DNA of 45,748 nucleotides from Gammaproteobacteria bacterium (GTDB taxonomy: Bacteria > Pseudomonadota > Gammaproteobacteria > GCA-001735895), in contig JANTFI010000007.1 of assembly GCA_024763505.1 (NCBI GenBank), positions 1 through 45,748 of the forward strand, given 5' to 3'. A program made the position numbers and the translations under genes. The notes under the pieces were generated by a model. The model did not search any database, was not told where the DNA came from, and was given only the letters and a program-made list of their open reading frames with translations. Below, in pieces: positions 1 to 45,748 of the stretch (position 1 is its first letter; every line of letters starts with the position of its first letter).

Positions 1-452
1 ACCACGTCATCGATAATGTAAGGAATCAACCTTTCGCGATCACCCTGCACCACCATCACATCGTTGGCACCGGTTTCGAGCATATGATCGATCTTGCCTA
101 AGTGCTGACCGTCAGCACTTAGCACTTCCAGTCCGCACAATTGCGTCCAGTAATAATCCCCAGGACTGAGCATGGGCAATTGACTTTTACGAATAAAAAT
201 CTTCGCGCCGACCATTTGCTGCGCCTGATCCCTGTCGGCGACACCTTCAAGGCTCACCACCACATTCTTTCCCTGTTTACCACCTTGAATGGCAAGTTGT
301 GAATTCTGCCCCTGATGCTGAATCAGCCACGGGTTGAAGTTCACGATATTTTCGCGCGGGCTGGTCAGGGAAAAGACCTTGACCTGCCCCCTGACTCCAT
401 GCACTCCGAGTATATGACCGACTTCAAGCAGGTCATCATCAGAGTGTGCCAT
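1..452 (-). CDS. rimM: Ribosome maturation factor RimM (3' end cut by window)
   Basis: RimM binds ribosomal protein S19 and helps process 16S rRNA and mature the 30S head. About 150 residues are visible; the C-terminal end lies beyond base 1. The N-terminus reads MAHSDDDLLEVGHILGVHGV, followed by RGQVKVFSLTSP, the typical RimM beta-barrel opening with its G-x-x-G-x-x-G pattern. Further on, the PRC-barrel domain begins near DYYWTQLCGLEV and continues through LGKIDHMLETGANDVMVV. The ATG at 452 lies 11 bases downstream of the rpsP stop, so the two are almost certainly co-transcribed as in the classical rpsP-rimM-trmD-rplS operon, with trmD expected outside the window. No strong Shine-Dalgarno sequence precedes it, which suggests translational coupling to rpsP. 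Identity is secure from sequence and context. Confidence 0.95.
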   Translation of the reverse strand, partial: MAHSDDDLLEVGHILGVHGVRGQVKVFSLTSPRENIVNFNPWLIQHQGQNSQLAIQGGKQGKNVVVSLEGVADRDQAQQMVGAKIFIRKSQLPMLSPGDYYWTQLCGLEVLSADGQHLGKIDHMLETGANDVMVVQGDRERLIPYIIDDV

Positions 453-463
453 GCGCGCCGTTA

Positions 464-715
464 TCAGGCTGCCGCTTTCGCTGCCGTCTTGATCAGGCCG
501 GCAACGCGTTCTGAAGGCTGGGCGCCTTTCGATACCCAGTAATCAACCCGGTCGGTGTCAAGACGCAGTGATTCGGCATCGCCCTGCGCGGAAGGATTGA
601 AAAAACCCAGGCGTTCGATGTATTTACCATCACGCGGACGGCGGCTGTCGCTGACAACGACGTGATAAAACGGACGTCTTTTTGAGCCGCCACGAGCCAA
701 ACGAATAGTAACCAT
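464..715 (-). CDS. rpsP: 30S ribosomal protein S16
   Basis: S16 is a small 30S subunit protein that binds 16S rRNA early in assembly. The 83-residue product begins [20 protein letters not shown] and contains the family motifs [13 protein letters not shown] and LGFFNP, with the usual length of about 80-90 residues. The gene is the first of a minus-strand operon followed at 11 bases by rimM. A GAGGA ribosome binding site sits about ten bases before the ATG, and a well-matched promoter lies at 786-813. Identification is by direct motif recognition. Confidence 0.98.
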
Positions 716-785
716 AAAATTAAATCCTCTAAACTGTCATCAGACAATAGCAAACCGCCTAACCGGGGCGGTCAGGAAACCGGGT

Positions 786-813
786 ATTGTACCCATAAAG
801 TTTGGTTTGTGAA
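786..813 (-). promoter_or_regulatory. Sigma-70-type promoter of the rpsP-rimM operon
   Basis: On the minus strand the hexamer TTCACA (808-813, 5 of 6 to TTGACA) is separated by 16 bases from TACAAT (786-791, 5 of 6 to TATAAT). Transcription would start near 779 and give a leader of about 65 bases. That leader holds a short inverted repeat (754-759 with 767-772, ACCGCC/GGCGGT) without a T-run. The match and its position upstream of a ribosomal operon make this one of the better promoter calls in the window. Confidence 0.65.
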
Positions 814-1010
814 GAGCCTGAACGGGTTATTTTGGAGAAATCGACAATCTTGCCGGGTTGGTACGGCCATCGCGGTGATTCTAACGACCACCCTCACTTT
901 CTTCGGTCGATTGGCCTTCACAGCTCAACAGAAGACTTTTCGTTCTCCGCAAAAAAATTCAGGGGGAGTATACGTGCTGCAAACGCGGTCGCTCGGACTA
1001 TCCATCCTCT

Positions 1011-2375
1011 TTAAAAAGGCATCCCTGGTGGCATCTTGCCCTTCATGGATTGCATCATGCCGCGCATTGCGCCCTTGTTGCCCATTTTTTTCATCATCTT
1101 TTGCATTTGCTTGTGTTGCTTGAGCAAGCGATTTACATCCTGAATCTGGGTTCCAGAACCATTGGCAACTCGGCGCTTGCGCGAACCATTGATGATTTCC
1201 GGCTTGCGCCGTTCTTGCGGCGTCATCGAATCGATAATCGCGACCATACGCTTCATCTGTTTCATGTGTTCGGGGTTTTGCAATTGCTGACTGATATTGC
1301 CGCCGACTCCAGGCAACTTGTCGATCAAACTGGACAGGCCACCCATGTTTTCCATCTGGGCAAACTGTTCGCGCAAATCATCCAGATCGAAACCCTTGCC
1401 CTTGCGCACCTTGCGCACCAGTTTCTGGGCTTTTTCCTGATCTACCTTCTGATGGGCTTCTTCCACCAGTGAAAGGATGTCGCCCATCCCCAGAATACGT
1501 GAAGCGATGCGATCAGGGTGAAAGATTTCCAGTGCGTCGGTTTTTTCGCCGGAGCCGATAAATTTGATCGGTTTGCCGGTGATCTGACGCACCGACAATG
1601 CCGCACCACCACGCGCATCACCATCGGTTTTGGTTAACACCACGCCGGTCAGGGGCAAGGCGTCACCAAATGCCTTGGCGGTATTGGCGGCATCCTGACC
1701 GGTCATCGAATCGACGACAAACAGGGTTTCAGCCGGTTGCGCAACCTGATGAATCGCCTTGATTTCATCCATCATTTGCTCATCGATGTGCAAACGACCC
1801 GCTGTATCGACCAGTAGCACATCGGCATTGGATTTGCGCGCGGCATCCAGCGCGCCTTGCACGATCTTGACCGGCTTTTGACTGCTGTCGGTGGGATAAA
1901 AGTCAGCCTTGACTTCTGTCGCCAGCGTTTTCAATTGCTCGATCGCGGCCGGGCGATACACGTCGGCACTGACCACCATGACGTGTTTCTTGTCCTGCTC
2001 GATCAGGCGTCGAGCCAGTTTACCGACCGTGGTAGTTTTACCGGCACCCTGCAGACCGGCCATCAGGATCACCACCGGGGGCTTGCTGTTGAGGTTGAGC
2101 GCATCGGCGCTCGAACCCATTACTTCGACCAGCTCATCATTGACGATTTTGACCAGTGCCTGACCTGGCGAAAGACTGTTAAGGACGTCGGTGCCGAGCG
2201 CTTTTTCCCGCACCTGATCGATAAAGCCGCGCACCACCGGCAAGGCAACATCAGCTTCAAGCAAGGCCATGCGGATTTCGCGCAAGGTATCCTTGATATT
2301 ATCTTCGGTCAGGCGACCCTGGCCGCGCAGATTTTTTACCGTCCGGCTGAGACGTTCAGACAGGTTTTCAAACAT
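1011..2375 (-). CDS. ffh: Signal recognition particle protein Ffh (SRP54)
   Basis: Ffh binds 4.5S RNA and signal sequences emerging from the ribosome, and delivers the complex to FtsY for co-translational insertion into the inner membrane. The 454 residues show the N domain (MFENLSERLSRTVKNLRG), the G domain with Walker A GLQGAGKTT near 107-115, DTAGR and TKTDGDARGG, and a methionine-rich M domain at the C-terminus (MQKMMKKMGNKGAMRGMM) with the RNA-binding SGSRKRRVANGSG-like stretch. The length equals the usual bacterial Ffh. The neighbourhood (rpsP on one side, a ypjD-corB pair divergent on the other) matches other gammaproteobacteria. A candidate promoter lies at 2409-2436. Confidence 0.98.
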   Translation of the reverse strand: MFENLSERLSRTVKNLRGQGRLTEDNIKDTLREIRMALLEADVALPVVRGFIDQVREKALGTDVLNSLSPGQALVKIVNDELVEVMGSSADALNLNSKPPVVILMAGLQGAGKTTTVGKLARRLIEQDKKHVMVVSADVYRPAAIEQLKTLATEVKADFYPTDSSQKPVKIVQGALDAARKSNADVLLVDTAGRLHIDEQMMDEIKAIHQVAQPAETLFVVDSMTGQDAANTAKAFGDALPLTGVVLTKTDGDARGGAALSVRQITGKPIKFIGSGEKTDALEIFHPDRIASRILGMGDILSLVEEAHQKVDQEKAQKLVRKVRKGKGFDLDDLREQFAQMENMGGLSSLIDKLPGVGGNISQQLQNPEHMKQMKRMVAIIDSMTPQERRKPEIINGSRKRRVANGSGTQIQDVNRLLKQHKQMQKMMKKMGNKGAMRGMMQSMKGKMPPGMPF

Positions 2376-2408
2376 GATGGAGTCTTGTGTTTTTGAAACG
2401 AGGCGGGC

Positions 2409-2436
2409 AGTATACCTGAAAGCGACAGACTGTCGG
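2409..2436 (-). promoter_or_regulatory. Candidate sigma-70 promoter of ffh
   Basis: The minus strand carries TATACT (2409-2414, 5 of 6 to the -10 consensus), preceded at 16 bases by CCGACA (2431-2436, 4 of 6 to -35). Start of transcription would fall near 2402, giving a leader of about 27 bases. A small inverted repeat (CGACAG/CTGTCG) overlaps the spacer and -35. Supported only by consensus matching and position. Confidence 0.5.
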
Positions 2437-2456
2437 CACTGAAATCAGTGGTGCTG

Positions 2457-3221
2457 CTACAACTTGAAAATTTCACCACCGGTAAGCCGGTTGACGGAAA
2501 ACCCTTGAATCGCTTGCCGGCACTGGTCGTAAATTACATCTTCATCGCCCGGCTTGAAATGAGTCAGCCAGATTTCAGGCTTGTGCTTGAGTTTTTTCAG
2601 ATCCTGCGCCAGCAGGCTGGGGCAGTAATGCTTGGAAACGCGGCTGATTTCGAGATCATCGTCATCGAAGGCTGATTCGACAAACAGTAAATCCAGCCGC
2701 TCATGCCGGTTCAGACTGTCCCAAAGCGTATCATTGGTGGTGGTGTCGCCGCTGAAAGCCACAGCGCCCTTGTCATTGCTGACCCGATAACCCACGCCCG
2801 GAACAGTATGATTGACCGGGATCATTTCAATATTTCGATTGCGGATATTGATGATTTCACCCGGCTGCATGATTTCGAAACGCAGGCAGGGCTTTTTCTT
2901 GTTGGGCAATTCGGAGAAGTCAGGCCAGATAATCCAGTTAAAAACATGCACTTTCAGCGCCTTGATGGTTTTTTCCAGCGCATGCACCACGATCGGCTCA
3001 TCATGGATACCAAACATACTGTCCGCCAGCAAAGGCAGACCCGCGATGTGATCCATGTGGGAGTGGGTCAGGAAAATATGACGGATACCCGTCATCTGGT
3101 TGAGCGGTAAGTCACCCAGCCCGGTTCCGGCATCAATCAGAATATCTTCATCCAGCAAAAAAGACGTGGTACGTAAGCCACTGCCGATACCGCCAGACCA
3201 GCCTAGAATTTTAATTCTCAT
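2457..3221 (-). CDS. Metallo-beta-lactamase-fold hydrolase, class II cyclic-nucleotide phosphodiesterase-like
   Basis: The 254-residue product has the metal-binding signature HSHMDH at residues 53-58 (IFLTHSHMDHIAGLPLL), a buried aspartate in LIDAGTGLGDL, further histidines in VNHTVPGVGY, FSGDTTTND, and a terminal LTHFKPGDE. No signal peptide is seen, so it is cytoplasmic. The arrangement resembles RNase Z-like and class II 3',5'-cyclic-AMP phosphodiesterases (the TTSFLLDEDILIDAG and HxHMDH segments). The phosphodiesterase role is inferred from family resemblance; another phosphoesterase substrate is possible. It stands 80 bases upstream of ffh on the same strand, with its own probable transcript because an ffh promoter lies in the gap. 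Confidence 0.75.
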   Translation of the reverse strand: MRIKILGWSGGIGSGLRTTSFLLDEDILIDAGTGLGDLPLNQMTGIRHIFLTHSHMDHIAGLPLLADSMFGIHDEPIVVHALEKTIKALKVHVFNWIIWPDFSELPNKKKPCLRFEIMQPGEIINIRNRNIEMIPVNHTVPGVGYRVSNDKGAVAFSGDTTTNDTLWDSLNRHERLDLLFVESAFDDDDLEISRVSKHYCPSLLAQDLKKLKHKPEIWLTHFKPGDEDVIYDQCRQAIQGFSVNRLTGGEIFKL

Positions 3222-3524
3222 AGTTATGTACAGTTTTAAACGATATCTTGCAGGGTCGTCGTGTTACCGAGTATAGACGGCGCGCTCACAGTTTCCGAAA
3301 AAAACAGGCCAACAAAACAGGTTGATCAGTATTGCTGTCCGGATTGCGAAGAAATCATTCAGACCGACTCTAACACGAAATTCCACAGCCCCTATGCTGG
3401 TTGATCAATTTGTGACCCAGTTCAAAAAATATTTCGCAACCGAAAAACCCCCTGAAAGCCACCGTGCAGCGGGTATTTTGCAATCCGACTTTCGAGCTTC
3501 TACTTGATCTAAAGTTGGGCTAGA
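3222..3524 (+). other. Intergenic region, no gene supported
   Basis: This roughly 300-base divergent gap separates the minus-strand hydrolase from the plus-strand ypjD-like gene and should carry both promoters. I could not find a convincing -35/-10 pair on either strand. Two direct copies of a GGTTGATCA word occur near 3320 and 3400. An open frame of 61 codons inside it (3322-3507) has no ribosome binding site and no recognisable protein character. Confidence 0.4.
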
Positions 3525-4367
3525 ATGACTACCCGTACGCTTACACAGTCACTTCAATCCGTGCTACTGACCAGTTTTTTTATTCTTGCCTGTTACAGCT
3601 TTTCGGCCTTTTTGATTTTTCGCAATTCTGTCCATAATCTGTCTCTGCCGCGTTGGCAGATTCTGACACCGGCATTGCTGGGCGCAATCAGTCAGGCCGT
3701 GCTGCTGCGAAACCTGATTTTCCCCCAGCCCGATCTGCTCAATCTGGAATTCTTTACGGCCTTTTGTCTGGTCAGCTGGCTGGTCAGCCTGCAAATTCTG
3801 ATCAGCAGCCTGTATCGACCGCTGGAAACTCTCGGCATTCTGATGTTTCCGCTCAGCGGCATATCGGCCGTATTCGCCAGCCTGTACCCGGCCCAACAAA
3901 CGGTTTCGATCGCCAGCACCCCTTATTTGCAGAGCCATATACTTATTTCGGTGATCGCTTACAGCCTGTTGATGCTAAGCGCGCTACAGGCACTGACACT
4001 GGCTTATCAGGATAAATCCATCCGCGCCCACCACCCGGGCGGTTTCATCCGCCATTTGCCGCCGCTGCACGATATGGAAACGCTGCTATTCCAGATGCTC
4101 GGTTTCGGTTTCATTTTTTTAACGACTTCACTGATTACCGGCTTTTACTTTGTCGATAATCTGTTCGCACAGCATCTGGTACATAAAACCATCCTGTCGA
4201 TCGTCAGCTGGGTCATACTCGCCATTTTGCTGTTTGGCCGCTTCCGCTTTGGCTGGCGTGGCAAAACGGCCATTCGCTGGACGCTGACCGCTTTCATTTT
4301 CGTCATGCTGGCTTACTTTGGCAGCAAGCTGGTACTCGAATTCATCCTCAATTCTGCCGCTAACTAA
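3525..4367 (+). CDS. YpjD-like inner-membrane protein, CcsA/cytochrome c assembly family
   Basis: A 280-residue hydrophobic protein with about eight membrane segments. It carries family features of the CcsA/YpjD group: a histidine at the start of a segment in QSHILISVIAYSLLMLSALQ, the LPPLHDMETLLFQML motif, and a late histidine in VHKTILSIVSWVILAILL. CcsA relatives handle haem during cytochrome c maturation; YpjD itself has no settled role, so a haem function is inference. It is followed 18 bases later by the CorB-like gene, the order ypjD-yfjD next to ffh seen in Escherichia coli. The ATG at 3525 has only a weak upstream Shine-Dalgarno sequence. Confidence 0.85.
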   Translation: MTTRTLTQSLQSVLLTSFFILACYSFSAFLIFRNSVHNLSLPRWQILTPALLGAISQAVLLRNLIFPQPDLLNLEFFTAFCLVSWLVSLQILISSLYRPLETLGILMFPLSGISAVFASLYPAQQTVSIASTPYLQSHILISVIAYSLLMLSALQALTLAYQDKSIRAHHPGGFIRHLPPLHDMETLLFQMLGFGFIFLTTSLITGFYFVDNLFAQHLVHKTILSIVSWVILAILLFGRFRFGWRGKTAIRWTLTAFIFVMLAYFGSKLVLEFILNSAAN

Positions 4368-4385
4368 GCGCATTTCTGTATTTTC

Positions 4386-5672
4386 GTGAACGAAGTTTCT
4401 ATCAGCACCCTGTTTATCTCGCTGGCCGTATTGATTCTGCTGTCCGCCTTTTTTTCCGGTTCGGAAACCGGCTTGATGAGCCTGAACCGCTACAAGCTCA
4501 AGCACCTGGCCGACAAGCAGCATGGCGGTGCTCGCCGCGCACTGGCACTACTGCAAAAGCCGGATCAGCTGATCAGCCTGATTTTGCTGGGCAACAACTT
4601 TATCAATATTCTGATCACCCAACTCGCCACCTACATCGGTTTTCGTCTGTATGGTGAACCGGGCATTGCGATCGCCACCGGCGTTCTGACCGTGATCCTG
4701 CTGCTGTTTGCTGAAGTCACCCCGAAAACACTGGCTGCCAACAATCCGGAAAAGATTGCCTTTATAGCCTCCTATGTTTATCAACCGCTGCGCAAACTGT
4801 TACTGCCGCTGATTATTTTGATCAACTGGCTGGTGCATCAGAGCATGCGACTGTTCCAGCTCAACACCCAAAACGTTGCTACCAGCACTGCGCTGAATTC
4901 CGATGAGTTACGGGTTGCGGTGACCGAAACCGCCGGTCTGATCGAGGATTCACATCGCGACATGCTGATCAGTATTCTCGATCTCGAAAAGGTCAAGATC
5001 GATGACATCATGATACCGCGCAATGAAATCACCGGTATCGACCTGGCTGCTGACTGGAGTGAAACCCTCAAGCAAATCACCCGCCTGCCCTACACCCGTA
5101 TTCCGGTGTATGAAGAATCGATCGATAATATCGTCGGTGTCGCGTTGATGAGAAAGATTCTTCCCTTGCTGATGCGAGACAACTTCAACCGCGAAACACT
5201 GGAGAAAATTACCCATGCAGCCTATTTCATTCCTGAAGGTACTGCGCTGACCACGCAATTAATCAACTTCCAGAAAAACAAGCGGCGCATCGGCTTTGTG
5301 GTGGACGAGTACGGTGACATTCAGGGACTGGTAACACTGGAGGACATTCTCGAGGAAATCGTCGGCGAATTCACCTCAGACCCGCGAGCCATTCACAGCA
5401 CCCTGTTTCAGGATGCCGATGGCAGTTACCTGATCGAAGGCAGCACGCATATTCGGGAAATCAACCAGCAACTCGGTATCGACTTACCGAAAAACGGGCC
5501 ACGCACCCTGAACGGCCTGATTCTGGAACACCTCGAAATGATTCCGGAAGCCGGCACCAGCCTGAAGATTGGCGATTATCCGCTGGAAATCATGCAAACC
5601 AAGAACAACATGGTCAAAACCGTGCGACTGAAACTGGACAAACCCGCCCAGCCCGACTCCAACGATGGCTAA
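4386..5672 (+). CDS. CorB/YfjD-type CNNM (DUF21)-CBS-CorC protein, putative Mg/Co transport
   Basis: The 428-residue product begins at a GTG (4386). It has an N-terminal CNNM/DUF21 membrane domain (about 1-190, four hydrophobic segments, with the family motif FSGSETGLMSLNRY near 23-36), then a CBS pair (about 205-330, including MIPRNEITGID and VVDEYGDIQGLVTLEDILEE), and a C-terminal CorC_HlyC domain (about 340-420). Members of this family are linked to magnesium/cobalt efflux. It sits between the ypjD-like gene and radA, and its last eight bases overlap radA, implying translational coupling. The family assignment is firm; the transported ion is inference. Confidence 0.9.
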   Translation: MNEVSISTLFISLAVLILLSAFFSGSETGLMSLNRYKLKHLADKQHGGARRALALLQKPDQLISLILLGNNFINILITQLATYIGFRLYGEPGIAIATGVLTVILLLFAEVTPKTLAANNPEKIAFIASYVYQPLRKLLLPLIILINWLVHQSMRLFQLNTQNVATSTALNSDELRVAVTETAGLIEDSHRDMLISILDLEKVKIDDIMIPRNEITGIDLAADWSETLKQITRLPYTRIPVYEESIDNIVGVALMRKILPLLMRDNFNRETLEKITHAAYFIPEGTALTTQLINFQKNKRRIGFVVDEYGDIQGLVTLEDILEEIVGEFTSDPRAIHSTLFQDADGSYLIEGSTHIREINQQLGIDLPKNGPRTLNGLILEHLEMIPEAGTSLKIGDYPLEIMQTKNNMVKTVRLKLDKPAQPDSNDG

Positions 5673-7026
5673 GACAACCGCCCAGTTTCAATGCCGCGAG
5701 TGCGCCAGTATTCTCAACAAATGGGCCGGGCAATGCCCCGATTGCAAGGGCTGGAACTGCATCGAGGAAATCAAACCCGCGGTCTCCACCCAGCGTAATC
5801 GCGGCAACTGGACCGAGCGTGAAACTACCACCGATATCGTCACATTGAACGAAGTACCGGAAACTGACACGGCGCGCTTCAGCAGTCAACTCGATGAACT
5901 CGACCGTGTGCTCGGCGGCGGCATGGTGCATGGCTCTGTGGTGTTGCTCGGTGGCGATCCGGGCATTGGCAAATCCACCATCCTGCTGCAATGCCTGACT
6001 CGCGTCAGCCAGCAATACGGCACCCTGTACGTCACCGGCGAAGAATCGCTGCAACAAGTCAACCTGCGCGCCAAGCGCCTGGACCTGCCGCGCGACCAGT
6101 TGAAATTACTCAGTTCGACCTGTGTCGAGGAAATCATTTCGCATGCGGTCAAGCTGCAGCCGACGGTCATCGTCATCGATTCGATCCAGACCATTTACAC
6201 CGACAGCCTGCAAAGCGCTGCTGGCTCCGTCAGCCAAATCCGCGAAAGCACCGCACTGCTGGTGCGTCTGGCCAAGCAGCATAATATCGCGATCTTTCTG
6301 GTTGGCCATGTCACCAAGGAAGGCCAACTTGCCGGCCCGCGCGTACTGGAACACATGGTTGATACAGTATTATATTTCGAGGGTGACAGCTCGACCCGTT
6401 ACCGGGTGATTCGTGCGGTCAAAAACCGCTTTGGCGCGGTTAATGAGATCGGCATCTTCGCGATGACCGATCAGGGCCTGAAAACCGTCTCTAACCCGTC
6501 GGCCATTTTTCTTTCCACTCACGACAAGCCAGTGTCCGGCAGCATTATCATGGTGTCGAGAGAAGGCAGTCGGCCGATTCTGGTGGAAATTCAGGCGCTG
6601 GTCACCGAAAGCCACCTGGGCAACCCGCGACGCATCAGTGTCGGTCTTGAAGCTAACCGGCTGGCCATGCTGCTGGCGGTGCTGCAACGCCACGGCGGCA
6701 TTCCGTTGTATGATCAGGATGTCTTCATCAACGCAGTCGGCGGTGTTCGCATCAATGAAACCGGCGCTGATCTGGCGATTATTCTGGCAATTCTGTCGAG
6801 TTTTCGCGACAAGCCGGTCAGCAACCGGCTGCTGGTGTTCGGCGAAGTCGGCCTGTCCGGAGAAATTCGCCCGGTGCCCAATGGTGAAGAACGCCTCAAG
6901 GAAGCTGGCAAGCATGGCTTTGAAACCGCCATTATTCCAGCCGCCAACAAGCCGCGCGGCCAGCCGGCAAAAGTCCTGAAGGTGATCACCGTCAATCATT
7001 TAAGCGACACCTTGAACCTGCTGTAA
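5665..7026 (+). CDS. radA: DNA repair protein RadA (Sms)
   Basis: RadA is a RecA-like, Lon-like ATPase that promotes branch migration during recombination. The 453 residues show an N-terminal zinc finger (C10, C13, C24, C27: CRECASILNKWAGQCPDC), Walker A GGDPGIGKST (96-105), the RadA-specific KNRFG motif (VKNRFGAVNEIG), and a C-terminal Lon-protease-like domain lacking protease function. Length is typical (about 450-460). It starts inside the end of the corB-like gene, so it probably belongs to the ypjD-corB-radA transcript. Confidence 0.98.
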   Translation: MAKTTAQFQCRECASILNKWAGQCPDCKGWNCIEEIKPAVSTQRNRGNWTERETTTDIVTLNEVPETDTARFSSQLDELDRVLGGGMVHGSVVLLGGDPGIGKSTILLQCLTRVSQQYGTLYVTGEESLQQVNLRAKRLDLPRDQLKLLSSTCVEEIISHAVKLQPTVIVIDSIQTIYTDSLQSAAGSVSQIRESTALLVRLAKQHNIAIFLVGHVTKEGQLAGPRVLEHMVDTVLYFEGDSSTRYRVIRAVKNRFGAVNEIGIFAMTDQGLKTVSNPSAIFLSTHDKPVSGSIIMVSREGSRPILVEIQALVTESHLGNPRRISVGLEANRLAMLLAVLQRHGGIPLYDQDVFINAVGGVRINETGADLAIILAILSSFRDKPVSNRLLVFGEVGLSGEIRPVPNGEERLKEAGKHGFETAIIPAANKPRGQPAKVLKVITVNHLSDTLNLL

Positions 7027-7100
7027 AAGCAGCGGAATATTTATACCACCAAATTCTCCTGCACACTGCAAACCATCTCGCTATCCCAGGCCAGGTCTTT

Positions 7101-7106
7101 TATAAT
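7101..7106 (+). promoter_or_regulatory. Candidate -10 element upstream of xseB-ispA-dxs
   Basis: A perfect TATAAT stands 37 bases before the xseB ATG in the 116-base gap after radA. The region about 17 bases upstream (TCGCTA) matches the -35 consensus poorly, so an activator may be needed, or the radA transcript may also feed the operon. Confidence 0.45.
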
Positions 7107-7142
7107 CCGCCTCTTGTTATTCCGACCCAATCGAGTAGTCCC

Positions 7143-7385
7143 ATGCCTGCCGCCGATAAAAGCATCAAAGACTTTGAGAAATCTCTGCATCAACTGGAAC
7201 AGATCGTGCAGAAAATGGAAGGTAGCGACCTTGCGCTGGAAGATTCGCTGAAAGCCTTTGAAAAAGGGATCGAGTTGGCCAAAAACTGTCAAAACGCATT
7301 GAATTCGGCCGAGCTCAAGGTCAACCAGTTGATCGAACAAAACGGATTACAACAAACCCTGCCGTTTGATGAAGATGAAGCCTGA
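7143..7385 (+). CDS. xseB: Exodeoxyribonuclease VII small subunit
   Basis: XseB associates with XseA to form exonuclease VII, which degrades single-stranded DNA. The 80-residue protein contains the family pattern FEKSLHQLEQIVQKMEGSDL, followed by LEDSLKAFEKGIELAKNC, two helices of the small subunit. It is the first gene of the classical xseB-ispA-dxs operon and overlaps ispA. The large subunit XseA is not encoded in this window. Confidence 0.95.
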   Translation: MPAADKSIKDFEKSLHQLEQIVQKMEGSDLALEDSLKAFEKGIELAKNCQNALNSAELKVNQLIEQNGLQQTLPFDEDEA

Positions 7386-8280
7386 TTCCGAGGCTTTCCG
7401 GCTATTGCTGGACGAATACAAGCAGCGGGTCGATGAACGTCTCGATTTCTGGCTGCCTGCAGCCAACCTGATTCCCGAAAGCCTGCATCAGGCGATGCGT
7501 TATTCGGTGCTGGGTAGCGGCAAGCGGGTACGCCCGGTACTGGTTTACGCCACAGCTACTGCGCTGGGCATTCCGCTTCAACGGGTCGATGGCATCGCCA
7601 CCGCGGTCGAAATCATCCATGCCTATTCTCTGATTCACGACGACTTGCCGGCGATGGACGACGATGACCTGCGCCGCGGCCGCCCCACCTGCCACAAGAA
7701 ATTCGACGAAGCCACCGCCATTCTGGCTGGCGATGCGCTGCAGGCATTGGCGTTTTACATTCTGTCGCATGACCCGGACATGACTCCGCAACCGGCCCAG
7801 AGACTGCAAATGATCGAGCGGCTGGCATTGTATTCGGGGTCTCGCGGCATGGCCGGCGGGCAAGCCATCGATCTCGCCTCGGTCGGCAAGCAAATTAATC
7901 TGGCTGAACTGGAAACCATGCACATCCACAAGACCGGCGCATTGATTCGCACCTGTATCCAGATGGCGGCGCTGAGCACTGAGCAGATTGACCCGGTCCA
8001 GATGGATGCACTGGATCGATACGCCAAGAAGATCGGACTATCTTTTCAGGTGCAGGACGATATTCTCGATGTTATCTGCGACACCGATACGCTGGGCAAG
8101 CCGCAGGGTTCCGACGCCCTGCTCGATAAACCGACCTTCCCCAGCATCATCGGTTTGCAGGCTTCCCGCGACAAGGCCCGCGAGCTACATCAGCAAGCCC
8201 TGCAAGCGATTGAGGGTTTCGGTTCCGAGGCGGATATTCTGCGAACCATTTCCCAGTGGTTTGTCGAACGCAGCCATTGA
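7369..8280 (+). CDS. ispA: Farnesyl diphosphate synthase (geranyltranstransferase)
   Basis: IspA condenses isopentenyl diphosphate with dimethylallyl and geranyl diphosphate to give farnesyl diphosphate, precursor of quinone side chains and undecaprenyl carriers. The protein of about 303 residues holds the first aspartate-rich motif DDLPAMD (about 91-97) followed by DDDLRRGRPTCH, the KTGALI segment, and the second motif QDDILD (about 229-234). I chose the ATG at 7369; another ATG at 7375 is possible, and a TTG at 7366 is less likely. The start overlaps the end of xseB, so translation is probably coupled. dxs follows 22 bases later. Confidence 0.97.
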   Translation: MKMKPDSEAFRLLLDEYKQRVDERLDFWLPAANLIPESLHQAMRYSVLGSGKRVRPVLVYATATALGIPLQRVDGIATAVEIIHAYSLIHDDLPAMDDDDLRRGRPTCHKKFDEATAILAGDALQALAFYILSHDPDMTPQPAQRLQMIERLALYSGSRGMAGGQAIDLASVGKQINLAELETMHIHKTGALIRTCIQMAALSTEQIDPVQMDALDRYAKKIGLSFQVQDDILDVICDTDTLGKPQGSDALLDKPTFPSIIGLQASRDKARELHQQALQAIEGFGSEADILRTISQWFVERSH

Positions 8281-8302
8281 CCGGTACACAGACGGCAGAA
8301 TT

Positions 8303-10165
8303 ATGAGCATACACACTCCGTTACTCGACAATATCAATGACCCGGCCGATCTGCGCTTGCTGACCCCCGATCAATTACCGCAACTGGCTCAGGAATTGCG
8401 TGACTTTGTCATTGAAGCCGTTTCCCGCACCGGCGGTCACCTCGCCTCCGGACTCGGCTCGATCGAATTGACGATTGCGCTGCATTATCTGTACAACACG
8501 CCCGAAGACCGGCTGGTATGGGATGTCGGGCATCAATGCTATCCACACAAGATATTGACCGGGCGCAAAGACCAAATGCCGACACTACGCCAGAAAGATG
8601 GTATCTCGGGCTTCCCGAAGGTGACCGAGTCCAAGTTCGATACCTTCGGCGTCGGTCACTCCAGCACTTCGATCGGTGCCGCGCTGGGCATGGCGATTGC
8701 CGCCGAAGCGCAGGGCATCGAGCGCCAGATCGTTGCCATCATCGGCGATGGCGGTATGTCGGCAGGCATGGCTTTCGAAGCGCTGAACCATGCCGGCAGT
8801 CTCGACACCGATCTGCTGGTGATTCTGAATGACAATGAAATGTCGATTTCACCCAATGTCGGCGCGATGTCGAAATACCTGTCTCGAATCTGGTCCGGCA
8901 GTTTTTATTCAAGCATGCGCGCCGGCAGTAAAAAGGTGTTGTCACAAATTCCCAGTGCCTGGGAACTGGCCAAGCGCGCCGAAGAGCATATCAAGGGGAT
9001 GGTGGTTCCCGGCACGCTGTTTGAAGAAATGGGCTTTTCCTATTTCGGTCCGGTCGACGGACACGACCTGGGTAACCTGATGCAATTGCTCGGCAACCTG
9101 AAAAAACTCAAGGGTCCGCGCCTGCTGCATATCGTGACCCAAAAAGGCAAGGGCTATGAACCAGCCGAACAGGATGCCTGCCGCTTTCACGGCACCGGGC
9201 CGTTTGATATTGCCAGTGGCCGCGCGACCACAAGCGCCAACCAGCAACAGCAAAGTTTTACCCAGGCTTTTTCCGGCTGGGTAGAAGCCAAGGGCCAGCA
9301 ACAGTCGCGTCTGCACGTTATCACACCGGCGATGCGCGAAGGCTCTGGTCTGGTCGGATTTTCGCAAAAATTCCCACAACGTTTTCACGATGTCGGCATC
9401 GCTGAACAGCATGCCGTGACGCTGGCCGCCGGCATGGCGATGGATGGACTCAAACCGCTGGTGGCGATTTATTCGACCTTTTTGCAGCGCGCCTATGATC
9501 AATTGATCCACGATGTTGCGATCCAGCATCTGGATGTCCTGTTCGCGGTCGATCGCGCCGGTATCGTCGGAGCCGATGGCGCGACCCACACTGGCAATTT
9601 CGATATCAGCTACAGCCGCTGTATCCCCGGTATCATCATTATGACACCGGCCAACACAACAGACCTGCATGCCCTGCTCAACACCGGTTATGAGTTCCCC
9701 GGTCCGGCTCTGGTGCGCTACCCGCGTGATAATTGTGAAAAGACCGAGCAGATCAATTGCACCGACAGCTACCCGATCGGCACCTCCGAAACCCTGCGTC
9801 AGGGGCAGCATATCGCCTTGCTGGTGTTCGGGCCGTTTCTGCATATCGCCGAACAACTGGCCGAACAGTTTGACTGCACGCTGGTCAATATGCGCTTCGT
9901 CAAACCGCTGGATCAAGAATGCCTGCAGCAACTGGCGAGTGATCATAGCCATTTTGTCACGCTGGAAGATAACACCGTCATCGGTGGCGCGGGCAGCGCG
10001 GTCAGTGAGTGTGTCCACCAGCATCAATGGCCGGTTCAGTGCCATCACTTTGGCTTGCAGGATGAATTTCCGGCCCAGGGCAGCCGTGAACAGATTCTGG
10101 AGCAAAACGGCATATCCGCCGAACAACTGGGTCAGGCACTGGAAAACATTCGTCAATCCAGCTGA
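8303..10165 (+). CDS. dxs: 1-deoxy-D-xylulose-5-phosphate synthase
   Basis: Dxs joins pyruvate and glyceraldehyde 3-phosphate, using thiamine diphosphate, in the first step of the MEP isoprenoid pathway. The 620 residues equal the length of the E. coli enzyme. Visible motifs are DVGHQCYPHKILTGR (about 74-88), the thiamine-diphosphate motif GDGGMSAGMAFEALN (148-162) continuing to ILNDNEM, and the catalytic GIAEQHAVTLAAGMA. The frame stays open upstream to 7988, but the ATG at 8303 matches the family N-terminus (MSIHTPLLDNI) and avoids overlap with ispA. It is the last gene of xseB-ispA-dxs, giving substrate for IspA further down the pathway. Confidence 0.98.
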   Translation: MSIHTPLLDNINDPADLRLLTPDQLPQLAQELRDFVIEAVSRTGGHLASGLGSIELTIALHYLYNTPEDRLVWDVGHQCYPHKILTGRKDQMPTLRQKDGISGFPKVTESKFDTFGVGHSSTSIGAALGMAIAAEAQGIERQIVAIIGDGGMSAGMAFEALNHAGSLDTDLLVILNDNEMSISPNVGAMSKYLSRIWSGSFYSSMRAGSKKVLSQIPSAWELAKRAEEHIKGMVVPGTLFEEMGFSYFGPVDGHDLGNLMQLLGNLKKLKGPRLLHIVTQKGKGYEPAEQDACRFHGTGPFDIASGRATTSANQQQQSFTQAFSGWVEAKGQQQSRLHVITPAMREGSGLVGFSQKFPQRFHDVGIAEQHAVTLAAGMAMDGLKPLVAIYSTFLQRAYDQLIHDVAIQHLDVLFAVDRAGIVGADGATHTGNFDISYSRCIPGIIIMTPANTTDLHALLNTGYEFPGPALVRYPRDNCEKTEQINCTDSYPIGTSETLRQGQHIALLVFGPFLHIAEQLAEQFDCTLVNMRFVKPLDQECLQQLASDHSHFVTLEDNTVIGGAGSAVSECVHQHQWPVQCHHFGLQDEFPAQGSREQILEQNGISAEQLGQALENIRQSS

Positions 10166-10259
10166 TTCCTCAACTCCCCGACACAGTCCGCATCCGCAGA
10201 CTCAGGACACCACCGCTGAAGCTCAACCAACCCACGGCATAGCTGTTTTTTTCGCCCAT

Positions 10260-10284
10260 CCGGCCGGCGGAAACCGCTGGCTGG
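10260..10284. repeat. Strong GC-rich inverted repeat after dxs
   Basis: An 11-base arm (10260-10270, CCGGCCGGCGG) and its near-complement (10274-10284, CCGCTGGCTGG) pair with two G-U wobbles around an AAA loop. No T-run follows on either strand, so it is not a standard intrinsic terminator, although it lies in the dxs-csp gap where one would be expected. It could be a Rho-related or 3'-end-protecting hairpin. The rest of the 277-base gap shows nothing else apart from the csp promoter. Confidence 0.5.
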
Positions 10285-10408
10285 TCGGGAGCCTGAAGCA
10301 GAATGGGCTTTGAAATCGACCTGGAATACCGTTCATCGGCAATTTTCCATTGCTATCGTTAATCTTTCTCGCATACAATGGCTTTAACTTGCTGTTTTTA
10401 TGGCAGGT

Positions 10409-10414
10409 TATAAT
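10409..10414 (+). promoter_or_regulatory. Candidate -10 element of the cold-shock gene
   Basis: A perfect TATAAT lies 28 bases before the csp ATG. No good -35 hexamer is seen at normal spacing (TTAACT at 19 bases is the best). The predicted leader is only about 20 bases, so the long cold-responsive 5' leader of cspA-type genes is absent. Confidence 0.5.
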
Positions 10415-10442
10415 TTGTTTATATCACCAAAAAGAGAATATT

Positions 10443-10652
10443 ATGTCTGAATTAGTATCTGGAACTGTGAAATGGTTTAACGACTCCAAGGGCTTTGGAT
10501 TTATTTCGCAGGATAGTGGGCAGGATGTATTTGTTCATTTCAGCGTCATCAATGCAGAGGGTCACAAGACCCTGAAAGAAGGCCAGAAAGTGACCATGAA
10601 TGTCACCGAAGGCGCCAAAGGCTTGCAGGCTGAAAACGTAACACCCGTCTGA
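10443..10652 (+). CDS. Cold-shock domain protein, CspA/CspC/CspE family
   Basis: A 69-residue single-stranded nucleic-acid-binding protein with the two RNA-binding motifs KGFGFI and VFVHFS, in the normal cold-shock beta-barrel fold ([16 protein letters not shown]...). Such proteins melt RNA secondary structure or act as antiterminators. The ATG at 10443 follows an AGAGAA ribosome binding site; the frame runs further upstream but is not coding there. The short leader argues for constitutive rather than cold-induced expression, though this is inference. A strong terminator follows at 10716-10748. Confidence 0.95.
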
Positions 10653-10715
10653 TATAGAACTGGCTGCCGACAATACCCATAAAATTGTTAAGTTATATAT
10701 TGACCTGATCAAGAT

Positions 10716-10748
10716 AAAATACCTGAGTCTTTAACTCAGGTATTTTTA
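10716..10748 (+). terminator. Rho-independent terminator between csp and tusE
   Basis: A perfect 13-base inverted repeat (10716-10728 and 10734-10746, core ACCTGAGT/ACTCAGGT) with loop CTTTA ends in a T-rich run (TATTTTTAT). Because the arms include A- and T-runs, it could work in both directions. It ends only 14 bases before the tusE start codon. Confidence 0.9.
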
Positions 10749-10761
10749 TAAGAGGTATTCA

Positions 10762-11097
10762 ATGGAAGCCATTGTCAATGGTAAAACCATTCAGCTCAGT
10801 GAAGCAGGATGGCTGGAAAATCTGGACGAATGGAGTCCGGAGCTGGCAGAAGAGATTGCCAAAAACGAGAAGGTCCCCGAACTCACTGAAGAGCACTGGG
10901 ATATCATCAATCTTGCTCGTGAGTATTTTCAGGAAAATGGCGTCGTTTGCGAACCACGCGCTTTTTCCAAACTGATGAAAAAGAAATACGGCAAGGACCG
11001 CAGCGACCAGAAATACATTTATTCTCTGTTCCCGACGGGTCTGATAAAATGTGCCAACAAGATTGCAGGCCTGCCGCGTCCAAAGGGATGCAGCTGA
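10762..11097 (+). CDS. tusE: TusE/DsrC-family sulfur relay protein
   Basis: DsrC/TusE proteins carry persulfide on a penultimate C-terminal cysteine, passing sulfur to MnmA for 2-thiouridine (TusE) or to the Dsr sulfur-oxidation system (DsrC). The 111-residue product has the family N-terminus (VNGKTIQLSEAGWLENLDEW), EEHWDIINLAREYF, LFPTG, and the tail KIAGLPRPKGCS with its penultimate cysteine. The second DsrC cysteine, expected directly before KIAGLP, is asparagine here, but a cysteine sits two residues earlier (IKCANKIAG), so I favour a TusE-like role. No tusBCD or dsr genes are in the window. The ribosome binding site AGAGG lies directly after a terminator. Confidence 0.88.
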   Translation: MEAIVNGKTIQLSEAGWLENLDEWSPELAEEIAKNEKVPELTEEHWDIINLAREYFQENGVVCEPRAFSKLMKKKYGKDRSDQKYIYSLFPTGLIKCANKIAGLPRPKGCS

Positions 11098-11122
11098 TCT
11101 TCTTTCAACCCTGAGCACCATC

Positions 11123-11150
11123 AAGGCGACCTGATAGTCGCCTTTTTTTA
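11123..11150 (+). terminator. Rho-independent terminator after tusE
   Basis: The 8-base stem AAGGCGAC (11123-11130) and GTCGCCTT (11137-11144), with a six-base loop, runs into seven T residues. It stands 25 bases past the tusE stop and separates tusE from folE2. Confidence 0.92.
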
Positions 11151-11214
11151 TTCTGACCACTCACCTATTGACGCTGAAACCACGCTACGCAATATCTAAT
11201 TTAGAGGACAATCC

Positions 11215-12018
11215 ATGAATCAAGCTTCCAACTGTGATATCCCGGACGTACAGGGAAGTGCCGACAAACGAAAGATCGCCATCAACAGGGTCGGCATCAA
11301 GGATATCCGCCACCCGGTCATCGTCAAGGACCGGTCAGATGGGCAGCAACACACGATTGCTACCTTCAATATGTATGTATTTTTACCGCATCACTTCAAA
11401 GGAACGCATATGTCGCGTTTCGTCAAGATTCTGAACGATCACGAAAAAGAGATTTCAACCGCCTCCTTCAATGACATGCTGACCGAAATGTCCGAATTAC
11501 TGGAAGCGGATTCCGGCCATATCGAAATGAGCTTTCCGTATTTTGTCAGCAAGAAAGCACCGGTTTCCGAAGTCGCGTCGCTGATGGATTACAACGTCAC
11601 TCTGATCGGCGAAATCAAGGATGGCAAAACCCAGACCCGGATCAAGGTCGAGGTACCCGTCACCAGTCTGTGTCCCTGTTCCAAATCGATTTCCGATTAT
11701 GGCGCCCATAACCAGCGCTCGCATGTCACCGTCAACGTCAAGACAGGCGGCTTCATGTGGATCGAGGAATTGATCGAGCTGGTGGAAAAACAGGCTTCTT
11801 GCGAACTGTACGGGTTACTGAAAAGACCGGATGAAAAGCATGTCACCGAACGCGCTTATGACAACCCGAAATTCGTCGAAGACATGGTGCGGGATGTCGC
11901 AGTGAAACTCAATGAAGACGAGCGTATTCGCAGCTATGTGCTGGAGTCCGAAAATTTCGAATCCATCCATAATCATTCCGCGTATGCACTGATCGAATAC
12001 GACAAGGACGCGAACTGA
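11215..12018 (+). CDS. folE2: GTP cyclohydrolase FolE2 (type IB)
   Basis: FolE2 converts GTP to dihydroneopterin triphosphate, the first step of folate and queuosine-type pterin synthesis. Type IB enzymes use varied divalent metals and replace the zinc-dependent FolE, often under zinc limitation. The 267 residues contain the family motifs [19 protein letters not shown], the cysteine-containing [12 protein letters not shown] (C153, C155) and [12 protein letters not shown], and the conserved [11 protein letters not shown] end. The ATG at 11215 follows a TAGAGGA ribosome binding site. I see no Zur-like operator upstream. The gene converges with the minus-strand 217-residue membrane gene, leaving only 16 bases between them. 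Confidence 0.96.
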
Positions 12019-12034
12019 ACCAGCGTAAACCGAA

Positions 12035-12688
12035 CTACAGCACCGCCGCCCGGGCAACCGGGTTGGCCGGGCGCACCAGCAAACCACCCTGCCCGATCGA
12101 GATTTCGTATTGTGCGCCATCGGCCATCGGCATAAACACACTCTGACCGAACAACGTGTCCACTAATGACACCTGCTGTCTGAACAACCGTTGTAATTTC
12201 CAGATATCCAGCCCGCGACCCGGTGGCGACAGCCGATGCAAGCTCGGTAATCTTTGACGCGCCTGCTCGATATCTTCGAACCGCCCGCTCAACCGATCCA
12301 GCTGATAATAACTGTCCAGCCCGATCAGATTGGCCCAGCTCTTCCATTTCAGAATACGCGCATCCAGCTGCCATTGATCGCCTTCCAGCATAAAATACTG
12401 TGGTTCCCGTGATTTATCCTGCCAGGCGATGGATAGTTGGTATTGCTGCGGCTTGATGCGATGCAGATAGATCTGGGCCAACGGTTGCTCCCAGGTCAGC
12501 CGCTGGTAATTATGCAGATTGGAGAAAACCAGCAACACCAACAGAAATCCAACCAGCAGCAAAGCACCCTGCGTGCCCCACAGCAACCCGGACCACAGTC
12601 GCCGCCGCTTCAACTGATGCACGACTCTCCAGCCCAGCAGGCTGAATAAAACTGCCAGCACCGCCAGTAAGATCGAAAGACCGATCAT
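12035..12688 (-). CDS. Conserved membrane protein, unknown function
   Basis: The 217-residue product has two N-terminal membrane segments (about 1-20, MIGLSILLAVLAVLFSLLG, and 35-60, LLWGTQGALLLVGFLLVLLV). A soluble domain follows with LIGLDSYYQLDRLSGRFED, SLHRLSPPGRGLDIWKL and a C-terminal FMPMADGAQYEISIGQGGLL. It resembles proteins loosely labelled cation/multidrug efflux pump in other gammaproteobacteria, but nothing here supports a pump function. It is the last gene of a minus-strand series and lies 45 bases after the 620-residue membrane gene. Confidence 0.7.
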   Translation of the reverse strand: MIGLSILLAVLAVLFSLLGWRVVHQLKRRRLWSGLLWGTQGALLLVGFLLVLLVFSNLHNYQRLTWEQPLAQIYLHRIKPQQYQLSIAWQDKSREPQYFMLEGDQWQLDARILKWKSWANLIGLDSYYQLDRLSGRFEDIEQARQRLPSLHRLSPPGRGLDIWKLQRLFRQQVSLVDTLFGQSVFMPMADGAQYEISIGQGGLLVRPANPVARAAVL

Positions 12689-12733
12689 ACCGGCAGATTC
12701 CTTTGCTGAACCCTCATGTGCACATCCCTGTTG

Positions 12734-14596
12734 TCAATCGAAACTGAAGCCATTGAGCACATTATATCGCAGGATATTCCCCAGCGGATAGATCAGCGGC
12801 TCAGTCTTCGCAACCCAGTCCAGCACATCAGCCCAGCCACCATATTGCTGGCGTGTTTCCGATAACAGATCGATATAGGCCGGTTGGCTGTAGATTCGGT
12901 AATCATGGCGCATCGGCATTAGCAATACCAGCGCCAGCATCAGCGAAAACAGGCTCCAGCGCAGCCACGGCTTTTCCTCGATCATCAGGAATACCAGATT
13001 GAGAATCAGATTGATCGCATTAAGCAAACCGAACACCAGCGAAAAGGCAATGGCTACTGCCGGGATCACCAGGTTTCGCAGACTTGCCTTGCCGGAAGCC
13101 TCGGAAGGCGCGCCATCCTGATACCAGCCGGTATCGGCCTGCAAGCGGTTCAACAAGGCCCGCCGACGGGCGTCGAAAACTGGCGCCAGAAACCGCTGGT
13201 CAAATGCTTCATATGAAAGACCGATCGCAACCGGATGGCGGTAGAATTCTCCAAGCGCACGAGCCAGAACGCTTTGCATTTGCTCGATCGAAACAAACCG
13301 CTGTAAATCGCTTCGAGGCGGCAAACTGGCGCTAAACTGATCAATGATTTGTGCATCGTATTGCTGACGAAAGCGTTGATCCAACTGACTGCGAATACCC
13401 GCCAGCAAGACTGAATACTGATCGAATTGCCAGTCACTGCGTGGTTCAATGCCTTGTTGTTGTAAAAATAAGAACACGGTAGAGCGAAATCCGGCGCTGG
13501 TCAGGTAACCCAATCGATCGGTATAGACCCGGCTTAACCCTGCTTTCAGCGCGACCGAAAGATAGCGTAGCTCGCGAATCTTCATTTCAATCAAATCCGC
13601 CTGTTTGAGACAGCTAAAGCCTGTAATTTCTACTTTCTGACTTTGTACACACCACTGCGAAACCGGGCTGTAAAACCCCAGTTGACCGGCCAGCCTGGAT
13701 TCCGCCTGTTGTCCAGCCCCGATCCTACAACTCTCCGATGCACAGCGGTTCAAGCGTTGCTGTACGGTCAACAGCAAATACTGCACGGCGGCGATACTCG
13801 TCTCCGCTATCTCGTCGATTCCGGGGTTTTGTGCCAACCGCTGTTGATAAACCTGCCATTTTTCCAACGCAGCGTTCATCGCCTGCTGGTAGAGTTCGAT
13901 GGCCTCCTCGGTCGATTCTGCCTGGCGCTGTTCCAGTTCATCCACGCGATGCTGATAGCGTTGATATTGTTGCAGGATTTTTTGACTGGCAAACAAGTAA
14001 GCACGGTACAAACGATGACTGACATCCTGTTGCTGGGTTTGCACGGCATAGCGGGTAATCTTGTCCAGTTCGCGTTCGAGTATCGCCCGCATATGGCTGG
14101 ACTGATAAGCCAGTAACCCCGACAGAGTGATAAACATCTTGCCCTCGGCGGTTTCCAGCAATAATTCATCGGTAGAAAGCGCTTCGATTTCGACAAAGCC
14201 GTTGGCCACTCCGTATTTCAGCAGGCTGAGAATCTCGGCGCTGCGTCGGGTGTCGGCTGAAGACAGGTTGACCAGGCTATCGACCAAACGCTTTTGCCCG
14301 ACAAAAACCAGTGGAAACACCAGTAGCGCGATCAGCAGGAAACGCATCCACAGCTTGAAAAACCCTGCCTGACTGCGTGGCGATATAAAAATTCGCCACG
14401 CAAACAAAGTAGCTCCGGCTGCCGAAATCGAGCGCCCGTAGAGTTCCAGCTGACCATAATCCGTAGTTGGGGAAAACGCAGCTGAGGCATCCAGAATGCG
14501 TGCATTGAATGACAACTCTACCGTCAGATACAACAGGTTGAGCAAAATGAAAAACAGAGTGTAGAAAGATCCGGTAAGCGAATGCAGCCAGCGCAT
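12734..14596 (-). CDS. Large membrane protein with extracytoplasmic coiled-coil domain, function unknown
   Basis: I do not recognise this 620-residue protein. Three hydrophobic segments lie near 10-30, 55-71 and 82-100, then a soluble helical stretch of about 400 residues rich in Q, E and R (coiled-coil likely around 195-260), then two membrane segments near 508-538 and 546-562. Four cysteines occur in close pairs (C284/C290 and C316/C329) inside the soluble part, which suggests disulfides and therefore a periplasmic location. It begins three bases after the stop of the small exported protein and is followed by the 217-residue membrane protein, implying one complex or pathway. Start ATG 14596 fits a membrane-anchored N-terminus. 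Confidence 0.65.
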   Translation of the reverse strand: MRWLHSLTGSFYTLFFILLNLLYLTVELSFNARILDASAAFSPTTDYGQLELYGRSISAAGATLFAWRIFISPRSQAGFFKLWMRFLLIALLVFPLVFVGQKRLVDSLVNLSSADTRRSAEILSLLKYGVANGFVEIEALSTDELLLETAEGKMFITLSGLLAYQSSHMRAILERELDKITRYAVQTQQQDVSHRLYRAYLFASQKILQQYQRYQHRVDELEQRQAESTEEAIELYQQAMNAALEKWQVYQQRLAQNPGIDEIAETSIAAVQYLLLTVQQRLNRCASESCRIGAGQQAESRLAGQLGFYSPVSQWCVQSQKVEITGFSCLKQADLIEMKIRELRYLSVALKAGLSRVYTDRLGYLTSAGFRSTVFLFLQQQGIEPRSDWQFDQYSVLLAGIRSQLDQRFRQQYDAQIIDQFSASLPPRSDLQRFVSIEQMQSVLARALGEFYRHPVAIGLSYEAFDQRFLAPVFDARRRALLNRLQADTGWYQDGAPSEASGKASLRNLVIPAVAIAFSLVFGLLNAINLILNLVFLMIEEKPWLRWSLFSLMLALVLLMPMRHDYRIYSQPAYIDLLSETRQQYGGWADVLDWVAKTEPLIYPLGNILRYNVLNGFSFD

Positions 14597-14599
14597 GAA

Positions 14600-14881
14600 T
14601 CAGGGCCGCTCTTTCTGCCTTGAGCTGACCACCAGCGGTTGTAATCCGGTGGTATTGGCGGGATTGGCAGGTAGCTTCAACGGTGGTGTGATGCGCTCCG
14701 GTTGCCACGGTTGGTAAGATTGTTGTCGCCTCGGCATCGGCTGGCTAAAAACCAGACGGCCGGATGCATCCTGCTGCATCCCCCAGGATTGCAGTAAATA
14801 TTCCTCCTGCAAGCCCATAGCAAGCGTTGGCAACAACATGAAAGCCAGCACGACCCATGCGGCAAACAAGCGTACTGCCAT
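14600..14881 (-). CDS. Small exported protein, unknown function
   Basis: The 93-residue protein starts MAVRLFAAWVVLAFMLLPTL and carries a probable signal peptide or single anchor (about 1-22), then a short proline- and glutamine-rich tail. I chose the ATG at 14881 because it overlaps the stop of the upstream hydrolase by one base (TGATG), a typical coupling junction; the frame extends further upstream to 14938 but there it runs inside the neighbouring gene. It directly precedes the 620-residue membrane protein and may be its partner. No family recognised. Confidence 0.6.
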   Translation of the reverse strand: MAVRLFAAWVVLAFMLLPTLAMGLQEEYLLQSWGMQQDASGRLVFSQPMPRRQQSYQPWQPERITPPLKLPANPANTTGLQPLVVSSRQKERP

Positions 14882-15633
14882 CAGATTTCCACCCATGCGA
14901 ACCCCTGTTGCTGGCTGGCCAGCACGGTATGGCGGCAATCGATATGGGTTTCCAGTAATTGCTGCACCAAATCTGGTGAATTATTCTTTTCGGAGATATG
15001 CGCCGCAATCAGGCAATCAAGATTTCGGGTGTCGATTTGCTGCAGCAATTGCAGCGATTGCGCATTCGACAAATGCCCCAACTGTCCACCGACGCGGCGT
15101 TTCAGGTGATAGGGATATGGTCCGTCCATCAGCATACTTTCATCGTAATTGAATTCCAGTAACAGTCCATTCAGACCGGTAAAGGCCTGTTTCATATGTG
15201 TGGTAACATGGCCGCAGTCGGTCAGAATCCCGACTCGGCGATCGCGATCGGTTTGAATAAAAACAAACTGCAAAGGCTCGGCAGCATCGTGCGGCACGGT
15301 CACAGCTTGCAACTGCAAGTCATCCCCGAGGACAATGATTTGACCGCCGCAAATCGCTTGATATTGCTGCAGACCGAGTGCCCGAGCGGTGCCGACACTG
15401 GTCAGCAGCGGGACATTGCAACAGCTCTGCAAGCGTCCAATACCGGCACCATGGTCAGAATGTTCGTGGGTGACCAGAATCGCAGTCAGATCGGTCAGAG
15501 TCAGCGACAGTTTTTGCAGTCGCAACTCGAGTTGTCGCAGGGAAAACCCGCAATCGATCAGCACACAGTGTTCACCGCAGCGTAACAACGTCGCATTGCC
15601 CTTGCTGCCGCTACCCAGAGAAGCAAGCTGCAT
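14881..15633 (-). CDS. YycJ/WalJ-type metallo-beta-lactamase-fold hydrolase
   Basis: The 250-residue protein carries the metal signature THEHSDHG (55-62), an opening SLGSGSKGNATLLRCG, a middle ILTDCGHVT, and late HLSN and AAHISEKNNSPD segments, all typical of the YycJ group of MBL proteins, some of which act as nucleases. It has no signal peptide. It is placed nine bases after bamC and overlaps the next gene by one base, so it belongs to the dapA-bamC transcript, as seen in several gammaproteobacteria. Substrate unknown. Confidence 0.85.
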   Translation of the reverse strand: MQLASLGSGSKGNATLLRCGEHCVLIDCGFSLRQLELRLQKLSLTLTDLTAILVTHEHSDHGAGIGRLQSCCNVPLLTSVGTARALGLQQYQAICGGQIIVLGDDLQLQAVTVPHDAAEPLQFVFIQTDRDRRVGILTDCGHVTTHMKQAFTGLNGLLLEFNYDESMLMDGPYPYHLKRRVGGQLGHLSNAQSLQLLQQIDTRNLDCLIAAHISEKNNSPDLVQQLLETHIDCRHTVLASQQQGFAWVEI

Positions 15634-15641
15634 CCGGCGCT

Positions 15642-16712
15642 TTACTTCAATTGCTCGGTCAGAAAATTCAACAGCTTGACGGCCTGTCGGTCATGTACAG
15701 AACTGCCGGCACTTCCCAGCACATCGATGCGGGTGGTGTTGGAGCCGACACTGTCTTCGAGCCGGATAGCAATATCTTGATCGCCTTTTTCAATGACCGC
15801 CAACTCTCCGAGTGTCTTTCCATCCAGTTTCAGGGTTGCCTGTTCTCCGTCCATTTCCAGATCACGAATGGCGACAGCCAGTTTATCCATGCGGTAGCGC
15901 AAACGGTTCAAGGTTTGCTGCAAACCGCCCTGCACCAGCACATAGGGTAAATCATCCTTGTCCAGCTCCAGTTTACTGCGCGGCTGCAATGGAGCAAGGC
16001 GATCCAGTTGCTGCTCTACCTGGGCATCTTTCAGGCCCAGAAAGATCATGAATCGCTTCAGCATTTCCACTTCCTTGCTGTTGTCCGACGGCACAAATTG
16101 CCAACCGCTCTTCAACCCGGTGTTATCCAGTGCATCGGTATTTTCATCGACCACCAGTTCTTTACCGCGATGTACGATATAGACGCGCGTAGCGCTGTCA
16201 CCGTCTCTTTCGACTCGGGTAACATATTTGTCACGGCTTTCCGCCGCGCGCATGGTTGCCAGCATCGATGCAAAAAAGGAGTCATTGCCCGATTTCATCG
16301 ACAGCCACTCGGTTTCCATCAGCCCCAGTTGAGGTTCATCCTTGATCAGTCGAAATCCCTGATCAGCCCAGTATTTTCTCAGCAGTGGAAAAACCTGTTC
16401 CACCGGTCGCTGGACGGAAAGCCAGTAGATGCCATTGTCTTGATGTAGTTCGACGCCGTCGATTTTCGGCAAGGTCCGGTTGTCGACATTCATATTGCCG
16501 GTTTCCACAAAGCGGCCCTTATTTTCAGCCGTGCCGACGCTGGAGCCCGGCAGGGACAGGTTCTTGTTCGATTCGGTCGAAACCAGATCGGGCGGTAATT
16601 CGAGCGTCGGTGTGATAACACTTTTACGATAGTTGATACCATCGCTCGATGAGCTGCTGCAGGCCAGTTGGGTGGCTGCGATCAGCACGATGAAAAACCA
16701 GTTTTTATTCAA
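15642..16712 (-). CDS. bamC: Outer-membrane assembly lipoprotein BamC (NlpB)
   Basis: BamC is a lipoprotein of the BAM machine that folds beta-barrel proteins into the outer membrane. The 356 residues start with a lipoprotein signal peptide (MNKNWFFIVLIAATQLAC, lipid-bearing C18), then the unstructured segment with LELPPDLV that in E. coli contacts BamD, and two helix-grip domains (PVEQVFPLLRKYWADQGF and LQQTLNRLRYRMDKLAVAI). The length is near the usual 340-350. Its ATG overlaps the dapA stop by four bases (ATGA), the classical dapA-bamC order. Confidence 0.95.
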   Translation of the reverse strand: MNKNWFFIVLIAATQLACSSSSSDGINYRKSVITPTLELPPDLVSTESNKNLSLPGSSVGTAENKGRFVETGNMNVDNRTLPKIDGVELHQDNGIYWLSVQRPVEQVFPLLRKYWADQGFRLIKDEPQLGLMETEWLSMKSGNDSFFASMLATMRAAESRDKYVTRVERDGDSATRVYIVHRGKELVVDENTDALDNTGLKSGWQFVPSDNSKEVEMLKRFMIFLGLKDAQVEQQLDRLAPLQPRSKLELDKDDLPYVLVQGGLQQTLNRLRYRMDKLAVAIRDLEMDGEQATLKLDGKTLGELAVIEKGDQDIAIRLEDSVGSNTTRIDVLGSAGSSVHDRQAVKLLNFLTEQLK

Positions 16713-17590
16713 GCTTGTAATACTCCTGCGGCGGTTAGGGCCGACTTCACCGGCTCATGGAATTGGGGTGCTAACGGGGTCATCGGCAAACGATAAATAT
16801 TTTCGCAAAACCCCATCTGGTGTACGGCCCATTTCACCGGAATCGGGTTGGACTCGAAAAACAGCGCTCGATGTAGTGATTCAATCTGGCGGTCAATTTC
16901 CAGCGCGACCTGTTCATCACCGTCGAGCGCCGCTTGACACATCCGCGCCATCTGTGCGGGTGCAACATTGGCGGTTACTGAAATCGAACCATGCCCGCCC
17001 TGTAGAATAAACTCTCGGGTGGTCGCATCATCGCCACTGAGCAGAATGAAATCATCCGCCACCCGCTGCTGGATTTCATGCAGCCGCTGCAAGTCTCCGG
17101 TGGCCTCCTTGATACCGACAATATTGCCGATTTTCGATAGCCGCTCGACCGTTTCTGGCAGCATGTCGCAGGCGGTGCGGCCGGGCACATTGTACAAAAT
17201 CTGGTCGATTTCGACTGCTTCGGCAATAGCTTTATGATGCTGATACAAACCTTCCTGGGTCGGTTTATTGTAATACGGGGTGACTAGCAAAGCCGCATCG
17301 GCGCGAGCCTGTCGGGCGCAGCGGGTCAGCAGAATCGCTTCCGAAGTCGAATTCGCACCGGTACCGGCAATCATTGGCAATCGCTGATTGATAATTTCAA
17401 AAGCACGATTGAGCAAGACACAGTGCTCATCAAAATCCAGTGTTGCGGATTCACCGGTGGTCCCGGCGATGACCAACCCGTGCGAACCTTGCTGAATATG
17501 AAACTCAATCAGCTTTTCCAGATTGGCATAGTCTACATCACCCCCTTCGAGCATGGGTGTGACCAGAGCGACCAGACTTCCTCTGAGCAT
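16709..17590 (-). CDS. dapA: 4-hydroxy-tetrahydrodipicolinate synthase
   Basis: DapA condenses pyruvate with aspartate semialdehyde, committing carbon to lysine and diaminopimelate for peptidoglycan. The 293-residue enzyme shows GTTGES (43-48), TPYYNKPTQEGLYQH, Y133 in LYNVPGRTA with R138, and the Schiff-base lysine K161 in GIKEATGD. Length is typical. A GAGG ribosome binding site precedes the ATG at 17590. It heads the minus-strand operon dapA-bamC-hydrolase and possibly the three membrane genes downstream. Confidence 0.98.
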   Translation of the reverse strand: MLRGSLVALVTPMLEGGDVDYANLEKLIEFHIQQGSHGLVIAGTTGESATLDFDEHCVLLNRAFEIINQRLPMIAGTGANSTSEAILLTRCARQARADAALLVTPYYNKPTQEGLYQHHKAIAEAVEIDQILYNVPGRTACDMLPETVERLSKIGNIVGIKEATGDLQRLHEIQQRVADDFILLSGDDATTREFILQGGHGSISVTANVAPAQMARMCQAALDGDEQVALEIDRQIESLHRALFFESNPIPVKWAVHQMGFCENIYRLPMTPLAPQFHEPVKSALTAAGVLQA

Positions 17591-17612
17591 CGAAAAACCT
17601 CAACCGTATGTG

Positions 17613-17640
17613 TTAATAACAAAGCGGGGTATGGTATAAA
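17613..17640 (+). promoter_or_regulatory. Candidate extended -10 promoter of bcp
   Basis: TTAATA (17613-17618, 4 of 6) and TATAAA (17635-17640, 5 of 6) are spaced by 16 bases, and a TG lies one base before the -10 (TGGTATAAA), an extended -10 element. It gives a leader of about 85 bases for bcp and overlaps the dapA upstream region. Confidence 0.5.
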
Positions 17641-17733
17641 GACTGCCTGAAATTAACAAGTAAACTATTGCGCCTGCAAGCGATTTATCCAATGCTCATG
17701 GGCGCTGATTCCAGTCAACCCTGGAGGACACCG

Positions 17734-18204
17734 ATGGCAACACCAAAGATTGGCGACAAGATCGAAAACTTCACCCGTCCGGCGACCGGCGGCAAGGATA
17801 TCAGCCTGTCCGATTTGAAGGGCAAAAATGTCGTGCTGTATTTTTACCCCAAGGATAACACCCCCGGTTGCACCACCGAAGGTGGCGACTTCCGAGATCA
17901 TTTCGATGCTTTCGAACAAGCCAATACCGTCATTCTAGGGGTTTCACGTGACAGCATCCGCAAGCATGAAAATTTCAAGGCCAAGCAGGGTTTCCCCTTC
18001 GACTTGCTGTCCGATGAAGATGAAAGCCTGTGTCGCCAGTATGATGTCATCCAGCTGAAAAAGCTGTATGGCAAGGAATACATGGGCATCGAACGCAGCA
18101 CCTTTCTGATCGACAAGAATGGCGTGCTGGTCAAGGAATGGCGCAAGGTCAAAGTGCCCGGCCATGTCGAGGAAGTGCTGGCGGCGGTGCAGGCGCTGGA
18201 CTGA
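17734..18204 (+). CDS. bcp: Thioredoxin-dependent peroxiredoxin Bcp (PrxQ family)
   Basis: Bcp reduces peroxides in the cytoplasm. The 156-residue product begins MATPKIGDKIENFTRPATGG and contains FYPKDNTPGCTTEG with the peroxidatic cysteine C46. The usual resolving position five residues later is glycine (CTTEGG instead of CTxxAC); another cysteine is at C100 (ESLCRQY). It may therefore work as an atypical 2-Cys or 1-Cys form. The ATG at 17734 follows a perfect GGAGG; the frame is open further upstream without a comparable site. Confidence 0.95.
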   Translation: MATPKIGDKIENFTRPATGGKDISLSDLKGKNVVLYFYPKDNTPGCTTEGGDFRDHFDAFEQANTVILGVSRDSIRKHENFKAKQGFPFDLLSDEDESLCRQYDVIQLKKLYGKEYMGIERSTFLIDKNGVLVKEWRKVKVPGHVEEVLAAVQALD

Positions 18205-18307
18205 CCCGTTTCTCGAACCGGCGTGACCATCGGCCCGAGCCGACGGCTCTCGCTTGTTGCGGCCGCAGAGCTTCGGTGATCACACTCTTTAGGGCTGGGC
18301 TTTTCTG

Positions 18308-18328
18308 CCCGGTATATGGCCGGGTTTT
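18308..18328 (+). terminator. Possible terminator after bcp
   Basis: A short hairpin (CCCGG 18308-18312 with CCGGG 18320-18324) runs into TTTT. The stem is only five pairs and the T-run short, so the call is tentative; it lies between the convergent bcp and permease genes. Confidence 0.45.
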
Positions 18329-18338
18329 CAGCCAGACT

Positions 18339-19421
18339 TCATTGCTCGGCTTTTTTGCTGCTGGGCAGCGCCGGTTTCTGTGCTGGCCATACATTGAGCA
18401 CCGCCTGAATCAGTGTAGCCAGAGGAATCGCAAAGAACACACCCCAGACGCCCCATAAGCTGCCGAAAAAGACGACCGCAACAATAATCGCGACCGGGTG
18501 CAGGTTGACGACTTCCGAGAACAGCAAAGGCACCAGCAGGTTACCATCGAGAAACTGGATCACACCATAGATCAGCAGCGTATAGCCAAACGCGGGCGCC
18601 GTACCAAACTGAAAGAAAGCGATCAACATCACCGGAATGGTCACCACGGTGGCTCCGACATAGGGAATGATCACTGACAGCCCCACCAGTAGACTCAGCA
18701 GCATGGCGTAATTCAAACCCATTACCACAAATCCGATATAAGTGGCCACCCAGACGATCGCTATCTCGAGAAACTTGCCGCGCACATAACTGGCAATCTT
18801 GACATTCAGTTCGGCCCAGACATCGCGTACCAACTCGGTATCCTCCGGTAAAAACCGGCTCAGCCAGTACAGAATCAAATGCTTGTCCTTGAGAAAGAAA
18901 AACAGCATTAGCGGCAACAGGATCAGATAGACAAAAAAGGTGATCACGCTGACCACTGAAGATAATGAAACACTGACCAGTTGCTGGCCAAAGCCTGAAA
19001 TCTGGCTGCGCAAAAAGGTCAGCATTTCCTGCACCTGCTGGTCCGATACATAATCGGGATAGCGCTGCGGTAATTGTGCCAGCAAATTTTGCCACTTGCC
19101 GAACATGCCGGGTAATTCTCGCAACAAGTCACTGATCTGACTCGACAACAGCGGCAGTAAAACCAGAAACAATAACAGAATCATCGCCAGAAACAGCGCA
19201 GTCATCAGGCTGGCCGCTACGGTACGACTGATGCCGATGCGGCCCAACTTGACCACAGGCCCTTCAAACAGATACGCCAGCACGATGCTGATCAAGATCG
19301 GCATCAGGTGCTGGCTCATGACAATCACCAATAGACTGCCAAAGATCAGGATAAAGGCCAGGATCACTGTTTGCGGATTGGCAAAATTACGCAAATACCA
19401 GCGTTTGAATACGTCGATCAT
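18339..19421 (-). CDS. AI-2E family transporter (PerM/YdiK-like permease)
   Basis: The 360-residue protein has about eight membrane segments, with the family pattern near the C-terminal third: LSVIIPYVGATVVTIPVML, then LIYGVIQFLDGNLLVPLLF and NLHPVAIIVAVVFFGSLWG. These are typical of the AI-2E exporter superfamily. The substrate cannot be predicted; members include TqsA (autoinducer export) and sodium/proton antiporters. It overlaps by four bases the gene upstream (19418-19783), indicating coupled translation. Confidence 0.88.
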   Translation of the reverse strand: MIDVFKRWYLRNFANPQTVILAFILIFGSLLVIVMSQHLMPILISIVLAYLFEGPVVKLGRIGISRTVAASLMTALFLAMILLLFLVLLPLLSSQISDLLRELPGMFGKWQNLLAQLPQRYPDYVSDQQVQEMLTFLRSQISGFGQQLVSVSLSSVVSVITFFVYLILLPLMLFFFLKDKHLILYWLSRFLPEDTELVRDVWAELNVKIASYVRGKFLEIAIVWVATYIGFVVMGLNYAMLLSLLVGLSVIIPYVGATVVTIPVMLIAFFQFGTAPAFGYTLLIYGVIQFLDGNLLVPLLFSEVVNLHPVAIIVAVVFFGSLWGVWGVFFAIPLATLIQAVLNVWPAQKPALPSSKKAEQ

Positions 19422-19783
19422 GATTCCAGATATTGTTGATAATGGCGTTCGAACAAGACTTCCAACTCATCGATAACTTCTGACGCAGCCCGTCCGTGCA
19501 CGATATGCTGGGTCATCAGCGATGAGGTTTCATTTAACAATTCATCGGTATTGAGCATGAAATAGGTAACACGCATGCGCTTGATCGCATTAATGAGGTT
19601 TTCATTTTCGGGGCGAGGCTGATGATCCGGCTGCTGCTTCTCCAGCGGCACCGGCGGGCGCAAAGCCTCCTCCCCGACCTGGTCACGAGCGAGCAAAAAC
19701 TGCGCGAAGTCAAGCACGCTTTGCTGATGCTGAGCTGATAACTGTTTGAAAACAGACTGCAAGGTACTGACCGAAGAACTCAT
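19418..19783 (-). CDS. Small conserved cytoplasmic protein, unknown function
   Basis: The 121-residue protein has an N-terminal helical stretch (TLQSVFKQLSAQHQQSVLDF), a charged variable linker, and a C-terminal helical region (INAIKRMRVTYFMLNTDELL, then MTQHIVHGRAASEVIDELEV). No membrane segment or signal peptide is seen. The N-terminal part resembles DUF2281-like sequences. Stop/start overlap (ATGA) with the AI-2E permease points to a shared transcript. Function not assignable. Confidence 0.65.
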   Translation of the reverse strand: MSSSVSTLQSVFKQLSAQHQQSVLDFAQFLLARDQVGEEALRPPVPLEKQQPDHQPRPENENLINAIKRMRVTYFMLNTDELLNETSSLMTQHIVHGRAASEVIDELEVLFERHYQQYLES

Positions 19784-19828
19784 GCAACACTCAGGATTTG
19801 GAACAGAACCAGCGACGTCCTGAAGACG

Positions 19829-20731
19829 TCAATGATCTTTCTCGCAATAGGTTTTGGCAAACTCCAGCAATTCTTCCATGACGCGTACACGAAATTTCTG
19901 TCGCTGGCGCACAAACGAAAACGGTCGGCTTAGTGGCGGATCCAGCTGAATCTCATGCAGGGTACCGAGTTTGAGCTCCTTATCGATGGTCGAACGAGAC
20001 AGAATCGAAATCCCCATGCCGGCTTCTACTGCACCCTTGAGCGATTCCGGGCTACCGAGTTCCAGACAAAAATTCATATCGACCGGATTCACGCCATTAT
20101 CTTGCAGGTACTGGATGATAACTTCACGGGTACCGGAACCTTCTTCCCGACAGATGAAGGGGAACTTCTTCAAATCCTTGGGCGTAAGGGGTTGCGTGCG
20201 CCTGGCCAATTCATGCTCGGGGGGCGATACCACCACCAGGTGATCATCGTGACAGACTTCCACGATCAAATTCTTGTTCAGGACGGAAGCCTCGACAACG
20301 CCCAGATCAATCACATTGTGCTCTACCATCGACACAATGCCCTCGGTATTGGAGACTTTCAGGCGAATATTGATTTCCGGATATTTGGCCTTGAACTGGC
20401 CAAGCAGGGTCGGCAACATGTATTCGGCAATGGTGGTACTGGCTCCGATCGTCAGCGCACCGGAAATTTCACCGGTCAACTCACGCACCGAGTTTTCCAT
20501 TTCATCATAAAGATCAAATATCCGGTCCGAGAATTCATACACCTTGCTACCGGCTGGCGTCAGGTTGACCTTGTTGTGTGTCCGGTCGAACAAACGGGTG
20601 TTGAAATATTCTTCCAACTGGCGAACCTGAAAAGTTACAGCAGGTTGAGTCATATGCAGCGCTTCGGCCGCTTTGGTAAAGCTCAGCAATTTTGCAACTG
20701 CATGAAATACTTTCAAGCGTCTGTCACTCAT
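19829..20731 (-). CDS. LysR-type transcriptional regulator
   Basis: The 300-residue protein has an N-terminal winged helix-turn-helix (MSDRRLKVFHAVAKLLSFTK, then AAEALHMTQPAVTFQVRQLE) and a periplasmic-binding-protein-like effector domain (GALTIGASTTIAEYMLPTLL, EEGSGTREVI, GMGISILS). I chose the ATG at 20731, which fits the family N-terminus; the open frame continues 42 codons upstream but through non-coding DNA. A small hairpin (CCCC/GGGG) lies in the leader. The effector and target are unknown; the divergent DUF4124 gene is a natural candidate target, by position only. Confidence 0.92.
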   Translation of the reverse strand: MSDRRLKVFHAVAKLLSFTKAAEALHMTQPAVTFQVRQLEEYFNTRLFDRTHNKVNLTPAGSKVYEFSDRIFDLYDEMENSVRELTGEISGALTIGASTTIAEYMLPTLLGQFKAKYPEINIRLKVSNTEGIVSMVEHNVIDLGVVEASVLNKNLIVEVCHDDHLVVVSPPEHELARRTQPLTPKDLKKFPFICREEGSGTREVIIQYLQDNGVNPVDMNFCLELGSPESLKGAVEAGMGISILSRSTIDKELKLGTLHEIQLDPPLSRPFSFVRQRQKFRVRVMEELLEFAKTYCEKDH

Positions 20732-20893
20732 TCTTTTTTTGACCCCATAAATTTCGGGGCGTAAGTATATAATAAATTTATGAATGACTACAGGCTTTCT
20801 ATGAATTACCCCGGCAAATAGCCATGTTCCAATACAGATGGGAAATTCCTGCAACAATTCGGGAAACTATTTAACCAAAACAGTAACTTATTG

Positions 20894-20922
20894 CTGACAT
20901 CTACAGATTACATTCGTAAACT
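20894..20922 (+). promoter_or_regulatory. Candidate promoter of the DUF4124-MIF genes
   Basis: CTGACA (20894-20899, 5 of 6) and TAAACT (20917-20922, 4 of 6) stand 17 bases apart, about 60 bases upstream of the DUF4124 start codon. Otherwise the 249-base LysR/DUF4124 divergent gap contains no recognised element. Confidence 0.4.
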
Positions 20923-20980
20923 ACGCGTCAGGCAGTATTGATCCAACCACACAAAAACATTTACCGCAAAAAGGTAAACC

Positions 20981-21406
20981 ATGAACCGACTTTTATTTGC
21001 CCTGCTCCTGATCGCAGGGACCAGCCAGGCTGGCAGCATCCAGAAATGGGTCGATAAAGATGGCAATGTGCATTACGGCGACAGCCCGCCGGCCACCATC
21101 AAGGCCGAGAAAATCACGGTTACTCGACCACCGAGTAACCCGGGACGCCCTCTGCCGAGACTCGGCGATCTCAACGCCAAAAAGGAAGCGGACGCAGGAC
21201 AGCAGGAACAACCGGCGTCTTCACAACTCAGTGGTGAAGAAACCAGACAGGCTTGCCAATCGGCACGGGCTAACCTCGACACTATCAATCGAAGCGGGCC
21301 GATCCGCCTGCGCTCGACCGATGGCAGCGAACGCCTGCTTAGCACCAAGGAAATCGACGAGCGTCGCGCCCGTTACGAGCAAGACATCAAACGCTACTGC
21401 AAATAG
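20981..21406 (+). CDS. DUF4124-domain exported protein
   Basis: The 141-residue product has a signal peptide (MNRLLFALLLIAGTSQAGS), followed directly by the DUF4124 motif KWVDKDGNVHYGDSPP. A central linker and a C-terminal helical segment (RQACQSARANLDTINRSG and IDERRARYEQDIKRYCK) follow. DUF4124 proteins are widespread small periplasmic proteins of Proteobacteria with no clear function. The ATG follows AAAGG; the next gene begins six bases after its stop, so it is likely co-transcribed with the tautomerase. Confidence 0.88.
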   Translation: MNRLLFALLLIAGTSQAGSIQKWVDKDGNVHYGDSPPATIKAEKITVTRPPSNPGRPLPRLGDLNAKKEADAGQQEQPASSQLSGEETRQACQSARANLDTINRSGPIRLRSTDGSERLLSTKEIDERRARYEQDIKRYCK

Positions 21407-21412
21407 CCGGTC

Positions 21413-21751
21413 ATGCCTTATCTGTCCATCACCAGCAACCAGCCGCTAGACACGGCTTCCGGGCAACTCAGTATGCTGAGCCAAACGGTTGCCGATGGAG
21501 TGGGTAAACCAGAATCGTATGTCATGGTTTCGCTGCAACATAACCCGAACATGCTGTTCGCTGGCAGCGCCGAACCACTGGCCTATTGCGAATTGAAAAG
21601 CCTGGGTTTGCAAAGTTCCCGGACCACCGATTTGTCCCGGCAGTTATGCGCATGCCTGCACAAGCTATATGGCATCCCGGCGGAGCGAATCTATATCGAG
21701 TTTGCCTCGCCCGAACGCGCCCAATGGGGCTGGAACAGCAAAACCTTTTAA
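21413..21751 (+). CDS. MIF-family tautomerase (macrophage migration inhibitory factor homologue)
   Basis: The 112-residue protein begins MPYLSITSNQPL, placing the catalytic proline at position 2 (Pro1 after methionine removal). GKPESYVMVSL contains the lysine equivalent to Lys32 of human MIF, and the C-terminal RIYIEF...WGWNSKTF matches the conserved RVYINY...GWNNSTF segment. Such proteins are trimers that tautomerise phenylpyruvate or similar keto acids; in bacteria the natural substrate is usually unknown. It sits between the DUF4124 gene (6-base gap) and proS (21-base gap). Identity as a MIF-fold protein is strong; the role is not. Confidence 0.9.
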   Translation: MPYLSITSNQPLDTASGQLSMLSQTVADGVGKPESYVMVSLQHNPNMLFAGSAEPLAYCELKSLGLQSSRTTDLSRQLCACLHKLYGIPAERIYIEFASPERAQWGWNSKTF

Positions 21752-21772
21752 CCCGACCCAGAGCCCATCTAC

Positions 21773-23482
21773 ATGAAAACCAGTTGTTTTCATCTTTCCA
21801 CCCTGAAAGAAACCCCGGCTGACGCCGAAATTATCAGCCATCAGCTCATGCTGCGAGCCGGCTTGATCCGCCGCCTCGCCTCCGGGCTGTACAGCTGGAT
21901 GCCGCTGGGTCTGAAAGTCTTGCGTAAAGTGGAAAACATCGTGCGCGATGAAATGAATCGCTCAGGAGCGTTGGAACTGTTGATGCCCGCCGTGCAACCG
22001 GCCGAACTGTGGCAGGAGTCTGGTCGCTGGGAACAATACGGCCCCGAATTGCTGCGCCTGCACGATCGCCATCAGCGGGAATTCTGCATCGGTCCAACCC
22101 ATGAAGAAGTCATCACCGACCTGTTTCGCCGTGAAGTCAAAAGCTATAAACAATTACCGCTCAATTTCTACCAGATACAGACCAAGTTCCGCGATGAAAT
22201 CCGCCCTCGTTTCGGCGTTATGCGCGCACGCGAATTTCTGATGAAAGACGCCTATTCGTTTCACGTCGACGACGCTTCACTGCAACAAACCTATGATTTG
22301 ATGTTCCAGACCTATAGCCGCATCTTCGACCAGTTCGGCCTCGAATACCGACCGGTCAATGCCGATTCTGGCGCGATCGGTGGCAATGCCTCGAATGAAT
22401 TTCATGTACTGGCCGAGTCCGGTGAAGACGCGATCGCCTTTTCCGACCAGAGCGAATATGCCGCCAACATCGAGAAAGCCGAAGCCGTTTGCCTCGACCA
22501 GCGACCCGCACCCACAAAAACGATCGAAAAAATCCCGACCCCGGGTCAACACACCATTGATGCGATCGCCAATTTTCTCCACATCGATGCCAGGCAAACC
22601 GTCAAGACGCTGATCGCCTGCGGCGAAGAAGCCGGCTCTCTGGTGGCGCTGGTGTTACGTGGTGACCATGAGCTGAACACTATCAAGGCTGAAAAACTGC
22701 CCGGTGTCGCCAGCCCGTTCTGTATGGCCGACGCCGGGGACATCCGCCAACAACTGGGCTGCGATATCGGATCACTGGGCCCGGTCGGGCTGGAGATTCC
22801 GTTGTATGTCGATCACAGTGCAGCGGCGCTGGCTGACTTCGTGTGCGGTGCCAATGAAAACGACCAGCATTTTACCGGTGTGAACTGGGGACGCGACCTG
22901 CCCGAGCCCGAGTCGGTCGATATACGCAACGTGGTCGAGGGCGACCCCAGCCCGGATGGCAAGGGTCATCTGAAGATCGTCCGCGGGATTGAAGTCGGTC
23001 ATATCTTCCAACTCGGAGACAAATACTCAACAGCATTGAATGCCACCGTGCTGGATGAAAACGGCAAGGCCGTGGTCACCAAAATGGGTTGTTACGGTAT
23101 TGGCGTATCGCGCGTCGTCGCCGCCGCGATCGAGCAAAACAATGATGAATCCGGCATCATCTGGCCGCAGGCACTGGCACCATTCCAGCTCGCCATCTGC
23201 CCGATCAATTACAATAAATCCGACTTGGTCAAACAGGCTGCGGATGATTTTTATCAGCAATGCCTGCAAAACGGTATCGATGTGATTCTGGATGACCGCG
23301 GACTGCGTCCCGGCGCGATGTTTTCCGACATGGAATTGATCGGTATTCCTCACCGCATCGTATTCAGTGATCGCGGCCTGAAAGAAGGACAGTGCGAATA
23401 CAAGGGTCGCTGTGACGAACAATCGCAGGATATCGCCGCCGACAGCGCCCTCGATTTTATCTGCCAGCGCCTCGATGGATGA
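21773..23482 (+). CDS. proS: Prolyl-tRNA synthetase (bacterial type)
   Basis: ProS charges tRNA-Pro with proline. The 569-residue class II enzyme has motif 1 ([20 protein letters not shown]), motif 2 ([17 protein letters not shown] then MKDAYSFH), the inserted YbaK-like editing domain (about 240-390) that removes mischarged alanine, and motif 3 ([17 protein letters not shown]), then the anticodon-binding domain. The length is equal to the E. coli enzyme within a few residues. The start of the lytic transglycosylase gene overlaps its stop. Confidence 0.98.
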
Positions 23483-24072
23483 TGGCCGCGCTGAGAATTT
23501 CCATCACTCTCAGCCTGATTTTTGGCATCAACCTGCTGACCGCTCCGGCGCTGCGCGCGCAAACGACGGCACAACCGGTCGACCCGGAATTACGCACGCT
23601 GTTGCAACAGGCGATCAATAGCCCGAACAGCTTTGAAGACCGCTTTGATGCCGCCGTCTGGCTGCACGATATGAGCAACCGGCTGGCGCGATTTATCGAC
23701 AACCCGAAAGAACGCGTCTCGATTCTGAAGACGGTGCATTACGAAGCCTCGAGGGTCAATCTCGAACCGGAGCTGGTGCTCGCCGTAATCGAGGTGGAAA
23801 GCCATTTTGACCGCTTCGCAATCTCGGTCTCCGGCGCGCGGGGTTTGATGCAAGTGATGCCCTTCTGGCTCGATGAAATCCAGTTATCCGACAAAAACCT
23901 GTTCAAGATTCGCACCAACCTACGCATGGGCACGACCATTCTGCGTTTTTATCTGGACAAGGAAAAAGGCAATCTGACACGCGCACTGGCGCGCTACAAT
24001 GGCAGTCTCGGCAAGTTCAAATATCCGAAAAAGGTGATCACCGCACTCAATCGACACTGGTTCAAGCAATAA
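23479..24072 (+). CDS. Exported lytic transglycosylase (SLT domain)
   Basis: The 197-residue protein begins with a signal peptide (about 1-28, ending ALRAQ) and carries an SLT goose-lysozyme-like domain: catalytic glutamate E107 in [10 protein letters not shown], then [13 protein letters not shown] (118-130), and [15 protein letters not shown] with [11 protein letters not shown]. It cleaves peptidoglycan glycan strands in the periplasm. It is shorter than MltE/Slt types and lacks further domains. Its ATG overlaps the proS stop (ATGA); a second ATG at 23482 is equally usable. No lipoprotein cysteine is present. Confidence 0.92.
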
Positions 24073-24123
24073 CAAGCCTGCCAGGCTGAGAGATTTGCAG
24101 CGAGACGGGGGGATGACGAACTT

Positions 24124-24939
24124 TTGACCACACCCTGTCTCCAACATCTTTTCAATGAGTTGCAAAACAACGTGACCACTGCAATCGTGAACTCGACTCT
24201 TCACAACCGCTTGCGTTACCAGAAGCTGACGGTATTTGTCCTGTTATCAACTGTGCTTCATCTCGTCATTCTCTCTGCGCTGCGGTTCCCGCATCCAGCA
24301 ACGAAGAATACAAAACAGGTGATCTCCAGAGTTCACATTCACCGCACGGGCCCGCCGCCTGCTGCAGACATCAAAACAACCCAACAATCAGTTCACAGGC
24401 CTGAAAAACCGCCTCCGGCTATCGCGCATCAACCCGAACGTAAGCAGCGCACCGTGAAAGCGGATGAATCGGAGCAGCCTGAGGCCCTCAAAGAGCGCGT
24501 CAGCAGTCAGCCTCCAGCAGGCAAAGCCCGGCAAGCGATATCTGCCGACAAAACACCGCCGGGAATAAACGTGTCGCCCGCGTTGAGCCGGAGAGCTTTG
24601 CTTGACTCCCTGTCTAACAACATGGCACAGCGGCCAGCGGATTCGCTGCAAAATGATTTATTCGTTAATCGACAGCAAAAGCAAGCGCAGGAAGAAGCAA
24701 GGCGAAGATTATTCTATCCATCATCTGACAACGTAGATGAAACCGGAACAACGGTAGAACAGCAAACAGAGATCGTCGATGGCTATCGATTTTTAGAGCG
24801 CGATGGCAAGTGTTGGCTGGTACCGATGGATATCGGTTTTGATGATCTGGATACGCCGTTATGGGCGGCTTATCTGAATTGCAATACTGCTGCAAAGTCA
24901 GCTTTGGGTGAGCGCCTGGAGAAATGGATCAAGCGCTGA
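24124..24939 (+). CDS. TonB-like single-pass membrane protein, unknown function
   Basis: The 271-residue protein has a short N-terminal cytoplasmic part, a single membrane segment near 36-54 (LTVFVLLSTVLHLVILSALR), a long Pro/Lys/Gln/Glu-rich linker and a small C-terminal domain with two cysteines (C234 region, GKCWLVPMDIG, and YLNCN). The architecture recalls TonB or other envelope-spanning energy adaptors, but the C-terminal domain does not look like the TonB fold, so I leave the function open. The start is uncertain: TTG at 24124 lies behind a GGGGGG stretch, with GTG codons at 24172 and 24187 as alternatives. It converges with the gspE-like gene. Confidence 0.6.
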   Translation: MTTPCLQHLFNELQNNVTTAIVNSTLHNRLRYQKLTVFVLLSTVLHLVILSALRFPHPATKNTKQVISRVHIHRTGPPPAADIKTTQQSVHRPEKPPPAIAHQPERKQRTVKADESEQPEALKERVSSQPPAGKARQAISADKTPPGINVSPALSRRALLDSLSNNMAQRPADSLQNDLFVNRQQKQAQEEARRRLFYPSSDNVDETGTTVEQQTEIVDGYRFLERDGKCWLVPMDIGFDDLDTPLWAAYLNCNTAAKSALGERLEKWIKR

Positions 24940-24964
24940 AAACACAGCGAGCCATTACCCGGAT

Positions 24965-26737
24965 TTAGCCGTCAAAACGCGGCGGTGCCACCTTCAACAC
25001 TTCCTGAATGGTGGTCAAACCCTTAGCGACCTTTTGCGCACCGGCCAGATTGAGTGGACGCATGCCGTTTTTGATCGCCTGTTTGCGAAACACTGACAAA
25101 TCAAAGTCGGCCGTGATACGCTTTTTGAGGCGATCATCGAGTGGCATCATTTCGTAAATTCCCTTGCGCCCCTGATAGCCGGTCTGGCGGCATTCCAGAC
25201 ATCCTTCTGCCTGATAGATTTGTTTCGGAGCCGGATTTGACCACGGACGGATCAAGGCATTCCATTCATCCTCGTCGACCGCATGCGGCTTCTTGCAATG
25301 CGGACACAGTGTGCGAACCAGCCGCTGCGCGACCACACCGAGCAGGGTGGCGCTGATCAGATATGGCGGAATACCGATTTCGGTCAAGCGGGCGACGGCC
25401 GAGGGGGCATCGTTGGTATGCAGGGTCGATAACACCAAATGCCCGGTCAACGCGGCTTGCACCGCCATTTCAGCGGTTTCGCGATCTCGAATCTCACCGA
25501 TCATGATGATATCCGGGTCCTGTCGCAGCAGGGTTTTCACACCGCTGGCGAAATCGACGCCGATATTGTGTTGCACCTGCATCTGGTTGAACAAGGGTTC
25601 AACCTGCTCGATCGGGTCTTCGATGGTGCATACATTGACTTCCGGCACGGCAAGCTTTTTCAGGCTGGAATACAAAGTCGTGGTTTTGCCGGAGCCGGTC
25701 GGCCCGGTCACCAGAATGATGCCGAATGGCTGGGTAATCATGTGATCCCAGGTGGCGTGCTCCTTTTTCTCAAAGCCCAGTTCCGAGAAATCGCGTAACA
25801 GCACTTCCGGATCGAATATGCGCAGTACCAGTTTTTCGCCAAACGCGGTCGGCATCGATGACAGGCGCATTTCGACTTCCTGCCCTTGCGGGGTCACAGT
25901 CTTGATACGGCCATCCTGCGGTTTGCGTTTTTCGGCCACATCCAGCCGCCCCATGATCTTGATGCGGCTGGTAACCGCAGCGGTGATATTGGCCGGAATT
26001 TCATACACCTGGTGCATCACGCCATCGATGCGAAAACGCACGTTGCCCTGTTCGCGTCGCGGCTCGATATGAATATCACTGGCACGCTGGCTGAATGCGT
26101 ATTGCAGCAGCCAGTCAACAATGCTGACGATATGCTGATCATCGGCATCGACCGAGCCGGCTTTACCCAACTCGATCAATTGCTCCAGATTCTGGATGCT
26201 GCCGGCCTGTTCCTGTTCCTTTTGCCCGGCATGTCCCATCGCGCGACTGACGCTGTAGAATTCCAGCGCATAATTTTTCAATTGCTGCGGGTTCGCCAGC
26301 ACGCGTTTGATCGGTTGTTTGATGATGCGGTGGATTTCTTCCAGCCACTCGGTATCGAACGGATCGGTGACTGCAATGGTGACTTCAGAAGGCGTGACCT
26401 TGACCGGCAGAATATTGAAACGCGCTGCATAGGCATAGGACATCAGGCTGGTGCAGGATGCCACATCCATCTTCAGCGGGTCGAAATGGAAACGCGGAAT
26501 TCCGGCCTCTTTGGCCAGCCAGTCGGTGAGAAAATCCAGCGTCAGTTTTTGCGACGGATTGGACTGATTATTCCAGTTTCGGCTGGCGATGCTTTCCAGC
26601 GGATGCAAGGTCTTGCGGTCTTTTGCCGAAGACAACGAGCTGACCATGCGCGCCTTGTCCGGCTCGACCATGCCCTGCTCCACCATCAGCTCGAGCAGTC
26701 CTTCGAGGGTGCAAATCTTGCGTGCCTGGATGACCAT
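24965..26737 (-). CDS. GspE/PilB-type secretion ATPase
   Basis: The 590-residue protein is a type II secretion/type IV pilus assembly ATPase: Walker A GPTGSGKTT (345-353), aspartate box TIEDPIE (371-377), Walker B IIMIGEIRD (410-418), histidine box TGHLVLSTLHTN (431-442) and a four-cysteine zinc motif (C478, C481, C513, C516). The N-terminal 1-200 region resembles the MshEN/T2SSE_N domain. Such hexamers power pilin or pseudopilin assembly. No GspF, secretin or pseudopilin gene is in the window. It follows the hlyD-like gene by five bases, in a run with tolC and two thioredoxins. Confidence 0.95.
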   Translation of the reverse strand: MVIQARKICTLEGLLELMVEQGMVEPDKARMVSSLSSAKDRKTLHPLESIASRNWNNQSNPSQKLTLDFLTDWLAKEAGIPRFHFDPLKMDVASCTSLMSYAYAARFNILPVKVTPSEVTIAVTDPFDTEWLEEIHRIIKQPIKRVLANPQQLKNYALEFYSVSRAMGHAGQKEQEQAGSIQNLEQLIELGKAGSVDADDQHIVSIVDWLLQYAFSQRASDIHIEPRREQGNVRFRIDGVMHQVYEIPANITAAVTSRIKIMGRLDVAEKRKPQDGRIKTVTPQGQEVEMRLSSMPTAFGEKLVLRIFDPEVLLRDFSELGFEKKEHATWDHMITQPFGIILVTGPTGSGKTTTLYSSLKKLAVPEVNVCTIEDPIEQVEPLFNQMQVQHNIGVDFASGVKTLLRQDPDIIMIGEIRDRETAEMAVQAALTGHLVLSTLHTNDAPSAVARLTEIGIPPYLISATLLGVVAQRLVRTLCPHCKKPHAVDEDEWNALIRPWSNPAPKQIYQAEGCLECRQTGYQGRKGIYEMMPLDDRLKKRITADFDLSVFRKQAIKNGMRPLNLAGAQKVAKGLTTIQEVLKVAPPRFDG

Positions 26738-26742
26738 CGGGT

Positions 26743-27507
26743 TCAGTCTTTGATCTCGATCGAGACCGGCATTTGTTCGGGAATCAATTGGTCCGTGGAA
26801 AAGTCTACCGTGATTTCATAGGCCGCGACACCGGTCGATTTTTTTACTCGCTCGAAACCCAGATAACTCACCACACCGGTAAACTTGCGCTGCTTGTAAC
26901 TGACTGTTGCCGGTAGTCCGATCAGTGAGGCGCGCCATTGCTCCGAGCTGACCAGGCCAATGGCTTTCATTTGACGCGACTCGACCAGAGTAACCAGGGG
27001 TATGGATTGATAAGCCGGACTTACATATTGACCGCGTCGTTGATGAACACGCAAAACCCGACCATCAACCGGCGACCGCAAACGGGTATTTTGCAGATCG
27101 AAGCGGGCGATGCTGGTTTCGGCTTGAGCCGCCTTGTAGGCTCCCTGTATTCGAGCCAGCTTGTTTTCGGCTGTTTTCAGAGCCACTTCAGACAGGGTAT
27201 CCCGGTCATATAATTCCAGCGCCTTTTCCAGTTCCAACTCGGCGATCTCGAGTTCCGGTTCGAGCGCTTTTTCCTGTGCCAACGCCTTGTTCAGCATGGC
27301 CTGTTCGCGACTGGCATCAAGCTCGACCAGAACCTCTCCCTGCTTGACACGCTGACCGGCTTTGACATGAACCTGCTGGATAATTCCGGCGGAGCGGGCA
27401 TTGAGCGCGAAGTGGTCGGAAAATTTGCTGAAACCGTTCAGACTCAGAGCTGAAGCCGAAGACGCAAACAACGGGCCAGCCAGTAAAATCAAAAGTATCC
27501 AGTTCAT
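26743..27507 (-). CDS. HlyD/RND-type membrane fusion (adaptor) protein
   Basis: The 254-residue protein has a signal peptide (MNWILLILLAGPLFASSASA), a lipoyl half-motif IIQQVHVKAGQRVKQGEVLV, a coiled-coil hairpin about 70-130 (KALAQEKALEPELEIAELEL onward) and the second lipoyl half RLRSPVDGRVLRVHQRRGQY. These are the usual features of the periplasmic adaptor that joins an inner-membrane pump to a TolC channel. It is shorter than most RND adaptors. It overlaps tolC by four bases; no pump gene follows, instead a GspE-type ATPase. Confidence 0.9.
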   Translation of the reverse strand: MNWILLILLAGPLFASSASALSLNGFSKFSDHFALNARSAGIIQQVHVKAGQRVKQGEVLVELDASREQAMLNKALAQEKALEPELEIAELELEKALELYDRDTLSEVALKTAENKLARIQGAYKAAQAETSIARFDLQNTRLRSPVDGRVLRVHQRRGQYVSPAYQSIPLVTLVESRQMKAIGLVSSEQWRASLIGLPATVSYKQRKFTGVVSYLGFERVKKSTGVAAYEITVDFSTDQLIPEQMPVSIEIKD

Positions 27508-28817
27508 CCGTTGTTGTCCTCTTTGTTCGTGATCAATTGATTCAGGTACTCACTGCCAACCAGTGTCTCCAGTTTTCGTAACGACATTTCAAGCGCAAAG
27601 CGGGCTTGCCAGGCTTTACGTCGGCTTTCGGAAAACTGAACCATCGAATTACCCAGATCGCTCTTGAATTCAAGTTCGTACTCCGCCCGGCTTTTTTCCA
27701 GTGTCAGGTCGCGGAATTCCTGATTGAAGTCTTCTCCTTCTACCCGCAAACTGTTGAACCGGATTTGTTGCCAAAGCTTCAGCACTTCGAGCCTGATTTC
27801 CGATTTTACACGTAAGATGCTGGCTAATTGTTGTTGATATCGGGCACTGGCCAAGCGAACGGCTGAACGCGTTCCCGAGCCTGCATAAAGCGGTACATCC
27901 AGATAAATACTGGCACGCCAGTCATCCCGGGTCGAGGACTCCTTGACATAATCCGCCAGCTCCAACTCAGCGTCCAGCTTCGCGCTGCTGGTATTTTTGG
28001 CAACCGCAATCTGCTGGCGCGCGATTTCCAGCTTCTTGCGTTCTATTTCCAGTTCAAGACTGTGTTCAAACGCTTGTTGTACCAGTGCTTCCACATCATC
28101 GCCGGGATTAATTTTGTCTGCCAGTTCGGGCACTTCCAACTCATCCGGCGGACTGTCGGCATAACCCAGCGTTTCCGCCAGCATGACCCGGGTCAGGCGC
28201 TGCAGGTTTTCACTGTTATAGCGGTTTTGCCGGATTCGCTCGTACGCGGTCCGGGTTTCCAGTACTTCGAGGTCGGATGCCAGGCCCAGTAATTGATTTT
28301 CTCGGGTCCGGTCAAAGCGGATAAAGCCGATCGCCAGTTCTTCGTTATCCCTTAGATACTGGTTGTCGGCATTTAGCACATCGAAAAACTGTTGCCGGAT
28401 CGACAACTTGCGTTGTTCGATCAGGTAATTTTTTTCCAGCCTTTTTAATTCCACTTGGAGTCTGGACAAATCCTCACTGGCATCGAGTTTGCCAAAATCA
28501 TACAGCGGCTTTCTGACAAACAGCTTAATCGCGCTGTCATTTTCAGCATCATCCGCGCCGGATTGCTTGATTGCACGCAGGCGGCCGTTCAGATTGATCG
28601 TGAAATCATTGCCGGCCGCAGTTTGCTCGGCCTCGGCTATCGATTGCTGCAGATTCTGATCGGCGTTGATATTTTGATAATGCCCCGGGTTTGCGGCGAG
28701 GCTCAGGGCGGCATCGAGAGTCAATGGTTCCGGCAGGGCATCTGGCTCAGCCGCGTAAACACGAAAACAGAGTAAAATACCGACCAGCATGGGCGGAGTG
28801 TGGAACATTTTTTTCAT
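27504..28817 (-). CDS. TolC-family outer-membrane channel
   Basis: The 437-residue protein begins with a signal peptide (about 1-22, ending in RVYAAEPD) and shows the two OEP repeat halves of TolC-type proteins, long helices with NYLIEQRKLSIRQQFFDVLN and LEIERKKLEIARQQIAVAKN, plus AELELADYVKESSTRDDWRA leading into the LDVPLYAGSGTRSAV segment. The trimer would form an outer-membrane and periplasmic tunnel. It lies 14 bases after the thioredoxin gene and overlaps the adaptor gene, so the whole block is probably one transcript. Confidence 0.92.
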   Translation of the reverse strand: MKKMFHTPPMLVGILLCFRVYAAEPDALPEPLTLDAALSLAANPGHYQNINADQNLQQSIAEAEQTAAGNDFTINLNGRLRAIKQSGADDAENDSAIKLFVRKPLYDFGKLDASEDLSRLQVELKRLEKNYLIEQRKLSIRQQFFDVLNADNQYLRDNEELAIGFIRFDRTRENQLLGLASDLEVLETRTAYERIRQNRYNSENLQRLTRVMLAETLGYADSPPDELEVPELADKINPGDDVEALVQQAFEHSLELEIERKKLEIARQQIAVAKNTSSAKLDAELELADYVKESSTRDDWRASIYLDVPLYAGSGTRSAVRLASARYQQQLASILRVKSEIRLEVLKLWQQIRFNSLRVEGEDFNQEFRDLTLEKSRAEYELEFKSDLGNSMVQFSESRRKAWQARFALEMSLRKLETLVGSEYLNQLITNKEDNNG

Positions 28818-28831
28818 TGAGCCCGACCGGT

Positions 28832-29398
28832 CTAGTTGATTGCTTTTTGTTTTTTCTTGAGCCTTTTGTACTTCCCGAACCGGATGTTGCGTCCATTCTT
28901 GTCTTTTAGTTTATAAACGCCTTTCAAGTAATATTCCGCCAGCCACATAAACTCTTCCGGGCCAGAGGTCGCGCCGGTATAGCGCACTACCATATTGCCA
29001 TCAAGATCATAAAAAGCCATCACTGGTGTGGCACGAACCCGGGTTTTACTGGCGAATTCTTTTTGCATCATTTCTTCGCCCTTGAAGTCCACCAGTTCCA
29101 GATCCCCTTCGATATCAATTGCCAAAGAACGAAAGTTTTCATTAAAATAATCCTGGATCTCCGGTTGGTTCAAAACCGTTTTTTTCATCCGGTGACAAAA
29201 AGGGCATTCATCCATTTCAAAGAAAATAAAGATGCCTTTTTTATTCTCTTCGCGGGCAATTTCCAGTTCCTCGGTCAAATCTCCCAGACTTTGACTAAAG
29301 AAATGGGTATAAGGGTCACGCGGTATGGCAGCCTGTGCAGTAATCGCGAAAAGAAGAAGGATAAAAAGGGAAAACCCAGACTTGGGAAACTGTTTCAT
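28832..29398 (-). CDS. Exported thioredoxin-fold protein (SoxW-like)
   Basis: The 188-residue protein has an N-terminal signal peptide (about 1-24), a thioredoxin fold with redox motif CPFC (C65, C68, in EMDECPFCHRM), the cis-proline segment RVRATPVMAFYDLDG, and a basic C-terminal tail. It resembles SoxW-like and other periplasmic thioredoxins that use CxxC chemistry to reduce or hold disulfides. It sits between tlpA and tolC in the same direction. Specific role not known. Confidence 0.85.
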   Translation of the reverse strand: MKQFPKSGFSLFILLLFAITAQAAIPRDPYTHFFSQSLGDLTEELEIAREENKKGIFIFFEMDECPFCHRMKKTVLNQPEIQDYFNENFRSLAIDIEGDLELVDFKGEEMMQKEFASKTRVRATPVMAFYDLDGNMVVRYTGATSGPEEFMWLAEYYLKGVYKLKDKNGRNIRFGKYKRLKKKQKAIN

Positions 29399-29478
29399 GA
29401 CCTGTTGTTTACCGTATTCTGTTGGTGGTTATTCGATGGGCGAACCGGACTAACAGTTTATCTCACTGATTCCGTCAC

Positions 29479-29970
29479 TTAATCCGACCCTTGTTTATTA
29501 TCAGATTTGTGTTTAGCTTCCCATTTCTTGATGAAATTTTCAATCATTTCACGGGTGACCGAACCGACCTGCCGGGCCACCACAGTACCTTGTGGAGACA
29601 ACAGAAACGTGGTCGGCAACCCTGGCACTTGCCCCAATTCGGTTTGACTGACCGGTCCCACTTTGGCATTGGGGTAGTCAATAAAATAGTCTTCCAGAAA
29701 CGCCTTTACCTCTTCATCAGGAATGGCCTCGGTGTTCAGCCCGATTACCACGGCATCAGTTTTGGCATGTGCATCATGGAAAGACTGTAATTCAGGCATT
29801 TCCTCACGACAGGGTGGGCACCAGGTCGCCCAGTAGTTTACCAGAACCCATTTGCCTTTATAGTCAGAGATCTGGAGCGATTTTCCATTGAGGTCTGTCA
29901 GACTCATGTCAACTGCGGCTGAGCCAAAAGACAGGGTCGATAACAGCAATAACAGGGCAATTTTTTTCAT
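29479..29970 (-). CDS. TlpA/ResA-like periplasmic thioredoxin
   Basis: The 163-residue protein begins with a signal peptide (MKKIALLLLLSTLSFGSAAV) and carries the TlpA-type motif WATWCPPCREEMPEL with redox cysteines C51 and C54, and a cis-proline GLPTTFLLS. These periplasmic proteins reduce disulfides of cytochrome c maturation or other exported substrates. It opens the minus-strand run tlpA-thioredoxin-tolC-hlyD-gspE and is 80 bases from the next gene. A candidate AT-rich promoter region lies upstream, but no clear hexamer pair was found. Confidence 0.9.
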   Translation of the reverse strand: MKKIALLLLLSTLSFGSAAVDMSLTDLNGKSLQISDYKGKWVLVNYWATWCPPCREEMPELQSFHDAHAKTDAVVIGLNTEAIPDEEVKAFLEDYFIDYPNAKVGPVSQTELGQVPGLPTTFLLSPQGTVVARQVGSVTREMIENFIKKWEAKHKSDNKQGSD

Positions 29971-30056
29971 TGGGATTCCCGTTCAGTCAAAATATAATAT
30001 CTATTAGATCAGAATCAGGCCGTCTGGTTTCAGCCGGTTTCGAGTTTTATGCAGAC

Positions 30057-30084
30057 ATAAAAAAAGCCCGCAAAAGCGAGCTTT
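30057..30084 (-). terminator. Rho-independent terminator after the LysM lipoprotein gene
   Basis: On the minus strand AAAGCTCGC (30084-30076) and GCGGGCTTT (30071-30063), with one G-U pair and a TTTT loop, run into a T-tract of about seven. It lies 26 bases past the stop of the gene at 30110-30796 and separates it from tlpA. Confidence 0.85.
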
Positions 30085-30109
30085 TCGATACGGCATTAAA
30101 GCAGTTAAA

Positions 30110-30796
30110 CTACTGTGCCAGATAATCCTGATCAGAGGCTTCGGTTTCGCCAATAGTCCAGGCACCGCGAGTCTTGGCATGTTGTACCGCAGCATCAATC
30201 TCGGCGTCTGTAGCAGAAGGGATACTGAAAACCTGACCAGCATAAATCAGGTCGGCATCCTTGATCTGGTCAGAATTGGCTTTGTAGATCAATGGCCATT
30301 GGTACGGGTTTCCATAGGTCTCGTCCTTGCCGGAAATATTCCAGAGATTATCACCGGAAACGACTGTGTATTCGCCACCACCAGCATTACTCATGCTGGA
30401 GTTATTCATACCCATTGCCATGCCACTTTCTGTACTGCCATGCATTTCGTTATAGCGCTTGGTTTCAGCATGGTATTGAGCAATTGCATCATTCGCTTGC
30501 TCTGCGGCCATATTGGCCAGTTTAACGGCTTTATCGTTGTCTCCGGCGGCGGCAGCTTTTTCAGCGGCTGCGATCAATTTCTTGGTATCGCGCCATTCAT
30601 AACCCAGTTTTGCAGCCCGGGCATTCTTGATTTTGGCGGAATAAATGGCATTCTTGGCGGCCGCATTCGGTCCTTTCTGGGCTTCAGTCATCGGCTCTTT
30701 AGCCGGCGCCGGCTCTTCTTTACTGGCACAACCAGCAACAAGTCCGGTGGAAAGAACTGCAATGGTTGCCAACTTCAGGAATTCTGTTTTTTTCAT
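30110..30796 (-). CDS. Lipoprotein with C-terminal LysM domain
   Basis: The 228-residue protein has a lipoprotein signal peptide with lipobox LVAGC (C23), an alanine-rich helical region resembling DUF4398 (about 45-110), a Gly/Met/Asn/Ser linker, and a LysM domain (about 142-193, YTVVSGDNLWNISGKDETYG) that should bind peptidoglycan. It would anchor in the outer membrane and touch the wall. The ATG follows a GGAGAA ribosome binding site and the gene is followed by its own terminator, so it is monocistronic. The role is structural by inference. Confidence 0.88.
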   Translation of the reverse strand: MKKTEFLKLATIAVLSTGLVAGCASKEEPAPAKEPMTEAQKGPNAAAKNAIYSAKIKNARAAKLGYEWRDTKKLIAAAEKAAAAGDNDKAVKLANMAAEQANDAIAQYHAETKRYNEMHGSTESGMAMGMNNSSMSNAGGGEYTVVSGDNLWNISGKDETYGNPYQWPLIYKANSDQIKDADLIYAGQVFSIPSATDAEIDAAVQHAKTRGAWTIGETEASDQDYLAQ

Positions 30797-31150
30797 AAGT
30801 TTCGTTCTCCACGAACGGTGATAGTTTAAATTAAATAACGGCTGTAAAGCTATATATTTACTTAAAAATAGTAACCGACCTTACCTTTTTAAAGGGTATA
30901 GGGCAAGTATAAAAAAGCCCGCTCTCAAAGATTCTTGCTAGTTATCCCGTAAACAGCGAAATATTTAATTTTAGTTATATGTCACAAGCTGCCGTGCAAA
31001 TTACCGAAAGCACTTGCGGGTGTCAAGGTTCGCAAAGAGATTTAGCAAAAAAATTGCCTTCACCACAGGCATACTTCATCATCGCTGATTGCTGGCGCTT
31101 TCGACGGGATGTTTAAACCAGCTTTATTTTATGGATTTAGCCAGAAATTC
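30797..31150 (+). other. AT-rich intergenic region, no gene supported
   Basis: The stretch between the lipoprotein gene and arsC is AT-rich and contains a short frame (30979-31116, 45 codons, a TCGC motif) without a ribosome binding site; I do not support it as a gene. Short A- and T-runs and a GGGCAAG/CTTGC pair occur near 30900-30945, but no convincing terminator or promoter for the lipoprotein gene was found. Confidence 0.4.
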
Positions 31151-31178
31151 TCGTCAATAATCGCGGCGGCGTTACAAT
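31151..31178 (+). promoter_or_regulatory. Candidate promoter of arsC-wrbA-DUF2069
   Basis: TCGTCA (31151-31156, 4 of 6) and TACAAT (31173-31178, 5 of 6) stand 16 bases apart. Transcription would start near 31186, about 20 bases before the arsC start, just ahead of a GGAGGT ribosome binding site. Confidence 0.5.
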
Positions 31179-31204
31179 TATTAAAAGAATTTCGGAGGTA
31201 TTTC

Positions 31205-31564
31205 ATGGCAAATCAAAAAGTCACCATTTATCACAATCCGCGTTGCAGCAAATCGCGTCAAACCATGGAATTACTACAACAAAAGGGGATCGAACCGGAA
31301 ATCGTTGAGTATATGAAAGAGCCACCCGATATCGAAACGCTCAGGCACTTGACCCGGTTGCTCGGCCTGCCCGCGAAAGATTTGCTGCGCAGCAATGAAC
31401 AAGTCTTCAAGGATGCCGGCATGGATGAAACCGACTTGTCTGACGATGATATTCTCGAAGCGATCAGCGAATGCCCAACACTGCTGCAACGCCCGATCGT
31501 GGTCATCGACGACCGTAAGGCTGCGCTCGGCCGTCCGCCGGAAAATGTGCTGGAGATTCTGTAA
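31205..31564 (+). CDS. arsC: ArsC-family reductase (arsenate reductase-like)
   Basis: The 119-residue protein matches glutaredoxin-coupled arsenate reductases: catalytic C14 in YHNPRCSKSRQT and the substrate-binding arginines R62 (LLRSNEQV), R96 (LLQRPIVV) and R110 (ALGRPPEN). The ATG at 31205 follows a perfect GGAGGT; the open frame continues upstream without such a site. No arsR or arsB is near, so it may be a housekeeping YfgD-type member rather than part of an arsenic resistance operon. wrbA begins three bases after its stop. Confidence 0.9.
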   Translation: MANQKVTIYHNPRCSKSRQTMELLQQKGIEPEIVEYMKEPPDIETLRHLTRLLGLPAKDLLRSNEQVFKDAGMDETDLSDDDILEAISECPTLLQRPIVVIDDRKAALGRPPENVLEIL

Positions 31565-31567
31565 GAC

Positions 31568-32161
31568 GTGTCCATCATCCTGATTGTTTACTACAGCCGC
31601 TACGGTTCAGTGGATCGCATGGCTCAGAAAATCGCCGAGGGCGTGGAAGCGGTCGACGGCTGTGAAGCGCGGATGCGGCGTGTCGCCGAGGTTTCCAGTA
31701 ATCATCAACAAACCGAACCTGCCGTCCCCAAACAGGGCCCGCCTTATGCCACTGAGCAGGATTTGCAGCAATGTGATGGCCTGATACTCGGCAGCCCATC
31801 CTATTTCGGCAACATGGCAGCGGCTCTCAAGCACTACATCGACTCTACCAGTCAGGTGTGGCTCTCCGGCGCTCTGATCGGTAAACCGGCCGGTGTTTTC
31901 ACGGCCACTTCCAGCCATCATGGCGGACAGGAAAGCGTGCTGCTGAGCATGATGATTCCATTGTTACACCATGGCATGCTGATTGCCGGAATCCCGTATT
32001 CGGAACCGGCGCTGCAGCAAACCCGCTCCGGCGGCACGCCCTATGGCGCCAGCCACACTGCCGGCCATGCCGGGCAACCACTGACCGAAGACGAAGAACA
32101 AATCTGTCAGGCTCTGGGACGGCAGATCGCTACGCTGTCGCTGAAACTGGGCAAAGACTGA
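31568..32161 (+). CDS. wrbA: WrbA-like NAD(P)H:quinone oxidoreductase
   Basis: The 197-residue flavodoxin-fold protein starts at a GTG and shows the FMN-binding phosphate loop YYSRYGSVDRMA and LILGSPSYFGNMAAALKHYI, followed by GKPAGVFTATSSHHGGQES and GGTPYGASHTAG, typical WrbA segments. It reduces quinones by two electrons, limiting semiquinone radicals. It lies three bases after arsC and 15 bases before the DUF2069 gene, forming a small operon. Confidence 0.93.
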   Translation: MSIILIVYYSRYGSVDRMAQKIAEGVEAVDGCEARMRRVAEVSSNHQQTEPAVPKQGPPYATEQDLQQCDGLILGSPSYFGNMAAALKHYIDSTSQVWLSGALIGKPAGVFTATSSHHGGQESVLLSMMIPLLHHGMLIAGIPYSEPALQQTRSGGTPYGASHTAGHAGQPLTEDEEQICQALGRQIATLSLKLGKD

Positions 32162-32176
32162 AATCCCTTTTTCATC

Positions 32177-32521
32177 ATGCATCCACTGAAAATTTTCACC
32201 TTGCTCTCTCTTCTGGTTTTGATACTTAATCAATTGTCACTGTTTTTCAGCAACGCCACCGGTGATCAGTGGTGGCTGGCAAGCCTGTTGACCCTGCCCC
32301 TTTTACTACCGGTCAAAGGGCTATGGTCAGACCGTCTGTATACCTACAAGTGGACCGGCTTTTTGCCGATGCTGTATTTTTTTATCGGCGTCAGTGAAGC
32401 CTTTGTAGCCAGTGAGAACGGGCTGTATGGCAAAATCAACATCCTGGCCAGTGGCGTGCTGTTTCTGTCCAGCATGTATTACAGCCGCTACCTGAAAGCC
32501 CACTCAGGCAGCCAGCATTAG
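32177..32521 (+). CDS. DUF2069 membrane protein
   Basis: The 114-residue protein has four hydrophobic segments (LSLLVLILNQLSLFF, WWLASLLTLPLLLPV, TGFLPMLYFFIGVSEAF and ILASGVLFLSSMYYSRYL) and the DUF2069 pattern GLWSDRLYTYKWTGFLPMLY. It is the last gene after arsC-wrbA, a frequent arrangement in gammaproteobacteria. Its stop codon overlaps the stop of the convergent hda. Function unknown. Confidence 0.88.
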   Translation: MHPLKIFTLLSLLVLILNQLSLFFSNATGDQWWLASLLTLPLLLPVKGLWSDRLYTYKWTGFLPMLYFFIGVSEAFVASENGLYGKINILASGVLFLSSMYYSRYLKAHSGSQH

Positions 32522-33225
32522 ACGCCAGTTCGAGTCTGTTTCAGCGTTTCGCGGATGAAGGGGATCGTAATCTTGCGCTGACGGGACAAAGCGGCATGAT
32601 CGAGACGATACAGCATTTGCATTTGATCAGACAATCTGCGGGAGTAATGGCTGAGTAGATAATGGAGTGCTTCATCACTGATTTGCAGGCCCAGCAAGGC
32701 GGCCCGTTTTTTCAGCAAAACGGCCAGTGAAGCGTCTTCCGGAGTCTGTAGCGCGATCAATAATCCCCACAGCAGTCTTGATTTCAGATCCGGCAGGCGA
32801 AAGCCGATATCTCTCGGGTTGCGTGACACCGAGAAAACACAGCGCAATTCGCCTTGTTTGACCCGGTTGATCAATTGATAAAACACTTCTTCCCAGGGAC
32901 GCAGCCCGGCCAGTAAATCGAGATTGTCAACGCCCAGCACAGTGCCGGGCAAAAAGTCGCTGAAACTGTCAGGGTCGGCATCCTGCAATTGCGTCGCATC
33001 AAACAAATGAAACGGTAACTGGCAATGCCGGGCATAATGTGCGCAAGCGTTTAGCAAATGGGTTTTACCGCTGTCCGTACTGCCCCACAAGCCAATCAGC
33101 GGTTCTCCGGTTTCATCGAACAATGCCATCAACTGTTGCCGCACATAGGCTTCGTCGGTAGCAAAATAATTTTCCAGACTAAAGCGTTTGTCGAACGACA
33201 ATGGCAAGGGGATTTGTGCAACCAT
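32518..33225 (-). CDS. hda: DnaA regulatory inactivator Hda
   Basis: Hda binds the DNA-loaded sliding clamp and stimulates ATP hydrolysis by DnaA, preventing re-initiation. The 235-residue AAA+ protein has an N-terminal clamp-binding QIPLPLSF, a P-loop GSTDSGKTH (48-56), the arginine-finger region RNPRDIGFRLPDLKSRL, and sensor 2-type C-terminal helices. Length is typical. It is transcribed toward the DUF2069 gene, their stop codons overlapping, and away from the DUF2066 gene. Confidence 0.94.
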   Translation of the reverse strand: MVAQIPLPLSFDKRFSLENYFATDEAYVRQQLMALFDETGEPLIGLWGSTDSGKTHLLNACAHYARHCQLPFHLFDATQLQDADPDSFSDFLPGTVLGVDNLDLLAGLRPWEEVFYQLINRVKQGELRCVFSVSRNPRDIGFRLPDLKSRLLWGLLIALQTPEDASLAVLLKKRAALLGLQISDEALHYLLSHYSRRLSDQMQMLYRLDHAALSRQRKITIPFIRETLKQTRTGV

Positions 33226-33243
33226 CGCGGTTTCAGACTGCGC

Positions 33244-34446
33244 TTACTGGCCGATCAGGCGATAATTCATGCGTACGATTTGCTCATCGGTAGTGGCATC
33301 GATTTGCGGTAAATCAAGTTGCTCTAGCATCGAACCCAGCGCTATCAACCGCGACAAATCATCGCTCGAGTTACGCAACCGAACGCGATAGAGAACCCTA
33401 TCCTGATCAAACAATACAGGGCGCGCGGATTCCACCGCATCCAGTGATTGCAGATAGCGCAACACCTGCACATGGCTGGCCAAACCAGTCATCTGATCGA
33501 CATCGAGCATAACAGTCTGATCCTGCGACAAGCCGGATTGCAGGGCATAATCACTGGCCAGCAACTGAGCCGTTTGCTGCATCGCCTGATCGAGAATCCC
33601 ATTGAGTTCTTTGGCCTTGAACTGCCAACTGAATTGCTTGCCGGAGAATTGCGCCTGCCAGTTCGCCAGCCATCCCTTGCCGGGGCGTTCTTGCACTGAA
33701 CCCACCAGCAATGCATCAGGTGCGTAGCGGGCTGCTGCGACAGACAGGTTTTGCAGATTCATTTGCCGGATATCCCAGGTACTGAACTGTTGCTGATCTT
33801 CCAGATCCATCAAAGGAAACAACACCGGCAATCCGCGTTTGTCTGCCAATTTCGAAAGTGCGTCCACCAGTTCGCTGGCACTATCGCCCGAAATAATCCG
33901 TGGCTGATCGTCTATCTCCATGGCAACCAACAGCAAGGTGCTCGGCCGCTGCCGCCCCCAAATGGCGATCTGGTGCGTGCGCAACAGGTTTTCCAGTGCA
34001 TCTTGATTGAAGGTCACACGCAAAAACAATTGGCTATCGGACACTGGCTGCTGTGCTGTCGAAGTGGCCAGCGGCAACATCGCGTCCGGCGTTGTCGGTT
34101 GTTGCGGGTTCACTTCGGGTTGCTGGTTTTCTTGCAATGGCGAATCTTTCTGGACAGCCTCGCTTTCCGGCGTGACTTCGCGCTGCAGATAACGAAATTC
34201 GCGCACATATCGGGCGCTCGATTTCAGCGGTCGCTGCAAGGCCGGGTTGGAAAGCACTTGCTCGTTGCCGGTTACCTTGACGATCACTTCGCGAAAGGCC
34301 TGGCGGAAGGCTTCCAGACGCACGCTGGTGCTCTGGTCAGGCACCGCCAGCTCGACGCTGTACAGGTTATCGACCTCGGCGGCCTGGACAGGCCAGTACA
34401 AAAGCAAGAGCCACAGGCTCAGCCAGATTTTCACGTTCATGCGCAT
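33244..34446 (-). CDS. DUF2066 exported protein
   Basis: The product of about 400 residues has a signal peptide (MNVKIWLSLWLLLLYWPVQA) followed by a conserved DUF2066 domain (EVDNLYSVELAVPDQSTSVR, then FRQAFREVIVKVTGNEQVL). I chose the ATG at 34446 because the longer frame (from 34479) would place the promoter -10 element inside the coding region. DUF2066 proteins are periplasmic, function unknown. hda follows 18 bases after its stop, so the two are likely co-transcribed. Confidence 0.85.
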   Translation of the reverse strand: MRMNVKIWLSLWLLLLYWPVQAAEVDNLYSVELAVPDQSTSVRLEAFRQAFREVIVKVTGNEQVLSNPALQRPLKSSARYVREFRYLQREVTPESEAVQKDSPLQENQQPEVNPQQPTTPDAMLPLATSTAQQPVSDSQLFLRVTFNQDALENLLRTHQIAIWGRQRPSTLLLVAMEIDDQPRIISGDSASELVDALSKLADKRGLPVLFPLMDLEDQQQFSTWDIRQMNLQNLSVAAARYAPDALLVGSVQERPGKGWLANWQAQFSGKQFSWQFKAKELNGILDQAMQQTAQLLASDYALQSGLSQDQTVMLDVDQMTGLASHVQVLRYLQSLDAVESARPVLFDQDRVLYRVRLRNSSDDLSRLIALGSMLEQLDLPQIDATTDEQIVRMNYRLIGQ

Positions 34447-34470
34447 CACGGGGTTCGGACAATGCCGCGC

Positions 34471-34476
34471 ATTATA
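34471..34476 (-). promoter_or_regulatory. -10 element of the DUF2066-hda transcript
   Basis: The minus strand carries a perfect TATAAT just 24 bases before the chosen DUF2066 start. A weak -35 is all that is visible upstream. Its position within the longer open frame argues for the internal start at 34446. Confidence 0.5.
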
Positions 34477-34523
34477 CAAGGATCATTCGGCAAATTAGTG
34501 ATTCCACGGATTTTTTTTTAGGT

Positions 34524-34529
34524 TAAAAT
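34524..34529 (+). promoter_or_regulatory. Candidate -10 element of purM
   Basis: TAAAAT (5 of 6) lies 34 bases before the purM ATG, preceded by a T-run and a poor -35. It is divergent from the DUF2066 promoter about 50 bases away. No PurR-type palindrome is visible. Confidence 0.4.
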
Positions 34530-34563
34530 ACGCGATTGTCCATTACCCCTGCACCGCGAGCCC

Positions 34564-35628
34564 ATGAAAACAGGCCAACCTCCAGCTTCCACTTCCAAAA
34601 CCTCACTTAACTACCGCGATGCCGGCGTGGATATCGATGCCGGCAATGCGCTGGTCGAGCGCATCAAACCTGCCATCCAGCGCACCCGGCGTAGCGGCAG
34701 CGTGGGCAGTATCGGCGGCTTTGGCGGTTTGTTCGAATTACCGCTGGATCACTATCAAAACCCGATGCTGGTGTCCGGCACCGATGGCGTCGGCACCAAA
34801 CTGAAGCTGGCGATCGAACTGCAGCAATATGACACCATCGGCATCGATCTGGTCGCGATGTGCGCCAACGATATCGTCGTGCTCGGCGCCGAAGCCCTGT
34901 TTTTTCTCGATTACTATGCCACCGGCAAGCTCCAGCTCGAAGTCGCCGAAGCGGTCATTGCCGGCATCGCCGAAGGTTGTGTGCAGGCTGGCTGCGCACT
35001 GATCGGCGGCGAAACCGCCGAAATGCCGGGCATGTATCAGCAGGACGACTTCGATCTGGCCGGATTCTGTGTCGGCATCGTCGACAAACAAGGCATCATC
35101 GATGGTAGTCAGGTGCAACCCGGACAGGCACTGATTGCGATCGCCTCGAGCGGCCCTCATTCCAATGGCTATTCACTGATCCGCAAGGTGCTCGAAGTCA
35201 GTCAGGCAGATCTGCAGCAGGATTGCGGCGGCACCCCGCTCGGTCAGGCCTTGCTGCAACCGACCCGCATCTACAGCAAAAGCCTGCTGGCATTGAGCCA
35301 GCAGCAACCGTTGCAAGCGATCGCGCATATCACTGGGGGCGGGCTGAGCGAAAATATCCCGCGCGTCTTGCCCGATCATTGTGGCGCGCAAATTGATCTC
35401 GACAGCTGGCAGATGCCCGCTGTTTTCCAGTGGTTGCAGCAGGCAGGAAATATTGAGCCGACCGAAATGTTTCGCACCTTCAACTGCGGTATTGGCATGG
35501 TCGTAGTGGTCGACGAAGACCGGGTCGATGCCTGCATCGATATCCTTGAAAACGAAGGCGAAAAGGCCTGGCGTGTTGGCAGTATCATCGAAAGAAACGG
35601 ACAGGAAGCCGTCCGCTTCGGTGAATAA
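34564..35628 (+). CDS. purM: Phosphoribosylformylglycinamidine cyclo-ligase (AIR synthase)
   Basis: PurM makes aminoimidazole ribonucleotide from FGAM with ATP, the fifth step of purine synthesis. The 354-residue protein shows [73 protein letters not shown] and the [13 protein letters not shown] motif, all family hallmarks. purN follows after three bases. Confidence 0.98.
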
Positions 35629-35631
35629 ATC

Positions 35632-36291
35632 ATGCAAAAAATAAAACTGGCGGTTTTGATATCCGGTAGCGGCAGTAATCTGCAGGCGATCATCGATGCG
35701 ATCGAAGCGGATCGGTTGAATGCAGAGATTTGCGCCGTCATTTCCAACCGCCCGCAAGCCTACGGTTTGCAGCGCGCACAACAGCATGGCCTCCGCGTCA
35801 TCGCTCTCGATCACACTGAATATGAAAGCCGCGAAGACTTCGATCGGCAGTTGCAACAGCAAATCGATGAACTTGGGGTCGATTACATCGTGCTGGCCGG
35901 TTACATGCGCATCCTCAGCCGTTCATTGATTGAGCATTTTTACCCCAATATGCTCAACATCCACCCCTCGCTTTTACCACGCTATCAGGGTTTGCACACC
36001 CACCAGCGCGCGCTCGAAAACGGAGACCGCGAACACGGCGTCAGCATACACATCGTAACCCCGGAGCTGGATGCCGGTCCGGTGATCATTCAGGGCAAAT
36101 TCAGCATACAGGCGCATGATAATGCCGACAGCCTGCAACAAAAAGCGCACCGGCTGGAACACCAGATGTATCCATTGGTACTGCAATGGCTCAGTCAACA
36201 ACGATTGCAAATAACCCCTGATGAAATCATCTTCGATCATCAACCTCTGTCCCGACCTCTCCTGTTCAATGACTTGAAAGATGTGGCCTAA
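35632..36291 (+). CDS. purN: Phosphoribosylglycinamide formyltransferase
   Basis: PurN transfers a formyl group from 10-formyltetrahydrofolate to GAR, the third purine step. The 219-residue protein has ISGSGSNLQAII (10-21), catalytic N109 and H111 in LNIHPSLLPRYQG, and D147 in ELDAGPVIIQG. It forms the standard purM-purN pair; its last eleven bases overlap the start of the DUF3108 gene. Confidence 0.97.
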   Translation: MQKIKLAVLISGSGSNLQAIIDAIEADRLNAEICAVISNRPQAYGLQRAQQHGLRVIALDHTEYESREDFDRQLQQQIDELGVDYIVLAGYMRILSRSLIEHFYPNMLNIHPSLLPRYQGLHTHQRALENGDREHGVSIHIVTPELDAGPVIIQGKFSIQAHDNADSLQQKAHRLEHQMYPLVLQWLSQQRLQITPDEIIFDHQPLSRPLLFNDLKDVA

Positions 36292-36979
36292 ATCTTCTTT
36301 TCTACTGTTTTGGATACTCTTCAGCCCCGTCCTGCTGGCCGCTGAACTGGCTCCTTTCGATGCTGAATACAAGGTTTTTCGCGGCAACAGTTACATCGCC
36401 GACAGCCAGATGTCGCTGAAAAAAAAGCAGGGAGAGTGGGTCTGGCGCATGGATACCGAAGCGCGCGGCCTCTATAAATGGTTGACGCGCAAAAAACCGT
36501 TCATCGAAACCCGTTTGCAACCCATTGATGGCGAATTGAAGCTGCTACTGGAAAACAGTGGCGATTACCCGGACAAACCGGCCACACATTCCAGCTGGTT
36601 CGATTATCGAGACCAGCGAATCTACAGTATGAAGGGCACCAAAATCAAGAAAATGAAGTTGCCCAAAAATATCTACAACCTGCACAGCATTCACTTGTTA
36701 TACCCGCAGATGCTGGAACAGCAACAGAACGAAAAAACGGTCAACTTTTTCAAAAGTGGCAATGTGAATAAATCGACATTGAACCTGCAGACCGGTGTCC
36801 GTCTGAAGTCAGATAAAAAATTCGGCAAAGAAGATATCCGGGTTGATAAAATGACCCAGAAATTTGCTGGCGAGAAGAAATATTTTATCTATTATTATCA
36901 AGGAGACACCCTGGCCCCTTTGAAAATCGAGCAAGTCAACCCGGGCAAGGACAGCAGTGTAATGTGGCGGCAGGATTAG
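36281..36979 (+). CDS. DUF3108 exported protein
   Basis: The 232-residue protein has a signal peptide (about 1-20, MWPKSSFLLFWILFSPVLLA) and a DUF3108 domain (LAPFDAEYKVFRGNSYIADS, then TEARGLYKWLTRKKPFIETR). Such proteins are predicted beta-rich periplasmic proteins of unknown function and often follow purN in gammaproteobacteria, as here with an 11-base overlap. Confidence 0.88.
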   Translation: MWPKSSFLLFWILFSPVLLAAELAPFDAEYKVFRGNSYIADSQMSLKKKQGEWVWRMDTEARGLYKWLTRKKPFIETRLQPIDGELKLLLENSGDYPDKPATHSSWFDYRDQRIYSMKGTKIKKMKLPKNIYNLHSIHLLYPQMLEQQQNEKTVNFFKSGNVNKSTLNLQTGVRLKSDKKFGKEDIRVDKMTQKFAGEKKYFIYYYQGDTLAPLKIEQVNPGKDSSVMWRQD

Positions 36980-36987
36980 CCGGAATC

Positions 36988-37470
36988 CTACAAACGGGTA
37001 AACCCTTTTTGTACTTCCAGCCGCTCGATCTCGGTCGGTGCGAATGGCACCTGTTCGATAAAATCGGGTAATTCGGACTGATCGATCATCAGGCTTTGCA
37101 TAACGGTTTGACAAGCCTTGATATCAACCAGATTGTGCGCATCCAGATCGCGCGCTTTCTCCACAATCTGCATGTATTTCTGGTAATTCTTTTTGCGAAA
37201 CAGGTTCAGCTCCTTGCCATGCAGCACCAGTTCGATGCGCCCGAAGTCATTCGGACTGTACTGCCCCTTTAGCTGATCCGCGCGCTCCAGAATAGCGTCC
37301 AGCTGCTCGACATTTTGCACGGTAATATCGAACACATAACCCGGGGGCTGCTGACTGTGGTTGCCGATTAATGAATTATCGTTAGTGAGCGCACGCGGGT
37401 TTAGATCAGCTGCCCAGCCAGTAGGTGACAGCCACATAACCAACAGCAGACAAGGGATGCGGCAACCCAT
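36988..37470 (-). CDS. Exported DsrE-like protein
   Basis: The 160-residue protein has a signal peptide (about 1-20, MGCRIPCLLLVMWLSPTGWA) and a DsrE/DsrF-type fold (YVFDITVQNVEQLDAI, IELVLHGKELNLFRKKNY, and C120 in DIKACQTVMQ). The single domain cysteine could carry sulfur, but family members of this exported group are not well characterised. Its ATG overlaps the pmbA stop by one base (TAATG), so it is translated with pmbA. The frame is open further upstream into pmbA. Confidence 0.8.
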   Translation of the reverse strand: MGCRIPCLLLVMWLSPTGWAADLNPRALTNDNSLIGNHSQQPPGYVFDITVQNVEQLDAILERADQLKGQYSPNDFGRIELVLHGKELNLFRKKNYQKYMQIVEKARDLDAHNLVDIKACQTVMQSLMIDQSELPDFIEQVPFAPTEIERLEVQKGFTRL

Positions 37471-38822
37471 TAGCTGCTGCCGGCGATCATCATGTCTTCG
37501 AGCAGGATTGAACCACATAGAATATTGCCGCGATGATCGACATCCGAACCGATCTCGACGATGCCCTGAAACATTTGCCTGAGATTGGATGCGATAGTGA
37601 TTTCTTCCACCGGGTACTGAATTTCGCCGTGCTCCACCCAGAATCCGGCCGCGCCGCGTGAATAATCACCGGTCACCGTGCTGACGCCCAGCCCCATCAA
37701 TTCCGTCACCAGCAATCCCTTGTCCATGGTTTTCAGCAACGCTTCAAAATCCTTGCCGGTATCCTGCAGGGTAAGGTTATGTACGCCACTGGCATGACCG
37801 GTAGTTTGACGCCCCAACTTGCAAGCCGAATAACTGTCGAGCAGATAACTTTGCACCACGCCGGATTCGACCAGTGCCAGCTCGCGTGTGGCCACGCCCT
37901 CGCCATCGTAATTGGCGGATCCCAGACCCATCTTCAGAAACGGTTTTTCCACCAGTTGCACAAATTCCGGAAACACCCGGCTATCCAGCGCGTCGAGCAA
38001 GAAGCTGGCCTTGCGATACTGGGCATTGCCGCCGATCGCTGCATTGAAGTGCGAAATCAGACCGCGCGCCATTTCCGGTGCAAACAGCACCGGGTGATTG
38101 CCGGTTTTGAGTTTGACCGCATCGAGCCGGCGCAAAGCCCGCTCAGCCGCCTTGGCACCGACTTCGGCTGCCGGTTGCAGATGATCGGGGTGGCGGCTGA
38201 CATCGTACCAGTAATCCCGCTGCATGCCCTGCGCATCTTCTGCCACCACCGAACAACTGATGGAATGACGGGTCTTGCTATTGGCCTGCAAAAAGTCGTG
38301 GCTGTTGCCATACACTGAAGTGCTTTTGCCGATTTCGACCGAAGCGCCTTCGGAATTGCAGATCCGCTCATCCGCATCCAGCGCTTCGGCTTCACAAGCC
38401 AGCGCCAGCTCGATGGCCTGATCGGAATCGATCGGCCACTCGTGATACAGGTCGAGATCGCGAAACTCGGTCGCCATCAAATCGGCTTCGGCAAGCCCGG
38501 TGCACGGGTCTTCCGAGGTATAGCGGGCGATATCGCAGGCCGCCAGCACGGTTTTGCGGATCGCCTCCGGCTCCAGACTGGAAGTACTGGCTGTGCCCTT
38601 GTGCTTGCCGAAATAGACACTGATGCCCAGGCCGTTGTCTTTCTGGTATTCCAGATTCTCCACACTGCGCATGCGCGCAGACACGCTCATGCCTTCGGAT
38701 ACCGTCAGCCCGGCTTCGGCCTGACTGGCACCCTGTTGTGCCGCCCAGTCGAGCGCATCGGCGAGCAGATTTTTCAGGGATGCTTCGGTCTCGTGTAAAC
38801 TGTTATGATGTCGATTTTTCAT
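37470..38822 (-). CDS. pmbA: Metalloprotease PmbA/TldE
   Basis: PmbA (TldE) forms a heterodimeric metalloprotease with TldD that processes small peptides such as microcin B17 and degrades CcdA antitoxin. The 450 residues show SVENLEYQKDNGLGISVYFG, HPVLFAPEMARGLISHFNAA, YDGEGVATRELALVESGVVQ and SRGAAGFWVEHGEIQYPVEE. PmbA lacks the metal-binding HExxxH of TldD, as expected. Length is typical. The start ATG lies only 17 bases from the divergent yjgA start. The partner gene tldD is at the right edge of the window. Confidence 0.97.
   Translation of the reverse strand: MKNRHHNSLHETEASLKNLLADALDWAAQQGASQAEAGLTVSEGMSVSARMRSVENLEYQKDNGLGISVYFGKHKGTASTSSLEPEAIRKTVLAACDIARYTSEDPCTGLAEADLMATEFRDLDLYHEWPIDSDQAIELALACEAEALDADERICNSEGASVEIGKSTSVYGNSHDFLQANSKTRHSISCSVVAEDAQGMQRDYWYDVSRHPDHLQPAAEVGAKAAERALRRLDAVKLKTGNHPVLFAPEMARGLISHFNAAIGGNAQYRKASFLLDALDSRVFPEFVQLVEKPFLKMGLGSANYDGEGVATRELALVESGVVQSYLLDSYSACKLGRQTTGHASGVHNLTLQDTGKDFEALLKTMDKGLLVTELMGLGVSTVTGDYSRGAAGFWVEHGEIQYPVEEITIASNLRQMFQGIVEIGSDVDHRGNILCGSILLEDMMIAGSS
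38804..38809 (+). promoter_or_regulatory. Candidate extended -10 of yjgA inside the pmbA 5' end
   Basis: TGTTATGAT, an extended -10 form, lies 31 bases before the yjgA ATG and within the first codons of pmbA on the other strand. No clear -35 is seen. In the opposite direction TAGAAT (38829-38834, minus) lies just seven bases from the pmbA ATG. Confidence 0.4.
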
Positions 38823-38839
38823 GTCCGCATTCTAGCCTT

Positions 38840-39376
38840 ATGACGTCACAAACAGAAGCACAGATTTCAGCCCGGAGCGAGCAGGAAGAAGAATTTGAAA
38901 TCAGCAAATCCCAGCTCAAGCGAGACAGCAAGGATTTGCAAAAACTGGGAAAAAAACTGGCCGCACTCAATCCGGAACAACTGGCCAGTGTACCGCTGGA
39001 TGAAAGCCTGCGCGACGCGATCGAGCTGGCGCACAAGCTGTCTAACAAGCGCGGCGCACTGAAACGGCATTTCCAGTTCATCGGTAAACTGTTGCGCGGC
39101 ATCGATGTCGAGCCGGTGCAGGCCGCCGTGCGACGTATCGAAGACAGCGATCACCACAGCAAGCAATATTTTAAAACCCTCGAATACTGGCGCGACCAAA
39201 TCCTGCAGCAGGGCGATCGTGCCATTAATGAATGTTGCGAACAATATGGCGGCGTTGAACGCCAGACCCTGCGCCAACTTTCGCGCAATTACCGCAATGC
39301 CGACAGCGAAGAACGCAAAACCCGCTTCGCCCGGCAAATCTTCAAGCAATTGCAATCCGGTATAGACGAATCATGA
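38840..39376 (+). CDS. yjgA: Ribosome-associated protein YjgA (DUF615/DarP)
   Basis: YjgA (DarP) associates with late 50S precursors. The 178-residue protein matches the family: EISKSQLKRDSKDLQKLGKK, LDESLRDAIELAHKLSNKRG, ALKRHFQFIGKLLRGIDVEP and the C-terminal arginine-rich LRQLSRNYRNADSEERKTRF. I chose the ATG at 38840; the frame continues upstream through the pmbA region without family sequence. Divergent pmbA is the standard neighbour. Confidence 0.95.
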   Translation: MTSQTEAQISARSEQEEEFEISKSQLKRDSKDLQKLGKKLAALNPEQLASVPLDESLRDAIELAHKLSNKRGALKRHFQFIGKLLRGIDVEPVQAAVRRIEDSDHHSKQYFKTLEYWRDQILQQGDRAINECCEQYGGVERQTLRQLSRNYRNADSEERKTRFARQIFKQLQSGIDES

Positions 39377-39417
39377 AGCATCACAGCGCCCGACGCTGAA
39401 ACACGGAGGAGAAAAAC

Positions 39418-40254
39418 ATGAAAGCATCCATTCTGGGCTGTCTGTCAGCCATTTTGATCAGCAACGCAGTTCACGCCGACATCCGCATCGAAACGGTCAA
39501 TGCAAACCAGCAACCGATGATATTCACCGGTAACGACCGCTATGCGCGTATGGATACCCCCGGCCAAAATCGCTATGCGCTGATCGATGTCCAGCGCCAG
39601 CAGTTTTATCTGGTCAACCCGCAAGCGCGCGAAGCCCTGCAAATGAGCGCACCGAAAAAACGGCCGAGTCAGGTGGCCGGAGCGCCGAAGATTCAGCTCG
39701 AGAATATCGGAAACGGCCCCGACATCGCAGGCTACGCCACTCGAAAGTTCCGACTCAACGCCAATGGCATGCCGTGCGCGACCATCTATGGATCCTCTAC
39801 CGCTGCCAGATTACCCGGCATGCAAAAACTGTTCGATCAATTGGCCCGTCTGCAGCAGCGCATCAATCAAATGATGAGCGGCTTGCGGCTAAATACAGAT
39901 GCCTGCACGCTGGCCAAATCCGCAACTGCAGAAACCTTCCGCACCACCGGCCTGCCGCTGCGTATCGACAATACCCGCGGCCAGACACAGATGCAGGTTC
40001 GCCGCATCGACCGGAATGTGAAAATCGCGCAAGACCAATACCAGCTACCGGCCGATTTTAAAATCATCAGCATGCAGCAGCAAATGCAACAGATGCAGGA
40101 CCAGCAATCTCGAATGTTGCAACAGATGCAGCAACAAATGCCGGAAATGGGCAAAATGATCGAACAGTTGCGCCAAAATGGAGAAATGCCCGAATCAGCC
40201 CGGCAAAAATTGCAAGAGTTGAAAAACCTGTATATGCAACGAACTCCGCAATAA
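39418..40254 (+). CDS. Exported DUF4412-like protein with Q/M-rich tail
   Basis: The 278-residue protein has a signal peptide (about 1-20, ending AVHADIRI), an N-terminal beta-rich part resembling DUF4412 (MIFTGNDRYARMDTPGQ, LIDVQRQQFYLVNPQA), a middle region with two cysteines, and a C-terminal tail rich in glutamine and methionine (about 222-255, QQQMQQMQDQQSRML and similar repeats), likely helical. The ATG follows a GGAGGAG ribosome binding site. Function unknown. Confidence 0.75.
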   Translation: MKASILGCLSAILISNAVHADIRIETVNANQQPMIFTGNDRYARMDTPGQNRYALIDVQRQQFYLVNPQAREALQMSAPKKRPSQVAGAPKIQLENIGNGPDIAGYATRKFRLNANGMPCATIYGSSTAARLPGMQKLFDQLARLQQRINQMMSGLRLNTDACTLAKSATAETFRTTGLPLRIDNTRGQTQMQVRRIDRNVKIAQDQYQLPADFKIISMQQQMQQMQDQQSRMLQQMQQQMPEMGKMIEQLRQNGEMPESARQKLQELKNLYMQRTPQ

Positions 40255-40301
40255 GCGCCGGCTATTGCCCAGAACTCGATCACTGCCTGATTGTGACCGA
40301 A

Positions 40302-40331
40302 TTTACATTTGTTAACCTTCCGGCTCATACT
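40302..40331 (+). promoter_or_regulatory. Candidate promoter of the two-component locus
   Basis: TTTACA (40302-40307, 5 of 6) and CATACT (40326-40331, 4 of 6) are separated by 18 bases, about 55 bases upstream of the response-regulator start codon. Confidence 0.4.
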
Positions 40332-40385
40332 TATCCGCGCAGATATGGCATATTGTTACTCACTCCAACCAACCGGAATTAACAA

Positions 40386-41099
40386 GTGCGTATAGGACTA
40401 CTGGAAGACGACCACAGCCAGATTGAATTATTTGGAATGTGGACCCGCGAAAACGGCGACCAGCTGCAATCATTTACCGATGGCAAAACCTTTCGCAATG
40501 CCGTTCAACAGCAGGATTTCGACTTGCTGGTGCTGGACTGGCACTTACCTGACACCACCGGCATCAATGAACTGGACTGGCTCAGAAGCCAGCGCTCGAC
40601 CGAAACGCCGGTCATCTTCATCACCAGCCGCGACAGTGAAGCCAGCGTGGTCGAAGCACTCGAACACGGCGCCGATGACTATATGGTCAAACCGGTCAAA
40701 AAGCATATCGCGATGGCGCGCATCCGTGCCTTACAACGCCGCCTCAGCCTGCAAAGCAACATAAACCAGAGCCACACACCCGAAAACACCACAGAGTCGG
40801 TCGAGCCTTATCTGTTCAACCGCAGCGAAGATACAGTTGAGGTCAATGGCAACAGCATCAAACTGACGCACAAGGAGTTCGAGCTTGCGCTGTACCTGTT
40901 TCAACATGCCGGCGAACTGGTTTCACGCAACCGACTGATGCAGGATATCTGGCAAACCAGCGCCGAACTGAATACCCGCACCATCGACACCCATATCAGC
41001 CGGATTCGCACCAAGCTTGCGATCAACCCTTCCAACGGCTGGCAATTGAGCAGTATTTATCAACGCGGTTATCGCCTGACACCGGTCAACAATGGATAA
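40386..41099 (+). CDS. OmpR-type response regulator
   Basis: The 237-residue protein begins at a GTG. It has a receiver domain with acidic pocket EDD (7-9), phospho-acceptor D51 in LLVLDWHLPD, T and K signature residues in FITSRDS and MVKPVKK, and a C-terminal winged-helix DNA-binding domain (about 140-235; LTHKEFELALYLFQHAGELV, RTIDTHISRIRTKLA). It is the first gene of the regulator-FecR-kinase operon and most likely receives phosphate from the CHASE2 kinase. Confidence 0.95.
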   Translation: MRIGLLEDDHSQIELFGMWTRENGDQLQSFTDGKTFRNAVQQQDFDLLVLDWHLPDTTGINELDWLRSQRSTETPVIFITSRDSEASVVEALEHGADDYMVKPVKKHIAMARIRALQRRLSLQSNINQSHTPENTTESVEPYLFNRSEDTVEVNGNSIKLTHKEFELALYLFQHAGELVSRNRLMQDIWQTSAELNTRTIDTHISRIRTKLAINPSNGWQLSSIYQRGYRLTPVNNG

Positions 41100-41108
41100 A
41101 GCCTCTGC

Positions 41109-42194
41109 ATGAAATCACTGCTGACGGGATTGATCCTGTTACTGGCCAGCCTAAGCGCAGGCCAGGCACAGGCTGAAGGAGAATTCTGGGAATACACCTT
41201 CCGGCCCGGTGACAGCCTGTGGTCGATCGCCGAGAAATACACCACCAGCGCGCAAAACTGGAGCGAAATCCAACGCATCAATCAAATCCGCCAGGGCAAT
41301 AACCGAAGAATCCAGCCCGGCACCCGCATCGTCATACCGGTCGCTTTACTGAAAAACCAGCCGACCCCTGCCAAGGTCATTGCGCTCACCGGTCAGGTCC
41401 AGATCCTGCGAGCCAATGGCGAGCATATTGATGCCAGCGTCGGCATGGAGCTGTATAGCGGCGACCGTGTCATCACCGAAAACAGACAAAGCCTGAGAAT
41501 GCAATTTGCCGACCGCTCCGAGCTGCAGGTGCTCGGCGACAGCGAGCTGCAACTCGACAAGCTCAGCTATCACGGCGAAACCGGCATGGTTGATACCCGC
41601 GTTCGCCTGAACCGGGGTCGCGCCAGCAGTCAGGTGCAAACCCTGAAAAGCGGCAGCCATTACCAGATTCAGACACCGGTTGCGACCACCGCAGTTCGCG
41701 GCACCGCCTTTCGCCTGAGCTTTGCTGATGACATCAGTCGCACCGAAGTCACCGAAGGCAAAGTCGGCGTGCGAGCCGGCGACAGCGAGCAACTGGTGCC
41801 AGCCGGATTCGGACTGGTGGCCGAGCAGGGAAAACCGTTGAGTGCGCCGGTCAAATTGCTCGAGCCACCGCAGTCACTGAACAGCAAACCCGGCCGTCGC
41901 AGCGCATTGTTGCAATGGCAAGCCTTACCAGACGCACAGGCTTATCGTTACCAATTGGCCCGCGATGACAGCTTTCGCGACATCTTGCTCGACAATACCA
42001 CCAGCCAGACACAGGTCGGTATTGGGGATTTGACCGTGGGCCAATATTACTGGCGGGTACGCGCAATCGGCCCGCAACAACTGGAAGGCAAAAGCGCGCA
42101 AGCCCGCTTCGTGCTGGCGCCCGCACCACTGGCACCGGCCGGGCCTGACGCCGGCGCTCTGGCACCGGTCAACACCATGATCCTGAATCTGTGA
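41109..42194 (+). CDS. Exported LysM-FecR domain protein
   Basis: The 361-residue protein has a signal peptide (about 1-22), a LysM domain (about 28-78, YTFRPGDSLWSIAEKYTTSA), a FecR domain (about 95-235, with RLNRGRASSQVQTLKSG, YQIQTPVATTAVRGTAFRLS), and a C-terminal region like a fibronectin-type strand set (LLQWQALPDAQAYRYQLARD, YYWRVRAIGP). It should bind peptidoglycan in the periplasm and may relay envelope status to the CHASE2 kinase. The kinase start overlaps its stop by four bases. Confidence 0.9.
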   Translation: MKSLLTGLILLLASLSAGQAQAEGEFWEYTFRPGDSLWSIAEKYTTSAQNWSEIQRINQIRQGNNRRIQPGTRIVIPVALLKNQPTPAKVIALTGQVQILRANGEHIDASVGMELYSGDRVITENRQSLRMQFADRSELQVLGDSELQLDKLSYHGETGMVDTRVRLNRGRASSQVQTLKSGSHYQIQTPVATTAVRGTAFRLSFADDISRTEVTEGKVGVRAGDSEQLVPAGFGLVAEQGKPLSAPVKLLEPPQSLNSKPGRRSALLQWQALPDAQAYRYQLARDDSFRDILLDNTTSQTQVGIGDLTVGQYYWRVRAIGPQQLEGKSAQARFVLAPAPLAPAGPDAGALAPVNTMILNL

Positions 42195-44851
42195 AACTGA
42201 CCCGGCCTGCAATTCTGCACAAGCGGATGCCGGAACATCTGGCACTGGTGGGTCTGGTAGTGCTGGTGGCCGCGCTGGTTCAATGGAATGATCTGCTGTG
42301 GCGCGCCGACAACCTGCTCTACGATGCCCAACTCTCGTTGTGGAGCCGCCCGGCGGCCGAAAACATCGTCATCATAGCCATCGATGACAAAAGCCTCGAA
42401 CAACTGGGACGCTGGCCCTGGCCGCGCGAACGGCATGCCCGACTGTTACGGCAACTGCAAAAGGAACAACCCGCAGCCATCGGGCTGGACATGCTGTTCA
42501 GCGAACCCGACCGGGCCAACCCGGAATCGGACGCGGCTCTGGCGGCCGCCATCCGGCATAGCGGCAAAGTGGTGTTGCCCGTGTATATGTCGCAAAGCAG
42601 TGCCCGCGCGGTGCCGCTGGAAGCGCTGCCCATTCCGGCGCTGACCCGCTATGCGCGCGCGCTCGGGCATGTCAATCTTGATATAAGCCCGGACGGGATC
42701 GCCCGCCAGATCTATCTGCGCGAAGGCATCGACAAGCCGCACTGGCCGCATTACGCCGTGGCCTTGCTGCAAACGGCCGGAAAGTTGCCGCAGACTTTCG
42801 AGTTTGCAGCAGACAGCGACACCCCGACCAGCACCGGGACGTATTCACCAATGCGCTGGTCGCGGGAATATCCCTACCTGATTCCCTATGCCGGACCGCC
42901 TGGCCATTTTACCCGCATCGGTTATTCGCAAGTGCTCGAAGGCGTCTATCCGCGAGGTTTTTTCCGCGACAAGATCGTGCTGGTCGGCACCACTGCCGAA
43001 GGCATGGGGGATGCCTTTCCGACACCGCTTTCCGGCCACAGCCATAGCATGCCGGGGGTCGAAATAGTCGCCAATGTAGCCGACGCGCTGCAAAACGGAC
43101 TGTCGATTCAGCCACTTCAAAAACCGGTTGCAGTTGCTCTTTCACTGTTACTGATCGCGCTTCCATTGCTGGTATACCCTTACGTCAAACCGGCTTCGAC
43201 GCTGGCGACCCTGTTCGGCTTTCTACTTTCCACGCTGTTGCTGGTAGCCCTGATGTTGTGGCTGTTCTCGCTATGGCTGCCGGCGGCCACGATTCTGCTG
43301 TTTCAAATTCTCGGCTATCCACTGTGGAGCTGGAGACGTCTCGATCTGGCGATGCGCCACATCAACCAGGAACTGGATCAGCTCTCCAGCCGACAGCAAC
43401 AGCAGGGACTGGTGCGGCGACGTAATCTGGCCGCAGAAATCCGCTTCCTGCGCCAGTACATCGACATCAAAAGCTGGGTCTTGATCGGGCCGCAACAACA
43501 ACCACTGGCCGGTGAAGGCACCGCACCGCGCTGCAATCTGGCGCGCCTGAGTGATCGCCACTGGAGCGTCGATGGCCACCGACGCTGGGCGCAGATCGAG
43601 TATCAGGGGCAATGCTGCCAACTGGGTCTGAGTCTGGCTCAACCAGACAGCCTCGACCCGCATGCGCAGGCGCAACTGGATGCCCTGCTCGAACCCCGGC
43701 ATCCGAACCGCAGTCCGCAACGCTCAGGCGATTTGTGGCAGGACAAGGTGGCACAATTAAAAATCGCCGGTGACCAGTACCAGCAATTACGAATATTGAT
43801 CGATGACAGCTTGAACGGTATGGCCGATGGTTTGCTGATTTGCGATGGCCGCGGCAATATCATGCTGCATAACCGGCGCGCAGCCTGGTATCTGGCGGCA
43901 GACGATGATGCGCCGGTCAGCCAGCAACCATTGCTGCACTGGCTCGAGCAACTCACGTTGAAAGACGGCGATCAATGGCCGCAATTGCTGCAGCAAGCTC
44001 TGTTCCAGCAACAGCGCCAGCTGGCTCGATCACAACATCGCAGCGGGCGTGACCTGATGATCGAAATCAGCCCGCTGAAACTGCTGAATGAAACTCTCGA
44101 CGGTTTTATCATCAACCTGTCCGACATCAGTCTGCTCAAACGCAGCGAACGCCAGCGCAACCGGATTCTGGATTTTCTGTCGCATGACTTGCGCTCTCCC
44201 TTGTCATCGATGCTGGCCATGATCGAGCTGGCACGTGACAAAAACCAGTTGTCCGAGGTACAGGCCATGCTTGATGTAATGGAGAAAAATACCGAGAAAA
44301 CCCTGCATCTGGCGGAACAGTTTCTGCAATTATCGCGCGCCAGCACCGATGAAAAAATCCAGTTTTACGAAATCGACTTTATCAATGTTGCGCTAAATGC
44401 GATCGACCAGATGTGGGCGCTGGCGAATAACCGGCAGATTCGTCTCGAAACCCGCTTTGAGCTTGATCAGTGCTGGACCCTCGGCGAAGGGGATATGCTC
44501 GAACGCGCGCTGGTCAATTTATTGTCCAATGCGATCAAGCACAGCCCGGATCAAAGCGAAGTGGTGGTGCAGATTTCACTCAGCGGGCAAGAGATTTGCT
44601 GTTGCGTAATCGACCACGGCTGCGGCATTGCCAAAGAGGAAATCCCGCACCTGTTTGAATTATTCAAACGCGTGCAGGGTCAGGGTGTGGAGCGTATCCA
44701 GGGAATCGGGCTTGGACTCGCGTTTGTCGAAGCCGTCGCCAAACGTCATCAGGGTCATGTCATGGTCGACAGCCAGCCCGGCAAAGGTTCGCGCTTTTGC
44801 CTGCTGCTGCCGCAACGCGAACCGGCCGACCACGACGCGGATGCCCTTTGA
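42191..44851 (+). CDS. CHASE2-domain sensor histidine kinase
   Basis: The 886-residue protein begins at a GTG overlapping the preceding gene. One N-terminal membrane segment (about 17-33), a periplasmic CHASE2 sensor (about 40-305), three membrane segments (about 312-385), a PAS-like domain (about 530-650), a HisKA dimerisation domain with phospho-acceptor H665 (LSHDLRSP) and an HATPase domain (N box NLLSNAIKHS 776-785, G1 DHGCGI 808-813, G2 GIGLGLA 838-844). The ligand is unknown. It is the last gene of the operon. Confidence 0.95.
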   Translation: MKLTRPAILHKRMPEHLALVGLVVLVAALVQWNDLLWRADNLLYDAQLSLWSRPAAENIVIIAIDDKSLEQLGRWPWPRERHARLLRQLQKEQPAAIGLDMLFSEPDRANPESDAALAAAIRHSGKVVLPVYMSQSSARAVPLEALPIPALTRYARALGHVNLDISPDGIARQIYLREGIDKPHWPHYAVALLQTAGKLPQTFEFAADSDTPTSTGTYSPMRWSREYPYLIPYAGPPGHFTRIGYSQVLEGVYPRGFFRDKIVLVGTTAEGMGDAFPTPLSGHSHSMPGVEIVANVADALQNGLSIQPLQKPVAVALSLLLIALPLLVYPYVKPASTLATLFGFLLSTLLLVALMLWLFSLWLPAATILLFQILGYPLWSWRRLDLAMRHINQELDQLSSRQQQQGLVRRRNLAAEIRFLRQYIDIKSWVLIGPQQQPLAGEGTAPRCNLARLSDRHWSVDGHRRWAQIEYQGQCCQLGLSLAQPDSLDPHAQAQLDALLEPRHPNRSPQRSGDLWQDKVAQLKIAGDQYQQLRILIDDSLNGMADGLLICDGRGNIMLHNRRAAWYLAADDDAPVSQQPLLHWLEQLTLKDGDQWPQLLQQALFQQQRQLARSQHRSGRDLMIEISPLKLLNETLDGFIINLSDISLLKRSERQRNRILDFLSHDLRSPLSSMLAMIELARDKNQLSEVQAMLDVMEKNTEKTLHLAEQFLQLSRASTDEKIQFYEIDFINVALNAIDQMWALANNRQIRLETRFELDQCWTLGEGDMLERALVNLLSNAIKHSPDQSEVVVQISLSGQEICCCVIDHGCGIAKEEIPHLFELFKRVQGQGVERIQGIGLGLAFVEAVAKRHQGHVMVDSQPGKGSRFCLLLPQREPADHDADAL

Positions 44852-45054
44852 GACCAGCCTCCGATTTCAGTTAGTCCCGGATGCTGCATGAAGATACCCG
44901 GTGTGCAAGCATCGGTATAGCGTTTATACAGCAACACTTCATTTTGACCAGCATATCTGTTATTCCTTTATTAATCAGAATCTTAGCTTAATTTCTGAGT
45001 GTCTTTGTGCAATATACGGGTTAAAATAACTGGATTTACCAAACGAGAAACTCG

Positions 45055-45435
45055 ATGAACATTCCATTTTTCCGTTTTAGCCTGATGCTGATGCTGATCA
45101 GCAGTCCCGTTATCGCCAGTGCCGCCAGCCTGTGGAGTGGTGCAGCCCGGGTTGTGTCAGTGCAGGTACAAAGCCGGGGAGAATTTATCATCAATCTGGA
45201 AGCTGCCAGCGAATCGACGCAAGCCGACCAGGAAAAGACAGAAGAAAACTGTTCACTAACCGAGGGCACACGATCGTTTCTGGTTTATCCGCAGCAACAC
45301 AATGTCACGATCAATGGGGCCAAAGCGCTATTGTCCACGGCCATGATCGCGTTTTCGACCGCCAACAAGCTCGATATCCGCTATGCGCAGGCCGATGGCT
45401 ATTGTTGGGTCGAGCAGATATTACTGAGTAAATAA
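45055..45435 (+). CDS. Small exported protein, unknown function
   Basis: The 126-residue protein has a signal peptide (about 1-23, ending SSPVIASAAS), then a mature domain with two cysteines (C66 and C117, in ENCSLTEG and GYCWVEQI) that could form a disulfide. No family recognised. It stands alone between the kinase gene and tldD, 203 bases after the kinase; an AT-rich leader with TAAAAT (near 45024) may serve as its promoter. Confidence 0.65.
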   Translation: MNIPFFRFSLMLMLISSPVIASAASLWSGAARVVSVQVQSRGEFIINLEAASESTQADQEKTEENCSLTEGTRSFLVYPQQHNVTINGAKALLSTAMIAFSTANKLDIRYAQADGYCWVEQILLSK

Positions 45436-45476
45436 CCCTCGAATCAATAGAGCCTGAACAAGCAGTCCGGGACGCA

Positions 45477-45496
45477 GCCTGCGCGACCGCGCAGGC
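45477..45496. repeat. GC-rich inverted repeat between the secreted-protein gene and tldD
   Basis: A nine-base arm GCCTGCGCG and its exact complement CGCGCAGGC (45488-45496) flank a two-base centre. It stands 41 bases past the upstream stop and 14 bases past the convergent tldD stop. No T-run follows on either strand, so it may act as a bidirectional mRNA end-protecting hairpin rather than a standard terminator. Confidence 0.55.
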
Positions 45497-45510
45497 ACAA
45501 TGAAATCCAT

Positions 45511-45748
45511 TTAGCCGTCGGTTCCGCCAACCGTGATTTCGTCGATTTTCAAGGTCGGCTGACCGACGCCAACGGGTACTGACTGTCCTTCCTTGCCACA
45601 GACCCCGACACCGGTGTCGAGTTCCAGATCATTGCCGAGCATGGAAATCCGGTTCATGACTTCGGGGCCAGATCCAATCAGTGTGGCCCCTTTTAATGGA
45701 CGGCCGATTTTTCCGTGCTCGATTTCATAGGCTTCAGACAGTGAAAAC
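45511..45748 (-). CDS. tldD: Metalloprotease TldD (only C-terminal end in window)
   Basis: The visible 79 residues are the C-terminus of Tld[59 protein letters not shown] and the terminal [11 protein letters not shown], nearly identical in pattern to the E. coli end. TldD carries the catalytic zinc site (outside this window) and pairs with PmbA encoded at 37470-38822. The gene starts beyond the right edge. Confidence 0.95.

Follow-up and report, generated by a model that had tools for sequence, protein, structure and literature searches.

The window, a stretch of 45,748 nucleotides (positions 1 to 45,748 of contig JANTFI010000007.1) from a gammaproteobacterium, carries a run of five closely spaced open reading frames on the minus strand. 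The run opens with tlpA (29479..29970), which encodes an exported TlpA/ResA-like thioredoxin with a WCPPC active site (Pfam AhpC-TSA/Redoxin), and continues with trxS (28832..29398), the product of which is an exported Thioredoxin_2/DsbH-like thioredoxin with a CPFC active site (Pfam Thioredoxin_2). The next two genes encode a TolC-like outer-membrane factor (27504..28817; Pfam OEP), which in its mature form has no cysteine, and a short periplasmic adaptor, HlyD, of 254 residues (26743..27507; Pfam HlyD_3/Biotin_lipoyl_2). The last gene (24965..26737; Pfam T2SSE and MshEN) encodes an ATPase of the GspE/PilB type and is called tfpB below. Going from tlpA to the ATPase gene, 80 bp separate the first pair and 14 bp the second; tolC and hlyD then overlap by 4 bp, and 5 bp lie between hlyD and the ATPase gene. 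The open reading frames and the Pfam matches bear out an earlier, sequence-only reading of the window in what it says of the five genes and of the strand, motifs and spacings that they show.

Upstream of the run lies a gene for a LysM lipoprotein (lysM, 30110..30796, minus strand), which forms the first edge of an interval that is conserved among relatives. A terminator-like hairpin in the lysM/tlpA intergenic region (30061..30086, minus strand), called as strong, ends the upstream lysM. Because this hairpin parts lysM from tlpA, the transcript probably starts at tlpA. The opposite edge of the interval is formed, on the plus strand, by proS (21773..23482) together with a lytic transglycosylase gene (SLT, 23479..24072). 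In many families a gene pair for a membrane fusion protein and an RND transporter (MFP and RND, hereafter the RND pair) is found just past proS.

None of the genes in the five-gene run encodes a pump, a platform protein or a pilin, and no match to the GspF domain was found in the window. The operon thus does not encode a complete tripartite efflux system, in which an inner-membrane transporter is encoded together with TolC and the adaptor. The statement of the sequence-only reading that neither the pump nor the pilus partner is present therefore holds locally; genome-wide it does not, as pilB-pilC and an RND pair are located on other contigs.

The distribution of the genes was examined in a class-wide sample of 369 Gammaproteobacteria, 94 of which have trxS, and 62 trxS loci were read. 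The tolC gene follows trxS in 60 of the 62 loci, hlyD is present in 56, and tlpA lies directly upstream of trxS in 36. The tlpA-trxS-tolC-hlyD set is a conserved unit. The suggestion that the redox proteins and the export channel belong to one system thus stands for four of the five genes, which stay together in dozens of families, with the ATPase excluded. All of the protein families are known ones. As a unit, and in their linkage to the Sox pathway, the four genes appear to be undescribed: open-access papers were searched for the operon together with Sox terms and none that describes it was found, which does not prove absence. One study found HlyD and TolC genes of Sulfurovum to be induced by S0 and interpreted this as export of polysaccharide or biofilm material (PMC10045233).

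The neighborhood of tfpB was read in 28 regions around tfpB homologues of relatives. The frame purM-DUF2066-hda-wrbA-arsC-lysM-tlpA-...-tfpB-SLT-proS is kept in most of them, and the presence of the trxS-tolC-hlyD trio between tlpA and tfpB is all-or-none. Of the genera sampled, g1 and g2 have the trio at the tfpB site, as does a single genome of genus g3 (G011). In most other g3 genomes tfpB abuts tlpA or lysM with no trio between. A genome scan with the TolC family detected the trio in additional genomes, where tfpB is not nearby; one of these is the Olavius algarvensis Gamma 3 symbiont, also of g3. Several g3 genomes carry the trio at another locus, beside an RND pair. Elsewhere, tlpA-trxS-tolC-hlyD stands beside arsC and wrbA in a genome (G039) in which no tfpB was found at E 1e-160, and another genome (G151) has tfpB between proS and lysM and the trio at a different place. 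In the class-wide sample, 35 of the 62 trxS loci have parts of the frame (wrbA, arsC, SLT or proS) around them. In a tree of TolC, the trio of G011, which sits at the tfpB site, is placed beside the relocated g3 copies; a TrxS tree, built to date the relocation, is weakly supported. The trio has thus likely descended vertically, with relocation and loss, though this is not proven.

A search of other genomes for the five-gene order found it in the sampled relatives from the window's genus and from a second genus, in a single genome of a third genus, and in families f43 and f94. Because the same five genes recur in order in relatives and in these two families, the order is beyond chance. In about four families tfpB and the unit are adjacent, which is more than random placement predicts. 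The two adjoin because both occupy the lysM-proS interval, which each of them uses independently.

Taken as a whole, the explanation that we favor, with moderate confidence, is that the five genes are two juxtaposed units and not one machine: a Sox-associated redox-efflux module resembling the two-adaptor TriABC-OpmH pumps, and a separate tfpB. The first unit, tlpA-trxS-tolC-hlyD, would be an envelope operon of thiosulfate-oxidizing Gammaproteobacteria. For the thioredoxin clients, the pump assembly and the exported substrate we infer the following. TlpA and TrxS would keep periplasmic thiols reduced, with periplasmic sulfur-carrying or disulfide-prone proteins as clients, probably the Sox sulfur carrier or related persulfide proteins. 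The TolC-like outer-membrane factor and the short, soluble HlyD would complete an RND pump whose genes lie elsewhere in the genome, putatively the MFP and RND of contig C11. With its two unlike adaptors and its channel of the TolC type, the completed pump would parallel TriABC-OpmH and would expel a toxic sulfur-linked by-product. The second unit, tfpB, would supply a second extension motor for type IV pili to a pilC/pilB machine encoded elsewhere. A further step is put forward only tentatively: the four genes would belong to an undescribed module of gammaproteobacterial thiosulfate oxidation, in which reduction of the thiols of periplasmic sulfur carriers is coupled to the passage of sulfane sulfur, or of a toxic by-product derived from sulfur, out through the outer membrane; the RND pump responsible would have a second adaptor that is soluble and split off from it. 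To our knowledge, the handling of reactive sulfane sulfur by sulfur oxidizers, and its possible export from the periplasm to the outside, is poorly understood, and the four-gene set with its candidate pump offers specific, deletable targets for its study.

The short HlyD has a signal peptide, a lipoyl domain, an alpha-hairpin and a beta-barrel in its AlphaFold model (pLDDT 87.6), and neither the sequence nor the model contains a membrane-proximal domain, a lipobox or a later transmembrane helix. Its predicted fold matches MacA/AcrA. The RND pair of the window's genome is found at G000:C11:25185-29470, on a contig other than that of the operon, and its RND is 79% identical to the RND of G004, one of four genomes (G003, G004, G008 and G010) in which this same RND pump with its full-length adaptor lies beyond proS. 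For both the short HlyD and the full-length MFP the best sequence match in the PDB is TriA/TriB (6vej, 6vej_P). Two adaptors are a known feature of TriABC (PMC8277102). The proposed pump would resemble TriABC-OpmH of Pseudomonas aeruginosa in having an RND, two adaptors, both with their best match in TriA/TriB, and a channel of the TolC type whose gene is not beside those of the pump. It would differ in that the second adaptor is short and soluble and is encoded with TolC and the thioredoxins rather than with the pump. The RND is only distantly similar to TriC (206 bits) and matches MdtB and MexK slightly better. If the pairing is correct, it would be an example of a pump and an adaptor encoded at separate places.

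An alternative that retains appreciable weight, while being less probable than this assignment, is that TolC and the short adaptor serve a different inner-membrane partner, such as another RND, an ABC or an MFS transporter, and that the RND pair is simply a neighbor of proS. The pair indeed flanks proS in trio-less genomes too, and 15 of the 49 families with trxS have no RND orthologue. At the level of genomes, the RND orthologue is absent from 39 of the 94 with trxS, and it is also absent from two genomes of the window's own genus that are 96-98% complete, so the partnership of the trxS unit with the RND is not obligate; conversely, 45 genomes have the RND without trxS. Over the 369 genomes, trxS and the RND orthologue share 55 (OR 7.2, p 2.7e-14). 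Against this alternative, the two remain associated inside soxB-positive genomes (OR 5.0, p 7e-6). The trio and the RND pair also adjoin each other at the relocated g3 loci, which are distant from tfpB and proS; there the pair is about 1-5 kb from trxS. The RND pair also appears to lack an outer-membrane factor of its own: by phmmer with a few such factors, which divergent ones may escape, no adjacent gene for one was detectable in 25 of 25 trio-positive and 22 of 24 trio-negative genomes.

The link to the Sox pathway comes from the same sample. The soxB gene is present in 87 of the 94 trxS genomes (OR 42, p 1.5e-34), and the window's own genome is soxB-positive. The seven trxS genomes without soxB include several that are incomplete, and 63 of the 150 sox-positive genomes have no trxS. 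Kinship was controlled in the association tests solely by counting each family once, in a table of 181 families tallied by hand, with the families taken from the labels of the genomes; soxB is then found in 47 of 49 trxS families versus 30 of 132 others (p 2e-20). With dsrA as a second marker, in a table of 331 genomes whose membership was deduced from the genome labels, trxS occurs in 55 of the 93 that have both sox and dsr, in 22 of the 41 with sox but not dsr, in 3 of the 12 with dsr but not sox, and in 3 of the 185 that have neither marker. The link of trxS to soxB is thus independent of dsrA. Sulfur storage through reverse Dsr was considered as the basis of the link and rejected, the dsrA association being weaker than that of soxB and dependent on it. 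Judged by the presence of soxB, the four-gene set appears almost confined to bacteria able to oxidize thiosulfate. The 'pumpless' TolC-adaptor operon is widespread and follows the Sox pathway, not the adjoining pilus motor.

These counts also bear on a simpler account, which we consider unlikely. The four genes could form an ordinary accessory operon of efflux, serving stress or drug tolerance, that is common by chance in lineages rich in sulfur oxidizers, the thioredoxins acting on envelope disulfides in general. The TolC and MFP families are mostly efflux parts, and the absence of the unit from the 63 sox-positive genomes, together with the shared phylogeny of the sample, would fit such an account. 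The near absence of trxS genomes without soxB speaks against it, as does the persistence of the soxB association when families are counted once, whereas tfpB shows no such association in the same sample.

In the favored explanation the thioredoxins act on sulfur-linked clients. They are not there to fold TolC or the adaptor, because the mature channel and nearly all adaptors are free of cysteine: the C-terminal 380 residues of TolC lack it in all 57 homologues, and 45 of 50 HlyD proteins lack it; on this ground the two proteins were rejected as clients. The fold of TrxS matches a DsbC-like protein of Helicobacter pylori (4fyb), DsbH (2ju5) and the C-terminal domain of DsbD. TrxS shares its Pfam family, Thioredoxin_2, with DsbH; it differs from DsbH in scoring 31.5 bits, under the equivalog cut-off of 190. 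A search for DsbD near the operon in G033 and G039 led to two 612-residue neighbors, which proved to be an acyl-CoA ligase and a protein of no known kind. Like SoxS and SoxW, TrxS and TlpA are exported thioredoxins linked to soxB. In the sox cluster of one genome (G190), soxB is closely followed downstream by a relative of trxS, which directly precedes a TsuA/YeeE-like gene; SoxS has the same kind of neighbor near SoxT (PMC11582611). Unlike soxS, trxS is here outside the sox cluster and is tied to tolC-hlyD. By phmmer against the PDB at E 0.001, TrxS matched only 4fyb and 2kuc and no solved SoxS, the existence of such a structure being taken from the reference list of a paper. For lack of such a match the identity of TrxS as SoxS itself was rejected; TrxS may work like SoxS.

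The ATPase of 590 residues matches the TfpB equivalog (NCBIfam NF053534) over its full length with 909.7 bits, above the cut-off of 850, and its translation contains the Walker A motif GPTGSGKTT and a zinc tetracysteine, CPHC...CLEC. It scores 536 bits against the GspE equivalog, below the cut-off of 630.25, and is also below that of the PilB equivalog. In Acinetobacter baylyi, TfpB has been described as a second motor for pilus extension next to PilB, from a gene not syntenic with pilC (PMC8213720). The same arrangement is found here: a canonical PilB (870.6 bits, cut-off 675.65) with an adjacent PilC is encoded on contig C39, and tfpB stands apart from pilC. A difference is that tfpB here adjoins tolC-hlyD. 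Also encoded in this genome are ATPases of the PilT family, and other GspE-like ATPases that have GspF partners. By these matches the ATPase is TfpB, a motor of an already known kind, with a predicted role in pilus extension. As the canonical PilB-PilC pair exists on contig C39, a plausible machine for the ATPase is that pilB-pilC set and not the tlpA-trxS-tolC-hlyD operon.

The fallback offered by the sequence-only reading, that the ATPase serves an unlinked machine and its neighbors are coincidental, holds for the ATPase. Across the 369 genomes trxS and tfpB show no association (OR 1.16, p 0.33). Of the 53 trxS loci with at least 5 kb of downstream sequence, 4 have tfpB downstream at a distance of up to 6 kb. 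The suggestion that an adaptor-TolC channel feeds a pilus engine is not supported, given the other 49, in which tfpB is not near the unit, and the occurrence of tfpB without the unit. A five-gene composite machine, in which TfpB uses the adaptor-TolC channel to drive export or the assembly of a pilus, has in its favor the short gaps, the order kept in families f1, f43 and f94 and similar coordinates in f138, but is contradicted, with very little probability left to it, by these linkage and co-occurrence counts, by the trio-less tfpB sites of most g3 genomes, by the separate trio of G151 and by the pilus-extension function of the TfpB family (PMC8213720). The shared lysM-proS interval instead shows a route by which TfpB ended up beside unrelated genes.

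The proS gene is flanked by the RND-MFP pair (the candidate pump and full-length adaptor) in many families, whether the trxS-tolC-hlyD trio is present or absent (L199, L206, L259, L309, L310, L321, L329, L333 and L334), which suggests that this neighbourhood is old. Between the lytic transglycosylase gene next to proS and tfpB, the second type IV pilus extension ATPase gene, lies a 271-residue open reading frame with a TTG start (24124-24939). It has no Pfam or NCBIfam match, and no homologue was found among the related tfpB loci.

In genomes of the related genus g3, the gene directly upstream of the relocated trio (L083:8678-9289, with orthologues in L084-L094 and L202) codes for a secreted protein that carries Met-Asn-Pro/Tyr repeats of the form MNPxxY and matches no family. 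At these loci it adjoins a MotA/ExbB-like gene and two genes of unknown type. In the Olavius algarvensis Gamma 3 symbiont (G021), the hlyD position (L083:11295-12056) crosses a stretch of Ns into a transposase-like frame, and tolC and tfpB likewise appear interrupted or split. This possibly reflects decay of the system in the symbiont, or else assembly problems.

The N-terminal half of the LysM lipoprotein (30110-30796) resembles the SoxAX-binding protein model at 77.5 bits, below the cut-off of 95, a further hint of Sox linkage for the neighbourhood. In genome G190 (L295:6050-7836), a trxS relative, whose product has a lipoprotein-like N-terminus and a CPYC motif, immediately precedes a TsuA/YeeE-like transporter gene, the two lying a few kilobases past soxB.
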